Assembly (NCBI GenBank): GCA_949282265.1 | Contig: CASDOZ010000002.1 | Span: 124,001-188,000 of the forward strand | Length of the DNA stretch: 64,000 nt | Direction: 5' to 3' | Source: an uncultured Bacteroidales bacterium | GTDB taxonomy: Bacteria; Bacteroidota; Bacteroidia; Bacteroidales; Paludibacteraceae | In this document: in pieces, positions 1 to 64,000 of the stretch | Layout: each line of letters opens with the position of its first letter | Position numbering within the stretch: the first letter of the stretch is position 1 | Translations under genes and position numbers: made by a program | Notes under the pieces: generated by a model | Told to the model about the DNA's origin: nothing | The model's database searches: none | The model's input: the letters and a program-made list of their open reading frames with translations, nothing else

Positions 1-206
1 GTAAGCCGACGAAAAATAGTTATCAGCAACCGTCCATATCTGCTGCCTACTTGCAACCAGACATAAAAACAAGGTTTCCTGCCAAACAACCATTTTTGGG
101 GAACAACACATGCCTCTGATTCCAGAATATTCCCCTATTTTTCCCACACCCAGAATAAGGACTTAATCATTCATAAACAACGACATAGATAAAGACAAGA
201 CAGTAA
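1..206. other. intergenic stretch, nothing recognised
   Basis: No supported gene, RNA or repeat is visible here. It is AT-rich upstream DNA of the blaI-like gene, and its right end leads into the operator described at 207-265. A gene reaching in from the left edge cannot be excluded, but no ORF supports one. Confidence 0.5.
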
Positions 207-265
207 AACTATTTTTTTTAGTTATAAAACTACATATTTTAGTTGCTCGTGAAATATTTTTAGTT
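207..265. promoter_or_regulatory. putative BlaI/MecI-type operator, two dyads at 21-bp period
   Basis: Two 17-bp dyads share the form AACTA-N7-TAGTT, at 207-223 and 228-244, exactly 21 bp apart. A further TAGTT half-site at 261-265 keeps the same 21-bp step. The second dyad ends on the -33 region and the last half-site touches the -7 box (265-272), so a bound protein would cover the promoter. The gene directly downstream encodes a BlaI/MecI-family repressor, whose relatives bind short dyads in their own promoters. Autoregulation is therefore inferred; binding itself is not shown. Confidence 0.6.
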
Positions 266-272
266 ATCTTTG
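243..272 (+). promoter_or_regulatory. promoter of the blaI-like operon
   Basis: The -7 box TATCTTTG lies at 265-272, with TTG at 243-245 and a 19-base spacer, matching the Bacteroidota housekeeping promoter. It overlaps the proposed operator. Confidence 0.75.
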
Positions 273-291
273 CAGCGAGATTGATTTTAAA

Positions 292-657
292 ATGACAGTT
301 ATGGAAAAACTGACCAAAAAAGAAGAAGAACTGATGCAGTTCTTTTGGGCAAAAGGCGCATTGTTTGTCCGCGAATTAGTAAACCTGTATCCCGAACCGA
401 AACCGCATTTCAACACATTATCCACCATGGTGCGTACCTTGGAGTCAAAAGGCTACGTCGGACACAAAGCCTATGGAAGCACATACCAATATTACCCGCT
501 TGTCAGCAAGGAAGATTTCAAGAAATCGACATTGAAGAGCGTCATCAGCAAGTATTTTGCAAATTCCTACATGCAAGCCGTTTCCGCCTTGGTCGAAGAG
601 GAAAAAATATCCATTGAGGAACTAAAACAACTCATCTCGCAAATCGAAAAGAAATGA
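292..657 (+). CDS. BlaI/MecI/CopY-family transcriptional repressor
   Basis: This 121-residue protein has the family's usual length. Its N-terminal winged helix (about residues 5-75, beginning KLTKKEEELMQFFW) should bind operator DNA, and the short helical C-terminus should dimerise. In characterised relatives the repressor is inactivated by proteolysis triggered by a BlaR1/MecR1 membrane protease, and such a protease gene follows here with a 4-base overlap (ATGA). Two in-frame starts are possible, 292 and 301; the second begins at the conserved MEKLTKKE. No beta-lactamase lies nearby, so the controlled genes and the inducing signal are unknown. The family call is firm; any role in drug resistance is not supported. 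Confidence 0.88.
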   Translation: MTVMEKLTKKEEELMQFFWAKGALFVRELVNLYPEPKPHFNTLSTMVRTLESKGYVGHKAYGSTYQYYPLVSKEDFKKSTLKSVISKYFANSYMQAVSALVEEEKISIEELKQLISQIEKK

Positions 658-1955
658 ACGCCGAAACGTTTTTACTGTATAATCTGAAAGTCGCCGGTTG
701 CCTGATTGTTTTCTACCTGCTTTTCAAAATCCTGGTCAGCCGGGAGACTTACCACAAGTTGAACCGTGCACTGTTGCTGTTGGGGACATTGTCGGCTTTT
801 ATCCTGCCGGTATGCCGCATCACCATTTACACGGAGACGCCGGAAACAGCATTCATTACCATCGACGGCCTGACCGCAACACTTGCCGAACCGGACAGAC
901 AATTCCCGTGGGCTGTATTATTCCTTGCGGTTTATTGCCTCGGTTGCGCGGCCACCGTCGGGATGCTGATTTATTCTCTGCTGCGCGTGCGAGCCATCTC
1001 CCACAAGGGACGGCAAATCACACTTCCAGACGGGGTCACACTCGTGCTGACAGCAGATTCGACCGCACCGTTCAGCAATATGAAAACCATTGTCATGTCC
1101 GAAGCGGACTATGCTGCAAACGGACAGGAGATATTGATACACGAATACGCGCATATTCGCGGGTATCATTCCGCAGATTTGCTGTTGTTCAACATGTTAA
1201 GCTGCCTGCAATGGTTCAACCCGGCCATCTGGCTGCTCAAAAACGAGTTGTGCGCCGTGCACGAATACGAGGCCGACGCCACCGTACTGAAACAAGGCAT
1301 CAATGCAAAACAATATCAACTCTTATTAATTGAAAAAGCTGTCGGCAAGAGGTGGTTTTCTGTCGCCAACAGCTTCAATCACAGCAAACTTAAAAACAGA
1401 ATCACTATGATGTTACGAAAAGAATCTTCAAAATGGGCACATGTCAAGGCACTTTACATTCTGCCCGTCATCTGTGCCGAACTGCTATTGTTCGCACAGA
1501 CCTCATGCACGTCCGAAACCGCGGACAAAGATAGCGAAAAAACACAAACGGAAGAAACGGTTGTTGCAGCCAATACAGAAACTGCTCCAGCAGAGGTCAT
1601 TGAAAATCAAGAATTTGTTGGAGCGGCATTTGAAATGGAGGAAATTTACACTGTTGTAGAGCAAATGCCTGAATTTCCGGGAGGACAAGACAAACTGTTC
1701 CAATATCTCAAGGAAAATATAAAATATCCTGACGATGCGGAAAAGGCCGGCCTTGAAGGACGTGTCATTTGCCAGTTTGTTGTGGACAAAGATGGCTCTA
1801 TTACAGACATTAATGTAATAAAAAGCATTAACGAAAGTCTGGACAAGGAAGCCGTCCGCGTTATCAAGGCCATGCCCAAATGGAAACCCGGCAAAATGAA
1901 AGGCGAGGCTGTACGCGTCAAATTCACCATCCCGATTTCGTTCAGGCTAAAATAA
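654..1955 (+). CDS. M56 (BlaR1-like) membrane metallopeptidase with TonB C-terminal domain
   Basis: The 433-residue protein has hydrophobic segments near residues 7-29, 38-58 and 86-110, then a cytoplasmic zinc protease domain with HEYAH at 163-167 and a downstream HEYEAD at 203-208 that supplies the third ligand. Another membrane segment lies near 265-283. After an acidic linker, residues 335-433 form a TonB C-terminal-like domain (conserved start MPEFPGGQ). This M56 plus TonB-C layout is common in Bacteroidota. By analogy with BlaR1 it should sense an envelope signal and cleave the co-encoded repressor. The TonB-like part would be periplasmic and may be the sensor; it lacks the usual TonB N-terminus, so an energising role is less likely. 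Confidence 0.88.
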   Translation: MNAETFLLYNLKVAGCLIVFYLLFKILVSRETYHKLNRALLLLGTLSAFILPVCRITIYTETPETAFITIDGLTATLAEPDRQFPWAVLFLAVYCLGCAATVGMLIYSLLRVRAISHKGRQITLPDGVTLVLTADSTAPFSNMKTIVMSEADYAANGQEILIHEYAHIRGYHSADLLLFNMLSCLQWFNPAIWLLKNELCAVHEYEADATVLKQGINAKQYQLLLIEKAVGKRWFSVANSFNHSKLKNRITMMLRKESSKWAHVKALYILPVICAELLLFAQTSCTSETADKDSEKTQTEETVVAANTETAPAEVIENQEFVGAAFEMEEIYTVVEQMPEFPGGQDKLFQYLKENIKYPDDAEKAGLEGRVICQFVVDKDGSITDINVIKSINESLDKEAVRVIKAMPKWKPGKMKGEAVRVKFTIPISFRLK

Positions 1956-1986
1956 AATCCCATTGTTTTGTACTGATGCACCTATA

Positions 1987-2014
1987 AAATCCCTGCTCCA
2001 ACAGGGATTTTTTT
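1987..2014 (+). terminator. intrinsic terminator after the M56 gene
   Basis: AATCCCTG and CAGGGATT pair around the loop CTCCAA, followed by a run of seven T. Confidence 0.85.
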
Positions 2015-2052
2015 ATGATAATCCACCACAGCCATACTTTTTACCAATCGCA

Positions 2053-2084
2053 TTTGCGCATCTCTATTTTAGTACGTATTTTTG
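2053..2084 (+). promoter_or_regulatory. promoter of the deacetylase-glycosyltransferase operon
   Basis: TTTG (2053-2056), a 20-base spacer and TATTTTTG (2077-2084) form a full Bacteroidota promoter. Only four bases separate it from the ATG at 2089, so the transcript is predicted to be leaderless or nearly so. Confidence 0.75.
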
Positions 2085-2088
2085 TGCT

Positions 2089-3411
2089 ATGCTTTCCGAA
2101 CAAACACTGACATACCTGCTTTCGTTCATGCTTCGGCAACCGCCACACGCTTCCTGGATTGGCTACACGGCCGACAGCAGCCGGTTTGCAAACTATCGTA
2201 TCGTCATTGTTCCCAGCATGTTTTTCACACCCGGCTGTTTCGGCAGAGCCATATCACGCCCTACCCTGCCTTTGCAAGAACTTGAAGGCGTCCCGATTTT
2301 GTTCGGCAAACCTGTGATTGAACAACAAGAAAACACAATCATCCTTTACGCGGACCTGGTGGCCAGCGCATTTTTCCTGCTGTCTCGCTACGAAGAAACC
2401 ATCTGCCCGCAACGCGACCGACACGGACGCTTCCCCGGCAAAGACAGCATCCTCTATCTGCATGGTTGCCTTGACAGGCCGATTGTAGATGAATACGGCA
2501 GGCTGCTGCGCCGTCTATTGCGTGAGACCGGCGTGGAAATCGCCGAACCGGCAAGCGGTTTTTCACATATCTACCTGACACACGATGCCGACAAGATTGA
2601 GCAATACAGGAATATCCGAGGTTTCTGCGGCGGCGTCATGCGGGCACTTCACCCACTGCGGAGAAACAGCCTGGAATCATTGGCACAAGTGTTCAGATCC
2701 GCTTTATTGAATATCAACAACGATCCGTTATACACTTTTCCGTGGCTGTTCGAGCAAAACCGCAAACTGCCGGCTGCGACTGGAATCGTCTTTGTCAAAG
2801 CAGGCAAATCCGACATACCCGAGGACCAACCTTGCTACGATTTACGCAGCAACGATGTCCAGATGTTAATCAGGCTTTGCCGGGAAAACGGTGTACAGAT
2901 AGGACTGCACACCAGCTATCTTGCCGGAGAACATCCCGAATTTATCGCCACGGAAAAGCAACGGCTTGCAACAGCTATCCAAACCGACGTTACAGCCAAC
3001 CGCCATCATTTCCTGCGCTCATGTGAGCCTGGTTGCATGAGGGCATTACCTGATGCCGGAATCACAGACGACTTTACCATGGGTTATGCCGATGTAGCCG
3101 GTTTCCGACTCGGCACATGCCATGCCGTCAGATGGATTGACCCGAAAACAAAGGAATTGACCGCCCTGACATTGCACCCCATGACCGTAATGGATGGCAC
3201 ATTAAACGGCAAACAATACATGAATCTGGATTATGAGCAAGCTCTGGACTATTGTCAGAAACTTATTGCGGAAGTGAAAAAACATGGCGGGGAAATTGTT
3301 TTGCTATGGCACAACAGCAGCATTGGCGGTCTGGAAAAAAACTACCACAAACAATTGTATCTGGAACTCATACAAGAATTGCACAATGAAACATCTGCTG
3401 CTGATAACTGA
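2089..3411 (+). CDS. polysaccharide deacetylase-like protein (DUF7033 type)
   Basis: I chose the ATG at 2089 (MLSEQTLTYLL), giving 440 residues, because the longer reading frame would begin inside the preceding terminator. The protein resembles Bacteroidota NodB-fold carbohydrate esterases. THDAD (near residue 163) fits the metal-binding Asp pair region, and HTSYLAGEH and RHHFLR fit later active-site loops. No signal peptide is seen, so it probably acts in the cytoplasm on a lipid-linked or nucleotide-linked sugar. It overlaps the next glycosyltransferase gene by 26 bases and a second follows, suggesting a small glycan-assembly operon. The substrate cannot be read from the sequence. Confidence 0.72.
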   Translation: MLSEQTLTYLLSFMLRQPPHASWIGYTADSSRFANYRIVIVPSMFFTPGCFGRAISRPTLPLQELEGVPILFGKPVIEQQENTIILYADLVASAFFLLSRYEETICPQRDRHGRFPGKDSILYLHGCLDRPIVDEYGRLLRRLLRETGVEIAEPASGFSHIYLTHDADKIEQYRNIRGFCGGVMRALHPLRRNSLESLAQVFRSALLNINNDPLYTFPWLFEQNRKLPAATGIVFVKAGKSDIPEDQPCYDLRSNDVQMLIRLCRENGVQIGLHTSYLAGEHPEFIATEKQRLATAIQTDVTANRHHFLRSCEPGCMRALPDAGITDDFTMGYADVAGFRLGTCHAVRWIDPKTKELTALTLHPMTVMDGTLNGKQYMNLDYEQALDYCQKLIAEVKKHGGEIVLLWHNSSIGGLEKNYHKQLYLELIQELHNETSAADN

Positions 3412-4609
3412 CGCGTTTCCACCGGATTTTGCTCCGCGTATGGGTTATTTGTGCAAATATCTGCCGGAAGACTGGCAAGTAACTGTTTATACGGAACAAT
3501 TTGGCGAAAGCCATTTCACATTGCCAATGCCACCACGTGTGGAAGTCCACCGCATAAAATATTACCACTTTCAAAATACCTGTTGGGCAAAACCAGAATA
3601 CGCATTCAAACACATACTGAACCTGATTTTTACATACAAAGACCGCTATTTCTGGCAGCGTGCCAAAACAGGAATCATGCATCAGCATTATGATACCGTA
3701 TTGTGCAGCACGTTTTATACATTCCCGTTACTTTTTGCCCACAAGGCCGCAAAGACATTAGGTATTCCGCTCATTGCCGATTTGCGCGACATTATGGAAC
3801 AATATCCGCAACCGGGAAATTTCTCAGAACAGTTGCGCCTTTGGGGCAAAGGACGACGCATAAACACTTGGCGGCGCAACCGTGTTTTACGCTCCGCCAA
3901 TGCCTTGACAACCGTATCACCATGGCACGTAAGCATATTAAAGGCCTACAATCCGAACATCGAACTTATTTACAACGGATATGACAGCACGCTGTTTTAT
4001 CCCATGGATGTGCAAGTTCAAACATTCAACATTATATATACAGGCCGCATGTTGGAAAATAATTTACGCAATCCAGAATTACTGTTCCAAGCCTTACAGG
4101 AATTACAAGCTGAACAGACAGGATTGTTTGCCGACTTGCGTTTGCATTGGTACACCGACAAACAAACACAAACCACATTGCGGCAAAAATACGCTGACAT
4201 ATTTCCGGCACAAACGTTCGTATTCCATGATTTTGTTACGCCGGAAAAAGTCCCGGGCATCCTGCACAATGCATCCATTGTGCTTGTCCTGGCCAATAGA
4301 ACCACCGCCAACGGGCCTCACGGCATAATGACTACCAAATTTTTTGAGGCATTGGGGGTAGAAAAACCTGTGCTTTGCGTCCGTAGCGATGAAGCCTGCC
4401 TGGCCGAAACCATGCAAAAAACAAACGCAGGACTTGCTGCAACCGACACAGCCGGGATAAGAACATTCATCTTGGAAAAATATGCCGAATGGAAGCACAA
4501 CGGTTTCACACGGCAAACTGTCAATATGGCGGAGAAAAAAAAATTCTGCCGCGAACAACAAGCACAACAATTTACCGAATTGCTTGACAAAATCTGCCAC
4601 GAAAAATAA
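3386..4609 (+). CDS. glycosyltransferase, GT4-like (GT-B fold)
   Basis: The start at 3386 (MKHLLLITDAFPPD) lies inside the 3' end of the upstream gene, which is usual for translational coupling; the protein is 407 residues. The N-terminal Rossmann-like half carries the ITDAFPPDFAPR loop typical of GT4 enzymes. The second half has IIYTGRM and then HGIMTTKFFEALGVEKPVL, corresponding to the nucleotide-sugar binding EX7E region. No membrane segment is evident. It should transfer a sugar from a nucleotide donor to an envelope glycan; donor and acceptor are unknown. Confidence 0.8.
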   Translation: MKHLLLITDAFPPDFAPRMGYLCKYLPEDWQVTVYTEQFGESHFTLPMPPRVEVHRIKYYHFQNTCWAKPEYAFKHILNLIFTYKDRYFWQRAKTGIMHQHYDTVLCSTFYTFPLLFAHKAAKTLGIPLIADLRDIMEQYPQPGNFSEQLRLWGKGRRINTWRRNRVLRSANALTTVSPWHVSILKAYNPNIELIYNGYDSTLFYPMDVQVQTFNIIYTGRMLENNLRNPELLFQALQELQAEQTGLFADLRLHWYTDKQTQTTLRQKYADIFPAQTFVFHDFVTPEKVPGILHNASIVLVLANRTTANGPHGIMTTKFFEALGVEKPVLCVRSDEACLAETMQKTNAGLAATDTAGIRTFILEKYAEWKHNGFTRQTVNMAEKKKFCREQQAQQFTELLDKICHEK

Positions 4610-4613
4610 CAAC

Positions 4614-5483
4614 ATGCTCTCAATCCTGATACCTACATATAATTACGATTGCACCCAACTGGTCATGGATTTGCGACGGCAAGCCAAAGATGCCGCAATT
4701 CGATATGAAATCATTGTCATGGATGATGCATCTGCAACTTGCAAAGAAGCAAACCAGGACATAAACAATTTACCACATTGCCAATACATTGAATTGGCTG
4801 AAAACATAGGACGTTCCCGCATCCGTAACCGATTGGCCGATATGGCCAAATACAACTCCTTACTGTTTATGGATTGCGATGCTGCCGTCTGTAAATCTGA
4901 CTTTATTTCCGCATACCTGCCGTATTGCAAAAATCAAAGCCAGGTAGTTATCGGCGGAACCGCTTATGACCCAAACGAAACAAATCCGGCATACAGTTTA
5001 CGGCTGACATACGGGCTAAAAAGAGAAGGAAATCAAAATTATGGCGGTTGCTTCACCACCTTCAATTTCATGATACCACATAAAATTTTCAACCTTATCC
5101 GTTTCGATGAAAACATACATGGTTATGGGCATGAAGACACACTATTTGGCATCCGCCTTATTGAAAAACAAATTCCCATAATACGCATAAATAATCCATT
5201 GATACACAAAGGGCTGGATACAAACAAAATATTTCTTCAAAAAACAGAGATAGCCAATGCCAATTTATTGAAGTTATACAGGGAAACAAAACAACCTGAA
5301 CTACCTGCAACATCCAAATTATTACGCACATATCTGAATTTGCCAACCCATATCCATTGGTTTATAGGCATCGCATTCCGTTTATTCAGACCGCTGATGA
5401 CAAAACAACTATGCAGCAAAAGGCCATCATTGTTCCTGTTTGATTGCTACAAACTCGGACATTTGTGTTCCCTTAAACAATAA
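4614..5483 (+). CDS. glycosyltransferase family 2
   Basis: Starting at 4614, four bases after the preceding stop, the protein is 289 residues. It opens with the GT-A signature SILIPTYNYD, followed by IIVMDDAS (donor nucleotide binding) and FMDCDAAV, the DXD-like metal site near residue 90. The segment GYGHEDTLFGIRL near residue 170 matches the catalytic-base ED region of GT2 enzymes. There are no clear membrane helices. It completes the three-gene glycan operon begun at 2089. Specificity is unknown. Confidence 0.85.
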   Translation: MLSILIPTYNYDCTQLVMDLRRQAKDAAIRYEIIVMDDASATCKEANQDINNLPHCQYIELAENIGRSRIRNRLADMAKYNSLLFMDCDAAVCKSDFISAYLPYCKNQSQVVIGGTAYDPNETNPAYSLRLTYGLKREGNQNYGGCFTTFNFMIPHKIFNLIRFDENIHGYGHEDTLFGIRLIEKQIPIIRINNPLIHKGLDTNKIFLQKTEIANANLLKLYRETKQPELPATSKLLRTYLNLPTHIHWFIGIAFRLFRPLMTKQLCSKRPSLFLFDCYKLGHLCSLKQ

Positions 5484-5577
5484 CCACTCCACACGCCTGC
5501 CATATTGTCATAATCCCATTTTGGCACGCATTATGTAAAAGGACGCCGCGAAAACATTACGAAATTCGCATCGCAAT

Positions 5578-6021
5578 ATGAAAAAAAACGTATTTTTATC
5601 AGTAGCTTGTCTGGCAAGTCTGATGTTTTTAGGTTCGTGCAACAGTTCCAAGAATATGGCAGCCATTGCCAAAGACTTCAACAGTTCATGGAATGTGACC
5701 AGCATTAACGACACCCTGAATTTCACAAACGACAATCTAGAAAAAGTTCCGACCTTGAATTTCAATTGGGAGGAAAAACGTGTAAGCGGAAAAACTGGCT
5801 GCAACAGTTATTTTGCAACGTTTGAAGTCCCAGCCAAAGACACCATCAAATTCAGTAACGCAGGCGCTACAAAAATGTTTTGCATAGAAAGCATGTACAT
5901 AGAAGATGCTTTTCTCGGAACTTTCAACAAAGTGGTAAAATACTCCATTAACAAACGTACGCTTCGCCTTTATGACGAAAACAACAATTTGTTGATTGAA
6001 GCGAACAAAACACAACAATAA
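5578..6021 (+). CDS. META-domain (HslJ-like) lipoprotein
   Basis: The 147-residue protein has a lipoprotein signal peptide with lipobox FLGSC (Cys21). Residues 35-143 look like a META domain: a start around [10 protein letters not shown], the motif [14 protein letters not shown], and a later [10 protein letters not shown] where family members carry an ATRMAC-like motif. META/HslJ proteins are envelope proteins of unclear function, some induced by heat or antibiotics. The gene ends 38 bases before groES with no terminator between, so read-through into the chaperonin genes is possible. No standard -7 box is seen upstream. Confidence 0.8.
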
Positions 6022-6059
6022 ACACACAATCACAAACATTAAATAAAAAACATAAAGTC

Positions 6060-7996
<1,937 letters not shown>

Positions 7997-8023
7997 TTTC
8001 TTCAAAACAGCAATAAATTCCGG

Positions 8024-8062
8024 ACGGGATTTTCGGGGAAACCTGAAAATCCCGTTTTTTTT
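8024..8062 (+). terminator. intrinsic terminator of groESL
   Basis: ACGGGATTTTC (8024-8034) pairs perfectly with GAAAATCCCGT (8045-8055), followed by eight T. Only two bases separate the T-run from the -7 box of the next promoter. Confidence 0.92.
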
Positions 8063-8064
8063 AA

Positions 8065-8072
8065 TACCTTTG
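8065..8072 (+). promoter_or_regulatory. -7 box of aroE
   Basis: TACCTTTG ends five bases before the aroE ATG, which would place the transcription start at or next to the start codon. No good -33 TTTG is present, because that region is the terminator stem. Confidence 0.6.
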
Positions 8073-8077
8073 CGCGC

Positions 8078-8815
8078 ATGAAACATTTCGGGTTAATCGG
8101 ATTCCCGTTAGGGCATTCATTTTCAAAAAAATACTTTACGCAAAAATTTTCCGACGAGAAAATCGATGCATCATACGAGCTGTACGAACTGGAAAACATA
8201 CAAAATTTCCCGCAGCTTGTACAACAAATCGATTTTTCCGGCCTGAACGTTACGATTCCATACAAAGAACAAATCATTCCGTTTCTGGACGAGCTGGACG
8301 ATACAGCCAGAGCCATCGGTGCAGTCAACGTCATCAAATTCAGCCGAACCGGGAACCAAATACACCTGAAAGGCTACAACTCGGATGCCATCGGTTTCTT
8401 GGAATCCATACGCCCACATATTAAGCCGTGGCATCAGGAAGCCCTGATTTTGGGTACAGGCGGCGCATCCAAAGCCATCAAATACGGTCTGGAACAAATG
8501 GGCATAATGTCCACTTTTGTATCACGGACGGCAAAACCAGGTATGCTGACATACAGCCAGCTACTGCCGGAAACCATAGAAGCGCATACGCTGATTGTCA
8601 ATGCGACGCCGCTCGGCACATTCCCGAAAACGGATGAATGCCCCGATATTCCTTACCATTGCCTCGGTCCGAAACACTTGTTGTTCGATGTGGTATACAA
8701 TCCGGGAAAAACACTATTTTTGCAGCGGGCGGAACAACAAGGTTGTACTATTGTAAATGGCTCTGGAATGTTAACCGGACAAGCAATCGCCGCTTGGAAC
8801 ATTTGGAATTCTTAA
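8078..8815 (+). CDS. aroE: shikimate dehydrogenase
   Basis: The 245-residue protein has the AroE start FGLIGFPLGHSFSKKYF for shikimate binding, NVTIPYK with the catalytic Lys (near residue 65), NVIKF, the nucleotide-binding GTGGASKA (near residue 128), and the closing motif NGSGMLTGQA. It reduces 3-dehydroshikimate to shikimate with NADPH. It is slightly shorter than E. coli AroE (272), as is common in Bacteroidota. Together with the DAHP synthase gene at 36096 it belongs to the aromatic pathway, though the two are not linked in one operon. Confidence 0.95.
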   Translation: MKHFGLIGFPLGHSFSKKYFTQKFSDEKIDASYELYELENIQNFPQLVQQIDFSGLNVTIPYKEQIIPFLDELDDTARAIGAVNVIKFSRTGNQIHLKGYNSDAIGFLESIRPHIKPWHQEALILGTGGASKAIKYGLEQMGIMSTFVSRTAKPGMLTYSQLLPETIEAHTLIVNATPLGTFPKTDECPDIPYHCLGPKHLLFDVVYNPGKTLFLQRAEQQGCTIVNGSGMLTGQAIAAWNIWNS

Positions 8816-8833
8816 ACACCAAAATTGATAGTT

Positions 8834-9883
8834 ATGAAACACAAATTTTTCATTTATCCGATTATCGCACTATTTTTCGCGTGTTCGATTCCGGCTATGC
8901 AGGCACAAACCGTCATGGAGGGCGAAAGCGCCATTGTATATGCCATGCCGAAAGTGGTTTTCGGATTTGAAATCGAATACGAAAAACAAACTCAGGAAGT
9001 CGGTATATTTTACCAATACTCCGAACGCTATTTGGGCACAAAAAACGTCATAACCGAAAACAAAACCGTTTATACAATCAAAAACATACGGTTGCTGACA
9101 AAAACCATTGCTGATGAAAACCGGAAATATAAAATCATACCGGACAAAAACCTGCTGAACTGCTATGTAACCCTGGACAAGAAAGGGATTTTATGTGCCA
9201 TTAATGATGATGCCCCCGTAAGCAAACCCCGGCAAGAAAAGAACTTGCCGGTTACTAACCCGAAACCGGCCGGGCCTTCCCTTATGCCTCTGGGCGAAGA
9301 ACAAATGTTTGCCAATTCAATTGCCAAAATGGCCGAAGGTACAGCCAAACAGATTTACCGCATACGCGAAAGCCGCATCAACATTCTTTCCGGCGATGTT
9401 GACCAACTGCCGGCTGACGGACTTTCGTTCCAGACCGTATTGGACGAAATGGCCAAAACAGAAAAGGAATTATGCGAATTGTTCATCGGCAAGACAACAA
9501 CCGAAACATTACGGGAAATAATCGAAATAACGCCTACGGATGATGTAAACCAATCCATCCTGGCACGTTTTTCTGCACATAGCGGTATTGTACCCATAAA
9601 TGATTTAGGAGGCACACCGATTTTCCTGAGCATAAAAGCCAACAAGCAAAAATATCTGCCGCAAGACGAAAAAGCCAAACAGCAACCTGCCGCATTATTC
9701 TATAACCTGCCTGGTTCTGCCAAAGTGACCGTATCACAAGGACAAACCGTTTATGTGAACAAGGAAGTTACGGTGCCACAATTCGGCATCAGCGTTCCGC
9801 TGCCGGTTGAATTGTTCATCAAGTCGGATGTCAAGCTCCAGTTTGACCCGAAAACCGGCGCTTTGCTGAAAATAGAAAAATAG
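8834..9883 (+). CDS. DUF4831-family exported protein
   Basis: I prefer the start at 8834 (MKHKFFIYPIIALFF) because it gives a clean signal peptide ending SIPAMQA; the upstream ATG at 8825 adds only three residues. The mature protein of about 325 residues resembles DUF4831, a Bacteroidota family of unknown function. Visible features are the N-terminal segment PKVVFGFEIEYEK and a C-terminal PQFGISVPLPVELF. It lies 18 bases after aroE and may be cotranscribed with it. Location is inferred to be the periplasm or outer membrane. Confidence 0.75.
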   Translation: MKHKFFIYPIIALFFACSIPAMQAQTVMEGESAIVYAMPKVVFGFEIEYEKQTQEVGIFYQYSERYLGTKNVITENKTVYTIKNIRLLTKTIADENRKYKIIPDKNLLNCYVTLDKKGILCAINDDAPVSKPRQEKNLPVTNPKPAGPSLMPLGEEQMFANSIAKMAEGTAKQIYRIRESRINILSGDVDQLPADGLSFQTVLDEMAKTEKELCELFIGKTTTETLREIIEITPTDDVNQSILARFSAHSGIVPINDLGGTPIFLSIKANKQKYLPQDEKAKQQPAALFYNLPGSAKVTVSQGQTVYVNKEVTVPQFGISVPLPVELFIKSDVKLQFDPKTGALLKIEK

Positions 9884-9911
9884 GACCTTTGCAAAACCAA
9901 TGCAAAAAACT

Positions 9912-9954
9912 TTACGGGCATCCGATATATGAAATCAGATGCCCGTAATTTTTA
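9912..9954 (+). terminator. intrinsic terminator after the DUF4831 gene
   Basis: TTACGGGCATC and GATGCCCGTAA form a perfect 11-bp stem, followed by five T. Confidence 0.9.
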
Positions 9955-9996
9955 TAATGCCCCAACAAGCTGTTCTTATTCCCTTCCCATTGAGAG

Positions 9997-10032
9997 AAAA
10001 AAAGATGCGCCCCTGAAGGGTTTCTGGGGCGT
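9997..10032 (-). terminator. intrinsic terminator of the S9 peptidase operon
   Basis: Read on the minus strand, a GC-rich stem (ACGCCCC with GGGGCGC, plus strand 10007-10032) is followed by a run of seven T. A second perfect dyad, AATCGCTT/AAGCGATT at 10034-10055, overlaps the stop codon. Confidence 0.8.
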
Positions 10033-10053
10033 AAATCGCTTTCAAAGAAGCGA

Positions 10054-12132
10054 TTATTCTTTCAACCACTTATCCAGCCAGCGGAAAAATACCCGTTGCC
10101 ACAAAATGCCATTCTGCGGCTTGGTTACCCAATGGTTTTCATCGGGGAATATCAGCAATTCCGACGGAACACCGCGCAACTGGGCGGCATTGAAGGCCGA
10201 CATGCCTTGTGATGCCAAAATGCGGTAGTCCTTTTCGCCGTGTATGCACAAAATAGGTGTATCCCATTTATCCACAAACTTGTGCGGCGAATTGGCATAC
10301 GTACGTTGCGCAATCGGATTCTTGTCCCAGTATGCACCACCCAGATCCCAATTCGGGAACCACATTTCTTCCGTTTCCACATATTGCTGCTCCAGATTGA
10401 AGATACCATCATGGGCGATAAATGCCTTGAAACGTTTTTCGTGATGTCCTGCCAGCCAATAAACGGAAAATCCGCCATAACTTGCCCCCACGCAGCCCAG
10501 ATGGTCGGCATCGACAAACGGCTCCGCCGCCATGGCATCGATGGCAGAAAAATAGTCCTTCATGTTCTGACCGCCGTAATCGCCGCTAATCTGTTCCAGC
10601 CATTCCTGCCCGAAACCGTACAATCCGCGACGGTTCGGCGCCACGACGATATAATCATTGGCCGCCATGATCTGCAAATTCCAGCGATAGCTCCAGAATT
10701 GGCTCACCGGACTTTGCGGGCCGCCCTGGCAATAGAGCAATGCCGGATATTTCTTGTTCGGGTCGAACTCGGGCGGATAAACAATCCACGTCAGCATCTG
10801 CTTGCCGTCGGTGGTTTTTATCCAGCGTTCCTCCACCCTGCCCATTTCTATCTGGTCAAGCAAATGTTTGTTCTCAAACGTAAGCTGCGTCTGCACACCG
10901 GCCATGTCGATGGCATATAACTCATTCGGGCAACTCATACTGTGGCGCATACCTATCAAGCCGTTGGTTGTCAAGCCAATCCATTCATAATCATGCTGTC
11001 CTTCCGTCAATTTGGTTATGGACTTTCCAGCCTTGTCGGTTTTGTATATTTGCGTCGTTCCGTGCTGCACGCTGATAAAATAAATGTTTTCCGAAGCCGC
11101 ATCCCAACACAAGGAAGCCACACTCTGGTCAAAAGCTGCGGTCAGGTCGGTGCGTTCACCGGTCTGCAAATCGGCAATGAACAAACGGTTCTTGTCCGAT
11201 TCGTAGCCATCGCGTTCCATGCTTTCCCAAGCAATATAACGCCCGTCGGGCGAGAACACAGGATTGATGTCATAGCCCATCATGCCTTCCGTCAGATTCG
11301 TTTTGGTGGTGCGCGTAGCTATGTCGTACAAATAAATATCGCTGTTCGTACTTTCCGCATAAGCCTTGCCTGTCTTTTTCCGGCAGGTATAGGCAATCGT
11401 TTGCCCATCGGGCGAGAAGGCCAACTGCTCCATTCCACCGAACGGTTTCATCGGGCACTCATACGGTTCGCCTTCCAGCAAATCAACAGCCTTGCGTAAG
11501 CTCTTGCCGTCAAATTCGGCCAGGAACGGATGCGGAACGGAAGTTACCCACTCGTCCCAATGCTTGTACATCAGTTCATCCACGACAAAGCCCTGCGCCT
11601 TGTCCAAATCCGGGTAAATATCGGCTGTGCGTTCGCCGTATTTGACATTGGCGATATACAAAACCTGCTTTTCGTCCGGCGAAAACATGAAATCGTTGAT
11701 GCCGCCTTCCACATCGGACACCTGCCGGCGGTCACTGCCATCCGCATTCATGACCCACAACTGCATGGAACCGCTTTCTGCCGACATGAACGCAATCTTA
11801 CGGCCACCATCCAGCCATTTGGCCGCATGTTCCGACAAATCGGTGTATGTGATTTGATGCGCATTGCTGCCATCCGCATTCATGACAAACCATTCCGTAT
11901 TGGTTTTGTCTTCCTTTATGCTCGGATAGGTTACGCTGTACAAAACCTGCGTGCCATCCGGCGACACCTGCGCGCCGCCCAAACGGCCAAACGCCCACAA
12001 AACTTCCGGCGTCAGACGGTGGTTCTCGATTTTCATTTCCTGCCTGCCTATGGTCGGCTTGCCGGACTGCTGCGTGCAAGCCGTTGTTGCTACTGTGGCT
12101 GCTGCCATTGCTAAAACTTTAAAATAATTCAT
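10054..12132 (-). CDS. S9-family serine peptidase (prolyl oligopeptidase type), lipoprotein
   Basis: The 692-residue protein has a lipoprotein-like signal (ATTAC, Cys19). Residues 40-400 hold WD40/TolB-like beta-propeller repeats (several copies of SPDG and DGS motifs) that form the gate. The alpha/beta-hydrolase domain carries the triad: Ser551 in GASYGG, Asp635 in HGEKD and His667 in FPDENH. Such S9C enzymes release dipeptides or acyl-amino acids from peptides in the periplasm, typical of peptide-feeding Bacteroidales. The gene follows panE with an 11-base gap and ends at its own terminator. Confidence 0.9.
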   Translation of the reverse strand: MNYFKVLAMAAATVATTACTQQSGKPTIGRQEMKIENHRLTPEVLWAFGRLGGAQVSPDGTQVLYSVTYPSIKEDKTNTEWFVMNADGSNAHQITYTDLSEHAAKWLDGGRKIAFMSAESGSMQLWVMNADGSDRRQVSDVEGGINDFMFSPDEKQVLYIANVKYGERTADIYPDLDKAQGFVVDELMYKHWDEWVTSVPHPFLAEFDGKSLRKAVDLLEGEPYECPMKPFGGMEQLAFSPDGQTIAYTCRKKTGKAYAESTNSDIYLYDIATRTTKTNLTEGMMGYDINPVFSPDGRYIAWESMERDGYESDKNRLFIADLQTGERTDLTAAFDQSVASLCWDAASENIYFISVQHGTTQIYKTDKAGKSITKLTEGQHDYEWIGLTTNGLIGMRHSMSCPNELYAIDMAGVQTQLTFENKHLLDQIEMGRVEERWIKTTDGKQMLTWIVYPPEFDPNKKYPALLYCQGGPQSPVSQFWSYRWNLQIMAANDYIVVAPNRRGLYGFGQEWLEQISGDYGGQNMKDYFSAIDAMAAEPFVDADHLGCVGASYGGFSVYWLAGHHEKRFKAFIAHDGIFNLEQQYVETEEMWFPNWDLGGAYWDKNPIAQRTYANSPHKFVDKWDTPILCIHGEKDYRILASQGMSAFNAAQLRGVPSELLIFPDENHWVTKPQNGILWQRVFFRWLDKWLKE

Positions 12133-12143
12133 TGTATTATCGT

Positions 12144-13064
12144 TTATTGTTTGTTTACAAGTGTCTGATATACTTGTTCGTATATGGGAACAGGCACATT
12201 ATGTCTGTGCGCCAGCCGGATAACCGTACCTGTCAGGTTCTCCACCTCGGTGGTATGGTGGTTGGTAAAATCCGTGTGCATGGACGATGTGGACTCGAAC
12301 GGCAAACGTTCCAGCCACGCCACGGTCTTGTCAATATAAGTCTTGTCCGTCGGGATGCCCTCCGCCTGCGACACAACCAACAACTCATGCAACATGCCCA
12401 GCAAAGTCTGTTTGCGATGTTCGTCGGAGAGCAAGGCGCCGAAACTGCAATCGAAATAGGAAGTCAGCGATGCCGTCGTACTGATAAAGAAGAATTTACG
12501 CCAGATAATGGCCATAATGTCCGTGGAGAACGTGGCTTCGATATGCGCCTGACGGAAAACCTGCTCCATACGGAGCAACATGGGATTCGTCCGGCCGGAA
12601 TAGCCGAAATAGACATCCTGCACATTGCCCAGATTGGCCACCACGCCCGGTTTTGTGCGCCGCCCGACAATGTAAGTGCAACCTTCCCACACTTCCGTTC
12701 CGGGAAGCAGTTCGCGAATCATGGGCGCAATCATTACGCCGTTCAGCAATGGCAAGACAACGGTCTCCGCACCCACGCACGGACGGATGCTGTCGATTAC
12801 GGCGGCCAAATCATAACTTTTGGTAGCCACAATAATGCAATCCGCCACACCGATTTCGCCGGCGTTGTCCGTTACGAGAGCCGGATGCGCCACAAAAGTC
12901 TCGTGCGTATCTTCAACCGTCAAACCATTCCGGCGAATGGCTTCCAAATGTGCGCCACGGGCATAAAAACAAATGTCTATCGTATTATCTTGTTCATATT
13001 CGCGTGCCAGCAAACCGCCATAATAACCGCCGACACCACCCAAACCAACTATCAGGATTTTCAT
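12144..13064 (-). CDS. panE: 2-dehydropantoate 2-reductase
   Basis: The 306-residue protein begins KILIVGLGGVGGYYGG, the NADPH-binding glycine-rich loop of ketopantoate reductases. ATKSYD (near residue 95) contains the conserved Lys-facing region, and LLNGV (near 125) is also conserved. The enzyme reduces ketopantoate to pantoate for coenzyme A synthesis. ApbA/PanE paralogues with other substrates exist, so the exact substrate is an inference. It is first in a two-gene minus-strand operon with the S9 peptidase, a pairing with no obvious functional link. Confidence 0.85.
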   Translation of the reverse strand: MKILIVGLGGVGGYYGGLLAREYEQDNTIDICFYARGAHLEAIRRNGLTVEDTHETFVAHPALVTDNAGEIGVADCIIVATKSYDLAAVIDSIRPCVGAETVVLPLLNGVMIAPMIRELLPGTEVWEGCTYIVGRRTKPGVVANLGNVQDVYFGYSGRTNPMLLRMEQVFRQAHIEATFSTDIMAIIWRKFFFISTTASLTSYFDCSFGALLSDEHRKQTLLGMLHELLVVSQAEGIPTDKTYIDKTVAWLERLPFESTSSMHTDFTNHHTTEVENLTGTVIRLAHRHNVPVPIYEQVYQTLVNKQ

Positions 13065-13091
13065 TGATTACACAACTTTTTTTACCGATTG

Positions 13092-13123
13092 CAAAATTAC
13101 ATATTTATGGGCATTCGGGCAAA
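13092..13123 (-). promoter_or_regulatory. promoter of panE
   Basis: On the minus strand, TTTG (13123-13120), 20 bases, then TAATTTTG (13099-13092). Confidence 0.75.
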
Positions 13124-13172
13124 AAAAACGGGCAAGGATAAACCGACATTTTATACGCAAAAAAACGACATA

Positions 13173-13223
13173 AAAAAACAAGCTGCATCCCAGAGTTATT
13201 TCTAACTTCCGAGATGCAGCTTT
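13173..13223 (-). terminator. intrinsic terminator of the VWA/FGE-fold gene
   Basis: AAGCTGCATC (13180-13189) pairs with GATGCAGCTT (13213-13222); on the minus strand the stem is followed shortly by a T-run. Confidence 0.85.
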
Positions 13224-13296
13224 AACTATGCTAATTCCCTGTTGTCCGTGTGAAATCCACACCTGATTTCCACAGACAAACATATTTTATGCTATA

Positions 13297-15378
13297 CTAA
13301 TAACGAGACAAGACCAAGCGGAAACCAAGCCCGTCGCTGCGATCAGTCTGGGTGCCAACAGCGCGAAGAGATACACGACAGCCCGACGCATCAGTGTACC
13401 TGCTCCCGCCACGACCAACACGGTACAAGCCCGAAGAAGGTCCCATTGGATTGGTCTGCTGCGTATTGCTATAACTGCCATACCAGTCGTAGCACCATTC
13501 GTACACATTGCCACTCATATCATAGATGCCCAATTCATTGGGACTTTTCGTGCCGACCTGACGAGTTGAAGCCGTATTATCCGAATACCAAGCCACATCA
13601 CCTATCGAATTGCTACCGGAATACACATACAGAATGGCGTCACTCGGAACTCCTATAGCATCAGTCGTTTCCCGCGTATATTGATTTTCCTGACCGCCAC
13701 GGGCTGCATATTCCCATTCCGCTTCTGTCGGCAAACGGTATTCTTTACCCGTCAGAGCGTTCAGACGATCCAAGAAGCCGTTCTCACCCACAATATCATT
13801 ATAGGAAACATAGTAAACAGGATAATTATTACCTTTGCCATAACTATTAGACGGAGTAGAGCCTCCATACATATATGAACCACCTGTCTCCACTAAATTT
13901 CCATTAGAACTAAAGGCTGGATATAAATACACCTTTTCTGCATCTGCCGGAAAATGTGTTGCATCATGCGCTCCCATGACATATTCCCACAATCCCTGGG
14001 TTACTTCAAACTCCCCCATATAATAATCAGAAAGGATCACATTATGAATAGGGCCTTCATCTTCTGCATTTGGGTCGTAATTGGGCAAATCAGAGCTTTC
14101 CGATTGCGCCCCCATGACAAAGATTCCGCCTTTTACTGCTTTCATTGTAAATGAAGGGCCTCCTTCAAGGGTTTCCGTATATTCCTCAAACACTGTTCCT
14201 GTGCCTGTTCCTGTGCCACTACCGCCACCCTGTGTTTGATCCATTGCTTCGAGCGTTTCTATAAAGTCAATGGCAGCTGCCTGCATCGGGGCAAACGATT
14301 CACCCATTGAGGTTGAACAGTCCAACACCAGAACAACCGCAATCTTTTTGCTTATCGCCTCAGCAGTGGATGCTTCCTCCACATCCGCATAATACAATTC
14401 TCCATCAAAAGAAACCAGTATCTCAAAATCAAACTGCACTTCCTCACCATCTACTATAAATTTCAGATTGTTCAGCGGTATCTGCACTTTCCCTGCTTCC
14501 ATGTCAAAAACGCCACGTGCAGGTACGTCAAAACGGGCATAAGTCCCGTTCTTGGTTATATCCAGCACAAATCCATCCGTCGGATTTCCTTCCAATTTTG
14601 CATAAATGGTATCCAACCGGTTATTTTCAGCCCAAAATGTAAAACAAAAGTATTTATAACCCATTGTTTCAGAATAGTAACCAGGATTCGTCTGCAACAT
14701 GACATTTTTGGAAGATGCTATAATCGAAGTCGCAATCTCATTAAACGTCGGTTGCAATTGTGCAGAAGAAGTGGCATTATGATATTCACCGCTTCCGAAT
14801 ACTACTTTCCGCATTTTTTCGCCAAATCCCACGTCATTGCCAAATCCTATTGCATACGAATTCAAGCCCACGCGTTGGGAAAGGTCGTAATGTGCCGTGT
14901 CATACACATTGGCAGCACCAACCATTCTTCCTTCCCCACCCCACATCATATTTGAATAATTGTCGGTTCCATCCGAAAAATTCAGCATGAATATTTTATC
15001 AAATTCCGGCAAATCCGGCGCATCAAACATCTGGTTTCCCTTTGAAACAGAATACGCAAACGCCGTTGCATCCTTGTCATTGACTTGGGCATTTATGAAT
15101 GATTTAGCTGCTTCCAAATCATTTGTTATGGGGAATTGGTTCACATATTGGTTAAAAGCCACCACACCTACATAGATTTGGCTCGTGTCATTAGAGGTCT
15201 GCCCTCCGCCAACTTCACCATCATCCACCAAAAAATTAATACTATCCACCAACAAAGTATTGCGTTGGTATATAATGCTACCATCGTAAAATACACGCAT
15301 GGTACGCGTAGTTTGTTCTTGGGCGTAAACGGACAATATCGCAACCGCCGCCAACATAATTGAGAATATCTTTTTCAT
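13297..15378 (-). CDS. exported protein with rearranged von Willebrand A pieces and a FGE/SUMF1-fold domain
   Basis: The 693-residue protein has a signal peptide ending SVYAQ. Residues 66-225 look like the later part of a VWA domain (YVGVVAFNQ, then FMLNFSDGTDN at 131-141). The part that normally comes first, with the MIDAS metal site, appears only at 346-378 (VVLVLDCSTSMG, DxSxS at 353-357). A Gly-Thr linker (385-395) leads to a formylglycine-enzyme-like fold (408-693: RLPTEAEWEYAARGG, GNVYEWCYDW, GLGFRLV). The catalytic cysteine of true FGE in LGFRC is Leu here and its partner is not evident, so sulfatase activation is unlikely. Adhesion or protein binding is more plausible. It follows the T9SS cargo gene by 27 bases; no sorting domain is seen at its own C-terminus. 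Confidence 0.75.
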   Translation of the reverse strand: MKKIFSIMLAAVAILSVYAQEQTTRTMRVFYDGSIIYQRNTLLVDSINFLVDDGEVGGGQTSNDTSQIYVGVVAFNQYVNQFPITNDLEAAKSFINAQVNDKDATAFAYSVSKGNQMFDAPDLPEFDKIFMLNFSDGTDNYSNMMWGGEGRMVGAANVYDTAHYDLSQRVGLNSYAIGFGNDVGFGEKMRKVVFGSGEYHNATSSAQLQPTFNEIATSIIASSKNVMLQTNPGYYSETMGYKYFCFTFWAENNRLDTIYAKLEGNPTDGFVLDITKNGTYARFDVPARGVFDMEAGKVQIPLNNLKFIVDGEEVQFDFEILVSFDGELYYADVEEASTAEAISKKIAVVLVLDCSTSMGESFAPMQAAAIDFIETLEAMDQTQGGGSGTGTGTGTVFEEYTETLEGGPSFTMKAVKGGIFVMGAQSESSDLPNYDPNAEDEGPIHNVILSDYYMGEFEVTQGLWEYVMGAHDATHFPADAEKVYLYPAFSSNGNLVETGGSYMYGGSTPSNSYGKGNNYPVYYVSYNDIVGENGFLDRLNALTGKEYRLPTEAEWEYAARGGQENQYTRETTDAIGVPSDAILYVYSGSNSIGDVAWYSDNTASTRQVGTKSPNELGIYDMSGNVYEWCYDWYGSYSNTQQTNPMGPSSGLYRVGRGGSRYTDASGCRVSLRAVGTQTDRSDGLGFRLVLSRY

Positions 15379-15405
15379 AATATATTTTGATTTTAGAATT
15401 GCTGA

Positions 15406-16170
15406 TTATTTACTAATTATGACTTTCCTGGACATATTGCCTTTTGCCGTTTCAATATTGACCAAATAAACACCTGCCGGCAAATAATTGACAGGTATAA
15501 CCACTTGGTTCGACATACTGCCCGTAACCCCTTGATAAACTATCCTACCACAAATATCCATAAGCGAACATGCTTTTATATCCAATGTACTTTCCACCAC
15601 AATATCATTTTCCCCATTGCGGTACACTTTCATGCTTTCTTGCGCCATTGATTCAGCGAGGGCATTGAGCAAATTAAATTCAACAGTAACATTAAGGCTT
15701 TCTTTTACATCATAAACAGACAATGTATTGGTCATGTTATCCTTGACAGCAACTCCATTGATTTTCCATTCCTTCACTTCACAATTCTCATCTGGAATCG
15801 CTGTAAACAACACATTGCTACCTTCCTTAACACTTGTACCCGAAAAAATCTCTACGCCATCGGCTGTTGCCGATAACATACCTCCCTTTTCATCAACAAC
15901 TGAAAAAAGCACAAGGAATCCATCGGATACATAATCACCAAAAGTGATTTTACGAACATCGTCCATTAAAATGGACTGGGAAGCTCCAGAGCACAAATGC
16001 ACAACAATGCTTCCATCTAAAAATTCCAGATTTTGCAAACCATCAAATAAGGTGGAACTCACGCTTCCATCATGCCGATGGACATTCAAAGCCTCAGGCG
16101 GTTCTTGCGCCCAAAGCACAGCAGCCATCATCAATAATGCTGCCATGACAATCGATCTAATTTTCCCCAT
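15406..16170 (-). CDS. secreted protein with type IX secretion C-terminal sorting domain
   Basis: I chose the start at 16170 (MGKIRSIVMAALLMM), giving 254 residues with a signal peptide ending VLWAQ. The N-terminal part has two short beta motifs of the form DGS...NLEF and DVRKITF. A middle domain (about 85-155) resembles a bacterial InlB-type beta repeat (VKEGSNVLFTAIPDENCEV, WKIN). The last 75 residues are a Por/T9SS type A sorting domain: LMDICGRIVYQG, LPAGVYLVNIET and the closing KVIISK. It should cross the outer membrane through the T9SS and be anchored or released. No enzymatic domain is seen. It is the first gene of a two-gene operon with the VWA/FGE-fold gene. Confidence 0.82.
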   Translation of the reverse strand: MGKIRSIVMAALLMMAAVLWAQEPPEALNVHRHDGSVSSTLFDGLQNLEFLDGSIVVHLCSGASQSILMDDVRKITFGDYVSDGFLVLFSVVDEKGGMLSATADGVEIFSGTSVKEGSNVLFTAIPDENCEVKEWKINGVAVKDNMTNTLSVYDVKESLNVTVEFNLLNALAESMAQESMKVYRNGENDIVVESTLDIKACSLMDICGRIVYQGVTGSMSNQVVIPVNYLPAGVYLVNIETAKGNMSRKVIISK

Positions 16171-16321
16171 TTCACATAAAATTAAATTAAACAAATATTA
16201 TCCCATACCGAGATATAGCATAACCCAAGGCACAAAGAGACGACATAAAAACAAATAGGTTTGTCCCTTTTCAACTTGCCATGATTCCAATGGCGAAAAA
16301 CTGATTTGTTGATTGTTTAAT

Positions 16322-16642
16322 AAAAAGAAAGCGCGGGAATCCGTACCTGTTACTCGTCCCACGCATCAAGGCCTTCGCATTGCCCGGTATAGTTGAACGA
16401 GCAACGCAGAAGCCCACGCCGATATGTAAAGACATCATACACCTTCCCTATTGGGGAAAATATGCTGCCTGATATAAACATATCCCGCAGACATCTACCG
16501 TTGCTTTGTTCCCGACTATACCCAAAATTTGCGAAGTTCTGATGCGTCAGAAAACAAAGCGTCAAGTAAACGCCTTTCCTATATATGTCATCCCGCCCAC
16601 ACCTCCGGTTTTTACAAACACAGGACTCGGCGTGGCAGGGAT
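16322..16642 (-). ncRNA. structured noncoding RNA, about 320 nt
   Basis: On the minus strand a full promoter (16677-16646) precedes a non-coding stretch that ends in a T-rich run at 16330-16322. The predicted transcript ends pair with each other (GAATCC near 16643-16638 with GGATTC at 16342-16337; CCACGC with GCGTGG further in). Internal stems are strong: a 13-bp helix at 16370-16414, a perfect TTCTGA/TCAGAA hairpin at 16537-16552, TTCCC/GGGAA, and CTGC/GCAG extended by GATAT/ATATC. I find no RNase P or tmRNA signatures. It could be the Bacteroidales-1 RNA or a 6S-like RNA, which I cannot confirm by eye. Confidence 0.75.
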
Positions 16643-16645
16643 TCG

Positions 16646-16677
16646 CAAAGGTAAAAATTTCTTACAAAATAAACAAA
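16646..16677 (-). promoter_or_regulatory. promoter of the noncoding RNA
   Basis: On the minus strand, TTTG (16677-16674), 20 bases, then TACCTTTG (16653-16646), a full consensus match. Confidence 0.85.
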
Positions 16678-16680
16678 CAT

Positions 16681-16715
16681 AAAAAAAGCCTTCCGCCACA
16701 AAGTGACGAAAGGCC
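16681..16715 (-). terminator. intrinsic terminator of the YebC gene
   Basis: On the minus strand GCCTTTCGTCAC and GTGGCGGAAGGC pair around TTT, followed by seven T. Confidence 0.9.
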
Positions 16716-16743
16716 TTGATATTGCAAAATAATCTATCTGCGT

Positions 16744-17469
16744 TTATTCTTCCGGCATGACCATATTGTGGAACACATTCTGCACATCCTCGTCTTCTTC
16801 TATCTTGTCCAACAATTTCTGGACGGATGCGCGCTGTTCCTCATTCAGTTCCTTGTAATCGTTCGGAATACGCTCGAATTCAGCACTGTTGATTTCAAAA
16901 CCGTTTTCTTCCAAGTATTTCTGGATAGCGGCATACGATTGAAAATCGCCGTACAGGATAATGTTGCCTTCTTCATCCTGGTTGAGTTCTTCCACGCCGT
17001 AATCAATCAGTTCCAGTTCCAAATCCTCCAAGGAAACATCGGCTTTCGGCACGATATTGAACACGCATTTGTGGTCGAACAGGAATTGCAGGCAGCCGGA
17101 AGTGCCAAGCGAACCGCCAAAACGGTTGAAATAGCTGCGGATATTAGCAACAGTCCGCGTGTTATTGTCCGTGGCCGTTTCCACAAAAATAGCTATGCCA
17201 TGAGGGCCATAACCTTCATAATTGATTTCCTTATAATCCGCCTCATCTTTCGAGAATGCTTTCTTAATGGCGCGTTCGACATTCTCTTTCGGCATGTTCT
17301 CTTTCTTGGATTGCTGCATGAGCACACGCAAACGCGGGTTCATATCAGGGTCAGGGCCGCCTTCACGGGCTGCAATGGTAATTTGCTTGCCTAATTTGGT
17401 AAATACGCGGGCCATGTTGCCCCAACGTTTCAGTTTCGTAGCTTTCCTATATTCAAATGCTCTTCCCAT
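16744..17469 (-). CDS. YebC/PmpR-family protein
   Basis: The 241-residue protein has the standard length and the family motif order: GRAFEYRKATKLKRW at the start, REGGPDPDMNPRLR near residue 36, MPKENVERAIKKA near 58, NYEGYGPHG near 84 and GSLGTSGCLQFLF near 115. Members are either DNA-binding regulators (PmpR) or, as more recently described, translation factors that relieve ribosome stalling at proline stretches. The sequence does not separate these roles. It is cytoplasmic and forms its own transcription unit. Confidence 0.93.
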   Translation of the reverse strand: MGRAFEYRKATKLKRWGNMARVFTKLGKQITIAAREGGPDPDMNPRLRVLMQQSKKENMPKENVERAIKKAFSKDEADYKEINYEGYGPHGIAIFVETATDNNTRTVANIRSYFNRFGGSLGTSGCLQFLFDHKCVFNIVPKADVSLEDLELELIDYGVEELNQDEEGNIILYGDFQSYAAIQKYLEENGFEINSAEFERIPNDYKELNEEQRASVQKLLDKIEEDEDVQNVFHNMVMPEE

Positions 17470-17534
17470 ATAAATTAAGTTTGATTAAAATCAAATGTTC
17501 TGCAAAAAGGGAGATTCCCTTGGTTTTCGGTCTG

Positions 17535-17565
17535 CAAAAGTATAAAAATCCAATAACATGACAAA
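17535..17565 (-). promoter_or_regulatory. promoter of the YebC gene
   Basis: On the minus strand, TTTG (17565-17562), 19 bases, then TACTTTTG (17542-17535). The -33 element lies in the T-run of the upstream gene's terminator. The 5' leader contains a small AAGGGA/TCCCTT hairpin near 17507-17521. Confidence 0.75.
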
Positions 17566-17596
17566 AAGAAACCGCTAACAAAACGTAGCGGTTTCT
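17562..17596 (-). terminator. intrinsic terminator of the OmpA/TSP3 gene
   Basis: AGAAACCGCTA (17567-17577) pairs with TAGCGGTTTCT (17586-17596); on the minus strand a T-run follows. Confidence 0.88.
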
Positions 17597-17614
17597 TTCT
17601 ATCCATATCCGATT

Positions 17615-20068
17615 TTATTCGTAAGTTACTGCTTCAAACGAAACGATAAATTCTACACGACGGTTCTTGGCACGTCCGGCGGCTGTCTTGTTATCGGCAA
17701 CCGGCATGGTTTCACCGTAACCCTTAGCCGTCATGCGGTTTGCATCCACGCCTTCTTTTATCAGGAAGTCGCGTACCGCATTCGCACGTTTTTCCGACAG
17801 AGCCATATTCAAGTCATCATTACCCACATTGTCCGTATGACCTTGTATTTCTACCAGGTAAGTCGGATTTTCTATCAATACTTTGGCAATCTGTCTCAAA
17901 ATCGTGTAGGAAGAACGTTTGATCACGGCCTTGCCCGTTTCAAACTGGATGCCCTGCAATGCTTTTGTAAACAAGGTACGCACTTCTTTCTTCACTTCCG
18001 GACAACCATGATTTTCAACCGTACCCGGCGTCTTCGGACATTCATCCATATAATCTGGCACACCGTCACCATCCGTATCCAAGTCGCAACCGCAGTCATC
18101 TACGAAACGTACTGCTTCGGGCTTCGTGTCTGGACACTTATCCAAATAGTTTGGAACACCGTCATTATCATCATCTTTCGGGCAACCGAACTCATCAACC
18201 TGGCCATAGGCTTCTGCCGGCGTATCCGGACAACGGTCCATATAGTCTGGAACGCCATCACCATCCGTATCAAGCGGACAGCCCTTCTCATCTACCATTC
18301 CGTAAGCCTCACGCGGCGTATCAGGACATTCATCCAAATAATCAGGAACACCATCCTCGTCGGTATCAAGCGGGCAACCGAACTCGTCCACCAAACCATA
18401 GGCAGCCTCCGGCGTATCCGGGCAACGGTCCATGTAATCTGGGACGCCATCACCATCCGTATCAATCGGACAACCTTTTTCATCCACCATGCCGTAGGCT
18501 TCTGCCGGCGTATCTGGACATTCATCCAAATAATCTGGTACGCCGTCCTTATCCGTATCGACCGGGCAACCGACTTCGTCCACAATAACACCGCGCGGCG
18601 TTTCCGGACACAAGTCTTTCCTGTTCACAACACCGTCCCTGTCTTTATCATGCCCGAATACCAGACTGATACCGACTCCAAGGTTGACACCTTTTATTTT
18701 ATAAGGTATCGTTGGGCTCGCATTTTGCGATACCGCGGCATACGTAAACGGAATATAATCAGCCATAAACGTCAACTGCAACGGGCCGCCACGCAAACCG
18801 AGCGCAGCGCCAATCGAATTGAAACGGCCATTCACAAACGAATAGCTGGCAGCAAGGTTTACCCATTCGTAAGGACGGAAATTAGCTCCCAACGTAACTT
18901 CTTCGTACACTTTTTTGCGGGCAAAAGATGTCCGTGAATGAACGCCGACACCAACACGGTTATCCCAGAAATTGACTTCCGCACCGAAATTGAGTTTGGC
19001 TGTCGTCATCAACGTATAAGCATCATGACTTGTTTCGCCAACCGTGCTCGCCGATTTCAAACCGTTCACAATAAAATTGGTGACAGTGTCCATAAAATTC
19101 TGGGCGGTAACTTCGTCATACGAATATTCACCCACACCCGTATATGTGTAATCAATCTCGCCATTTACCGTGCTGACATTTTGCCGCCAACGGATAAATC
19201 CCAAATCGGTAACAGACAACGACAAGGTCAACATGTCAATTGGTTTATAAGTAGCACCCAAATCAATGGCACCTCCAAGACCGGCCGGTTTCACCCAATC
19301 CAGGACATTCGAACTCGGCGTGATAGAAAATTCATCGTTCAACACATCGTTCGGTATCGTAACCGGGGCTGCTATGCGAAGCGCACCAGTTCCCTGCAAA
19401 CGCCACAACTCATCTGTCGTCAAAACCGACAAGTCATCGAACTTGGCTGACATATTGGCTGAACCGTACAAAAACTTCAGTTTTCCACCAACAGCCCACT
19501 GATCGTTAATCAACCGCGAATATCCCAAGCCCAACTCGGTATAAACAGAAGCATCCATATTCAATTTTGTAAGATCGAATGCATTCTTGCTCATATCCGA
19601 CAAATCCATTCCATATAATCCGAAGCGGAACAAGTCTTGAGGCAATGCAACCGCACCTTCCATTTTTTCCGTCAAAGTTACATGCCAATAAGCCTTTTTC
19701 CAACGCCAACCAAAACTCAATAAATTAAGTTGTATATCTGTATTGACCGACATCGGATTTTTTATACGATCCAAAAAAGCCGCTTTGTCGCCATTCGGAT
19801 GTAAAAACGTAATAGTCTGGCCTGCCGCATCTTTGTATATCACGTCTTTCAAGGAAATGGAATTATTGCCTGCCCATAAACTTGTATATCCGATTATCGG
19901 CAAACTGATATATACATTGCTATAAGGCTGGTAAGCCGGATTCAAATAATGCCTCATGGGAGCATTATCCAGAAAATACAAAGTATTCACCTGCTGGGCG
20001 TTTACCAACACACATGTCATGGCACCCAACAATACTACTGCTACGAAATATCTTAATGTCGTTTTCAT
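17615..20068 (-). CDS. outer membrane protein: DUF5723-like barrel, thrombospondin type 3 repeats, OmpA C-terminal domain
   Basis: The 817-residue protein has a signal peptide ending LVNAQ. Residues 25-480 resemble DUF5723, predicted to be a beta-barrel. Seven Asp-rich calcium-binding thrombospondin type 3 repeats follow (about 485-700, core DTDGDGVPDYMD.CPDTP). The last 120 residues are an OmpA peptidoglycan-binding domain (IQFETGKAVIKRSS, IQGHTDNVGNDDLN, SEKRANAVRDFL). It should link the outer membrane to the cell wall, with the calcium-stiffened repeats as a spacer. Its gene starts 10 bases after the lipoprotein gene at 20079-21827, so the two probably work together. Confidence 0.88.
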   Translation of the reverse strand: MKTTLRYFVAVVLLGAMTCVLVNAQQVNTLYFLDNAPMRHYLNPAYQPYSNVYISLPIIGYTSLWAGNNSISLKDVIYKDAAGQTITFLHPNGDKAAFLDRIKNPMSVNTDIQLNLLSFGWRWKKAYWHVTLTEKMEGAVALPQDLFRFGLYGMDLSDMSKNAFDLTKLNMDASVYTELGLGYSRLINDQWAVGGKLKFLYGSANMSAKFDDLSVLTTDELWRLQGTGALRIAAPVTIPNDVLNDEFSITPSSNVLDWVKPAGLGGAIDLGATYKPIDMLTLSLSVTDLGFIRWRQNVSTVNGEIDYTYTGVGEYSYDEVTAQNFMDTVTNFIVNGLKSASTVGETSHDAYTLMTTAKLNFGAEVNFWDNRVGVGVHSRTSFARKKVYEEVTLGANFRPYEWVNLAASYSFVNGRFNSIGAALGLRGGPLQLTFMADYIPFTYAAVSQNASPTIPYKIKGVNLGVGISLVFGHDKDRDGVVNRKDLCPETPRGVIVDEVGCPVDTDKDGVPDYLDECPDTPAEAYGMVDEKGCPIDTDGDGVPDYMDRCPDTPEAAYGLVDEFGCPLDTDEDGVPDYLDECPDTPREAYGMVDEKGCPLDTDGDGVPDYMDRCPDTPAEAYGQVDEFGCPKDDDNDGVPNYLDKCPDTKPEAVRFVDDCGCDLDTDGDGVPDYMDECPKTPGTVENHGCPEVKKEVRTLFTKALQGIQFETGKAVIKRSSYTILRQIAKVLIENPTYLVEIQGHTDNVGNDDLNMALSEKRANAVRDFLIKEGVDANRMTAKGYGETMPVADNKTAAGRAKNRRVEFIVSFEAVTYE
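18020..18655 (-). repeat. coding tandem repeats, 96-bp units arranged as 192-bp pairs
   Basis: The thrombospondin-type repeats are near-regular 32-residue units. Units 2 and 4 share YLDECPDTP and MVDEKGCP, while units 3 and 5 share YMDRCPDTP and VDEFGCP. Pairs of units (64 residues, 192 bp) therefore look duplicated. Confidence 0.8.
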
Positions 20069-20078
20069 ATGTTTTTCC

Positions 20079-21827
20079 TTATTGGTTCGACTGTGAATTT
20101 AACGTTACTCCTGCTTGCGCCGACAAACCGACTTGGACAGACAAATAATTTTCCGGCGTAAGCGTGGCTGTTCCTTTATTCTTGCCCAACTCTGCCGTAT
20201 AAACAATATTTTTCAATCTATATAATTTGTCAAGCTCTGTGCTGGTTACAACAACCGAAAGCACATTTTGTGAAGGCTCAGTTACTATACCATTTTGTGT
20301 TGTACCTGCTGCAAACACAAACTTATCCGAACTTCCGGTTTCTGTTTGCACAACTTTCATTTCAAGGGCTTCTCCTGCCTCATCTAAAAAGACAAAACTA
20401 CCGCTTATTTCGAAAGGCAAACCATTCTTAACAACCAACTTCAACTGGACATTGTCCAACGACATATTGTTAGCCTCTAATATAGAATCAGAAATATTAA
20501 TATTCTCAATTGTATCACTATATGTTATGTATAAATCCGGATCAAAATCAAGAGGCAATACAACAGTAGCAGACAATTCAAACACAGCATCTTTCGGTAA
20601 GAAATATTGGGTATTTTTCCCTGTTCCCGTGCTAAAAAACAGCAAATCACGAGAGAAACATAATTTTTCCGGCAAAAATGCAAACAACTCATTTATATCA
20701 CCATCATCGGTATCAATGGTGTTCACCGTTTCTTTCAGTTCATATGGCGAAGCTGGACAAATTGTAATCGGCCATGACAACATTCCATTCTGGAAATTAA
20801 TGGACACAACATCGCCATCAGCGGAGAATGTCTTTACATCATACAGTCTCCATTCAACAGGAATACCTACATTAGTCCTATTTTTTAATTGTATGTAAGG
20901 ATTTTTGAACGGCAAACGTGTATCTTTAAATCTATTGAACAAATCTTCACCCATTTCCTTGGCAACAAAAAGCGTATCTGTGGTAGCCAAATCATCATTT
21001 GGACAGAACCAACCGTAAATCACACTGTAATCTATCAAATTAACTTTAAATGTATATGCAAAGCCTGCTTCCAAGTTTGTTATGGTTCTATCGCGCTTGG
21101 GCGTAATCACCAACCGGCAAGTTACGGTTATATTGTCATCCACACCATCAGACAATTTGTCTGTTTTCAACAAATTCAATGTGAAACGAGGTATCTCGAT
21201 CGGATGATCTGCGCCAAAGCGTTTATTCAACGCAACATCCACCGTATTGTCCGGGAAAAGGTTCTTGTCCAGATTTCTGAAATTATGTTCCGGCAAAATA
21301 ATCTGTACTTTTTCCAATTCATCACCGTATTGTATGTCCAAATCACCCATTAGGGAAAAATTGGAAGTAAAAAGCGCCTGTGTAATCACGACACTGTCGA
21401 TACGTTCGTAATTTTCAGGATCTTTATTTATGTCCATCAAATTCAGATTCATCGGAAATTCCAAGGTGTATGTCTGCCCAGCCTGCAACTCAATCGGGGA
21501 ACCTGCAATTTGCTCTGACAATTTAAAATCCTCGTTGGCGATATTTGTGTTTTCCGTAAACACAACTGTATGGTAATCAACAGCAAATGTATCCGAATAG
21601 CTCAATTCATAGATACCATTCTCATTGATGTTAAGATACTTGATTGTCGTATCGCCGATAAAATCACCCATCGTCGCACGGACAGTCCCCAAAGGCAGAG
21701 CCAATCCCAGATTAAGCTCCATTTCAGTCGAGACATTGCCTAAATCAACATCCGCCTTGCATGAAGCAAACATGAATACTCCAGCAAAAACGATGGTCAA
21801 ATAATAAATTAGAAAATGTTTTTTCAT
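20079..21827 (-). CDS. lipoprotein of unknown function, partner of the OmpA/TSP3 gene
   Basis: The 582-residue protein has a lipoprotein signal with lipobox MFASC (Cys23). I do not recognise a named domain. The mature part is acidic, rich in beta-type sequence and in Thr, Asn and Asp. It has a repeated style of phrases such as TYTLEFPMNLNL, PFEISGSFVFLDE and YLSVQVGLSAQAG. It lies 10 bases before the OmpA-family gene and shares its promoter, so it probably sits at the outer membrane in the same complex. The function is unknown. Confidence 0.7.
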   Translation of the reverse strand: MKKHFLIYYLTIVFAGVFMFASCKADVDLGNVSTEMELNLGLALPLGTVRATMGDFIGDTTIKYLNINENGIYELSYSDTFAVDYHTVVFTENTNIANEDFKLSEQIAGSPIELQAGQTYTLEFPMNLNLMDINKDPENYERIDSVVITQALFTSNFSLMGDLDIQYGDELEKVQIILPEHNFRNLDKNLFPDNTVDVALNKRFGADHPIEIPRFTLNLLKTDKLSDGVDDNITVTCRLVITPKRDRTITNLEAGFAYTFKVNLIDYSVIYGWFCPNDDLATTDTLFVAKEMGEDLFNRFKDTRLPFKNPYIQLKNRTNVGIPVEWRLYDVKTFSADGDVVSINFQNGMLSWPITICPASPYELKETVNTIDTDDGDINELFAFLPEKLCFSRDLLFFSTGTGKNTQYFLPKDAVFELSATVVLPLDFDPDLYITYSDTIENINISDSILEANNMSLDNVQLKLVVKNGLPFEISGSFVFLDEAGEALEMKVVQTETGSSDKFVFAAGTTQNGIVTEPSQNVLSVVVTSTELDKLYRLKNIVYTAELGKNKGTATLTPENYLSVQVGLSAQAGVTLNSQSNQ

Positions 21828-21857
21828 AATACAGATAATTTATGGATTTTAGGAGGA

Positions 21858-21865
21858 CAAAGATA
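21858..21865 (-). promoter_or_regulatory. -7 box of the lipoprotein/OmpA operon
   Basis: TATCTTTG on the minus strand, about 30 bases before the start codon. No clear -33 TTTG. Confidence 0.65.
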
Positions 21866-21952
21866 GTTTTTTTTTATTATAACCATAGCATTTCCTTTAT
21901 TTTTTGTATTCAAATACACAAAAAAAATTACTTTTTCCACAAAAAAGGCCTT

Positions 21953-23341
21953 TTATCCGACAAAAAACACTTTTTCTGTCGCCCGCGTAATTGCCGTATA
22001 ACACCAACGATAATAATCCAGCCCCAAAATGTCCTCGTTAGGCTGCCCTTGGTCAATAAAAACCCGCTTCCATTGCCCGCCTTGTGCCTTATGGCATGTA
22101 ACCGCATAAGCGAACCGCACTTGCAAAGCGTTGTAAAAAGGGCTGTCCATAATTGTTTTTACCATTTGCTTGCGGCTCTTGATTTCAGGATAATCCAACC
22201 CAATCCGTTGAAACAACAAATTGGCCAGTTCATAATTCTTTTCCGGCAGCTCCGTATAAAGGCTGTCCAACAGAACCATTGCATCTATTTCCCAATCATA
22301 ATCCATGGAGCGCAAGCTCAATTCGACAAAACGCATCCCGTACAACTCATGGTATTTCCGCACCCGCACGATTTCCAACATATCGCCATTGGCCAAAAAA
22401 TCAAGTCCTTCATACTGCTTTGTCCAAAAATAATTATTGCGCGTTACCATCAACATGTCGCCATTGCCCAGTTCATCATCTTTCCACAAAATGCGGGCAC
22501 GTATGCCTTGATTATACAAATTCGCCCGTTTGTTGGAACGCGTAACTACCAACGTATTTTCCGCCCCGACTTCATCATAAGCCCGCTGCAGTTCATCCAG
22601 CACATTTTCACCCGAAAGCAAGGTTACGTCATTAAATCCTTCCGTCCGGATTTCAGGAAAACGGGACACGTCATTATCCGCTATCTGCTGCCTCAATTGG
22701 GTCGCATTAAACAAAATTCCGCTTTCAAGCGCTTGTCTGGCCACTTGCGTCAGTTCAAATTCGATTACATTCAACCCATAGCTTTCCAAATATGCGGCAT
22801 CCAAAGCCGGACTGTGCACCTGCTTGACTGGCGGCAATTGGGCCGTATCTCCCAACAACAACAGCCAACAATTACGGCCGCTATACACGAAACGGACCAA
22901 ATCATCCAATAAGCGCCCTGTGCCGAAAGACATGTTGTCGCCTGTCTGGTTCGAGACCATCGATGCCTCGTCCACGATGAAAAGCGTGTCCGTATGCAAA
23001 TTATCGTTCAAACCGAATTGAGTTGAATCCAAAGCGCGTTGCCTGTAAATCTTTTTGTGAATAGTGTAAGCAGGAAAATTTGCGTAACTTGATAATACCT
23101 TGGCAGCACGACCCGTCGGAGCCAACAAAACCGTTTTTTGTTGCAACTCTTGCATGGCTTTGACCAAGGCTGCTACAATGCTGGTTTTTCCCGTTCCGGC
23201 ATATCCTTTCAGCAAAAACAACTTGGAAGCATCCTGCGCAAGCAAAAATACGCCCAACTTGCCGATTAATTGCCGTTGATCATCGTTCGGCACGAACGGC
23301 AGTTTAGCCACTATCCGGGAAACAAGAAATTGTTGAAGCAC
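21953..23341 (-). CDS. RecD/UvrD-like ATP-dependent DNA helicase
   Basis: The reading frame opens with a GTG at 23341; an in-frame stop lies just upstream, so this is the earliest start. The 462-residue protein has Walker A GYAGTGKTS (near 46), APTGRAAKVL (motif Ia), DEASM (Walker B), LLGDTAQLPPV (motif III) and, near the C-terminus, YAVTCHKAQGGQW (motif V of UvrD_C_2). This fits compact single-subunit RecD-type superfamily 1B helicases, which move 5' to 3'. It lacks the long N-terminal region of RecD2. A role in DNA repair is inferred from the family. Confidence 0.87.
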   Translation of the reverse strand: MLQQFLVSRIVAKLPFVPNDDQRQLIGKLGVFLLAQDASKLFLLKGYAGTGKTSIVAALVKAMQELQQKTVLLAPTGRAAKVLSSYANFPAYTIHKKIYRQRALDSTQFGLNDNLHTDTLFIVDEASMVSNQTGDNMSFGTGRLLDDLVRFVYSGRNCWLLLLGDTAQLPPVKQVHSPALDAAYLESYGLNVIEFELTQVARQALESGILFNATQLRQQIADNDVSRFPEIRTEGFNDVTLLSGENVLDELQRAYDEVGAENTLVVTRSNKRANLYNQGIRARILWKDDELGNGDMLMVTRNNYFWTKQYEGLDFLANGDMLEIVRVRKYHELYGMRFVELSLRSMDYDWEIDAMVLLDSLYTELPEKNYELANLLFQRIGLDYPEIKSRKQMVKTIMDSPFYNALQVRFAYAVTCHKAQGGQWKRVFIDQGQPNEDILGLDYYRWCYTAITRATEKVFFVG

Positions 23342-23372
23342 AGGGTTTTATTTTCTATCTCGTTTATACATG

Positions 23373-23380
23373 CAAAGATA
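23373..23380 (-). promoter_or_regulatory. -7 box of the helicase gene
   Basis: TATCTTTG on the minus strand, about 32 bases before the GTG start. The -33 region is poor. Confidence 0.55.
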
Positions 23381-23409
23381 TTTCCAAAAAAGGCATAAAT
23401 ACTGGTACA

Positions 23410-23446
23410 AAAAAAACAGCACGGACCTTTTGAACCCGTACTGCTT
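23410..23446 (-). terminator. intrinsic terminator of prfB
   Basis: On the minus strand AGCAGTACGG pairs with CCGTGCTGT, followed by eight T. Confidence 0.9.
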
Positions 23447-23460
23447 TTTTCATAATAACA

Positions 23461-24565
23461 TCATGCAAATTCCATCAAATACGCCTTGATGAACGCATCT
23501 ATGTCGCCATCCATCACGGCATTGACATTGGAAGTCTGGTAATTTGTCCGATGGTCTTTCACACGGCGGTCATCAAAAACATAACTCCGTATCTGCGACC
23601 CCCATTCGATTTTTTTCTTGCTGGCCTCTATGCGGGCTGTTTCCTGACGCCTTTTTTCAAGTTCCAGTTCATACAACTGCGAACGCAACAGGCGCAACGC
23701 ATTCTCACGGTTTTTAGGTTGGTCGCGCGTTTCCGTATTTTCTATCACGATTTCATCGGGTTGCCCCGTAACCGGATTCGTAAACTTATAATGCAACCTC
23801 ACGCCCGACTCCACTTTGTTCACGTTCTGCCCGCCGGCACCGCTGGAACGGAACGTATCCCAACTCAAATTTGCCGGATTGATTTCAATTTCAATCGTAT
23901 CATCCACCAATGGCACGACAAACACCGATGTGAAGGAAGTCATGCGCTTGCCCTGCGCGTTGAACGGGCTGACACGCACCAAACGGTGCACACCATTTTC
24001 GCTTTTCAGATAGCCGTAAGCCATATCACCCTCGACTTTTATCGTAGCGGTCTTTATTCCGGCCTCGTCACCTTCTTGATAGTTGGCAATCTCCCATTTG
24101 TAGCCTTTCCGTTCGCACCAACGTTGATACATACGGAATAACATCTCCGCCCAATCCTGTGCTTCCGTTCCACCGGCACCTGCCACAATTTTCAGCGCAG
24201 CGCCCAACTGGTCTTCCGGCTTGGAAAGCATATTTTTCATTTCCAACGCTTCCACTTCCTGCAAGGCCTGATTGTAAGCCGAATCGACTTCCTCCTCACT
24301 TACCGCTTCGTCCTTGTAAAAGTCATAAGCAAGTTGCAATTCATCCAATGCCGCGGCAACAGCCTCATAGCCGGTAATCCAATTTTTCAGTTCCTTCACT
24401 TTACGCATCTGTTTTTCCGCCGCCTTGGCATCATCCCAGAAACCCGGAGCATGGGTGCGTAATTCTTCTTCTTCTACTTGGATACGTTTCTGGTCGATGT
24501 CAAAGATACCTCCTCAACGCAGACCCGCGTTCCAACAAATTTTTAAGTTGGTCTATAGTTATCAT
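23461..24565 (-). CDS. prfB: peptide chain release factor 2, made by programmed +1 frameshift
   Basis: Translation starts at 24565 (MITIDQLKNLLERG). After 21 codons the frame meets UGA at 24502-24500 in the context AGGAGG-TAT-CTT-TGA-C, the classic autoregulatory slip site. A +1 shift on CTT continues as DIDQKRIQVEEE and runs to 23461, giving 367 residues, the normal RF2 length. The downstream frame contains the GGQ peptidyl-hydrolase motif in SSGAGGQNVNKVE and SPF in VRVSPFNAQ for stop-codon recognition. RF2 releases chains at UGA and UAA; when RF2 is scarce, slow UGA reading favours the shift. The frame from 24408 alone would lack the N-terminal helices. Confidence 0.95.
24493..24515 (-). 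promoter_or_regulatory. prfB +1 frameshift site
   Basis: On the minus strand AGGAGG, then TAT, then CTT-TGA-C. The internal Shine-Dalgarno-like AGGAGG sits three bases before the slippery CTT, as in E. coli prfB. The same bases spell TATCTTTG, identical to the phylum's -7 promoter box. Confidence 0.93.
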
Positions 24566-24619
24566 GTTTGCCAAATAAATTATTTCGGAAAAAATTATCC
24601 CACAAGTTTTTTACGGGTG

Positions 24620-24649
24620 CAAAATTACAAAAAATATGCTATCCGCAAA
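24620..24649 (-). promoter_or_regulatory. promoter of prfB
   Basis: On the minus strand, TTTG (24649-24646), 18 bases, then TAATTTTG (24627-24620). It is divergent from and adjacent to the rpsA promoter. Confidence 0.7.
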
Positions 24650-24650
24650 G

Positions 24651-24681
24651 TTGTCAAAATCAATTAATTTTTATATCTTTG
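24651..24681 (+). promoter_or_regulatory. promoter of rpsA
   Basis: TTG (24651-24653), 20 bases, then TATCTTTG (24674-24681). The leader of about 85 bases to the ATG at 24771 contains no obvious hairpin. Confidence 0.8.
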
Positions 24682-24770
24682 CGCCCGCTTTTTTGCAAAG
24701 CATGTAATTAACTCATTGTCTAACCCGCGGAACGCGAAAAACGTTCTGCATAAAATTCAAAATTCCTGTT

Positions 24771-26732
24771 ATGGAAGAAAACAAAGAAAACATCGTTGAA
24801 GATGTAAAAGCACCTGTTGAAGAAACAGTTGTACCTGAGCAAACCGCTCAAACCAATGCCGCGCCGGCTGAGTTCGACTGGGATGCCTATGAAAAAGGCG
24901 ACAACATCAGCGCACAGTCAAGAGAAGAACTCACCAAAAAGTATGACCAGACCTTAAACGCCATCAAGGACAAGGAAGTTGTTGAAGGCACTGTAATCTC
25001 CATCAACAAACGCGAAGTTGTTGTAAACGTTGGATACAAATCGGATGGTATCGTTCCGATGAGCGAATTCCGTTATAATCCCGACCTGAAAGTCGGCGAC
25101 AAGGTTGAAGTATATATCGAAAGCCAGGAAGACAAGAAAGGACAATTGATCCTGTCACACAAGCAAGCCCGCGCTTCTCGTTCATGGGACCGCGTAAACC
25201 AAGCTCTCGAAAACGAAGAAGTAGTAAAAGGATTTATCAAATGCCGCACCAAAGGCGGTATGATTGTCGATATATTCGGCATCGAAGCATTCTTGCCGGG
25301 TTCACAAATCGACGTAAAACCGATCCGCGACTACGATGTGTTTGTTGGCAAGACCATGGAGTTCCGCGTGGTGAAAATCAACCACGAATACCGGAATGTC
25401 GTTGTTTCGCACAAGGCTCTTATCGAAGCTGAAATCGAACAACAAAAACGCGAAATCATCAGCCGCCTGCAAAAAGGCCAGGTTTTGGAAGGAACCGTCA
25501 AGAACATTACTTCCTATGGCGTATTTATCGATTTGGGCGGCGTAGATGGCTTGATCCACATCACTGATTTGAGTTGGGGCCGCGTTTCGCATCCGGAAGA
25601 GATCGTGTCTTTGGATCAGAAACTGAATGTCGTTATCTTGGATTTCGACGACGAGAAGAAACGTATCGCATTGGGTCTGAAACAACTTTCCCCGCATCCT
25701 TGGGACGCTTTGGATCCAAACTTGGCTGTTGGCGACAAAATCAAAGGCAAAGTCGTTGTCATGGCCGATTACGGCGCATTCGTCGAAGTTGCTCCGGGCG
25801 TAGAGGGTTTGATCCATGTTTCCGAAATGAGCTGGAGCCAGCATTTGCGTTCCGCCCAAGATTTCCTGAAAGTTGGCGACGAAGTCGAAGCCGTTATCCT
25901 GACACTCGACCGCGAAGAACGCAAAATGTCATTGGGTATCAAGCAACTGAAACCAGATCCATGGGAAAATGTTGAAACCAAATATGCCGTTGGCACGAAA
26001 CATACGGCAAAAGTACGCAACTTCACCAACTTCGGCGTATTTGTTGAAATTGAAGAAGGCGTTGATGGTCTGATCCACATTTCCGACTTGAGTTGGACCA
26101 AGAAAATCAAACATCCGTCTGAATTTACTCAAATCGGTGCTGACATTGAGGTTCAAGTTCTGGAAATCGACAAAGAAAACCGCCGTTTGAGTTTAGGCCA
26201 CAAACAATTGGAAGAAAACCCGTGGGATGCTTTGGAAAGCACATTCGGTGTTGATACGGTACACGAAGGAACCATCGCTGAAATAAGCGACAAAGGCGCT
26301 GTTGTCGTATTGCCATACGGTGTTGAAGGCTTCTGCACAACCAAACATTTGGCCAAAGAAGATGGTACTCCTGCCAAAGTTGACGAGAAATTGCTCTTCA
26401 AAGTAATCGAGTTCAACAAAGACGCCAAACGCATTGCCCTTTCGCATGTACGCACATACGAAGAGAAAAATGCTGACAAGGCAGAAAGCAAGGAAAAAGG
26501 CCGCCGTGCCAAGAAAGAACCTGCCTTAGTACAGGCTCCGATGGAAAAAACCACGTTAGGCGACTTGGATGCACTGTCCAGCCTGAAAGAGCAAATGGAT
26601 GCTGCCGCTTTGGAAAAATTAGCCGCCAAGGAAGCTGCAAAGAAAGAAGAAGCAGCAGAAAAACCGGCTAAAAAGAAAGCTACCAAGAAAGCTGCAGAAG
26701 AAGAAAATGCAGAAGAAAAAACAGAAGCATAA
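24771..26732 (+). CDS. rpsA: 30S ribosomal protein S1
   Basis: The 653-residue protein contains six S1 (OB-fold) RNA-binding domains between about residues 65 and 570. The best preserved are domains 3-5, each with GVFI or GAFV and DGLIH or EGLIH motifs (for example [21 protein letters not shown]). Acidic residues dominate the first 40 positions. The C-terminal 70 residues are a Lys/Ala/Glu-rich tail that is longer than in E. coli S1 (557). S1 binds and unfolds mRNA at the 30S subunit. That role may matter here because nearly all starts lack Shine-Dalgarno sequences, though this link is inference. Confidence 0.97.
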
Positions 26733-26751
26733 TTCTTCAACATAAATTGAA

Positions 26752-26789
26752 AACTCCTGAACCCACCAATGGATTCAGGAGTTTTTTTT
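26752..26789 (+). terminator. intrinsic terminator of rpsA
   Basis: AACTCCTGAA and TTCAGGAGTT form a perfect 10-bp stem, followed by eight T that run into the next -7 box. Confidence 0.92.
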
Positions 26790-26796
26790 ATTTTTG
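26789..26796 (+). promoter_or_regulatory. -7 box of the ABC ATPase gene
   Basis: TATTTTTG begins on the last T of the rpsA terminator and lies 20 bases before the ATG. The -33 region falls in the terminator stem and is not recognisable. Confidence 0.55.
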
Positions 26797-26815
26797 CAAC
26801 CAAATTGGAACCACC

Positions 26816-27586
26816 ATGATTTTATCGGCCAGACAACTCATAATCGGCTATGATGGACAGCCTATCCAGCAACCCCTGGACCTTGAAGTGCAGGCAGGAG
26901 AAATGATTTGCATCCTCGGAAGCAACGGATGCGGCAAATCGACTTTGTTGCGCACGCTGGCCGGCTTACAAGACAAGTTGGGCGGTTCATTGACCATCCA
27001 AGGCAAAAATGCCGACAAACTGAACGACACGGATAAGGCAAAATTATTTTCATTGGTACTGACCGACAAAGTCGAATTGGAAAATACAACTGTTTTTGAA
27101 ATGGTCGCATTAGGCCGCTACCCGCACAGTTCCTGGCTCGGAGGGTTGTCGGAAGCCGACAAAAAGGCTATCACAAAATCCATCGAAATGGTACGGCTAA
27201 CCGACAAAAGCGAATGCTTCTTCAACTGCCTGTCCGATGGAGAAAAACAAAGGGTAATGATTGCCAAGGCATTGGCACAAGACACGCCGCTGATTCTGCT
27301 GGACGAGCCGACCGCACACCTCGATTTGCCCAACCGTATAAAAATCATGCTGTTGCTCCGGCAATTGGCGCACGACACCCGGCGTTCCGTACTGATAAGC
27401 TCCCACGAGCTGGATTTGGCCTTGCAGACCGCCGACAAAATCTGGCTTATGCAACCGCAAAAAGGAATCTGCTGCGGAAGCCCGGATGAATTAGTGCGGC
27501 AAGGCATATTCCAGCAGGCTTTCCAGACTGATGTTTTTAGTTTCCATTATATAGACAACCGGTTGGTTATCAGTTATGATTTATGA
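26816..27586 (+). CDS. ABC transporter ATP-binding protein, FecE/BtuD type
   Basis: I use the ATG at 26816 (MILSARQLIIGYDG) because the longer frame reads through the rpsA terminator. The 256-residue protein has Walker A GSNGCGKS (35-42), signature LSDGEKQR, Walker B LILLDEPTAHLD and the switch His in LISSHELD. It is closest in style to ATPases for iron-siderophore, haem or cobalamin import. No permease or binding protein lies beside it; a BtuF-like lipoprotein is encoded at 50502-51659. Being alone with its own promoter and terminator is unusual for this class. Confidence 0.87.
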   Translation: MILSARQLIIGYDGQPIQQPLDLEVQAGEMICILGSNGCGKSTLLRTLAGLQDKLGGSLTIQGKNADKLNDTDKAKLFSLVLTDKVELENTTVFEMVALGRYPHSSWLGGLSEADKKAITKSIEMVRLTDKSECFFNCLSDGEKQRVMIAKALAQDTPLILLDEPTAHLDLPNRIKIMLLLRQLAHDTRRSVLISSHELDLALQTADKIWLMQPQKGICCGSPDELVRQGIFQQAFQTDVFSFHYIDNRLVISYDL

Positions 27587-27630
27587 AACCCAAGCATAAC
27601 TGCCAACGACAAACATAAAACATTTATTAC

Positions 27631-27667
27631 AAAAATGGCACGAAAAAAAAATTCCGTGCCATTTTTT
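27631..27667. terminator. bidirectional terminator between convergent genes
   Basis: AAAAATGGCACG and CGTGCCATTTTT flank an A-rich loop. It can end both the ABC gene (plus) and the aminotransferase gene (minus). Confidence 0.85.
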
Positions 27668-27685
27668 CCTTTCCGAAAAAAATAC

Positions 27686-28879
27686 CTATGCCAGCAACGC
27701 CAATGCCTCTTTGATGCGGGCAAAAGCCTTTTTCAGGTTCTCATCCGAGGTTGCATACGACATCCGGATGCAATCCGGTGCACCGAACGCCTTACCGCCG
27801 ACACAAGCCACATGGCCGACTTCCAACAAGAACATAGCCAAATCGGCAGCATTCTCAATTACACGCCCTTGGTAAGATTTCCCGAAGAACGAACTGCATT
27901 GCGGGAAAATATAAAACGCCCCTTTCGGGTCATTCACCTTCAAGCCGGGAATATCCTTGGCCAGACTTACCACCAGATTCTTGCGGCGTTCAAATGCCTG
28001 GCGCATTTCTTCCACACAGCTCTGGTCGCCCGTATAGGCAGCTTCGGCGGCTTTTTGGGCAACCGAGCAAGGCCCTGACGTATATTGTCCCTGCAAGGTG
28101 TTGCACGCTTTTGCAATCCAAGCCGGAGCCGCAATCCAACCGATACGCCAACCGGTCATGGCATAACCTTTGGAAACACCATTAACGATAATCACGCGGT
28201 CGCGTACATTTTCAAATTGGGCAATGCTCTGATGCGAACCTGCATAATTGATATGTTCGTAGATTTCGTCCGAAATGATATAAATATTCGGGTATTTTGC
28301 CAGCACGTCCGCCAGGCCTTTCAGTTCCTCCTGCGAATAAACACTGCCAGTCGGATTGCTCGGGGAACACAAAATAATCGCTTTGGTCTTGGGAGTAATG
28401 GCTGCTTCCAATTGCTCCGGCGTGATTTTGAAATCCTGCTCAATGCCGGCCGACACGAAAACACTCGTACCATCGGCCAACGTAACCATTTCCGGATAGC
28501 TCACCCAGAAAGGAGCCGGGATAATGACTTCATCGCCTTTGCCAATCAAAGCCAGAACCACGTTACAAACGGACTGCTTCGCCCCGTTGGAGCAGACAAT
28601 CTGTTCCGGCTGATAATCCAAACCATTTTCTTTTTTCAGTTTTGCGCAAATAGCCTTACGCAAAGGCAAATATCCGGGCACCGGCGAATAGAACGAAAAA
28701 TTATCATCAACAGCCTGTTTGGCAGCTTGCTTGATATGTTCCGGCGTATAAAAATCAGGCTCGCCAACGCTTAAATTGATCACATCGACACCCTGTGCCT
28801 TTAATTCGTTGCTCTTCTGCGACATGGCTAAGGTTTCCGATGGGGAAAGCGATAGCAGACGGTTTGATAATGGAAGCAT
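27686..28879 (-). CDS. aspartate aminotransferase-like class I PLP enzyme
   Basis: The 397-residue protein matches the type Ib aspartate aminotransferases. It shows INLSVGEPDF near residue 34, the Tyr of SPVPGYLPLR near 69, SPSNPTGSVY near 171 and the PLP-binding Lys in NGVSKGYAMTGWRIGW near 235. An Arg binding the substrate carboxylate is in CIRMSYA near 374. It should interconvert aspartate and 2-oxoglutarate with oxaloacetate and glutamate; related enzymes also accept prephenate or aromatic acids. It is a single-gene unit between a tRNA gene and a terminator. Confidence 0.9.
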   Translation of the reverse strand: MLPLSNRLLSLSPSETLAMSQKSNELKAQGVDVINLSVGEPDFYTPEHIKQAAKQAVDDNFSFYSPVPGYLPLRKAICAKLKKENGLDYQPEQIVCSNGAKQSVCNVVLALIGKGDEVIIPAPFWVSYPEMVTLADGTSVFVSAGIEQDFKITPEQLEAAITPKTKAIILCSPSNPTGSVYSQEELKGLADVLAKYPNIYIISDEIYEHINYAGSHQSIAQFENVRDRVIIVNGVSKGYAMTGWRIGWIAAPAWIAKACNTLQGQYTSGPCSVAQKAAEAAYTGDQSCVEEMRQAFERRKNLVVSLAKDIPGLKVNDPKGAFYIFPQCSSFFGKSYQGRVIENAADLAMFLLEVGHVACVGGKAFGAPDCIRMSYATSDENLKKAFARIKEALALLA

Positions 28880-28926
28880 AATCTTGTGTATTTATTGATA
28901 AGTGAAACAATCCGTCATATTACACG

Positions 28927-28958
28927 AAAAGCTGACAATCGACGGACTATCAGCTTTT
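28927..28958. terminator. terminator after tRNA-Leu (CAA)
   Basis: AAAAGCTGA and TCAGCTTTT pair around a 14-base loop, giving a T-run in both directions; its natural use is for the minus-strand tRNA. Confidence 0.8.
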
Positions 28959-28966
28959 TGCGTTTG

Positions 28967-29050
28967 TACCCAGAGCCGGGATCGAACCGGCATGGAAGTG
29001 AATCCACTGGTGTTTGAGACCAGCGCGTCTACCAATTCCGCCATCTGGGC
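28967..29050 (-). tRNA. tRNA-Leu (anticodon CAA)
   Basis: The 84-base gene folds as a class II tRNA: acceptor GCCCAGA with TCTGGGT, D-stem GCG/CGC, anticodon stem CTGGT/ACCAG with loop CTCAAAC (CAA), a long variable arm, and T-loop GGTTCGATCC. CCA is not encoded. Confidence 0.95.
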
Positions 29051-29060
29051 ATTGCGGGTG

Positions 29061-29091
29061 CAAAAGTAATGCTTTTTTCCGAAACAACAAA
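29061..29091 (-). promoter_or_regulatory. promoter of tRNA-Leu (CAA)
   Basis: On the minus strand, TTTG (29091-29088), 19 bases, then TACTTTTG (29068-29061). Confidence 0.8.
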
Positions 29092-29253
29092 TAACTATTG
29101 AAAAAAAATTGCCGGACAACGCGAATAACCTTCACCAGAACGAGTAATCGCCTTAACCAACCCCTCCTAAGCAAACACACACGATAAAAACCCAATGTTT
29201 AGCAAGGCCTTCAAAACAATTGGACATCAAAAATAGTACAGACAAAGATTTTT

Positions 29254-29285
29254 TTTGCGCATATCGGAAAAAAGCCGTACTTTTG
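29254..29285 (+). promoter_or_regulatory. promoter of the SRP RNA
   Basis: TTTG (29254-29257), 20 bases, then TACTTTTG (29278-29285). Confidence 0.85.
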
Positions 29286-29289
29286 CAGT

Positions 29290-29386
29290 GGGTAAGTCCT
29301 ACACGACCAGCTCCCTTTGAACTCCCCCAGGGCCTGACAGCAGCAAGGGTAAAAGGTTGTAGCGGTGCGATGTAGCCAGCTTACCC
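29290..29386 (+). ncRNA. ffs: signal recognition particle RNA (small bacterial, 4.5S type)
   Basis: The roughly 97-base RNA is a single long hairpin: GGGTAAG at the start pairs with CTTACCC at the end. The Ffh-binding internal loop shows the conserved CAGG on the 5' side and AGCAGCAAGG on the 3' side. The apical loop is CTGACA rather than the common GGAA tetraloop. The closing stem and a T-run (29387-29393) also act as terminator. Confidence 0.93.
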
Positions 29387-29399
29387 TTTTTTTGTATCA

Positions 29400-29930
29400 C
29401 TACGCGAACAAGCTGAAATTCACGCTGCCATAGCGGCGATGCTCAAAAAAATGCGGATGTTCCGCGAATTGCTGCTTGCCAGAATGTTCCAACACGAAAA
29501 TTCCATCCGGTTTCAACAAATCATGTTCGAACACTTTATCAGGAACCAATGACAATTCCGGCAACTGGTAAGGCGGATCTGCAAAAACAAAATCAAAATG
29601 CAAGCCGCAAGAAGCAATATATTTGAACACATCACCACGTACCGTCATCAAATTGTCTATATGCAGCTCGCCACATATCTTACGGATAAAATTCAATTGT
29701 GTCGTGGCCATCTCCACAGCAATCACATTACGGGCACCACGCGATATGCACTCCAGCCCAATACTGCCTGTCCCTGCAAACAAATCAAGTACAGTGATAT
29801 CCTCAAAATCGATGTGGTTATTCAGTACATTGAACAAACTTTCTTTAGCAAAATCCGTTGTCGGCCGTGCTGTGATATTGGCCGGCGGATAAAAATGGCG
29901 TCCTTTATATTTTCCACTAATGATTCGCAT
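29400..29930 (-). CDS. rsmD: 16S rRNA (guanine966-N2)-methyltransferase
   Basis: The 176-residue protein starts MRIISGKYKGR, typical of RsmD. It has the SAM-binding motif LDLFAGTGSIGLE near residue 49 and the catalytic motif FADPPYQL near residue 121 (DPPY type of amino-methyltransferases). It methylates G966 of 16S rRNA in the decoding region. It follows the DUF3822 gene with a 3-base gap, a gene order that recurs in Bacteroidota. Confidence 0.93.
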   Translation of the reverse strand: MRIISGKYKGRHFYPPANITARPTTDFAKESLFNVLNNHIDFEDITVLDLFAGTGSIGLECISRGARNVIAVEMATTQLNFIRKICGELHIDNLMTVRGDVFKYIASCGLHFDFVFADPPYQLPELSLVPDKVFEHDLLKPDGIFVLEHSGKQQFAEHPHFFEHRRYGSVNFSLFA

Positions 29931-29933
29931 TTC

Positions 29934-30638
29934 TTACATGATTTCCACATTAACATATTGCTGCAATAAATCTTTCACATCACGCCCATTTTCCGAAATG
30001 TCCATATAGCATTTAGTTTCATTGACCGGAAGTTGCAAACGCTCATATATATTCAAAAGATGGTATAGGACATCCGCAGAAGTCATGTAACAAAAAGAAT
30101 TCGCTAACATCAACTTTCCTGAGACAAACACAACAACATTGATTTCCGCTGGAGCAACATACAAAAAAATAGCGGATTGACTTTGCTGTCTGAACGGCAC
30201 CACATTTTCTAAAAGCAGGTTTGATAAGCAATGGCGAACTTCGATTTCATCACAGGTTCGGATAAAATCGAACACGGCCGATGACAAAGCATATATATTA
30301 ACGCAATCAAACATAGGCAAGGTGTCTTCACGCAATATATTGTATTCCTTTATATCCGTTTGAAAAAAACGCAACCAAACCTGGATATCTTCTTTTCTGT
30401 AAAGTGCCGTCGGAACCAACGTAAACACCGGCGTATGCACAATAATCCGTTTCTTCAAATTTCCCGTTCCTGCAATTTGCAATTGTTTCATATCTCGCTC
30501 TAAAAGCGGAATTACATCACGACGTTCAAGCCCTTTCCGCTGGGAGCGGGCCAACGCCCTGCCACCTTCCGAAACGGCAAAAGAAAATCCATCCGGAAAA
30601 ATCCGGATGGATAAATCATATATATCTGCAGACGGCAT
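29934..30638 (-). CDS. DUF3822-family protein
   Basis: The 234-residue protein matches DUF3822, a Bacteroidota family with an actin/ASKHA-like fold and unknown function. Visible landmarks are LSIRIFPDGFSF at the start, TPVFTLVPTALYR near residue 90, and SAIFLYVAPAEINVVVF near 155, where a second subdomain would begin. No signal peptide is present. It lies between a membrane-anchored protein (8-base gap) and rsmD (3-base gap), so the three form one operon. Confidence 0.82.
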   Translation of the reverse strand: MPSADIYDLSIRIFPDGFSFAVSEGGRALARSQRKGLERRDVIPLLERDMKQLQIAGTGNLKKRIIVHTPVFTLVPTALYRKEDIQVWLRFFQTDIKEYNILREDTLPMFDCVNIYALSSAVFDFIRTCDEIEVRHCLSNLLLENVVPFRQQSQSAIFLYVAPAEINVVVFVSGKLMLANSFCYMTSADVLYHLLNIYERLQLPVNETKCYMDISENGRDVKDLLQQYVNVEIM

Positions 30639-30646
30639 AGACCGTA

Positions 30647-31327
30647 TTACTCCCAGTTTCCGGCATTGTTGTTTGGTTCAACAACCGAACCCACCTTCAA
30701 ACCAGGATATTTGTCCAATTTTACGGCTACGTCCTTGGTATTTACCAATTCTTGATGGTTCAAATCGGCCAAATAAGTATCGAACGGAGTACGTGCCTCG
30801 AACAATGGAATAGGAATATTGTTTTTAACATATCCGTTATTCACTTCCATCTCGAACCGTTTACCGTTGCTGTGGGGAACAACTACCAATTCGGAGATAT
30901 TATCGTCGCTATAAGCACCTTTATACAAGAAAGTAATCATTGGCGTAAGAATCGTATCGCGGCGGAATCCTTCCAAGCCATTTGCCTTGATTTCACGCGC
31001 ATTGCCACGCAACACGATTTTCACGGCCTTGGCTTCCGTCAAACCATCTTCCAATTGTTTTTCCGTCAACGCGCCTTCTTTCTTGACTTCTTTCTTCTTG
31101 GCTGTCTTCACAAAATTGACCAACGAATCCAAATCGGCGGTATAACGCCCGTATTGCGCTTTGAACTCAAGTTGTGCCGCACGGATCTGAACCAATCTTG
31201 CGACAACATCCTTTTCGCGCAAAGCTTTTTCCTTTTCAAACTGGATTGGCGTAACTACGCTATCTACACAAATGTAGGCGAGAAAAATAATGGAAATTCC
31301 CAATAAAATTTTGATTACTGTTTTCAT
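30647..31327 (-). CDS. membrane-anchored protein of unknown function
   Basis: The 226-residue protein has one N-terminal membrane segment (residues 5-22, IKILLGISIIFLAYI). An amphipathic helix follows (about 30-60) containing EFKAQYGRYTADLDSLV, a feature that recalls pilin-like pseudopilins, then a Lys/Glu-rich stretch and a beta-rich C-terminal part. I do not assign a named family. The Gly-Arg-Tyr phrase is seen in type II secretion pseudopilins, but no prepilin peptidase site is evident. It heads the operon with DUF3822 and rsmD. Confidence 0.65.
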   Translation of the reverse strand: MKTVIKILLGISIIFLAYICVDSVVTPIQFEKEKALREKDVVARLVQIRAAQLEFKAQYGRYTADLDSLVNFVKTAKKKEVKKEGALTEKQLEDGLTEAKAVKIVLRGNAREIKANGLEGFRRDTILTPMITFLYKGAYSDDNISELVVVPHSNGKRFEMEVNNGYVKNNIPIPLFEARTPFDTYLADLNHQELVNTKDVAVKLDKYPGLKVGSVVEPNNNAGNWE

Positions 31328-31412
31328 TATATTTTGCTGTTAAAAAATGATTTGCATGTATTTTCCATTCCATCCGAACCACCCTTAAAAACCGATGCTG
31401 GATTCGGACGTG

Positions 31413-31420
31413 CAAATTTA
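31413..31420 (-). promoter_or_regulatory. -7 box of the 31327-29400 operon
   Basis: TAAATTTG on the minus strand, about 85 bases before the start codon; -33 element not clear. Confidence 0.5.
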
Positions 31421-31536
31421 TAAAAGAAATTCAATTTTCCCACCATAACTGCCAAAAATTATTGTATTTTTTACTTTTGCGAACTTTTAGCGTTTTCTTT
31501 TTATAAACATAACACAGCTTATTGGTGCATTCTTGA

Positions 31537-31544
31537 TATATTTG
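31537..31544 (+). promoter_or_regulatory. -7 box of the RelA/SpoT-type gene
   Basis: TATATTTG lies 25 bases before the ATG at 31570; -33 element not clear. Confidence 0.6.
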
Positions 31545-31569
31545 CAGAAAATTTGACGACCATATTTCT

Positions 31570-33720
31570 ATGGAAAAGACCATTTACACCACAACGGGAA
31601 CGTTGTACAGGCATTTGAAAAAAACTCACCCGAATATATTGTCGAAAGACGACATGGTTTTCCTGCGCACGCATGTCATCACGGACACGGAAACATTATA
31701 CGGCAAGCTCTCCATCGTAGAAATCATTCTGGACGAAATCGGGCTGGGACGTACGGCCGTATTGAGCGTGCTGCTGGATGACGAGGTAAAAAGCGAACGG
31801 TTGACACTGGAAGAGATAGAAAAACATTTTGACGTTTCTATCAGCACGGTTATCAAAGGATTGGGACGCGCCAAAGAACTCTACAACCGCAATGCGGCCA
31901 TAGAAACGGAGAATTTCCGCAAACTCCTGCTGACCTTCGCGGAAGACGTGCGCGTCATCCTGATCATGCTTGCCGAGCGCCTGCACCAGATGCGCTACCT
32001 GCAAAAGCTGCCCGATGAAGAGCAACGGCAAGCCGTGGCACGGGAAACCGCTTTCCTATACGCGCCATTAGCACACCGTATGGGATTGTACGCCATCAAA
32101 ACTGAACTGGAAGACTTGTCGCTCAAATATACAAACCACGAAATATACAAGAACATCGCCCAGAAACTTAGTGAAACCAAACGGCACAGGGATGCTTACA
32201 TTGAGGCGTTCATCAAGCCATTAAAGGAAAAACTGGAATCGCTCGGCTTCAAATTTGAAATCAAAGGGCGCACAAAGTCCATTCATTCCATTTACAACAA
32301 AATAAAAAAGCAAAACACCGAATTCGAGAACATATACGACTTGTTCGCCATACGCATCATTTTGGACAGCGAACTGGAAAAAGAGAAAGCCGAATGCTGG
32401 CAGGTTTATTCCATTATTGCCGACATGTACCAGCCCAACCCGAACCGGTTGCGCGACTGGCTGACCATACCGAAGTCAAACGGATATGAAAGCCTGCACA
32501 CCACCGTGCTCGGCCCGGAAAACAAATGGGTAGAAGTGCAAATACGCACCAAACGCATGGATGAGATTGCGGAAAAAGGTCTGGCGGCACATTGGAAATA
32601 TAAAGGCATTAAAAGCGAAACCGGCATGGATGAATGGTTGAAAAACATTCGGGAAATTTTGGAAAATCCCGAACTGAACGCCGTTGATTTCATGGACGAA
32701 TTCAAGCTCAACCTGTACGACAAGGAAGTTTTTGTGTTCACGCCCAACGGCGATTTGCACAAGCTGCCCAAAGGCGCGACCGCGTTGGATTTCGCCTTTG
32801 CCATACATTCCGGCTTGGGCGCAAAATGTGTCGGCGCAAAAGTGAACGGCAAAAACCAATCCATCAAATACATCCTGAAAAACGGCGACCAGGTCGAAGT
32901 GCTGACCGCGCCATCGCAGAAGCCCAACGCATCGTGGCTGCAAATCGTCACCACATCGAAAGCCAAAAGCAAAATCAGGCAGGCACTGAAAGAAATCGAG
33001 TTCAAAGATGCGGAAGTCGGCCGCGAGGCACTGGTACGCCGTTTCAAGAACTGGAAAATAGAACTGGACGATGGCAAATTGTCGCGGCTGGCGAAAAAAA
33101 TGGGTTACAAAGCCGTCAGCGATTTTTACCAGGAACTGGCACAAAACAAATTGGACATGCTCCAAATCCGCGATGCCTATTTGGACCTCGACAAGAAGGA
33201 AACACCAGCCGACACACAGGAACTGCGCAGTGCGGAAAACTTCACACAACAGCTTGACGCACATTCCGATGAGGATGTACTCGTGATAGACAAAAATCTG
33301 AAAAACGTGGATTACAAGCTGGCCAAATGTTGCAATCCGATTTACGGCGACCCTATTTTCGGGTTTGTCAGCGTATCGGGCGGCATCAAAATCCACAGGC
33401 AAGACTGCCCGAACGCCCCGCAAATGATTGCCCGTTTCGGCTACCGCATCGTGAACGCACGCTGGTCGGGCAAACCCGTCGGCGCACGCTATCCGATTAC
33501 CTTGCGAATTGTCGGACACGATGACATTGGAATCGTAACAAACGTTACGTCCATCATTTCAAAGGAGCAGAACATCATGCTGCGTTCCATTTCCATTGAC
33601 TCGAACGACGGATTGTTCCAAGGGCATTTGACAGTCATGCTGACCGACACCCACGAACTGGAAGGATTAATCAAAAAATTGAAAACCGTCAAAGGCGTCA
33701 AGTCCGTTGAACGGGTCTGA
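31570..33720 (+). CDS. RelA-type (p)ppGpp synthetase with degenerate hydrolase domain
   Basis: The 716-residue protein has the long RSH layout. The N-terminal HD domain (about 25-190) has lost its metal ligands: LLHD is LLDD (69-71), the following VVED is EVKS, LADR..N is LAER..Q (134-140), and the HP motif is KL (46-47). The synthetase domain (about 215-345) keeps GRTKSIHSIYNK, IYDLFAIRI and SNGYESLHTTV. A TGS domain follows (FVFTPNGDLHKLPKGATALD). A zinc-finger-like region has KCCNPI and HRQDC, and a C-terminal ACT domain covers about 640-716. It should make (p)ppGpp on amino acid starvation but not degrade it, so a separate hydrolase is expected elsewhere. Confidence 0.88.
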   Translation: MEKTIYTTTGTLYRHLKKTHPNILSKDDMVFLRTHVITDTETLYGKLSIVEIILDEIGLGRTAVLSVLLDDEVKSERLTLEEIEKHFDVSISTVIKGLGRAKELYNRNAAIETENFRKLLLTFAEDVRVILIMLAERLHQMRYLQKLPDEEQRQAVARETAFLYAPLAHRMGLYAIKTELEDLSLKYTNHEIYKNIAQKLSETKRHRDAYIEAFIKPLKEKLESLGFKFEIKGRTKSIHSIYNKIKKQNTEFENIYDLFAIRIILDSELEKEKAECWQVYSIIADMYQPNPNRLRDWLTIPKSNGYESLHTTVLGPENKWVEVQIRTKRMDEIAEKGLAAHWKYKGIKSETGMDEWLKNIREILENPELNAVDFMDEFKLNLYDKEVFVFTPNGDLHKLPKGATALDFAFAIHSGLGAKCVGAKVNGKNQSIKYILKNGDQVEVLTAPSQKPNASWLQIVTTSKAKSKIRQALKEIEFKDAEVGREALVRRFKNWKIELDDGKLSRLAKKMGYKAVSDFYQELAQNKLDMLQIRDAYLDLDKKETPADTQELRSAENFTQQLDAHSDEDVLVIDKNLKNVDYKLAKCCNPIYGDPIFGFVSVSGGIKIHRQDCPNAPQMIARFGYRIVNARWSGKPVGARYPITLRIVGHDDIGIVTNVTSIISKEQNIMLRSISIDSNDGLFQGHLTVMLTDTHELEGLIKKLKTVKGVKSVERV

Positions 33721-33785
33721 AACATATTCCAACAGCCATTCAATAAAAATATCGCACAAAAAACAACATTAATTGCGGTTTGTTC

Positions 33786-33816
33786 TTGGCTGATAAAAAA
33801 AATAGTTTTATCTTTG
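33786..33816 (+). promoter_or_regulatory. promoter of the aromatic amino acid operon
   Basis: TTG (33786-33788), 20 bases, then TATCTTTG (33809-33816). Transcription should begin near 33822, about 17 bases before the leader peptide. Confidence 0.85.
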
Positions 33817-33838
33817 CAGCGATTTAAGCAAAAAAGTT

Positions 33839-33892
33839 ATGAATTGGAAGTTTTACGCATATTATTTCTTTTACTTTTACTTTAAACAGTAA
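33839..33892 (+). CDS. Phe/Tyr-rich attenuator leader peptide
   Basis: The 17-residue reading frame is MNWKFYAYYFFYFYFKQ, with five Phe, five Tyr and one Trp. It sits between a full promoter and a transcription terminator, ahead of genes for phenylalanine and tyrosine synthesis. This is the textbook form of a leader peptide whose translation speed reports charged tRNA-Phe and tRNA-Tyr. Its stop codon (33890-33892) directly touches the 5' strand of the proposed antiterminator (33893-33900), so a ribosome that reaches the stop would cover that strand. The frame is too short for ordinary gene calling. Translation itself is inferred. Confidence 0.92.
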   Translation: MNWKFYAYYFFYFYFKQ

Positions 33893-33976
33893 GAGCAGGA
33901 AACAATATGTCGTAAGTTTATAGAGATATTACATTATTGGAAAATCCTGCTCGAAATAATTGAGCAGGATTTTTTA
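33893..33976 (+). promoter_or_regulatory. attenuator: mutually exclusive antiterminator and terminator
   Basis: Terminator: AATCCTGCTC (33943-33952) pairs with GAGCAGGATT (33962-33971), followed by seven T (33970-33976). The same GAGCAGGA occurs at 33893-33900 and can pair instead with TCCTGCTC (33945-33952), which would destroy the terminator. A ribosome stalled at Phe/Tyr codons leaves 33893-33900 free and the operon is read. A ribosome at the stop codon masks it and transcription ends. Confidence 0.92.
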
Positions 33977-33998
33977 TTAAAGCAGACCGAAAAAAAAT

Positions 33999-34835
33999 AT
34001 GAAAACCGTTGCCATACAAGGCGTATGCGGGGCTTTCCATGAAATTGCCGCCCGCAACTATTTCCGGAACGAGGAAATAGATATTTTACCGTGCGATACA
34101 TTCAAGGATGTATTTGAAGCCATGCGCAAAGATGGAAATTTGTTGGGCATTGTTGCCATAGAAAACACCATTGCCGGCAGCTTGCTCCAAAACCATATTT
34201 TGCTCAACGATAGCAGATTATGTATCGTAGGCGAATACAAACTGCGTATTTCCCATTGCCTTGCCGCACTGAAAGGGCAGCAACTAAGCGACATTTCCGA
34301 GGTGCATTCCCACCCTATCGCACTGATGCAATGCGAAGAATTTCTGGACAGGCACAAAGAGTTGAAAGCCGTCGAAAGCCTCGATACGGCACTGTCTGCA
34401 AAAGAAATCGCCGAGCAACGTATCATGGGGCGCGCGGCCATTTGCAGCACGCTGGCCGCACAAATGTACGACCTGCAAATCCTGGAAGATGGCATAGAAA
34501 CGAACAAACGCAATTTTACACGCTTCCTGATTTTGTCGGACAAATGGAATGCCGATGAACTGCTGCGCAGCAAAACCATCAACAAAGCGACGCTGAGTTT
34601 CACCCTGCCGCACGAAGAAGGCAGCTTGGCCAAGGTCCTGTCCATTTTGTCGTTCTACCATCTGAACCTGACCAAAATACAATCCTTGCCGATTATCGGA
34701 CGCGAATGGGAATATCAGTTCTACATCACAGTCAATTTTGACAATTACACCCGTTACCGGCAAGGAATCGATGCCGTAACTCCCTTGTTGAAAGACATGA
34801 AAATATTGGGCGAATACGAAGCCTTCGTCAGCTAA
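33999..34835 (+). CDS. pheA: prephenate dehydratase
   Basis: The 278-residue protein is a stand-alone dehydratase without a fused chorismate mutase. It starts VAIQGVCGAFHEIAARNYF and contains ENTIAGSLLQNH (near residue 53), HSHPIALMQCEEF and the conserved Thr-Arg-Phe in NFTRFLIL (near 171). A C-terminal ACT domain (about 190-278, LPHEEGSLAKVLSILSFY) should bind phenylalanine for feedback inhibition. It converts prephenate to phenylpyruvate. It is first in the attenuated operon; the mutase activity is supplied by the third gene. Confidence 0.94.
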   Translation: MKTVAIQGVCGAFHEIAARNYFRNEEIDILPCDTFKDVFEAMRKDGNLLGIVAIENTIAGSLLQNHILLNDSRLCIVGEYKLRISHCLAALKGQQLSDISEVHSHPIALMQCEEFLDRHKELKAVESLDTALSAKEIAEQRIMGRAAICSTLAAQMYDLQILEDGIETNKRNFTRFLILSDKWNADELLRSKTINKATLSFTLPHEEGSLAKVLSILSFYHLNLTKIQSLPIIGREWEYQFYITVNFDNYTRYRQGIDAVTPLLKDMKILGEYEAFVS

Positions 34836-34863
34836 CCAAGTCAAACTTTTATCATTTTACAAT

Positions 34864-36033
34864 ATGAACATAGTACCAGCAACCCGATTGGAAAGCGTTT
34901 CAGAATATTATTTTTCAAAAAAACTGAAAGAAGTCGCGGCCATGAACGCCGATGGCTTAGACGTTATCAGCTTAGGCATCGGAAGTCCAGACATGCCGCC
35001 ATCGGCAGAAACGCTGCACACACTTTGCACAGAGGCCGTAAAACCCGATGTGCATGGCTATCAGCCCTATGTAGGCATTCCCGAATTGCGCCAGGCATTT
35101 GCCGATTGGTATAAAAAATGGTATGGCGTGACCCTTGACCCGAAAACGGAAATACAGCCGCTCATCGGTTCCAAGGAAGGTATCCTGCATGTTACACTGG
35201 CATTTGTCAATCCCGGCGACAGCGTCCTGGTTCCCAACCCCGGCTATCCGACCTATACATCGCTCAGCAGACTGTTAGGCGCCAACATCATCAATTACAA
35301 TTTACGCGAGGAGAATGGCTGGCTGCCCGATTTCGATGAACTGGAACGCATGGACACAAGCCATGTAAAATTGATGTGGACAAACTATCCGAACATGCCG
35401 ACCGGCGCAAATGCGAGCCCGGAGTTGTATGCACGTTTAGTTGATTTCGCACGGCGGAAAAACATCGTCATCGTCAACGACAACCCGTACAGCTTTATCC
35501 TGAATGACCATCCTATCAGCATCCTGGCTGTTCCCGGCGCAAAAGAATGCTGCATAGAGTTCAACTCCATGAGCAAAAGCCACAACATGCCCGGCTGGCG
35601 TGTCGGTATGCTGGCAAGCAACGCGCAGTTCGTGCAATGGATTCTGAAAGTGAAAAGCAATATAGACAGCGGCATGTTCCGGCCGGTGCAACTGGCCGCC
35701 GCAAAAGCCCTTGAAGCAGAAAAAGACTGGTACGAAGGCAACAACGCCAACTACCGCAACCGCCGCAAACTGGCGGAAGAAGTCATGGATTTATTGGGTT
35801 GCACCTACGACCCGCGGCAAACGGGCATGTTCCTGTGGGGAAAAATCCCCGACAAGTACAAATGCGTGGAAGACCTGACGGAAAAAGTCCTGCACGAAGC
35901 ACATGTCTTTATCGTGCCCGGATTTATTTTCGGTAGCAACGGCGAACGCTTCGTCCGGATTTCGCTTTGTGCCAAAGATGACAAATTGCAGGCAGCCCGG
36001 GAACGCATACGCAAAATGATTGAAAACAGCTGA
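34864..36033 (+). CDS. class I/II aminotransferase, probable aromatic amino acid transaminase
   Basis: The 389-residue PLP enzyme has ISLGIGSPDMPPS near residue 35, GYQPYVGIPELR near 66, NYPNMPTGA near 177 and the PLP Lys in SMSKSHNMPGWRVG near 240. The overall pattern resembles the LL-diaminopimelate/aromatic transaminase group. Its place between prephenate dehydratase and DAHP synthase-chorismate mutase under a Phe/Tyr attenuator argues for making Phe and Tyr from their keto acids. An LL-diaminopimelate role cannot be excluded from sequence alone. Confidence 0.85.
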   Translation: MNIVPATRLESVSEYYFSKKLKEVAAMNADGLDVISLGIGSPDMPPSAETLHTLCTEAVKPDVHGYQPYVGIPELRQAFADWYKKWYGVTLDPKTEIQPLIGSKEGILHVTLAFVNPGDSVLVPNPGYPTYTSLSRLLGANIINYNLREENGWLPDFDELERMDTSHVKLMWTNYPNMPTGANASPELYARLVDFARRKNIVIVNDNPYSFILNDHPISILAVPGAKECCIEFNSMSKSHNMPGWRVGMLASNAQFVQWILKVKSNIDSGMFRPVQLAAAKALEAEKDWYEGNNANYRNRRKLAEEVMDLLGCTYDPRQTGMFLWGKIPDKYKCVEDLTEKVLHEAHVFIVPGFIFGSNGERFVRISLCAKDDKLQAARERIRKMIENS

Positions 36034-36095
36034 CAATTATAAAACCGAAGATAAAAACCATTCCTGCCGAAAACAGGAAACAAATCATCAAGAAT

Positions 36096-37154
36096 ATGGA
36101 TTTTGAACCTATTTCATTGCCGGATGTTCCGGCCAAAAGGCCTATCGTCATAGCAGGGCCCTGCAGTGCAGAAACCGAAGAGCAAGTCATGAACACGGCA
36201 CGCAGCTTGTCGCGCCACGGTATTAAAATTTTCAGAGCGGGCATTTGGAAACCGCGCACCAAACCGGGCGGATTTGAAGGTGTCGGCGCGGAAGGCCTGC
36301 CGTGGCTCAAACGTGTCAAGGAAGAACTCGGCATGTATGTCGCCACCGAAGTGGCCACCTCCAAACATGTCCGCGAGGCTTTGGCCAACGATGTGGACAT
36401 TCTGTGGATAGGCGCACGCACATCGGCCAATCCGTTTGCCATGCAGGAGATAGCCGATGCACTGGAAGGCACCGACATTCCCGTCATGATTAAAAATCCC
36501 GTAAATCCGGACCTGGAACTGTGGATAGGCGCCATTGAACGCATCTACAACGCCGGCGTGCACCGCATTGCCGCCATTCACCGCGGATTCAGCACGTATG
36601 ACAAAAAAATATACCGCAACCTGCCGCAATGGCATATTCCCATCGAACTGAAAAGGCGTTTGCCGAGCCTGCCGATATTCTGCGACCCGAGCCATATCGG
36701 CGGGAAACGCGAACTGGTCGGGCCGTTGTGCCAGCAAGCAATGGACCTGAACTTCGACGGCTTGATGGTGGAAAGCCACTGCAACCCGGAAAAAGCATGG
36801 AGCGATGCATCACAACAGGTTACGCCCGATGTCCTGGACTTCATTCTGGATACATTAATTATACGCGATATGAAGCAAAGTACGGAAAGCCTTGAGCAAC
36901 TGCGCAAACAAATAGATGTATGCGATAACGATTTACTGGAATTGCTGGCAAAACGTATGCGCATTTCCGAAGAAATCGGACAGTACAAAAAGGAACACAA
37001 CATGCCCATTCTGCAAAGCGCACGTTATGAAGAAATTCTGAGCAAACGCATTTTCCAAGCCAAATCAATGGGCATGGGCGAAGACTTCATGAAGACAGTG
37101 CTGGTTGCCATACACGAGGAATCAGTAAGGCACCAAATGGAAATCATGAAATAG
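36096..37154 (+). CDS. bifunctional DAHP synthase-chorismate mutase
   Basis: The 352-residue protein joins two domains. Residues 1-250 are a type I-beta DAHP synthase: IAGPCSAETEEQ near residue 16, RAGIWKPRTKPGGFEG near 47, and FCDPSHIGG near 205. Residues 255-352 are an AroQ-type chorismate mutase (LEQLRKQIDVCDNDLLELL, KRMRISEEIGQYK). The enzyme performs the first step of the shikimate pathway and the step from chorismate to prephenate. Fusion lets prephenate or chorismate feed back on the synthase in related enzymes. The usual gene symbol varies (aroF/aroG/aroA), so none is given. No tyrA follows; a terminator does. Confidence 0.93.
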   Translation: MDFEPISLPDVPAKRPIVIAGPCSAETEEQVMNTARSLSRHGIKIFRAGIWKPRTKPGGFEGVGAEGLPWLKRVKEELGMYVATEVATSKHVREALANDVDILWIGARTSANPFAMQEIADALEGTDIPVMIKNPVNPDLELWIGAIERIYNAGVHRIAAIHRGFSTYDKKIYRNLPQWHIPIELKRRLPSLPIFCDPSHIGGKRELVGPLCQQAMDLNFDGLMVESHCNPEKAWSDASQQVTPDVLDFILDTLIIRDMKQSTESLEQLRKQIDVCDNDLLELLAKRMRISEEIGQYKKEHNMPILQSARYEEILSKRIFQAKSMGMGEDFMKTVLVAIHEESVRHQMEIMK

Positions 37155-37181
37155 CAATAGCCGACTTTGTTCCCAAAATTT

Positions 37182-37224
37182 GAAAAACGATGTGCCGAAT
37201 ACAAATTTTGGCACATCGTTTTTC
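37182..37224 (+). terminator. intrinsic terminator of the aromatic operon
   Basis: GAAAAACGATGTGCC and GGCACATCGTTTTTC form a 15-bp stem; it can act in both directions. Confidence 0.88.
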
Positions 37225-37245
37225 AATAGCATAAATGAATATTGC

Positions 37246-37250
37246 GGAGG
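37246..37250 (+). promoter_or_regulatory. Shine-Dalgarno sequence (unusual here)
   Basis: GGAGG lies seven bases before the ATG at 37258. Nearly all other genes in the window lack such a site. Confidence 0.75.
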
Positions 37251-37257
37251 ATTCTGA

Positions 37258-37863
37258 ATGGATGCATATACATTTTGGAACGTAATAGGAAATTACAACG
37301 AGCATACGTTGATTATCCAAATCATCTTGCTCGTATTTGTGCTTACCGCCCTTGTTCTCTCATATTCAAAGAAGACAAATTGGGCAGCAAAATTTGCATT
37401 AGGGATTGTCAATTTATATATAGGAATAGCCTTTTTTGCGTTGTTTGGCACAGAACCCATACAATTTTTTTTCGCCCTGCCATTGTTTCTGCTTTGTGGA
37501 ATCCTGTTTTTATATGAGGCTTGGCACAATCATGATGATATTCTCCAAATTCCCAACGTATTACAAGTGGCACTATTGTCATTGTATGGACTATATCCTT
37601 TGGTTTCTGTAATTTTTGGAAACTCCTTTCCACAAATGGTAACATATATAATGCCCTGTCCAATAATCAGTTTAAGCATTGTTGTTTATGGTGGTTATCA
37701 AAGGAAAAACAGACTACTTATCTTTTTAATGACAATTTGGGGATTAACCGGCATAAAATCATTATTTTTCAATGCCTATGAAGATTTAATCCTTTTGGCT
37801 TGCGGCATATACGGGATTATGATGTTTACAACGGAAGTAAAACGGTCCAAAAAGAAACAATAA
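37258..37863 (+). CDS. integral membrane protein, DUF6064-like
   Basis: The 201-residue protein is almost entirely hydrophobic, with about seven predicted membrane segments. The first follows a short N-terminus FWNVIGNYNEHTLIIQ, and HNHDD lies in a loop near residue 90. This pattern resembles DUF6064, a family of unknown function. The gene is boxed between two terminators and begins after a clear Shine-Dalgarno sequence. It is visibly more AT-rich than the aromatic genes next to it. These points suggest later acquisition, although no mobile element remains. No -7 box is recognised. Confidence 0.65.
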   Translation: MDAYTFWNVIGNYNEHTLIIQIILLVFVLTALVLSYSKKTNWAAKFALGIVNLYIGIAFFALFGTEPIQFFFALPLFLLCGILFLYEAWHNHDDILQIPNVLQVALLSLYGLYPLVSVIFGNSFPQMVTYIMPCPIISLSIVVYGGYQRKNRLLIFLMTIWGLTGIKSLFFNAYEDLILLACGIYGIMMFTTEVKRSKKKQ

Positions 37864-37892
37864 GAGTCAAATCTTTCACTTCCATAAAAAAC

Positions 37893-37928
37893 AAGGCGTA
37901 GCGAATTTTGAAAAGATCGCTACGCCTT
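37893..37928. terminator. bidirectional terminator between convergent genes
   Basis: AAGGCGTAGCG (37893-37903) pairs with CGCTACGCCTT (37918-37928), with A/T runs on both sides. Confidence 0.9.
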
Positions 37929-37954
37929 TTGTTTTCCACCCTGGGTTATTCCGC

Positions 37955-39949
37955 TTATTTCTCCACTTTCGCTTTCATGCTGTCCCAGGCAAGATAAATG
38001 CACAGCAGGATGTACATTCCCAAACCTAACCATTGCGCAGTGTTCGTGGCTGCCCATGCTTCCTGGTAAAGTTCAACACCAGCCCATTTCAAAGTTGCGC
38101 TCACAACGCCCATCAGCGCACCGCCGGCAATAAATCCGGAAGCAATCAGCGTTCCGCGTTCTTGGCGTGCCGCATTCAAGCCTGTATCCTTCGAGCGTGT
38201 GCTCACGTACCAGCTGATAAAACCGCCAACCAACAATGGCGCATTCAAATCCATCGGGATGAACATGCCCAATGCAAAGGCCAAAGCCGGAACTTTGAAC
38301 AATGTCAGCACAATAGCCAACAAGGCGCCGATACCATACAATATCCACAACGCACCCGAACCGCTCATCAATGGTTCGATGACAGCCGCCATTGCATTTG
38401 CTTGCGGAGCCACCAAGGCATTTTCACCGACAAAACCGTATGTTTTGTTCAGAACCATTATTACGCCGCCAACTGTTGCTGCCGATACCAATGTTCCCAG
38501 GAATTTCCAAGTTTCCTGTTTGGCCGGCGTCGTTCCTATCCAGTAACCAATTTTCAAGTCGGTTATAAAGCCACCGGCCATACTTAATGCCGTACAAACC
38601 ACACCGCCCATAATCAAGGCTGCTACCATGCCGGCCGTTCCTTTCATGCCGACTGCCACCATAATGACGGAGGCCAGAATCAGCGTCATCAACGTCATGC
38701 CGGAAACTGGATTCGTCCCGACTATGGCAATGGCATTAGCGGCCACGGTCGTGAACAAAAACGCAATAATGCCGACCACCAATATCCCAACCAGCGCATG
38801 AAGCAAGTTATGCACGACACCGAAGTAGAAAAATATGAACGTCGCGATAATTGCCAAAGTTACGCCAATGATAATCACTTTCATGGACAAATCGCGCTGC
38901 GTGCGCAACACCTTTTTGTCCTGCACTATATTCTTGCCTTTCATTTCACGGGCAGCCAGCGACACTGCACCCTTAACGATGCCCCACGACTTGACGATAC
39001 CGATAATTCCAGCCATGGCGATACCGCCGATACCGATATGGCGGGCATAAGTGGTAAAAATGGTTTCCGCATCCATTCCGGCTATCGGATCCGTAACATT
39101 CGGATTGAGTTGCAACAGCAAATCGCTCCCGAGCAAAGGGAACAACGGCACCAAAATGAACCAGACCAAAGCGGAACCCGCACAGATAATCGCGGCATAT
39201 TTCAGGCCGACAATATAACCCAAACCGACAACAGCCGCACCGACATTCAGTTTGAATACCAGTTTTGCCTTTTCCGCAATAGCATCGCCAAGCGCAAAAA
39301 CGCGCGTCGAAACCGTTTCCGCCCAGCAACCGAAAGTGGATACGACAAAATCATATATACCGCCAATCAGGCCGGCAATCAACAACGGTTTAGCTTGGTT
39401 TCCGCCTTTTTCGCCGGAAATCAGCACCTGCGTTGTCGCCGTGGCTTCCGGGAACGGATATTTACCGTGCATGTCGCTCACAAAATATTTCCGGAAAGGA
39501 ATCATAAACAAAATTCCCAGCACGCCACCGAGCAACGAGCTCAAAAATACCTGCATGAAACTTACAGTGATTTCTTCGCCATATTTGGCCTGCAAAATAA
39601 ACAGTGCCGGCAAGGTGAAAATAGCACCAGCCACCACGACACCCGAGCTTGCGCCAATCGACTGAATAATGACATTCTCGCCAAGGGCATTCTTGCGTTT
39701 GGTCGCCGTGGACAAACCGACCGCGATAATGGCAATCGGAATGGCCGCTTCAAAAACCTGTCCGACTTTCAGACCCAAAAAAGCTGCCGCCGCCGAAAAA
39801 ACGACCGCCATAACCAAGCCCAAAGTAACCGAACGGACATTCACTTCGGGATACGACTGGTTGGGCGACAAAATCGGCTTATATTCTTCACCGGGCTTCA
39901 ATTCACGTGTCGCATTTTCAGGCAGACCCGTAATTTTTTCTTCTTCCAT
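37955..39949 (-). CDS. OPT-family oligopeptide transporter
   Basis: I chose the start at 39949 (MEEEKITGLPENATREL), giving 664 residues, because the longer frame overlaps the upstream HAD gene's end. The protein has some 14-16 membrane segments. It shows the OPT motifs KPILSPNQSYPEVNVRSV at the start, KYPFPEATATTQVLISGE near residue 140, and NPVSGMTLMTLI near 420. Bacterial OPT proteins import oligopeptides or metal chelates, probably with protons. It is last in a minus-strand run (nadB, Dabb, HAD, OPT). Confidence 0.9.
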   Translation of the reverse strand: MEEEKITGLPENATRELKPGEEYKPILSPNQSYPEVNVRSVTLGLVMAVVFSAAAAFLGLKVGQVFEAAIPIAIIAVGLSTATKRKNALGENVIIQSIGASSGVVVAGAIFTLPALFILQAKYGEEITVSFMQVFLSSLLGGVLGILFMIPFRKYFVSDMHGKYPFPEATATTQVLISGEKGGNQAKPLLIAGLIGGIYDFVVSTFGCWAETVSTRVFALGDAIAEKAKLVFKLNVGAAVVGLGYIVGLKYAAIICAGSALVWFILVPLFPLLGSDLLLQLNPNVTDPIAGMDAETIFTTYARHIGIGGIAMAGIIGIVKSWGIVKGAVSLAAREMKGKNIVQDKKVLRTQRDLSMKVIIIGVTLAIIATFIFFYFGVVHNLLHALVGILVVGIIAFLFTTVAANAIAIVGTNPVSGMTLMTLILASVIMVAVGMKGTAGMVAALIMGGVVCTALSMAGGFITDLKIGYWIGTTPAKQETWKFLGTLVSAATVGGVIMVLNKTYGFVGENALVAPQANAMAAVIEPLMSGSGALWILYGIGALLAIVLTLFKVPALAFALGMFIPMDLNAPLLVGGFISWYVSTRSKDTGLNAARQERGTLIASGFIAGGALMGVVSATLKWAGVELYQEAWAATNTAQWLGLGMYILLCIYLAWDSMKAKVEK

Positions 39950-39972
39950 ACAAAAATCTATCGAATTAAAAT

Positions 39973-40584
39973 TTAAAACAAATGCAGCCACTCCCCGTTT
40001 TCCACCCAATAGGTTTGAAAACCGAGCGAAGCCGCAGCTTCTATATTTTTACGGCCATCGTCCAGAAAAAGGCATTCGGCAGCCTGCAAACCTTCCTGCC
40101 GGAGCAACTCCTGAAAAATTCGCGGGTCAGGCTTGCATAGGTGCATTTCGTAGGACAAATAGCATTTGTCGAAGAAATCGTCCAAAGTATGGCCATTGTA
40201 CGTAAAACGGGTTTCCGCACACATTGGGAAATGAATGGCATTTGTGTTGCTGAGCATCAACACACGGTATTTTTTGCGCAGTTCCAGCAACTTTTCCAAT
40301 TTGGCGGCAGGAATATCCAACAGGAAACAACCCAGAGCCTCGTCAATTTGCGCATCAGTCATTGGCTTTTCGGACAAACTCCGGATTACGTTCCGGAAAT
40401 CGGCATTGCTGATTTCGCCGCGTTCCAACTGCAAGAACACACCCGACTGGATGTAATTGTCCAGCAATTGGCCGGCATTCCTGACTCCCAGTTCCTCATA
40501 ACGCCTGACACATGCTTCGCGGTCAAGGTTGATGATGACACCGCCAAAATCGAAAACCAACGTGGTTACCTTTGTCAAATCCAT
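39973..40584 (-). CDS. HAD-superfamily hydrolase (subfamily IA, YihX-like)
   Basis: The 203-residue protein has motif I VFDFGGVIINLD (nucleophile Asp12; the second position is Gly, as in YihX-type members), motif II LMLSNTN near residue 112, and the motif III/IV region FLDDGRKNIEAA near 173. A helical cap lies between residues 15 and 90. Members remove phosphate from small molecules such as sugar phosphates or FMN. It lies 23 bases upstream of the OPT gene and 15 bases after the Dabb gene, so they are probably cotranscribed. Confidence 0.87.
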   Translation of the reverse strand: MDLTKVTTLVFDFGGVIINLDREACVRRYEELGVRNAGQLLDNYIQSGVFLQLERGEISNADFRNVIRSLSEKPMTDAQIDEALGCFLLDIPAAKLEKLLELRKKYRVLMLSNTNAIHFPMCAETRFTYNGHTLDDFFDKCYLSYEMHLCKPDPRIFQELLRQEGLQAAECLFLDDGRKNIEAAASLGFQTYWVENGEWLHLF

Positions 40585-40599
40585 AATATCCCGCTACGG

Positions 40600-40905
40600 T
40601 TAGACCTCGTAATCCACGGCAGCCCGTCCGCTACGCACCTTGGAAATGAACGAAACGACTTTCAGGTGTTCAGGATGTTCCTGGTATGCATCCAAATCGG
40701 CATACGAGTCGAACTCGCAATAGAGGCACAAATCATAATCGGTTTTCGGCGCATTGGGTATATTCAAACCGACTTCGGCACGTCTCAGGAAAGGGATTTT
40801 TCCCGTCAGACTTTCCAAACCGGCTTTTGCCTTACGTGCATTTTCCAACTTTGTGGCGCCTTCTGCTTCATCCAGAAAACGAAAGAAAACAATGTGTTTT
40901 ACCAT
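40600..40905 (-). CDS. Dabb-domain (stress-responsive alpha/beta barrel) protein
   Basis: The 101-residue protein matches single-domain Dabb proteins: VKHIVFFRF at the start with the conserved His, LRRAEVGLN in the middle, and YEFDSYADLDAYQ-like phrasing (CEFDSYADLDAYQEHPEH) near residue 68. These proteins form dimeric barrels; roles range from stress response to polyketide cyclisation, and none can be assigned here. It is the second gene after nadB. Confidence 0.88.
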   Translation of the reverse strand: MVKHIVFFRFLDEAEGATKLENARKAKAGLESLTGKIPFLRRAEVGLNIPNAPKTDYDLCLYCEFDSYADLDAYQEHPEHLKVVSFISKVRSGRAAVDYEV

Positions 40906-40946
40906 AATCGAAATTTATAAACGAATAAGGCAGTTGCCTGCCGAGA

Positions 40947-42515
40947 TTATTTGTTTTTATGCGGATAGTCCACCGTATAATGCAACCCGCGGCTTTCGCG
41001 CCGGCGCAGCGCGTGCTTGATAATCAGATAAGCCACGCTGATGACATTACGCAATTCGCAGATTTCGCGGCTGACAACCGAACGTTCAAACAAATCCTCC
41101 GTTTCACGGTACAGGATTTCCAGACGGCTCATGGCGCGGTGCAAACGCAAATTGCTCCGCACAATGCCGACATACGTGCTCATGATTTGCTCCACTTCGC
41201 GGAAACTCTGCGTAATCAGCACCATTTCTTCCGGCAATTTCGTGCCTTCATCGTTCCATTCCGGCATGTAATCCACATACGACAATTCGTCCAAATGGGC
41301 AGCCGCATGTTTCACGGCACTGTCGGCATAAACAATGGCCTCAATCAACGAATTGGAAGCCAGACGGTTCGCACCGTGCAGGCCGGTGCAGGAACATTCG
41401 CCGGCAGCGTACAAACGGTTGATGGATGTCTGCCCGTTCAAATCGACCGCTATGCCGCCGCACAAATAATGCTGCGTAGGCGACACGGGAATATAATCCT
41501 TCGTGATATCGATTCCCAAGCTCAAGCATTTCTGGTAAATATTCGGGAAATGTTTCTTGGTTTCCTCCGGGTCCTTGTGCGTAACGTCCAGATAAACATA
41601 GTCCGTTCCTTGGATTTTCATTTCATTGTCAATGGCGCGCGCCACAATGTCGCGCGGTGCCAACGAGCCCCGCGAATCGTACTTGTGCATAAATTCCTTG
41701 CCATCCTTGGTGCGCAAAACGGCACCGTAGCCACGAATCGCCTCCGTTATCAAGAACGAGGGCTTGTCGCCCGGATGATAGAGCGCGGTCGGGTGGAATT
41801 GCACGAACTCCATGTCCTCAATCACGCCGCGTGCACGATGAACCATGGCAATGCCATCGCCTGTGGCAATTTCCGGATTGGTGGTCGTGCTGTACACGCT
41901 GCCGATACCGCCCGTGGCCAACAAAGTGACTTTGGACAAGAATGTATCGATATGGTTGTTTTTCTGGTTCAAAACATACGCGCCATAACATTCAATGTTC
42001 GGCGTATGGTGCGTAACCACCTCGCCCAAATGGTGTTGTGTCAGGATTTCAATGGCAAAATGGTGCTCGAAGATCGTAACGTTCTTGTTGTTGCGGACTT
42101 CCTTGTTCAGGCTTTGCTGGATTTCATAACCCGTGTTGTCCTTGTGGTGCAAAATCCGGAATTCCCCGTGCCCGCCTTCCTTGTGCAAATCGAAACGTCC
42201 ATCCTCACAACGGTCAAAATCGACATGCCAGTTCAATAGCTCCTGGATTTGCGCAGGTGCTTCGTGCACCACTTTCTCAACTGCTTCCAACCTGCAATGG
42301 CCATCACCCGCAATCAGCGTATCGCTGATATGTTTTTCAAAATTATCCGGTTCATACGTGACGGTAGCTATACCGCCTTGGGCAAAAGATGTATTCGATT
42401 CGTCCAATGTGGTCTTGCACAAAAGCGCGGCCTTGCCATATTTGGAGGCTTTCAGCGCAAAGCTGATACCGGCAATACCTCCGCCAATGACCAAAAAATC
42501 AAATTTATGAATCAT
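40947..42515 (-). CDS. nadB: L-aspartate oxidase
   Basis: The 522-residue flavoenzyme has the FAD-binding GGGIAGIS near residue 12, NTSFAQGGIATV near 41, EFVQFHPTALYHP near 238 (active-site His), SRGSLAPRDIVARAI near 284 and GLHGANRLASNSL near 376. It oxidises aspartate to iminoaspartate, the first step of NAD synthesis. The nadA and nadC genes are not in the window. It heads a probable four-gene unit with Dabb, HAD and OPT genes. Confidence 0.95.
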   Translation of the reverse strand: MIHKFDFLVIGGGIAGISFALKASKYGKAALLCKTTLDESNTSFAQGGIATVTYEPDNFEKHISDTLIAGDGHCRLEAVEKVVHEAPAQIQELLNWHVDFDRCEDGRFDLHKEGGHGEFRILHHKDNTGYEIQQSLNKEVRNNKNVTIFEHHFAIEILTQHHLGEVVTHHTPNIECYGAYVLNQKNNHIDTFLSKVTLLATGGIGSVYSTTTNPEIATGDGIAMVHRARGVIEDMEFVQFHPTALYHPGDKPSFLITEAIRGYGAVLRTKDGKEFMHKYDSRGSLAPRDIVARAIDNEMKIQGTDYVYLDVTHKDPEETKKHFPNIYQKCLSLGIDITKDYIPVSPTQHYLCGGIAVDLNGQTSINRLYAAGECSCTGLHGANRLASNSLIEAIVYADSAVKHAAAHLDELSYVDYMPEWNDEGTKLPEEMVLITQSFREVEQIMSTYVGIVRSNLRLHRAMSRLEILYRETEDLFERSVVSREICELRNVISVAYLIIKHALRRRESRGLHYTVDYPHKNK

Positions 42516-42556
42516 GCGTATAATATTTTGTGATTGTATCTGACAAATCAGAGGTG

Positions 42557-42564
42557 CAAAGTTA
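42557..42564 (-). promoter_or_regulatory. -7 box of nadB
   Basis: TAACTTTG on the minus strand, about 40 bases before the start codon; no clear -33 element. Confidence 0.6.
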
Positions 42565-42596
42565 ATGTTTTCTGTTGAGAAATCACCGACAGATAC

Positions 42597-42625
42597 AAAA
42601 AAAGGCTTGCGTTTTTATGCAAACC
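42597..42625 (-). terminator. terminator of the tRNA cluster
   Basis: On the minus strand GGTTTGC pairs with GCAAGCC (one G-T pair), followed by seven T. Confidence 0.85.
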
Positions 42626-42628
42626 TCG

Positions 42629-42712
42629 TGCGTAGGATGAGACTCGAACTCACACGCCGAAACCGGCACTACCCCCTCAAAGTAGCGTGTATACCAATTT
42701 CACCACCTACGC
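42629..42712 (-). tRNA. tRNA-Leu (anticodon GAG)
   Basis: 84 bases, class II fold: acceptor GCGTAGG/CCTACGC, anticodon stem CTACT/GGTAG with loop TTGAGGG, long variable arm, T-loop GTTCGAGTC. CCA is not encoded. Confidence 0.95.
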
Positions 42713-42727
42713 AAAAATAAGGGAAAG

Positions 42728-42811
42728 TGCCCAAAACAGGACTCGAACCTGCACGAACTAATGCTCACTAGTCCCTGAAACTAGCGCGTCTACCAATTCC
42801 GCCATTTGGGC
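42728..42811 (-). tRNA. tRNA-Leu (anticodon CAG)
   Basis: 84 bases, class II fold: acceptor GCCCAAA/TTTGGGC, anticodon stem CTAGT/ACTAG with loop TTCAGGG, long variable arm. CCA is not encoded. It is 15 bases from the next tRNA-Leu. Confidence 0.95.
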
Positions 42812-42891
42812 CCAAAAACAATACAAACACGAAAAGCGTCTTTTTTAGAAAAAGAAAGCGAAACCCGACGGCTCGCAACCACTTTATTTTG

Positions 42892-42964
<73 letters not shown>

Positions 42965-42983
42965 GTTATCCTCAAATCGGCTG

Positions 42984-43014
42984 CAAATGTAGTGCTTTTT
43001 CCCGAATTGCCAAA
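42984..43014 (-). promoter_or_regulatory. promoter of the tRNA-Gly-Leu-Leu cluster
   Basis: On the minus strand, TTTG (43014-43011), 19 bases, then TACATTTG (42991-42984). Confidence 0.82.
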
Positions 43015-43252
43015 ATGAGTTGTACTTTTTTTCAAAAAAAAAATTCCAGCAAGAATCCGCGTGTGTTAAAAGAAGTCGGATGTACAAGTACAAACACCTA
43101 ACTACAAATATATTATCAACTTCTTTTCAAAACCAGACATTGAATTGATGCATGCACCTAACACAAAAAAATATGACGCAAAACAAAAGCGCAATACATC
43201 ATAGCACAATCAAATATAAAAGAATAAACATGCTCATTGGAAATCAGAAACT
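43015..43252. other. intergenic stretch between divergent promoters
   Basis: AT-rich DNA with no supported gene, RNA or repeat between the tRNA promoter and the promoter of the TtcA-like gene. Confidence 0.5.
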
Positions 43253-43283
43253 TTTGTTCTGGTATTGTTTTTTTGTACCTTTG
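43253..43283 (+). promoter_or_regulatory. promoter of the TtcA-like gene
   Basis: TTTG (43253-43256), 19 bases, then TACCTTTG (43276-43283), ten bases before the ATG. Confidence 0.82.
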
Positions 43284-43293
43284 CGCCCGCATT

Positions 43294-44034
43294 ATGGAAA
43301 CGGATTTATTACAGCAAAAAGTCGTCCGCTCGATAATCTCCAAAATGGGAAAAGCCATGAAAGATTATCGGCTCATCAAAGATGGCGACCATATTCTGAT
43401 TGGTCTTTCCGGCGGGAAAGATTCGCTGGCATTAGTCGAATTTCTCGGCGAACGCATGAAAATATTCGTTCCACGTTTCCGGCTGACGGCCGTGCACGTT
43501 TCCATTGAAAACATCGGCTACCGCTCCGACCTGGAATATCTAGAAGATTGTTGCAAACATTATAACATTCCGTTTATCCATCATGTTACAAAATTTAATG
43601 ACAAAGAGGTGGATCACAAGTCGCCATGTTTTTTATGCTCCTGGTATAGGCGCAAAGCTTTGTTTGAAGTTGCGGAAAAAGCAGGCTGCCGGAAAATAGC
43701 TCTGGGACATCACAAAGACGATGTGGTGGAAACGCTACTACTGAACCTTGTCTATCAAGGGACATTCGGCACGATGCCGCCAAAATTGAAAATGGACAAA
43801 TTTGATATGACTATTATACGGCCGCTCTGTCTAGTCAACGAGGATGAACTAATCCGTTTTGCCGCTTTGCGCGGCTACCGGCAACAATCAAAAACCTGTC
43901 CGTTCGAGAAAGAAAGTTCACGCAACAACATGAAGCAGCTGGTGCAACAACTCAAGCAAATGAATCCGAATGCCTGCGAAAGCATTTGGCACGCAATGGA
44001 AAATGTAAAACCACAATATTTACCAAAAAAATGA
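43294..44034 (+). CDS. TtcA-like ATP-dependent tRNA thiolation enzyme (PP-loop)
   Basis: The start at 43294 (METDLLQQKV) follows the promoter; a longer frame from 43237 would include it. The 246-residue protein has the PP-loop SGGKDS (39-44), a CxxC pair in SPCFLCSW (Cys112, Cys115), ALGHHKDDVVETLLLN near residue 144, and a third Cys in KTCPFEKE. This fits TtcA, which makes 2-thiocytidine at position 32 of tRNA with an iron-sulfur cluster. Some Bacteroidota paralogues may modify other targets, so the assignment is by family. It overlaps the next gene by four bases. Confidence 0.87.
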   Translation: METDLLQQKVVRSIISKMGKAMKDYRLIKDGDHILIGLSGGKDSLALVEFLGERMKIFVPRFRLTAVHVSIENIGYRSDLEYLEDCCKHYNIPFIHHVTKFNDKEVDHKSPCFLCSWYRRKALFEVAEKAGCRKIALGHHKDDVVETLLLNLVYQGTFGTMPPKLKMDKFDMTIIRPLCLVNEDELIRFAALRGYRQQSKTCPFEKESSRNNMKQLVQQLKQMNPNACESIWHAMENVKPQYLPKK

Positions 44035-44399
44035 AAGGTGTAGTTACAATATTACTGTTGATCGTTTCGAACATATTCATGACTTTTGCATGGTACGGGC
44101 ATCTGAAACTTAAAGAATTCAAATGGTTCGAAGCGCTTCCCCTGATTGCCGTCATAGCCATCAGCTGGGGCATTGCATTTTTTGAGTATTGCTTCCAAGT
44201 GCCGGCAAACCGCATTGGTTTCCGCGAAAACGGAGGGCCATTCTCGTTGTTGCAACTCAAAGTCATACAAGAAGTCGTAACCTTGGTCGTATTTACTGTT
44301 TTCTCGACCTTATTGTTCAAAAATGAGACATTCCGCTGGAACCATTTAGTCGGATTCTTTTTCCTTATATTGGCTGTTTACTTTATTTTCAGAAAATAA
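44031..44399 (+). CDS. DUF486-family membrane protein (DMT superfamily)
   Basis: Starting at the ATGA overlap (44031), the protein has 122 residues and four membrane segments. Typical DUF486 landmarks are FMTFAWYGHLK near residue 18, ISWGIAFFEYCFQVPANRIG near 43, and LQLKVIQEVVTL near 77. The family belongs to the drug/metabolite transporter superfamily as a half-size, EmrE-like unit and probably dimerises. The substrate is unknown. Confidence 0.87.
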   Translation: MKGVVTILLLIVSNIFMTFAWYGHLKLKEFKWFEALPLIAVIAISWGIAFFEYCFQVPANRIGFRENGGPFSLLQLKVIQEVVTLVVFTVFSTLLFKNETFRWNHLVGFFFLILAVYFIFRK

Positions 44400-44459
44400 G
44401 CATTTGCAAAAGAGCGCTCCAAACCACATAATCGGAACACAAACAAAACTATTTACATC

Positions 44460-45728
44460 ATGAAAGTTTACAAATTCGGCGGTGCATCGGTTCGTTCCGC
44501 GGCAGGTGTCCGCAATCTGGCCCATATCCTGTCCCTGTCGGAAGGCCAGATGTTCGTTGTAATTTCCGCCATGGGCAAAACCACCAATGCCTTGGAAGAA
44601 GTATTGGAACATTATATGCAAAGCGAGCAAACGCAAGCTTTTGAAAAGCTAAAAACAATAAAAACATTCCACCTGGAGATTATAGAACACTTATTTACCG
44701 ATGTCCAAACTGGGAAGGATGCAATCGAGCCAATTTTCACTGAATTACAAGCCATTTTATCCGCTCCGATTGACGCCGAATACGACAAGGCATACGACCG
44801 CATTGTTTCATGCGGCGAACTAATTTCCACACGCATTATTTCCGCATACCTGAACGAATGCGGCATACCAAACAAATGGTTGGACATGCGGCATATCCTG
44901 CAGACAGACAGCAATTTCAGGGAAGCAAACATCTATATGGAAGAATCAGCGGAGCGGCTGAAACAGGCCATAGACCAGCAACCAGCCACAATTTATATCG
45001 GGCAGGGATTTATCGGCGGCAACACGCAAGGGCATCCGACAACGCTCGGACGCGAAGGTTCCGACTACACCGCCGCCGTGGTCGCCAACCTGCTGAATGC
45101 CGAGAGCGTAACCATTTGGAAAGATGTACCCGGCATTCTCAATGCCGACCCACGCATTTTCCCCGACACGATACACATTCCGGAACTGACCTACTACGAC
45201 GCGGTTGAATTAGCATACAGCGGCGCACAAGTCATCCACCCGAAAACCATCAAACCGCTAGAAAACAAGCATATACCATTGTTTGTAAAACCGTTTGAAA
45301 ATCCTGAAGCAAGCGGATCCGTCATAAAAGCCAGCACGAAACATCCTATCGATGTACCAGTGCTTATTTTACGAAAAAACCAGATATTGATTACGGTACG
45401 GCCGCGCGATTTTTCGTTCGTATTGGAAGACGGGTTGTCCACCATGTTCAACATTTTGCACAAACACCGGCTGAAAATATCGCTGATACAAAGTTCCGCT
45501 GTAACCATATCCGTTTGCGTGGACAACACACGATATGTGGAAGGCGCGCTTAGCGAACTGCACAACAAGTTCAGGGTAACATATAACGACCAATTAGAAT
45601 TGCTGACAATCCGCGGTGTAACGCCCGAAATCATAGCACGTACAACCGGCAACAAAGAGATATTACTCATGCAAAAAACCCGACGTACAGCACGCTTTTT
45701 AATGAAAAGCCAGCCACAAATAATCTAA
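44460..45728 (+). CDS. lysC: aspartate kinase
   Basis: The 422-residue protein begins MKVYKFGGASV (the more usual form is FGGTSV) and has the substrate-binding GREGSDYTAAVVA near residue 198. Next come KDVPGILNADPR near 221 and ELTYYDAVELAYSGAQVIHP near 240. Two ACT domains near residues 290-420 would bind lysine or threonine for feedback control. It phosphorylates aspartate, leading to Lys, Met and Thr. It is monofunctional, with no fused homoserine dehydrogenase. Confidence 0.94.
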   Translation: MKVYKFGGASVRSAAGVRNLAHILSLSEGQMFVVISAMGKTTNALEEVLEHYMQSEQTQAFEKLKTIKTFHLEIIEHLFTDVQTGKDAIEPIFTELQAILSAPIDAEYDKAYDRIVSCGELISTRIISAYLNECGIPNKWLDMRHILQTDSNFREANIYMEESAERLKQAIDQQPATIYIGQGFIGGNTQGHPTTLGREGSDYTAAVVANLLNAESVTIWKDVPGILNADPRIFPDTIHIPELTYYDAVELAYSGAQVIHPKTIKPLENKHIPLFVKPFENPEASGSVIKASTKHPIDVPVLILRKNQILITVRPRDFSFVLEDGLSTMFNILHKHRLKISLIQSSAVTISVCVDNTRYVEGALSELHNKFRVTYNDQLELLTIRGVTPEIIARTTGNKEILLMQKTRRTARFLMKSQPQII

Positions 45729-45739
45729 AAAAATATACG

Positions 45740-45771
45740 TTTGGCATTTCGGTTAATTAATGTTATCTTTG
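45740..45771 (+). promoter_or_regulatory. promoter of the HD-domain gene
   Basis: TTTG (45740-45743), 20 bases, then TATCTTTG (45764-45771), 21 bases before the chosen ATG. Confidence 0.82.
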
Positions 45772-45791
45772 CAGACTTTTATGCAAAAAGA

Positions 45792-47042
45792 ATGTCATCA
45801 GGAACCAATCAATTAAAAAAAGACATAAAACGGAAAATCATAAACGACCCAGTTTTCGGGTTTATCAATATTCCGAACGATTTCATTTATGAAATTATTC
45901 AGCATCCTTATTTCCAACGCCTGAACCGCATCAAACAACTAGGGTTGTCATTTTTAGTTTATCCAGGTGCCGAACACACGCGTTTCCTTCATTCGCTTGG
46001 CGCGATGCACTTGATGGGTGAAGCTATCAACCAATTACGTTTGCAAGGCTTAGACATTTCGGACGAGGAAGCCGATGCGGCAAAAGCCGCCATTTTGTTA
46101 CATGATATTGGTCACGGCCCATTCTCTCATGTTTTGGAAAACACATTAGTCCATAATATCAGTCACGAAACTATTTCGTTACTCATGTTGGAAGAGATAA
46201 ACAAAACTTTCAATGGGAAACTGGACAAGGCAATCGCCATCTTCCAAAACCAGTACGACAAACCATTCCTCCACCAGCTTGTTTCCGGACAATTGGATGT
46301 GGACAGACTTGACTATTTGTGCCGTGACAGTTTTTTCTGCGGAGTCAGCGAAGGTATGGTTGGCTCCGCACGCATTCTAAAAATGCTACATGTTAAAGAT
46401 GGCAAATTAGTTGTCGAAGCTAAAGGCATCTACTCAATCGAGAAATTCCTGGTAGCACGCCGTCTGATGTATTGGCAGGTTTATTTGCACAAAACGTCCG
46501 TAGCCGCAGAAAAATTGCTGACTAACATTCTGAAACGTGCCAAAACATTAGCGGCCAAAGGTACGGAGCTGTTTTGTTCACCGGCTTTGCACTATTTCCT
46601 TTACCATAACATCGACAAAGAACAGTTCATCAATTCAACGGAAGCACTCGGACAGTTTGTACTATTGGATGATTCCGACATTGTCTGCGCCATTAAAATC
46701 TGGGCCGGGCATTCCGACATCATCCTATCCGCGCTCTGCAAAGCATTTATAAACAGGAATTTGTTTAAAGTCGAAATCCAGGAACATCCTTTCGATAGTC
46801 TGTTCAGGGAAAACAAGATTGGCTTGTATACAACCCATTTCGGAATAAACAAGGCCGATGCGGAATACTTTATTGGTGAAGAAACCGTAAGTACAGATAC
46901 ATACGACCCAAGCAATGACCGTATCAATATTTTATATAAGGATGGAAGCATTAAAGACATTGCTGATGCGTCCGATATGTTAAATATAAGTGTATTGACA
47001 AAAAAAGTTGAGAAGTACTATTTCTGTTATTATAAGATATAA
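45792..47042 (+). CDS. HD-domain phosphohydrolase (SAMHD1/dGTPase-like)
   Basis: I place the start at 45792 (MSSGTNQLKK), after the promoter, because the longer frame from 45741 begins upstream of it. The 416-residue protein has the HD metal site: EHTRFLHSLG (61-70) and ILLHDIGHGPFSH (101-113), with a later Asp in LDVDRLDYL near 177. This layout matches the SAMHD1-like and dGTP triphosphohydrolase families, which cut dNTPs to the nucleoside and triphosphate. The real substrate is not known. It precedes lpxD by 105 bases. Confidence 0.87.
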   Translation: MSSGTNQLKKDIKRKIINDPVFGFINIPNDFIYEIIQHPYFQRLNRIKQLGLSFLVYPGAEHTRFLHSLGAMHLMGEAINQLRLQGLDISDEEADAAKAAILLHDIGHGPFSHVLENTLVHNISHETISLLMLEEINKTFNGKLDKAIAIFQNQYDKPFLHQLVSGQLDVDRLDYLCRDSFFCGVSEGMVGSARILKMLHVKDGKLVVEAKGIYSIEKFLVARRLMYWQVYLHKTSVAAEKLLTNILKRAKTLAAKGTELFCSPALHYFLYHNIDKEQFINSTEALGQFVLLDDSDIVCAIKIWAGHSDIILSALCKAFINRNLFKVEIQEHPFDSLFRENKIGLYTTHFGINKADAEYFIGEETVSTDTYDPSNDRINILYKDGSIKDIADASDMLNISVLTKKVEKYYFCYYKI

Positions 47043-47121
47043 ACGGCTCAAATAAGCCAAACCGGAACCAAAAAAAGTCAGTAAACATGCAACAACATTC
47101 GTTTGTTTAAAAATAGTTTAT

Positions 47122-47129
47122 TACTTTTG
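47122..47129 (+). promoter_or_regulatory. -7 box of the lpx operon
   Basis: TACTTTTG lies 18 bases before the lpxD ATG. A TTTG at 47102-47105 gives a 16-base spacer, shorter than ideal. Confidence 0.65.
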
Positions 47130-47147
47130 TAACCTAAATTTACTTTT

Positions 47148-48209
47148 ATGGAATTTACAGCCCAGCAAATAGCCGATTTCCTACACGGAGTTGTAGAAGG
47201 AAACCCGAATGAACTAATCAGCAATTTTGCCCGCATAGAGGAGGGACATAAAGGCGCAATTACATTCTTGGCCAACCCCAAATACACTCATTATATATAT
47301 GAGACCAAAGCAAGTGTAGTTCTGGTAAATAAAGATTTCCAGCCTGATAGAGCCATCCCTGCTACACTAATCAGAGTTGACAACGCTTACGAATGCTTAG
47401 CCAAATTGTTACAATTTGCAGAATCGCAAAAAAAAGTAAAAACGGGAATTTCATCGTTAGCTTACATTTCGAATACGGCCCAAATAGGGGAAAACGTATA
47501 TATCGCACCTTTTGCATATATAGGAGAGCATGTTACTATTGGCGACAACACCCGCATATATCCACATGTTTTCATAGATGATAACGCAAGGATTGGGAAC
47601 GATTGCAAACTATTCGCCGGCGTAAAAATTTTTGACCATTCGCAAATCGGAGACCGTTGCATTTTACAAGCCGGCGTCATTATTGGTTCAGATGGATTTG
47701 GCTTTTCACCAACTAGTGATGGCAGCTATGATAAAATTCCTCAGAGCGGGAATGTTATTTTGGAAGATGATGTCGAAATACAAGCCAACACAGTTGTTGA
47801 CCGTGCCACAATCGGCAGCACCATAATACACAAAGGTGTCAAATTAGACAATTTGATACAAGTGGCACACAATGTAGAGATTGGCGAGAACACAGTTATG
47901 GCAGCGCAGACTGGTATTGCCGGCTCAACAAAAATCGGTAAAAGTTGTATCGTTGCCGGACAAGTCGGTTTTGCTGGTCATATTTCCATTGGCGACAATA
48001 ATACTTTCGGTGCCCAAACAGGCGTTCCGAACCATATTAAGACAACTGGACAAATTTTCCAAGGTTATCCAGCAATTCCTATTTCCAATTTCCGCCGTTC
48101 ATCCATCGTCTTTAAAAATTTAGCCGACTTGCAAAAAAACATATTTGAATTACAAAAACAAGTTGCTGAATTACAAGCCCAAAGCAGCGAATCAAAAACA
48201 AAAATATGA
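47148..48209 (+). CDS. lpxD: UDP-3-O-acylglucosamine N-acyltransferase
   Basis: The 353-residue protein has the LpxD N-terminal uridine-binding domain (1-105; [22 protein letters not shown]). A left-handed beta-helix of hexapeptide repeats follows (about 110-320), with the catalytic-His region [12 protein letters not shown] near residue 245. A C-terminal coiled helix ends the chain ([19 protein letters not shown]). It adds the second acyl chain to the glucosamine unit of lipid A. It overlaps lpxC-fabZ by four bases. Confidence 0.95.
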
Positions 48210-49585
48210 AACAGCGAACTATACAAGAAGCATTCACGCTGGAAGGTATTGGCCTACACACTGGATTATTTATCAAATTAACATTCCATCCAGCCGAAGT
48301 GAATACTGGTATTTGCGTAAAACGCATCGATTTACCAGAACAACCTTGTTATGAACTCACTGCCGAACTTGTTTCGGCCACACAACGCGGTACTGTCCTA
48401 CAAAAAGGAGAATGGAAAATCAGTACGATAGAACATGCCATGGCAGCTTTGTCGGCTGCGGACATCGACAATTGCCTGATAGAGGTCAATGCTCCAGAAT
48501 TCCCCATTATGGACGGCAGCGCCAAACCTTTTACAGAAGCGTTACAAAAAGCCGGTATTAAAGAACAAGATGCCGATCGTGACGTTTTCATTGTACGAAA
48601 ACGAATAGACTATGTCGCCCCCGAAGGGAACTCAAAAATCGTCATTTTACCAGACGACCATTTCAGCGTAGATGTACACATTGATTATCCGTCTCCCATT
48701 CTGAACAACCAATACGCAACCTTAGAACACAAGGAAGATTTTGCAGAAGAGATTGCAAGCGCACGTACCTTCGTGTTTGTACGCGAAATTGAACCGCTAC
48801 TGGAAGCTGATCTCATAAAAGGTGGAGACTTGCAAAATGCCATTGTCATTTATGACAAACTGCTCCCACAGGCAAAAATCGACCAGATTGCGGAAAAAAT
48901 GAACCAGCCGACCGTACCGGCCGACCGGTTAGGTTACTTATGCGGCCAGTTGAAGCACGACAACGAACCGGCACGCCATAAATTACTTGACGTTATGGGT
49001 GATTTGATGCTTATCGGGAAACAGATACAAGGAAAAGTCATTGCCTATTGCCCCGGACACAAAACCAACACGGAATTTGCGAAAGTATTGCGCAAACAAC
49101 TCAAACACCAGGAAATCCAGGCACCTGTTTATGATGACACCGTACCGCCTATTTATGACATTAACCAAATAAAAAAAATGTTGCCGCACCGTTACCCGTT
49201 CCTGTTGGTTGACAAAATCGTATCCATCTCGGACAAAGTCATCGTCGGCGTGAAAAACGTAACCACCAACGAACCGTTTTTTCAAGGGCATTTTCCACAA
49301 GAGCCCGTCATGCCGGGCGTATTGCTTGTGGAGGCTATGGCCCAAACAGCAGGAATATTAGTTTTACATGACAAAGAGGAACCGGAACGGTACAGTACTT
49401 ATTTCTTGAAAATAGACAATGTCAAGTTCCGTCACAAGGTCGTTCCTGGCGATACGCTTGTCTTCCGCTTGGAATTTACTTCCGAAATTAGAAGAGGATT
49501 AGCAAACGTAAAAGGATATTGCTTTGTCGGTGGAAAGATCACAACAGAGGCCGAATTTGTAGCACAAATTATAAAAAACAAATAG
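48206..49585 (+). CDS. fused LpxC deacetylase and FabZ dehydratase
   Basis: The 459-residue protein carries two enzymes in one chain. Residues 1-300 are Lpx[26 protein letters not shown] with a zinc His (near 77), and the later zinc-site region [11 protein letters not shown]-like ([13 protein letters not shown] near 258). Residues 315-459 are Fab[14 protein letters not shown] with the catalytic His (near 330) and [20 protein letters not shown] (near 360). LpxC performs the committed step of lipid A synthesis and FabZ dehydrates 3-hydroxyacyl-ACP, so the fusion balances two pathways competing for hydroxyacyl-ACP. This fusion is characteristic of Bacteroidota. Confidence 0.95.
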
Positions 49586-49621
49586 AATCTCAGCAACAAA
49601 AGGACTAAAAAACAAATAAAA

Positions 49622-50401
49622 ATGAAACAACCATTAGCTTATATCCATCCGGATGCGAAAATAGCCCCGACGGTCGTCATAGAACCGTTTGTCAGCATAG
49701 ACAAGAATGTCATTATCGGTGAAGGAACCCGCATTGGGTCAAACGTTACCATCATGGAAGGCGTGCGTATTGGAAAAAATTGCACGATTTTTCCCGGCGC
49801 GGTCATCGGCGCGATTCCGCAAGACTTGAAATTCCGCGGCGAGGACACGCTGGCCATCATTGGCGACAATACAACCATACGAGAATATGTAACAATCAAC
49901 CGCGGTACCGCATCAAAAGGCAAAACCGTAGTGGGAGACAACTGCCTGATTATGGCATATTGCCATGTCGCACATGATTGCGTCGTCGGGAACAATGTCA
50001 TCATATCGAACGCCACACAATTGGCCGGAGAAGTCACCATCGATGACTATGCTGTTATCGGAGGAGGGTCATTAGTACACCAATTCACACACATTGGCTC
50101 ACACGTCATGCTGCAAGGCGGTTCACGGGTAACCAAAGATGTTCCGCCATACGTAAAGGCTGGACGTGACCCATTAGCCTACGCGGGTGTAAATTCCATT
50201 GGATTGCGCAGACGGGGTTATTCAAACGAACAAATACGGGATATCCAAGACATTTTCCGCTACATTTACCAAATGGGCATGAATACAAGCCACGCGATAG
50301 AACGTGTAGAAGCCGAATTGCCAACCAGTAAGGAGCGGGATGAAATCATTCTGTTCGTCCGTAACAGTCCACGCGGAATCATTAAAGGATATTTTGAATG
50401 A
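49622..50401 (+). CDS. lpxA: UDP-N-acetylglucosamine acyltransferase
   Basis: The 259-residue protein is a hexapeptide-repeat beta-helix (about 1-190) followed by a helical C-terminal domain (QIRDIQDIFRYIYQMG). The catalytic His lies in MAYCHVAHDCVVGN near residue 122, and REYVTINRGT near 87 is also conserved. It adds the first hydroxyacyl chain to UDP-GlcNAc, starting lipid A. It closes the three-gene operon lpxD, lpxC-fabZ, lpxA. Confidence 0.95.
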   Translation: MKQPLAYIHPDAKIAPTVVIEPFVSIDKNVIIGEGTRIGSNVTIMEGVRIGKNCTIFPGAVIGAIPQDLKFRGEDTLAIIGDNTTIREYVTINRGTASKGKTVVGDNCLIMAYCHVAHDCVVGNNVIISNATQLAGEVTIDDYAVIGGGSLVHQFTHIGSHVMLQGGSRVTKDVPPYVKAGRDPLAYAGVNSIGLRRRGYSNEQIRDIQDIFRYIYQMGMNTSHAIERVEAELPTSKERDEIILFVRNSPRGIIKGYFE

Positions 50402-50430
50402 TGTTCTAATACAAATTTTCAAACTCACAA

Positions 50431-50470
50431 AAAATCCTTTCCTGAATCAAATTTCTGGAAGGGATTTTTT
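50431..50470. terminator. bidirectional terminator between convergent operons
   Basis: AAAAATCCTTTCC pairs with GGAAGGGATTTTT around a 14-base loop. Confidence 0.85.
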
Positions 50471-50501
50471 ATACCTCTTTTAAAAGACAAAAAATACCCA
50501 C

Positions 50502-51659
50502 TTATGGCAAATGCCTGACAAAAACGAAATCATGTTCCGATAACAATTCTGGATAAAAAACTTTAATCATATCCGCTAAAATCCAATCAGGACGGACGAT
50601 GCCCGTCTCCCAAAAATCATTACCACCTTCCGGCGTAGTGCGGGCATTAAAATTATATACTCTCCCGTTCCGGAACGCTTTGAACAAAGTATGCTTGGAA
50701 TCCATTGCAGCCAATTCTTCCAACGTACCTGCAGAACTGGCAACCCAAACATCCGCATTTGAAAAATTCTTCAGCACGACTTCCACCCCAAGTGGCAAAC
50801 TGCCGGCCGTCGTGTCGGAGGCATAAAAATAATCGGCTCCAGCATCTGCAAACAAGCGTCCCATATATCCCCGGCCCGACGGCATATACCATGTGCCTCG
50901 AAAATTGCCACCGGTCATGACTGTCGGCTTATCGTTAATGAGGACGACAAGAGCCCGCAAACTGTCATAACGGCAACAAATATCGGTAAACAGGCTGTCA
51001 GCTAATGCTTCACGGTCATAAAAAGCCGCAACAAACTTCAACCACTCGGCACGGGCCAACAAATTGGTTTCCATCCATTCCAAATTAGACACAACGGGAA
51101 TATGAACCCGTTTCAACCGAGCAGAATATGCATCACTCTGGTTATAACCGCTCATCATAACCACATCTGGATTCAAAGCCATTGTTTTTTCCTCATTGAC
51201 AGCCATTGCATCACCCAAATCAGCCACAGTTCCATTGGCACAAGCTTCCCTAACCTGCACATTATAAATAAGTTTTGGCGAACAAACACCCGCAAGGGTT
51301 TCCAAACAACCCAAAACATCCAACATGCCAATGTGCGTGCACGATGTGGCTACCATACGCCGCAACGGGATATGAATCCGAAGCCCATCCGACGGCGTAA
51401 CACAAGTATCGTCATGTATCAAATAATAACGTTCCATGACTTCATGCCTCTGCCATGGATTATAAACAGTAACTTCCTTGTAATCATCTGCATATACTAT
51501 TGAAAATCCGGTCGCATACAACAATGGCAACGTATCGCCTGCCGTATATGAAATGCTTCCGGCGGCTGCGGGACGGTTGCAGGATACCAACAGGCAAAGG
51601 CAACAAATACACATGGTCCCCATTCTGAAAAAACGCCTGAAACACTCTGCCAGCATCAT
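50502..51659 (-). CDS. BtuF/FepB-like ABC substrate-binding lipoprotein
   Basis: I use the start at 51659, one base after the engB stop; an in-frame ATG at 51674 would overlap engB. The protein of about 385 residues has a Cys-rich signal with lipobox LLVSC. The body fits a class III periplasmic binding protein: a first lobe with RMVATSCTHIGMLDVLG, then NPDVVMMSGYNQ, a long linking helix, and a second lobe ending DFWETGIVRPDWILADM. Such proteins bind cobalamin, haem or ferric siderophores. No permease is beside it, and the nearest matching ATPase is at 26816. Confidence 0.83.
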   Translation of the reverse strand: MMLAECFRRFFRMGTMCICCLCLLVSCNRPAAAGSISYTAGDTLPLLYATGFSIVYADDYKEVTVYNPWQRHEVMERYYLIHDDTCVTPSDGLRIHIPLRRMVATSCTHIGMLDVLGCLETLAGVCSPKLIYNVQVREACANGTVADLGDAMAVNEEKTMALNPDVVMMSGYNQSDAYSARLKRVHIPVVSNLEWMETNLLARAEWLKFVAAFYDREALADSLFTDICCRYDSLRALVVLINDKPTVMTGGNFRGTWYMPSGRGYMGRLFADAGADYFYASDTTAGSLPLGVEVVLKNFSNADVWVASSAGTLEELAAMDSKHTLFKAFRNGRVYNFNARTTPEGGNDFWETGIVRPDWILADMIKVFYPELLSEHDFVFVRHLP

Positions 51660-51660
51660 T

Positions 51661-52254
51661 CTATAAACTTTCATTGATACTTTCTATATAATTAACCAAT
51701 TCATCTTTACCCGTTTTTTCTTCGCTCGAAGTGATAAAACAAGGCGGCATCTCTTCCCACACTTCCAACATTTTGTCCCTATACACCTGCATATTTTCAC
51801 GTAACCTGGTGGGGCTCAACTTATCAGACTTAGTAAACACAATGGCAAAAGGTACTCCATTTTCACCAAGCCATTCCATAAATTCCAAATCAATTTGCTG
51901 AGGTTCATGGCGCGAATCTATCAGCACAAACAACGAGGTCAGTTGTTCACGCTCCAAAACATAGTCTTCTATCATCTTGCGCAAGCGCTCGCGCGCCGAT
52001 TTACCTGCCGAAGCGTATCCATAGCCTGGCAAATCGACCAGAAACCAGGAATTATTTATCAAAAAATGGTTTATCAACAAGGTTTTGCCCGGTTTGGCCG
52101 ATGCCTTGGCCAGATCTTTCCGGTTGCAAAGCATGTTTATCAAAGAAGATTTTCCCACATTGGAACGCCCTATGAAGGCATATTCAGGCAAAGTGCCAGC
52201 CGGACATTTGGCCACATCCGAATTTGATATTACAAATTGAGCCGTTTTAATCAT
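51661..52254 (-). CDS. engB: ribosome biogenesis GTPase EngB (YihA/YsxC)
   Basis: The 197-residue protein has G1 GRSNVGKSS (29-37), a G2 Thr in KPGKT, G3 DLPGYG, G4 TKSD and a C-terminal G5-like ITSSEE. The length and the [14 protein letters not shown] core are standard for EngB, which assists assembly of the 50S subunit. It sits between a sodium symporter gene (8-base gap) and the BtuF-like gene, an operon with no obvious shared role. Confidence 0.94.
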
Positions 52255-52262
52255 AATTATGT

Positions 52263-53729
52263 CTATTTTGATGATTCTGATGATATTTTTTTACGACTTG
52301 TCAAACACAGTCCGGCAAAAGTAAGCATTCCATTTAGCATAAGCAATTCGTAGCCGAAAGCATAATTCCAACAAGTTTTAGTCAGTTGATTCAACACATA
52401 ACATATCACGGGGGCAGCTACTGCTATGTATGGAACCCATTTGTCATCGGTCTGCCACTTGGTCAACAGGCCGAAAGCATACATGCCCAACAAAGGCCCG
52501 TAAGTATATCCAACAAGGACAAATATGGCATCAATTACACTAGTGTTGTTCAATGCCTTGAAAAGCATGATGATAGCAGCAAAAGCCACTGATATGCCTA
52601 TATGAATCAGCATGCGGCTACGTCTGGCCCTGGCTTTGTCCGTTTCATCTATATGTAGAATATCCACAGCAAACGAAGTTGTCAAAGCGGCCAAAGCTGA
52701 GTCCGCACTTGAGAAAGCGGCCGCCACAATGCCGATAGCAAACAATACCGACACCCAACCGCCTAAATGATTGATAGCGAGTTCTGGCAGTATGTCATCA
52801 GACATTTCCGGCAAAGGGATTTGCTGTTGCTGCGCATAAAGCAACAACAAGGCACCCAAAAACAAAAACAGCAAATTTACAGGAATAAACGAAAAGCCAT
52901 ACCAATACATGTTTTTCTGCGCATCTTTCAGATTCCTGCATGTCAGGTTTTTCTGCATCATATCCTGGTCGAGGCCGGTCATTACAATTACGATGAAAAT
53001 GCCACTAAGAAACTGCTTGAAGAAATTCTGCTTGTCAAACCAGTCATCCAGCACAAAAATCCGGGCATAGCCATTCACCTGGATTGTTTCCAAGATTTGT
53101 CCCATAGGCATATCTATCTCCTTGAACGTACTGATGATAATCAATATTAACGTGGCCAGCAAGCAAACCGTCTGCAAAGTATCTGTCCAAACTATAGTCT
53201 TGATTCCGCTCCTGAATGTATAGGCCCATATCATGACAATAATGATGCATACCGTTGCCCAAAACGGCAAATTCCAATGGGAAGCCACAAAATACTGCAA
53301 CATCAAAGCTACAATATACAAACGGACAGCCGCACCAATCAATTTGGATATAAAAAAGAACCACGCACCTGTTTTATGCGCACGCGAGCCAATCCGTCCT
53401 TCCAAATATGTGTATATCGTGGTCAGATGCAGCCTGTAATATAACGGGAGCAACACTTTGGCAATTACCAGATAACCAAAAAAGAAACCGAATACGGTCT
53501 GCATGTATGCAAAATCTATATCGCGGACCATGCCGGGCACAGAAACAAAACTCACTCCTGACAAGGATGAACCGACCATACCGATAGCCACAATCCACCA
53601 CGGCGACTGCCTGTTACCAAGAAAGAAAGCAGCATTGTCCGTTGCGCGATTCCGACCCGTAATAAACGAAATCAGCAACAACAAACTGAAATAACCTAAA
53701 ATAATTGCCCCTATAACTACTACTGACAT
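52263..53729 (-). CDS. sodium:solute symporter (SSS family)
   Basis: The 488-residue protein has about 13 membrane segments and SSS signatures: [21 protein letters not shown] near residue 38, where the sodium site forms; YLEGRIGSR near 108; and [21 protein letters not shown] near 328. It imports a small solute with sodium. The pectin locus directly upstream makes a sugar or uronate substrate tempting, but engB in the same operon weakens that argument. Confidence 0.88.
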
Positions 53730-53748
53730 GAATTACAAAAAAGAACTG

Positions 53749-53756
53749 CAAATATA
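53749..53756 (-). promoter_or_regulatory. -7 box of the symporter-engB-BtuF operon
   Basis: TATATTTG on the minus strand, 20 bases before the start codon and five bases beyond the pectin-locus terminator. Confidence 0.6.
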
Positions 53757-53760
53757 CACG

Positions 53761-53793
53761 AAAAAGCCGGAATATCATAAGACAAACCGGCTT
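53761..53793 (-). terminator. terminator of the pectin locus
   Basis: On the minus strand AAGCCGG and CCGGCTT pair around a 16-base loop, followed by a short T-run. Confidence 0.8.
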
Positions 53794-53815
53794 CCTGTTC
53801 AATCACATAACCCTT

Positions 53816-55234
53816 TTAATTCAATTTTGCACCAGCATATTGCGCATTTGTTATTTGCTCTACAATACTGTTCAAGTATACTTCCAGATACGTATAACCA
53901 TCTTCATTCAGGTCGTTTGCAGCTTTGCCCGGATAGTTTTGTTCCAGCCAGCCATCGGGAATTCCATCTTCATTGCTGTCAGCCGGCGGTTCTGCCGACT
54001 TATACTCCGGGAAACCGCCCACATCTTCCACGCGGTCGATAATGCCGGCACGTCCTGTAACAGAGCCTTTGAAATGCGAACGCCCCGTAACAAGTTCCTG
54101 CGCCAATCGTTGATCAACCGCATCACGCGCATACGATGCCCCACCGTATGCAGCAACGCTCATCAACACTGCTTCTGCGGAATGTTGCAAAATAGGCGTA
54201 TATGCGAACGGTTCAGCCGAGTAACAATTCTTGCGTTTGACGCCTTCTTTCAACGACACATGCGACCAATCGTTACCTTTCGGGTTATCGGCTCCAAACA
54301 CAAAGTTATCGGCAATATAATAAAAGCCATGTCCGGGAGGAACACTGTCCGCCTTGTTCTTGTCCATATCCACCTGCGTGATACGTTCACGTTTGGAAGA
54401 AGCCGTACCCATTCCGGGCTTAAAATAATTGGCCACGATGTTGTAATGGCCTGCACTTTCTCCACCATAAGTGCTATTGTCTCCCCAATTGAAAACAACG
54501 TTGTTCCGGAAATCGACACGCTCCTCGGCAATTGTCGTACGATATTTCAGTCCGGCACGTTTCCAACCGTTGAAACGCGGATTACGACTCAGATGATTGG
54601 CAATGAGGTTATGGTGAAAACTGGCATTTTCCCCACCCCAGATTCCGCCATAACCGTGTGCGCCTTTGGAGTGTCCTGAGTTACAAAGGCTCTCGGCAAT
54701 GAAACACCATTGCATGGTGAAATCCTTGTTGTCATAAAACGAAGCGCACTCATCAACGCTCCAGCTCATGGAACAATGGTCAAGAATGATATTTTTTAAT
54801 CTTCTGCCGTTAATGGCATCACTCTCCGCTTCCAAATCAGAATGTCCGGGACGGAAACGCATGTAACGCACAATAATATTGTCTGCACCCAACGTAACCT
54901 CATAATCGGCCACACAAATGCCATCGCCCGGTGCCGACTGACCTGCTATGGTCAAATCACCACTTTTAATGGAAAGCTTACGTTTCAGGTGTATGATTCC
55001 CGACACCTTGAACATAACCGTACGCGGATATTTTTGGCTAACCGCCCAACGCAATGTACCCACATCGCTCGTTTCGCCATCTTCAAGCGACGTTACATAC
55101 AACACTTTACCACCACGTCCGCCCGTCGTGTACATGCCACCACCATAAGCCCCTGGAAAAGCTGGTGTCTGGGCTAACAAACCAGTTCCTGCAAACAGGA
55201 ACAATAATCCACATAAAATCAGATTCTTTTTCAT
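53816..55234 (-). CDS. family 1 polysaccharide lyase (pectate lyase), periplasmic or secreted
   Basis: I use the start at 55234 (MKKNLILCGLLFLF), giving about 472 residues with a signal peptide ending GLLAQ. The right-handed beta-helix has GGRGGKVLYVTSLED near residue 40, TIAGQSAPGDGI near 92, ILDHCSMSWSVDECAS near 150 and PRFNGWKRAG near 220, all typical of PL1 pectate lyases. A short Asp-rich element (DSNEDGIPDGW) near the C-terminus may bind calcium. It cleaves polygalacturonate by beta-elimination. It is last in the locus; the other lyase here is a lipoprotein, so the two probably act in different compartments. Confidence 0.87.
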   Translation of the reverse strand: MKKNLILCGLLFLFAGTGLLAQTPAFPGAYGGGMYTTGGRGGKVLYVTSLEDGETSDVGTLRWAVSQKYPRTVMFKVSGIIHLKRKLSIKSGDLTIAGQSAPGDGICVADYEVTLGADNIIVRYMRFRPGHSDLEAESDAINGRRLKNIILDHCSMSWSVDECASFYDNKDFTMQWCFIAESLCNSGHSKGAHGYGGIWGGENASFHHNLIANHLSRNPRFNGWKRAGLKYRTTIAEERVDFRNNVVFNWGDNSTYGGESAGHYNIVANYFKPGMGTASSKRERITQVDMDKNKADSVPPGHGFYYIADNFVFGADNPKGNDWSHVSLKEGVKRKNCYSAEPFAYTPILQHSAEAVLMSVAAYGGASYARDAVDQRLAQELVTGRSHFKGSVTGRAGIIDRVEDVGGFPEYKSAEPPADSNEDGIPDGWLEQNYPGKAANDLNEDGYTYLEVYLNSIVEQITNAQYAGAKLN

Positions 55235-55259
55235 TATTGCTATTTTATTGTTTTCCAAA

Positions 55260-56726
55260 TCAATACAAATGCTCGACCAGACTATTCAGATAGACTTCCA
55301 GATTCGAATAAGGCGGTTGCAGCGTCTGAGCCTTAGCATCTGAAGAAGAAAGTTTGTCCAGACCAAAAGCATCTTCCCAATCATCCGGAATGCCATCCAA
55401 ATCGCTGTCTTTCGGCAACTCTGCCGTTACATACTCATCCCAGCCTCCTACATCGGCCTGACTGTCAATAATACCGTTTGTACTACCATTGCTGCCCGTA
55501 TAAGTGTAAGTACAATTTCTAACCTCATTCACAATACGCTTGTCTGTTTCATCACGTGCCAAAGAAGCTCCGGCATAAGCCAAAACGGTTTCATAGGCTT
55601 CGGCCGCCGTTTCCGTCACAGCATAAGATGTTATGTCAAAAACCTCCGATGACTTAATCTGTTCCATTGAAAAAGGACTTACCGCATTACGGGTATCCGG
55701 TTGTATGCCACCATTCCAATTATCGGCCGTAATATTATCATATCCCTCCATAATATTCCCCGAAACATAAAACATGCCCCAGACCCCTTTGGGTTGCTCA
55801 TTGGAACCGTCATCGGCATTCGGTGCAAAGATACGGTAACAAACTTCATTATTGCGGGCTTTGGTTGCCGGACCGGGTTTATAATAATTGTTAATCATAT
55901 TATAACTGCCTCCTTCACCGGCATATCCGCCCAAACCGGCCCAGTTATAAATGACATTGTTCCGGAAATCGACCTTTTCCAACTCAGGCGCATTCGTATA
56001 GCGGCTCCCACAGAAACGGGGAGTTCGACTGTCATGATGCGCCAACAGATTGTGATGATAGCTCACCGTCTGGCCTCCCCAAATGCCACCATAGCCATGC
56101 GAGCCTTTGTTATGCACCGAGTTACGCAGGCTTTCTGAAATCAGGCAATACTGCATGGTAAAATTTTCGTTGCCATAACACGAGGCACACTCATCCGTTC
56201 CCCAACTCATGGAACAATGGTCTATGATAATATTTTTACGGTTTATGCAAGTCAAGGCATCGCCCTCTACTTTATTTTCATCACCCATCCGGAAACGCAT
56301 GAAACGGATGATGACATTGTCCGCTTCTATCATTACGGGATAACCGGCAATACAAATTCCATCGCCGGGAGCAGTCTGTCCGGCAATTGTAAGATTTCCG
56401 TATCGTATGCGCAAAGTTGTGTTAAGATTTATCACTCCACTAACACGAAACACTATAACGCGCGTAGCATTTTGACTAAGTGCATATCGCAATGTTCCAG
56501 CATCATTATTATCTTCAAGGGATGTTACATAATAAACGCTACCACCTCGTCCACCGGTAGTTTGTATTCCTGCACCGTCACCATAATGCAACGTTGTTAT
56601 GAGCGGTGCAATACTATCTGCTGAAATTGCATCACCTTCTACTTCAGAAATTTCAGGCTGGTTACAACTTACAAACAAGAGAGTCGACAAGAAGAAGTAT
56701 AACAAAAAGATAATTCTCATTTTCAT
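55260..56726 (-). CDS. family 1 polysaccharide lyase (pectate lyase), lipoprotein
   Basis: The chosen start at 56726 gives about 488 residues; an ATG at 56720 is equally possible. A lipoprotein signal ends at LLFVSC. The beta-helix repeats the pattern of its neighbour: GGRGGSVYYVTSLEDN, TIAGQTAPGDGICIAG, IIDHCSMSWGTDECAS and RTPRFCGSR. A C-terminal Asp-rich element reads DSDLDGIPDDW. The two lyases are clearly related in tandem but diverged. As a lipoprotein it is likely displayed at the cell surface to cut pectin before import by SusC/SusD. Confidence 0.87.
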   Translation of the reverse strand: MKMRIIFLLYFFLSTLLFVSCNQPEISEVEGDAISADSIAPLITTLHYGDGAGIQTTGGRGGSVYYVTSLEDNNDAGTLRYALSQNATRVIVFRVSGVINLNTTLRIRYGNLTIAGQTAPGDGICIAGYPVMIEADNVIIRFMRFRMGDENKVEGDALTCINRKNIIIDHCSMSWGTDECASCYGNENFTMQYCLISESLRNSVHNKGSHGYGGIWGGQTVSYHHNLLAHHDSRTPRFCGSRYTNAPELEKVDFRNNVIYNWAGLGGYAGEGGSYNMINNYYKPGPATKARNNEVCYRIFAPNADDGSNEQPKGVWGMFYVSGNIMEGYDNITADNWNGGIQPDTRNAVSPFSMEQIKSSEVFDITSYAVTETAAEAYETVLAYAGASLARDETDKRIVNEVRNCTYTYTGSNGSTNGIIDSQADVGGWDEYVTAELPKDSDLDGIPDDWEDAFGLDKLSSSDAKAQTLQPPYSNLEVYLNSLVEHLY

Positions 56727-56803
56727 GCCTATTACATAAAAAGACACACAAAGCACCTCGATATTTGAAGTGCTTTGTATCTAACTTTATTTACCTTATG
56801 AAA

Positions 56804-58801
56804 TCATTGACCATACCCATAATCATTCCACAGGGTACCATTACTAGTTCCTACATTAATACGATAAATCGGCCAATAATGGCGGCTGTCAAGTAGATCT
56901 TCCGAATAATAAAGATAATAATCGTTTGGATTCAAGTGGCGTATATTATCACTTGAGCTATAAAAGATATTTTTTGCGACCCAACCGTTATCGCTGTTAA
57001 ACCATTCGGGGCGAGAATTTTCTCCGATATTCAATCCCCATATACTATCCATAAGATATACGTTTTGTGTAGCACCCGTATGGCGATAGTCATCCGGAGT
57101 ATCAGCCAAACGATATTTAAACCAAATGGAATCACTCGTTTGCGCATAAATACCTTCATGATTGTTCAATGCCGCTATGTCAGCCATGGTTTTCACTAAA
57201 TTGTGTTTCAGTAACCCCCAACGCATCAGGTCATATTTGCGTATGTATTCACCACACAACTCAAATGCTCTTTCATTTATGATATTTTCTATATTAAGTG
57301 TTTTTGAAGCAAGTCCTGCACGCGCACGTACTTTGTCATAAGCAGCCTGAGGTGTCAGGTTGCAGGGAGTTGCAGAAGTAATATTCCCACTCGTAGAGAC
57401 CACACCAGTATTGATATCTGTTGTAATAGGGCCAAGGCTGGCTTCTGCATACATCAGCAACACATCGCCATAACGAATAATCGGATAATCGATTCCATCA
57501 TCATTTGCACCGCTATTATAATCACGCGACATCCATTCTATACGATATTTCCCTAAATAGTAGCTTGCTACATTTTGATGTCGTTGCCACAAACGCTCTA
57601 CACCATTCTCGCTTCCAGGAAATACCGTTAAACGGGTAGAGTCATTGGAATAGCTGCCCGATGCATCATCGTTATACCAGCGATATGGCAACACGGTTAC
57701 ATCCTTCCGAAGATCACCATCTTCAAAAGCATAGACAAAAGTAGGCACGATGCTTTGAGCCGCATTGGTGGAACCACTTACATAATGTTTGAGTACGCCA
57801 TCCAGGTTTGCGTCAGAGACGGATGATGTGTTATAATTCAAAAACTGACCGCGCCCATTGGCCACAAAGTCAATAACCCAAATGTATTCTGTTTGTGAAT
57901 AATCAGTCACTTCGGAGCAGATGTCCTTGAAGACTTCTGCAAACGTATCTTGAAATTTGTTATCTTCCTGATTGATTATTTGTGCGCAGGCATCCATGGC
58001 TTCTGCATAAAGTTCCTGACGCAGGGTTTCATCTTTTACATTCAACTGCACACCATAGGGCGCGTTTCCGCTCGGATCCATATAATCTGGACGCAACGCA
58101 TATCCAGCATACATCAAATCCATCCTGGCCAACAGCGCTAATGCCGCAGCTTTACTCGGACGTCCCACATAGTTTGTCGCATAACCAGGACATGCTGCCG
58201 ACCAGGGCATCAACTTCGCCGCACGCTTTAAATCGGCACGTAGCTGTTCATAAATAATATTACGATCATTTTTTGCTATGTTCACTCCATCCGGATTTTT
58301 TGACAAAGATTCAAAACGTGGCGGCAGATCCCCCCAGAATTTGACCATTTCAAGATAAACAAATGAGCGCAGGAACAAGGCCTCGCCAAGGAAGTAAGCA
58401 TATTCCGTATTAGTCGTATCCCCGTATTCACGGATACCCTCAATAACATCATTGGCACGTTCAATAGCCGTGTTCAGATACCCCCAAGGATCTTTTCCAC
58501 CATCACGCGAAAGATTTCCGGTAAGCTGGTAATTATATGTGTAATATTCCGTATCAGACCCTTTGTTGTTGTACTCGATATCAGTGTTCAAGCCTTGATA
58601 TCCACATGACAAACGGTTGCGGTATGAACGATCCTGACCAAATTGATCATAAATACCGGCAATGGCTTGCTCTGTACGCGTAAGATTACTGAACACGTCT
58701 TCTTTACCTAAGGTGCTTGGTGAATCTGTTTCGAAGAAATCAGCACATGACGAGAACGACAGGATTCCCATCAAGACTATCACTATCCTATTTTTTTTCA
58801 T
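56804..58801 (-). CDS. SusD/RagB-family glycan-binding lipoprotein
   Basis: Using the start at 58801 (MKKNRIVIVLMGIL), the protein has about 665 residues and lipobox SFSSC. SusD features include the N-terminal DFFETDSPSTLGKEDVFSN, the helical repeat region with YFLGEALFLRSFVYLEMVKFWGD near residue 140, and the C-terminal FELCGEYIRKYDLMRWGLL near 510. It forms the lid over the SusC channel and binds pectin fragments. Its gene follows susC by 31 bases. Confidence 0.94.
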   Translation of the reverse strand: MKKNRIVIVLMGILSFSSCADFFETDSPSTLGKEDVFSNLTRTEQAIAGIYDQFGQDRSYRNRLSCGYQGLNTDIEYNNKGSDTEYYTYNYQLTGNLSRDGGKDPWGYLNTAIERANDVIEGIREYGDTTNTEYAYFLGEALFLRSFVYLEMVKFWGDLPPRFESLSKNPDGVNIAKNDRNIIYEQLRADLKRAAKLMPWSAACPGYATNYVGRPSKAAALALLARMDLMYAGYALRPDYMDPSGNAPYGVQLNVKDETLRQELYAEAMDACAQIINQEDNKFQDTFAEVFKDICSEVTDYSQTEYIWVIDFVANGRGQFLNYNTSSVSDANLDGVLKHYVSGSTNAAQSIVPTFVYAFEDGDLRKDVTVLPYRWYNDDASGSYSNDSTRLTVFPGSENGVERLWQRHQNVASYYLGKYRIEWMSRDYNSGANDDGIDYPIIRYGDVLLMYAEASLGPITTDINTGVVSTSGNITSATPCNLTPQAAYDKVRARAGLASKTLNIENIINERAFELCGEYIRKYDLMRWGLLKHNLVKTMADIAALNNHEGIYAQTSDSIWFKYRLADTPDDYRHTGATQNVYLMDSIWGLNIGENSRPEWFNSDNGWVAKNIFYSSSDNIRHLNPNDYYLYYSEDLLDSRHYWPIYRINVGTSNGTLWNDYGYGQ

Positions 58802-58832
58802 ATTGATTAACATTATTGCTTAATTCATTTTG

Positions 58833-61800
58833 TTAAAAAGACAAATTGAGTCCCACATTAAATCCACGAGTTTTGGGATATGCAGACCAGTCAACGCCAA
58901 TAGCCAACGGATTTTGGCTTGAACGTGTGTCGACTTCTGGGTCTGCGCCAGAATAGTTGGTCAGACAAAAGAGATTCGAAGCTTGAAAATAAACGCGTAA
59001 TCGTGAAATATGAGCTTTTTCAATCCATTTGTCAGGCAATGTATAGCCAACTGTCAAATTCGCCAGTCGTAAAAAAGATGCATCTTCCACATATTGGTCT
59101 GTTAGAGCCAAGTCTGTTAGCACCGGATTGGCAGAAGTAGCACCGGAATTCGATTCATTCAAGGCCGCTGCCATTGCCGTATATGCATCGCCTGACAAAA
59201 TGCCGTTAACGGCATTTGAGGCATAGGAAGCCGGAATATAATCACCGTTTTCAGTAAAAAGCGAGTAACGGTTTCCATAAGCTACGGACTGCAATTTGTT
59301 TTGCAATTTAGAGCTATTATACATGGTAGTGAAATCCAGAGCAGTCAAGTTAACCACATCATTCCCATAAGAATATGTGAAGTTGGCTCCAAAATCAATT
59401 TGTCCCCATGAGTTTCCTCCAACATATGCCGATAGGCTGAAGCCTCCTGAAAAGTCGGGCATTGTATTGCCTATCACCATGCAATCATCGCCGGATATTC
59501 CTTCTACACCATCAGTATCAACTATTTTAGGCATACCTGGACGAGCCCCATTAGTACTTAACGGGGTTTCTACCACATTACCATTTTCATCTAGCCATTG
59601 TCCTGTGCGTGTATTATAACTACTGAAATCTTCTGCCGTATACCAACCATCCGTTTTATAGCCATACACCTGGCCAATGGGCGCTCCTTCTGTTACCAGA
59701 AATTCATAACTGTTCTCATAATTGGCCGAGAAACAGCTGGAAGTAATGGCAATGCTTTTCATACCGCCAAGGTCAACCACTTTATTGCGGTTTATACTAA
59801 CATTGGCATCAATGGTCAAACCATATGAAAGGCGTTTGCTATTATGGTCAAGGGCTATGCCGCGAATTGAAAAATCAATACCCCGATTCTCTGTCGACCC
59901 CACATTGCGATATTGATAATTATACCCGCCCGCCGGCAGATTGAATAGCAATATCAAATCACGGGTATTGTTCAAATAAAGATCAATCGCACCAGAAAGG
60001 CGTTCATTGAAGAAGCCGTAATCCAAACCGAGGTCACGCGTAATAGTGGTTTCCCATTTCAAATCAGGATTGGCACAAATTTTATCACTTCCTCCCGAAG
60101 TAAGAATAGTAGTTGTGCCTCCGCCAAAAGCACCCGTATAAGATGTAGTACTTGATGCATAATTGAAATCCAGATAACCCAAATCAACATTATTGTTACC
60201 TGCTGTACCGTATGAGAATCTCCATTTCAGATTAGACAACCAATCACCAGCTCCTTTCATCCAAGATTCATCACTCATCCGCCATGCAGCAGCTACGGAT
60301 GGGAAATATCCCCATTGATTCCCCTGCGAGAAACGCGTCGAAGCATCTGCACGCATTGTTGCCGTCAGATAGTAACGCCCCATGTAGTCATAATTAGCCC
60401 TACCGAAAAACGATAACATATTATCATTGGCCGCAATGGAATTAGAATAATCAAATGCAATAGCCTGATTCAAATAATTGAAGATATCTTCGCCCGTATA
60501 TGTGGTTTCATAACCATAGCCATAAAATATCTTGTCTTCACCATGATTTACTATAGTTTCTTCACCGACCAGAAGGCTGAAATTGTGTCCGTCTCCCCAC
60601 TCATCTTTGTATTCGAAAGTATTGGAATTTCGTAATCGGGTGTCTATCTCATCTCTGACGATGACGTTTCCCATACCCATTGCACCAGATTCGTTAGATC
60701 CAGTTACACTGGCAATAAAGGCTGGAGCCGGATTCGAACGGGAATAATAAGAGGTCGGACCATAATAGCGGTCACGGTTCTGATAGCGTCCCTCATACCC
60801 CACCTCGGTACGTAAAGTGAACTTCTTAGCAAACTTCCATGATGCATAACCATTTAACGTATATTTCTCATCCGATTTTGTTTGCCAATTATGATTTATT
60901 GTGGTAATCGGATCAAAAAGCGAACCATATGATTCATAATCATCAATATTGTTATCATCACGCGACAATAAATTAACAGGCGTATATGCCACTGCATTAC
61001 GCACACGCGACTGTGTTTTTGAGCCAGAATCTTCAGATGTATTTGAGCCTGCACCAAGAATTCTCGTATTAGTATAACGAGCTGTAACACCTATCGTCAG
61101 ATCTTTAATCGGCTTAAACTTTCCCTTAAATGAAATATTGTCACGCACGTAATCTGAGGCATACATAATTGCATCATCATCTATGCGGTTATAGCTAAGA
61201 TTAAAATTTGCATTTTTGTTACCACCTGAAATTGAAACACTATGGTTGGAATTAAAACCTTGATGATTATAATTATTGTCCATACCATCCAGCGCATCCC
61301 CTTGCGCCTCATTGAGTCTTTCTCCCCACGTTGGCCCAAAAGTAGCCCTTTGCCAATCTGTCGCGGGAGCATTTCCCCAATAATCAAGCAACTCCGATAT
61401 CGGAGTCTGATAGCTTGAGCTAGAACCATTATCAATATAATATTGGTCAAAATATTTCGAGAAACTACTAGCTATACCAGCAGCGCGACCATTTGAATTA
61501 AGATAAGCATACTCATATTGCAACAAGGTATAATCACGCGAATCCATCATTTCATATTTATTCGCCATACGCTTCCAACCGACGTATCCATTGTAGTCCA
61601 CTGTGATTGTATTCTTTTCACCGGTCGTACTAGCATCTTTTGTTGTAATTATAATTACACCGTTCGCACCTTGTGCGCCATATATGGCCGTAGCCGCAGC
61701 ATCTTTCAAAACGTCTATGCTCTGGATATCCGTAGGAGGGATATCACTGATACTACTTACAGGGAAGCCATCTACGATATATAACGGTTCATTGCTTTGT

Positions 61801-62339
61801 GTCAATGATGTTCCTCCACGTACACGGATTTTAATGTCAGCATCCGGAGAACCTTCGGTTGTCGTAACCTGCACACCGGCCATTTTACCTTGAATGGCTT
61901 CCGCCGCACTGGTTACCGGAATGTCTTTCAACTGTTCTGCACTTACCGATGCAACCGAAGTTACCAAATCACGCTTTTTCGTTGTCCCGTAACCGGTAAC
62001 AACCACTTCATCTATCAACTGGTTGTCCTCTTGCATGATTACATTTATCACACTGCCGCTAATAGCGACTTCTTCTGTCCGCATTCCCATAAAGGAAAAA
62101 ACCAATGTTTTCGCATCGGCCGGCACATCCAAAGTATAATGCCCATCATAGTCCGTCACGGTTCCTATCGTCGTACCTTTTACAACAACAGAAGCCGCAA
62201 TCACGGTTTCCCCGGTCGCATCCAGCACCGTACCGCTTATCGTCTTGGTCTGGGCATGAATGCCCACACAAAAAAGCATAAGCAGACATGCCAAAAAGCC
62301 CGCTTTCAGCACGATAACATCTCGCTTGTTCTTTTTCAT
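58833..62339 (-). CDS. SusC/RagA-family TonB-dependent transporter
   Basis: The 1168-residue protein has a signal peptide ending GIHAQ (30) and a carboxypeptidase-regulatory-like domain (31-105; ISGTVLDATGETVIAASVVVK). The TonB box region DEVVVTGYGTTKKRD lies at 110-124, the plug (about 125-240) contains SLTQSNEPLYIVDGFP, and a long beta-barrel ends in GLNLSF with the expected terminal Phe. It imports oligosaccharides across the outer membrane with energy from TonB. With the two pectate lyases, the likely cargo is oligogalacturonate. Confidence 0.95.
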   Translation of the reverse strand: MKKNKRDVIVLKAGFLACLLMLFCVGIHAQTKTISGTVLDATGETVIAASVVVKGTTIGTVTDYDGHYTLDVPADAKTLVFSFMGMRTEEVAISGSVINVIMQEDNQLIDEVVVTGYGTTKKRDLVTSVASVSAEQLKDIPVTSAAEAIQGKMAGVQVTTTEGSPDADIKIRVRGGTSLTQSNEPLYIVDGFPVSSISDIPPTDIQSIDVLKDAAATAIYGAQGANGVIIITTKDASTTGEKNTITVDYNGYVGWKRMANKYEMMDSRDYTLLQYEYAYLNSNGRAAGIASSFSKYFDQYYIDNGSSSSYQTPISELLDYWGNAPATDWQRATFGPTWGERLNEAQGDALDGMDNNYNHQGFNSNHSVSISGGNKNANFNLSYNRIDDDAIMYASDYVRDNISFKGKFKPIKDLTIGVTARYTNTRILGAGSNTSEDSGSKTQSRVRNAVAYTPVNLLSRDDNNIDDYESYGSLFDPITTINHNWQTKSDEKYTLNGYASWKFAKKFTLRTEVGYEGRYQNRDRYYGPTSYYSRSNPAPAFIASVTGSNESGAMGMGNVIVRDEIDTRLRNSNTFEYKDEWGDGHNFSLLVGEETIVNHGEDKIFYGYGYETTYTGEDIFNYLNQAIAFDYSNSIAANDNMLSFFGRANYDYMGRYYLTATMRADASTRFSQGNQWGYFPSVAAAWRMSDESWMKGAGDWLSNLKWRFSYGTAGNNNVDLGYLDFNYASSTTSYTGAFGGGTTTILTSGGSDKICANPDLKWETTITRDLGLDYGFFNERLSGAIDLYLNNTRDLILLFNLPAGGYNYQYRNVGSTENRGIDFSIRGIALDHNSKRLSYGLTIDANVSINRNKVVDLGGMKSIAITSSCFSANYENSYEFLVTEGAPIGQVYGYKTDGWYTAEDFSSYNTRTGQWLDENGNVVETPLSTNGARPGMPKIVDTDGVEGISGDDCMVIGNTMPDFSGGFSLSAYVGGNSWGQIDFGANFTYSYGNDVVNLTALDFTTMYNSSKLQNKLQSVAYGNRYSLFTENGDYIPASYASNAVNGILSGDAYTAMAAALNESNSGATSANPVLTDLALTDQYVEDASFLRLANLTVGYTLPDKWIEKAHISRLRVYFQASNLFCLTNYSGADPEVDTRSSQNPLAIGVDWSAYPKTRGFNVGLNLSF

Positions 62340-62420
62340 TTTTGTCTATTTAAAATTAAGTAAAGAAAATGATTGGTTTCACAAAAATCCACAGTGCGGC
62401 AACACTCGAATTTTATATTG

Positions 62421-62428
62421 CAAAATTA
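62421..62428 (-). promoter_or_regulatory. -7 box of the pectin locus
   Basis: TAATTTTG on the minus strand, about 80 bases before susC. The nearest TTTG (62457-62454) is 25 bases away, too far for a strong promoter, which fits a need for an activator. Confidence 0.6.
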
Positions 62429-62454
62429 GAATGGGAGGCGGGGGTACCATGTGC

Positions 62455-62486
62455 AAAATATGACGTTTATGGGATAAAATTTGACG
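62455..62486. promoter_or_regulatory. putative activator site: direct repeat at 21-bp spacing upstream of susC
   Basis: AAAATATGACG (62455-62465) and AAAATTTGACG (62476-62486) match at 10 of 11 bases and start exactly 21 bp apart. On the susC strand they read CGTCAAATTTT and CGTCATATTTT, and the nearer copy abuts the -33 region. AraC-type DNA-binding domains, also found in the hybrid two-component regulators of Bacteroidota, often bind direct repeats about two helical turns apart. The regulator itself is not in the window. Confidence 0.55.
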
Positions 62487-62517
62487 ACCTCAAATGGAGT
62501 TTCGACTATTGAAACGC

Positions 62518-62582
62518 AATAAGACCAACTGCAACGACACACGGGTATGACATTCTGAAAGATTTGCATAGTTTTTCCGCAT
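62518..62582. other. intergenic stretch, nothing recognised
   Basis: Between the susC regulatory region and the DUF4301 promoter I see no gene or RNA. A small dyad GTTTC-N7-GAAAC lies just before it at 62499-62515. Confidence 0.45.
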
Positions 62583-62609
62583 TTTGATTTTTTTATTCAC
62601 TTTTTTCTC

Positions 62610-62617
62610 TATCTTTG
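62610..62617 (+). promoter_or_regulatory. -7 box of the DUF4301 gene
   Basis: TATCTTTG, with a TTTG at 62583-62586 (23-base spacer), about 50 bases before the ATG. Confidence 0.65.
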
Positions 62618-62668
62618 CGGGAAGCAATTCATTGCCAACGCATTTTCAAACTTAAATTCCATGACATT

Positions 62669-64000
62669 ATGAACTTCACACAACAAGACAAAGAACTTTT
62701 CGCCCAAAAAGGAATTGAAATCGCCCAAGTGGAGGCACAATTAAATTCTTTTGCTACAGGTTTCCCTGCTTTGGAAATCCGCTCTGCAGCATCGCTTGGC
62801 AACGGAATCATGCAAATTGACGAAACCAATAAAAACTATTTTCTGAACGAGTGGAAAAATTACCTCAAAGGAGACAATACCATTGTAAAATTCGTACCTG
62901 CATCAGGAGCCGCAAGCCGCATGTTCAAAGATCTTTTTGAATATGCCGACAACCCGGACAGTACAGAAAATGATTTTATCAGGAAATTCTTTGCCGGAAT
63001 CAACCATTTTGCCTTTTATGATGACCTCAATGAAATGTGCCAAAAATACGAGGGCAAAAACATCAACGAGTTAATGATTGCCGGCGAAATGAAAACCATA
63101 ATCCACCATTTACTGAAAATAGATGGCCTGAATTATGGTTCTTTGCCCAAAGGGTTACTGAAATTCCACAATTATCCCAACGAGCAACGGACACCGGCAT
63201 TGGAACATTTGGTTGAAGGCGCTTTGTATGCGAACACGAAACAAAATGTTGTGAACATACATTTCACTATTTCTGCGGAACACAGGGCGTTATTCCAACA
63301 ACATATAGCAGAACATTTGTCGGCATACGAAGACAAATTCGGCATCAAATACAACATCAGTTTCTCCGAACAGAAGCCAAGCACGGATACCGTGGCAGCC
63401 GATGCCAATAATGAGCCTTTCCGCGAAAACGGGAAAATCCTATTCCGTCCGGGCGGGCACGGCGCACTGATCGAGAACCTCAATGAAATAGATGCCGATG
63501 TCATTTTCATTAAAAACATAGACAACGTTGTACCCGATAGACTAAAAGAACCGACCATCAAATACAAACAGTTAATCGCCGGTATTTTGGTAAACATACA
63601 AAAACAAACATTTTCTTATCTGAAAGAACTTGAAAACAAGGAAATTACAGATACAAAACTAAATATTATACGCCAATTCTGCGAAGAACGCCTGAACAAC
63701 CATCTGGACAACATAAACGAATTAAACCACGACGAATTGATTGCATACTTGTTCCGAAAATTGAATCGTCCGATACGCGTATGCGGCATGGTCAAAAACT
63801 CTGGCGAGCCTGGTGGCGGCCCGTTCATGACAGTAAATCCGGACGGAAGCGTTTCACCGCAAATTTTAGAAAGTTCCCAGATCAAGGACAAATCAATGAT
63901 GCAACAAGCCACCCACTTCAATCCCGTCGATTTGGTATGTGGTGTACGCAATTATCAAGGAGAGAAATTCCAGTTACCTAAATACGTTGACAAAAACACC
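62669..64000 (+). CDS. DUF4301-family protein (runs off the right edge)
   Basis: The frame opens at ATG 62669 (MNFTQQDKELFAQKG) and stays open for 444 codons to the window edge, so its end is not seen. It matches DUF4301, a Bacteroidota family with a nucleotidyltransferase-like look: FVPASGAASRMFKDL near residue 76 resembles a nucleotide-binding loop, and RENGKILFRPGGHGALIENL (near 252) and GMVKNSGEPGGGPFM (near 375) are strongly conserved in style. No signal peptide or membrane segment is seen. The function is unknown; a sugar-nucleotide role is only a guess from the motifs. Confidence 0.82.
   Translation, partial: MNFTQQDKELFAQKGIEIAQVEAQLNSFATGFPALEIRSAASLGNGIMQIDETNKNYFLNEWKNYLKGDNTIVKFVPASGAASRMFKDLFEYADNPDSTENDFIRKFFAGINHFAFYDDLNEMCQKYEGKNINELMIAGEMKTIIHHLLKIDGLNYGSLPKGLLKFHNYPNEQRTPALEHLVEGALYANTKQNVVNIHFTISAEHRALFQQHIAEHLSAYEDKFGIKYNISFSEQKPSTDTVAADANNEPFRENGKILFRPGGHGALIENLNEIDADVIFIKNIDNVVPDRLKEPTIKYKQLIAGILVNIQKQTFSYLKELENKEITDTKLNIIRQFCEERLNNHLDNINELNHDELIAYLFRKLNRPIRVCGMVKNSGEPGGGPFMTVNPDGSVSPQILESSQIKDKSMMQQATHFNPVDLVCGVRNYQGEKFQLPKYVDKNT

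Follow-up and report, generated by a model that had tools for sequence, protein, structure and literature searches.

A probable four-strand Phe/Tyr attenuator ahead of pheA in Bacteroidales

The leader that precedes pheA in this uncultured Bacteroidales bacterium very probably works as a ribosome-mediated transcription attenuator of four strands, with charged tRNA-Phe and tRNA-Tyr as its signals. The case is made from its anatomy, its conservation, the covariation of three helices and the match to a model of the ribosome footprint, all of them computed here. (The window, as the term is used below, is the whole stretch of DNA that was analysed, 64,000 nucleotides in length.)

The proposed mode of action can be outlined as follows. 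When Phe and Tyr are both ample, the ribosome would get to the last codons and the stop of the leader and cover strand A (33893-33900); strand B (33945-33952) would then pair with strand C (33962-33969), and RNA polymerase would terminate ahead of pheA. When either amino acid is scarce, the ribosome would stall at one of the ten Phe/Tyr codons, opening the 1:2 hairpin and freeing strand A, which would pair with B before C exists; the consequence would be read-through into pheA, the aminotransferase and the DAHP synthase-chorismate mutase. If no ribosome is on the leader, the 1:2 hairpin would occupy A, and termination would be favoured in the window leader. In such a scheme the leader would be translated, RNA polymerase would pause, A:B would outlast the moment of decision, and read-through would respond to the supply of Phe and Tyr.

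Anatomy of the leader and of the presumed operon

The features are collected in Table 1. The 17-residue leader with its ten Phe/Tyr codons (5 Phe and 5 Tyr) that the initial annotation described can be read directly at 33839-33892, from its ATG (33839-33841) to its TAA (33890-33892). It was also said there that an antiterminator strand adjoins the leader stop and that the terminator is built from the identical octamer: both are true of the window, where GAGCAGGA abuts the stop and recurs at 33962-33969, pairs there with TCCTGCTC and is followed by a T run. The window has a single copy of the three-octamer arrangement, and 0 of 100 dinucleotide shuffles contain one. When both strands of the window were scanned for ATG ORFs of 9-35 codons, enriched in a single amino acid group and with a terminator-like hairpin after them, the pheA leader was the sole match. 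As to the promoter, likewise claimed beforehand, TATCTTTG fits TAnnTTTG, the -7 consensus of the Bacteroidota, and 82 of 94 leaders have a box of this type no more than 60 nt from their start, as against 3.6% of shuffles.

Table 1. Features of the pheA leader and of the genes that follow it (window coordinates)
Feature	Position	Strand	Basis
-33-like upstream element, TTGG (less certain than the -7 box)	33786-33789	+	sequence
-7 promoter box TATCTTTG (TAnnTTTG type)	33809..33816	+	sequence; box enrichment in orthologous leaders
Leader ORF MNWKFYAYYFFYFYFKQ*, ten Phe/Tyr codons	33839..33892	+	sequence, orthologous leaders, codon pattern
Strand 1: leader codons forming the 5' side of the predicted 1:2 hairpin (33853-33863, 33865-33870, 33874-33881)	33853..33881	+	fold, covariation
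Strand 2: 3' side of the predicted 1:2 hairpin; includes strand A	33888..33915	+	fold, covariation
Antiterminator strand A, GAGCAGGA	33893..33900	+	sequence, A:B covariation
Intrinsic terminator: 17 predicted pairs, 5-nt loop, U run	33938..33976	+	folds, B:C pairing
Strand B, TCCTGCTC: partner of A (antiterminator) or C (terminator)	33945..33952	+	covariation, shuffle test
Strand C, GAGCAGGA	33962..33969	+	covariation, shuffle test
pheA, prephenate dehydratase (Phe branch)	33999..34835	+	PF00800
Class I/II aminotransferase, second gene of the presumed operon (shared steps)	34864..36033	+	PF00155
DAHP synthase-chorismate mutase fusion (shared steps), third in the presumed operon	36096..37154	+	PF00793, PF01817

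The gene next to the attenuator, prephenate dehydratase, makes one of the amino acids that would be sensed. The further claim that the switch controls the synthesis of both amino acids stands in part: genes of the Phe branch and of the shared steps are in the presumed operon, whereas the Tyr-specific enzyme, prephenate dehydrogenase, has its one match in the genome (89% complete) on another contig (C15), outside the pheA operon. Directly upstream of the leader, on the same strand, is a gene of the RelA/SpoT family (31570-33720).

Leaders ahead of pheA in related genomes

The initial annotation proposed a comparison of orthologous pheA leaders. It finds a Phe/Tyr leader upstream of pheA at 101 of 102 loci (94 with ATG starts, 7 with GTG), many of these loci being close relatives and therefore not 102 independent cases. 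(A word on the sample: 61 genomes were searched for PheA loci, 36 had a match and 30 loci were taken, to which the best 80 of 133 from the genome collection were added; the resulting 110 became 102 with the removal of 2 that had too little upstream sequence and of 6 repeats. To be counted as a leader, an ATG ORF of at most 60 codons had to have at least 7 Phe/Tyr per 12 codons and lie at most 450 nt from pheA; GTG starts were checked for the remainder.) With ATG starts, the same search yields a leader in 0 of 559 other window segments and in 2 of 510 shuffles. Only L074 is without a leader within that distance; by eye, an open frame appears to extend to pheA there. A terminator-like hairpin is present in all 104 leader rows.

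The runs are mixed, with a mean of 5.9 Phe to 3.9 Tyr codons per leader. Their third positions are all but uniform, 630 of 632 TTN/TAN codons ending in T or C, a pyrimidine signature that is favoured by the choice of leaders for Phe/Tyr. Stops are found in the +1 frame in 72 of 75 leaders and in the +2 frame in 63 of 75.

A drawing from the phylum (395 genomes, 338 with a PheA match) extends the picture. Leaders with ATG, GTG or TTG starts are found in 67 of 74 genomes of the same class outside the order and in 3 of 26 genomes outside the class. The 100 upstream stretches fetched for this count came from two groups: of the 85 genomes of the class that lie outside the order, 74 were taken, 11 with weak PheA matches being left out; the other 26 stretches are from genomes outside the class in the upper part of the matches listed, where several more were skipped. 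In the 70 leaders from these genomes (67 same-class and 3 others), complementarity of A to B exceeds that of shuffles in 62 (p <=0.05, 100 shuffles each), the score with the leader's own partner being 20.7 as against 14.2 with swapped partners.

A covariance model of the element, R1, reached E 0.001 in 55 of the 395 genomes under stricter filters. Of 29 new loci found with it, 26 precede a PheA-like ORF (by position or by eye), 1 precedes prephenate dehydrogenase and 2 precede neither. On the present genome R1 has one clear site, at E 8.9e-15, the next match being at E 0.024; the open frames around four weaker matches in this genome (E >=0.024) include, by eye, no amino-acid biosynthesis gene. 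At the prephenate dehydrogenase locus, which is outside the class (L142:535-1416, minus strand), the gene is preceded by a Tyr/Phe-rich leader and a terminator; this is possibly a Tyr-branch version of the attenuator.

A terminated leader RNA would also be expected from a constitutive terminator that happens to follow a chance Phe/Tyr ORF, or from a small RNA gene ending ahead of pheA. Either is quite improbable in the face of a leader retained at nearly every locus and in most of the genomes sampled elsewhere in the class, of a hairpin in each of the 104 leader rows, of A:B complementarity beyond that of shuffles and of the one clear R1 site in the genome.

Competing helices and the position of the ribosome

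Helices were scored over an alignment (A1) of 63 of 80 non-redundant leaders. Its hand exclusions, 5 second tandem leaders and twelve that were divergent, had their start set wrongly or left strand A unclear (L011, L012, L013, L029, L030, L031, L060, L066, L073, L079, L086 and L097), make the helix counts lean towards window-like leaders. For A:B, 90.4% of cells are paired, with 54 both-side changes and a covariation score of 0.314 (0.194 shuffled, at most 0.102 slid); for B:C the corresponding values are 97.3%, 97 and 0.456 (0.263 shuffled, at most 0.170 slid). The change from GAGCAGGA/TCCTGCTC to GAGCGGGA/TCCCGCTC is an example of compensation. Since strand B is common to both, the two helices are mutually exclusive. 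Conserved leaders together with a covarying antiterminator and terminator make the earlier designation of this region as a Phe/Tyr ribosome-mediated attenuator appear sound. If the leader peptide controlled translation rather than transcription, leader and pheA would be on one transcript; that is highly improbable, because an intrinsic terminator with a U run lies between them and is the most strongly covarying helix of all.

How many strands does the switch use? "Only three", according to the initial annotation; that count does not hold, for a fourth strand (33853-33881) is predicted to pair with 33888-33915. Folded as far as 33925, the leader RNA of the window reaches -22.3 kcal/mol, beating 200 of 200 shuffles (z -3.44), with strand A inside the hairpin. 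The predicted pairs join 33853-33863 to 33904-33915 around one bulged U, 33865-33870 to 33897-33902 and 33874-33881 to 33888-33895; further out, 33837-33844 is also predicted to pair with 33916-33923. Over the 63 leaders the base of this 1:2 hairpin covaries (75.3% of cells paired, 47 both-side changes, score 0.239 as against 0.177 shuffled), part of the signal being due to composition, as indicated by the best slid score (0.183, at -2) and by the quarter of cells that are unpaired. Variants of the base helix in relatives include ACATAC/GTATGT, GCATAT/ATATGC and, in L064, GCCTAT/ATAGGC. The apex is 93.1% paired and scores 0.245 as against 0.217 shuffled, mostly through one-side changes. A hairpin that takes up A and has a covarying base argues for a classical four-strand attenuator.

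The 1:2 hairpin overlaps the antiterminator strand in the predicted fold of the window and is not uniform among relatives. Only 23 of the 63 leaders have a 1:2 duplex energy that surpasses that of 95% of shuffles, and when strands 1 and 2 are compared without gaps the margin is modest (19.1 for own strands, 16.3 swapped, 15.6 for shuffles). The best strand 1 helices begin in leader codons in most loci; in others, L011, L012 and L020 among them, the segment after A finds its best partner in the 5' UTR, ahead of the leader ATG. Leader codons also pair with a conserved GTAAG ahead of A, even in leaders such as L015 and L022 where it is not an in-frame stop. Pairing of 1 with 2 would account for the keeping both of GTAAG and of a non-aromatic Thr/Ala codon in the run.

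The position of the ribosome was modelled with a footprint reaching from 12 nt before to 15 nt after the first base of the P site (the dimensions of the E. coli ribosome) and an assumed transcript start at 33822, the RNA being folded at the moment when B has been transcribed and C has not. In this model the switching point of the window leader falls precisely between its last Phe codon and the codon that follows. With the ribosomal A site at codon 3, A:B has 7.1 of its 8 bp; at codon 4, 7.9; at codons 5-14, 7.9-8.0; and at Phe15, 6.8. At Lys16, Gln17 and the stop, it has 0.0. Without a ribosome A:B has 0.5 bp, A being held in 1:2. Once C has been transcribed, the terminator is predicted at equilibrium in every state (with a stalled ribosome, A:B 0.0 and B:C 11.8), so that the switch must be decided kinetically, as is assumed for attenuators generally.

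The model was extended to 74 non-redundant leaders, the window's included and L079 left out. A ribosome stalled at Phe/Tyr codons leaves A:B above 0.7 in 71 of them and a ribosome at the stop codon brings it below 0.2 in 67; placing the footprint edge at +13 or +17 leaves these counts unchanged. In the remaining 7, Bacteroides types included, the ribosome at the stop codon fails to suppress A:B, the stop being at least 24 nt past A, and such leaders must achieve the covering in another way, possibly through timing. (In L072, L088, L091 and L100 the stop is 24 nt past A and the gap to B is longer, 56-64 nt.) Only 24 leaders have A:B below 0.3 in the absence of a ribosome, which means that sequestering by 1:2 is not general at equilibrium; compared with that state, a stall adds more than 0.1 to A:B in no more than 38 of the 74.

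It is from these figures that a minimal attenuator of A, B and C, lacking a working 1:2 hairpin, draws what appeal it has: A:B stands at 0.3 or more without a ribosome in 50 of the 74 leaders, where 1:2 is accordingly not holding A, and no helix is better supported than A:B and B:C. Against it are the window fold, which no shuffle matched and which takes up A, the covarying base and the pairing of GTAAG with leader codons even where it does not serve as the in-frame stop. A switch of three strands is therefore unlikely. For the window itself it was rejected in view of the predicted 1:2 hairpin.

What is kept among the leaders is a distance. From the first nucleotide of the last Phe/Tyr codon to A there is a median of 13 nt (sd 1.7), and 72 of 75 leaders fall within 11-16 nt, as against an sd of 10.1 nt for the distance from the stop to A (n=75). 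In the wider class A is usually inside the leader ORF, so that an antiterminator touching the stop is a local arrangement, what is retained being the spacing to the last sensing codon. Spans of 34-39 nt obtained there appear to stem from a mistaken choice of the last Phe/Tyr codon in leaders with two clusters. We lean, if only slightly, towards a class-wide Bacteroidia Phe/Tyr attenuator with a ruler: strand A about 11-16 nt past the last Phe/Tyr codon, at the reach of a stalled ribosome, the stop and strand 1 being free to move, and the whole built twice in series, within a single transcript, in several lineages.

Such series, two Phe/Tyr leaders each with a terminator-like hairpin, are found at 10 Bacteroidales loci (L008, L020, L044, L045, L065, L069, L084, L092, L093 and L109), which amount to a handful of lineages, since L065, L084, L092 and L093 are near-copies of L020, and L045 is one of L044. 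In the 9 tandems that were re-examined, a -7 box precedes the first leader and none precedes the second. In L044 and L069 the second terminator has a low score. Two leaders are also present in 3 of 3 genomes of family f36 (L196, L200 and L222), with no -7 box for either leader; the first terminator of L222 is weak. A tandem leader of another kind, that of Salmonella mgtCBR, serves two different signals. The mgtCBR attenuators resemble the present tandems, as far as the accessible part of PMC3641672 goes, in having two short ORFs in one leader and in acting by attenuation, and differ from them in the gene controlled and in that both leaders of the Bacteroidia tandems are Phe/Tyr-rich.

Kindred systems and biological meaning

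Leaders of amino-acid genes can also bind tRNA directly: T-box targets in Firmicutes include such genes. That the present region is a tRNA-binding (T-box) element or a leader known to Rfam is barely conceivable: neither scanning the window against Rfam nor scanning the leader at a relaxed threshold gave a family at cut-off, RF01859 and T-box included. Nothing in the region attained its gathering score, and at the relaxed threshold Phe_leader (RF01859) came to 16.2 bits, where 55 are required, with no T-box listed.

The nearest models are the enterobacterial leaders of pheA (RF01859) and trp, the classical four-strand ribosome-mediated attenuators. Like them, the window leader encodes a short peptide in which the regulated amino acids abound, is predicted to form three hairpins (1:2, antiterminator and terminator) and precedes a biosynthetic gene; unlike them, it falls far below the RF01859 threshold, mixes its Phe and Tyr codons, and belongs to another promoter type and phylum. 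Element by element, the window offers: 1) a short ORF, presumably translated, with clustered codons for the products; 2) an antiterminator and an intrinsic terminator that, from their sequences, would exclude each other; 3) a predicted 1:2 hairpin, not uniform in relatives, that may serve for pausing and protection; 4) in the footprint model, an antiterminator strand that is exposed by a stall and hidden by completion of the peptide, before C is made; and 5) a location before genes that make a sensed amino acid.

The initial annotation knew of no described Phe/Tyr attenuator in this phylum, a statement that holds only in part. For Flavobacterium psychrophilum, PMC9723704 gives strong clues to attenuation by leader peptides ahead of amino-acid operons and reports, before pheA, a 5' element conserved across Flavobacteriaceae: the same phylum, the same gene and attenuation suggested. 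The accessible part of that paper confines the element to Flavobacteriaceae, names no Phe/Tyr peptide or alternative hairpins and does not spell out a Phe/Tyr mechanism, and to that extent the statement stands. With Phe/Tyr leaders in the class at large, the Flavobacteriaceae element and the present leader are probably one and the same. PMC7366714, whose accessible part does not name pheA, mentions sORFs resembling leaders in long 5' UTRs of Bacteroides thetaiotaomicron. In another phylum, the uORFC-13-1 motif before Acholeplasma aroF is a proposed Phe-codon attenuator of an aromatic pathway gene, characterized, in what is accessible of PMC8632094, by at least 1 Phe codon and not by a mixed Phe/Tyr run. 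Among the literature matches listed, with subscription papers mostly outside their scope, there is no description of a Phe/Tyr attenuator in Bacteroidales.

If the reading as a four-strand attenuator is right, much of the class Bacteroidia, with its gut and environmental members, would control Phe and shared aromatic synthesis through the position of a ribosome on a leader peptide. The ribosome and RNA polymerase would then run close together in this phylum, which makes weak use of Shine-Dalgarno sequences. The natural variants, with their moved stops and tandem copies, make the geometry of attenuation directly testable.
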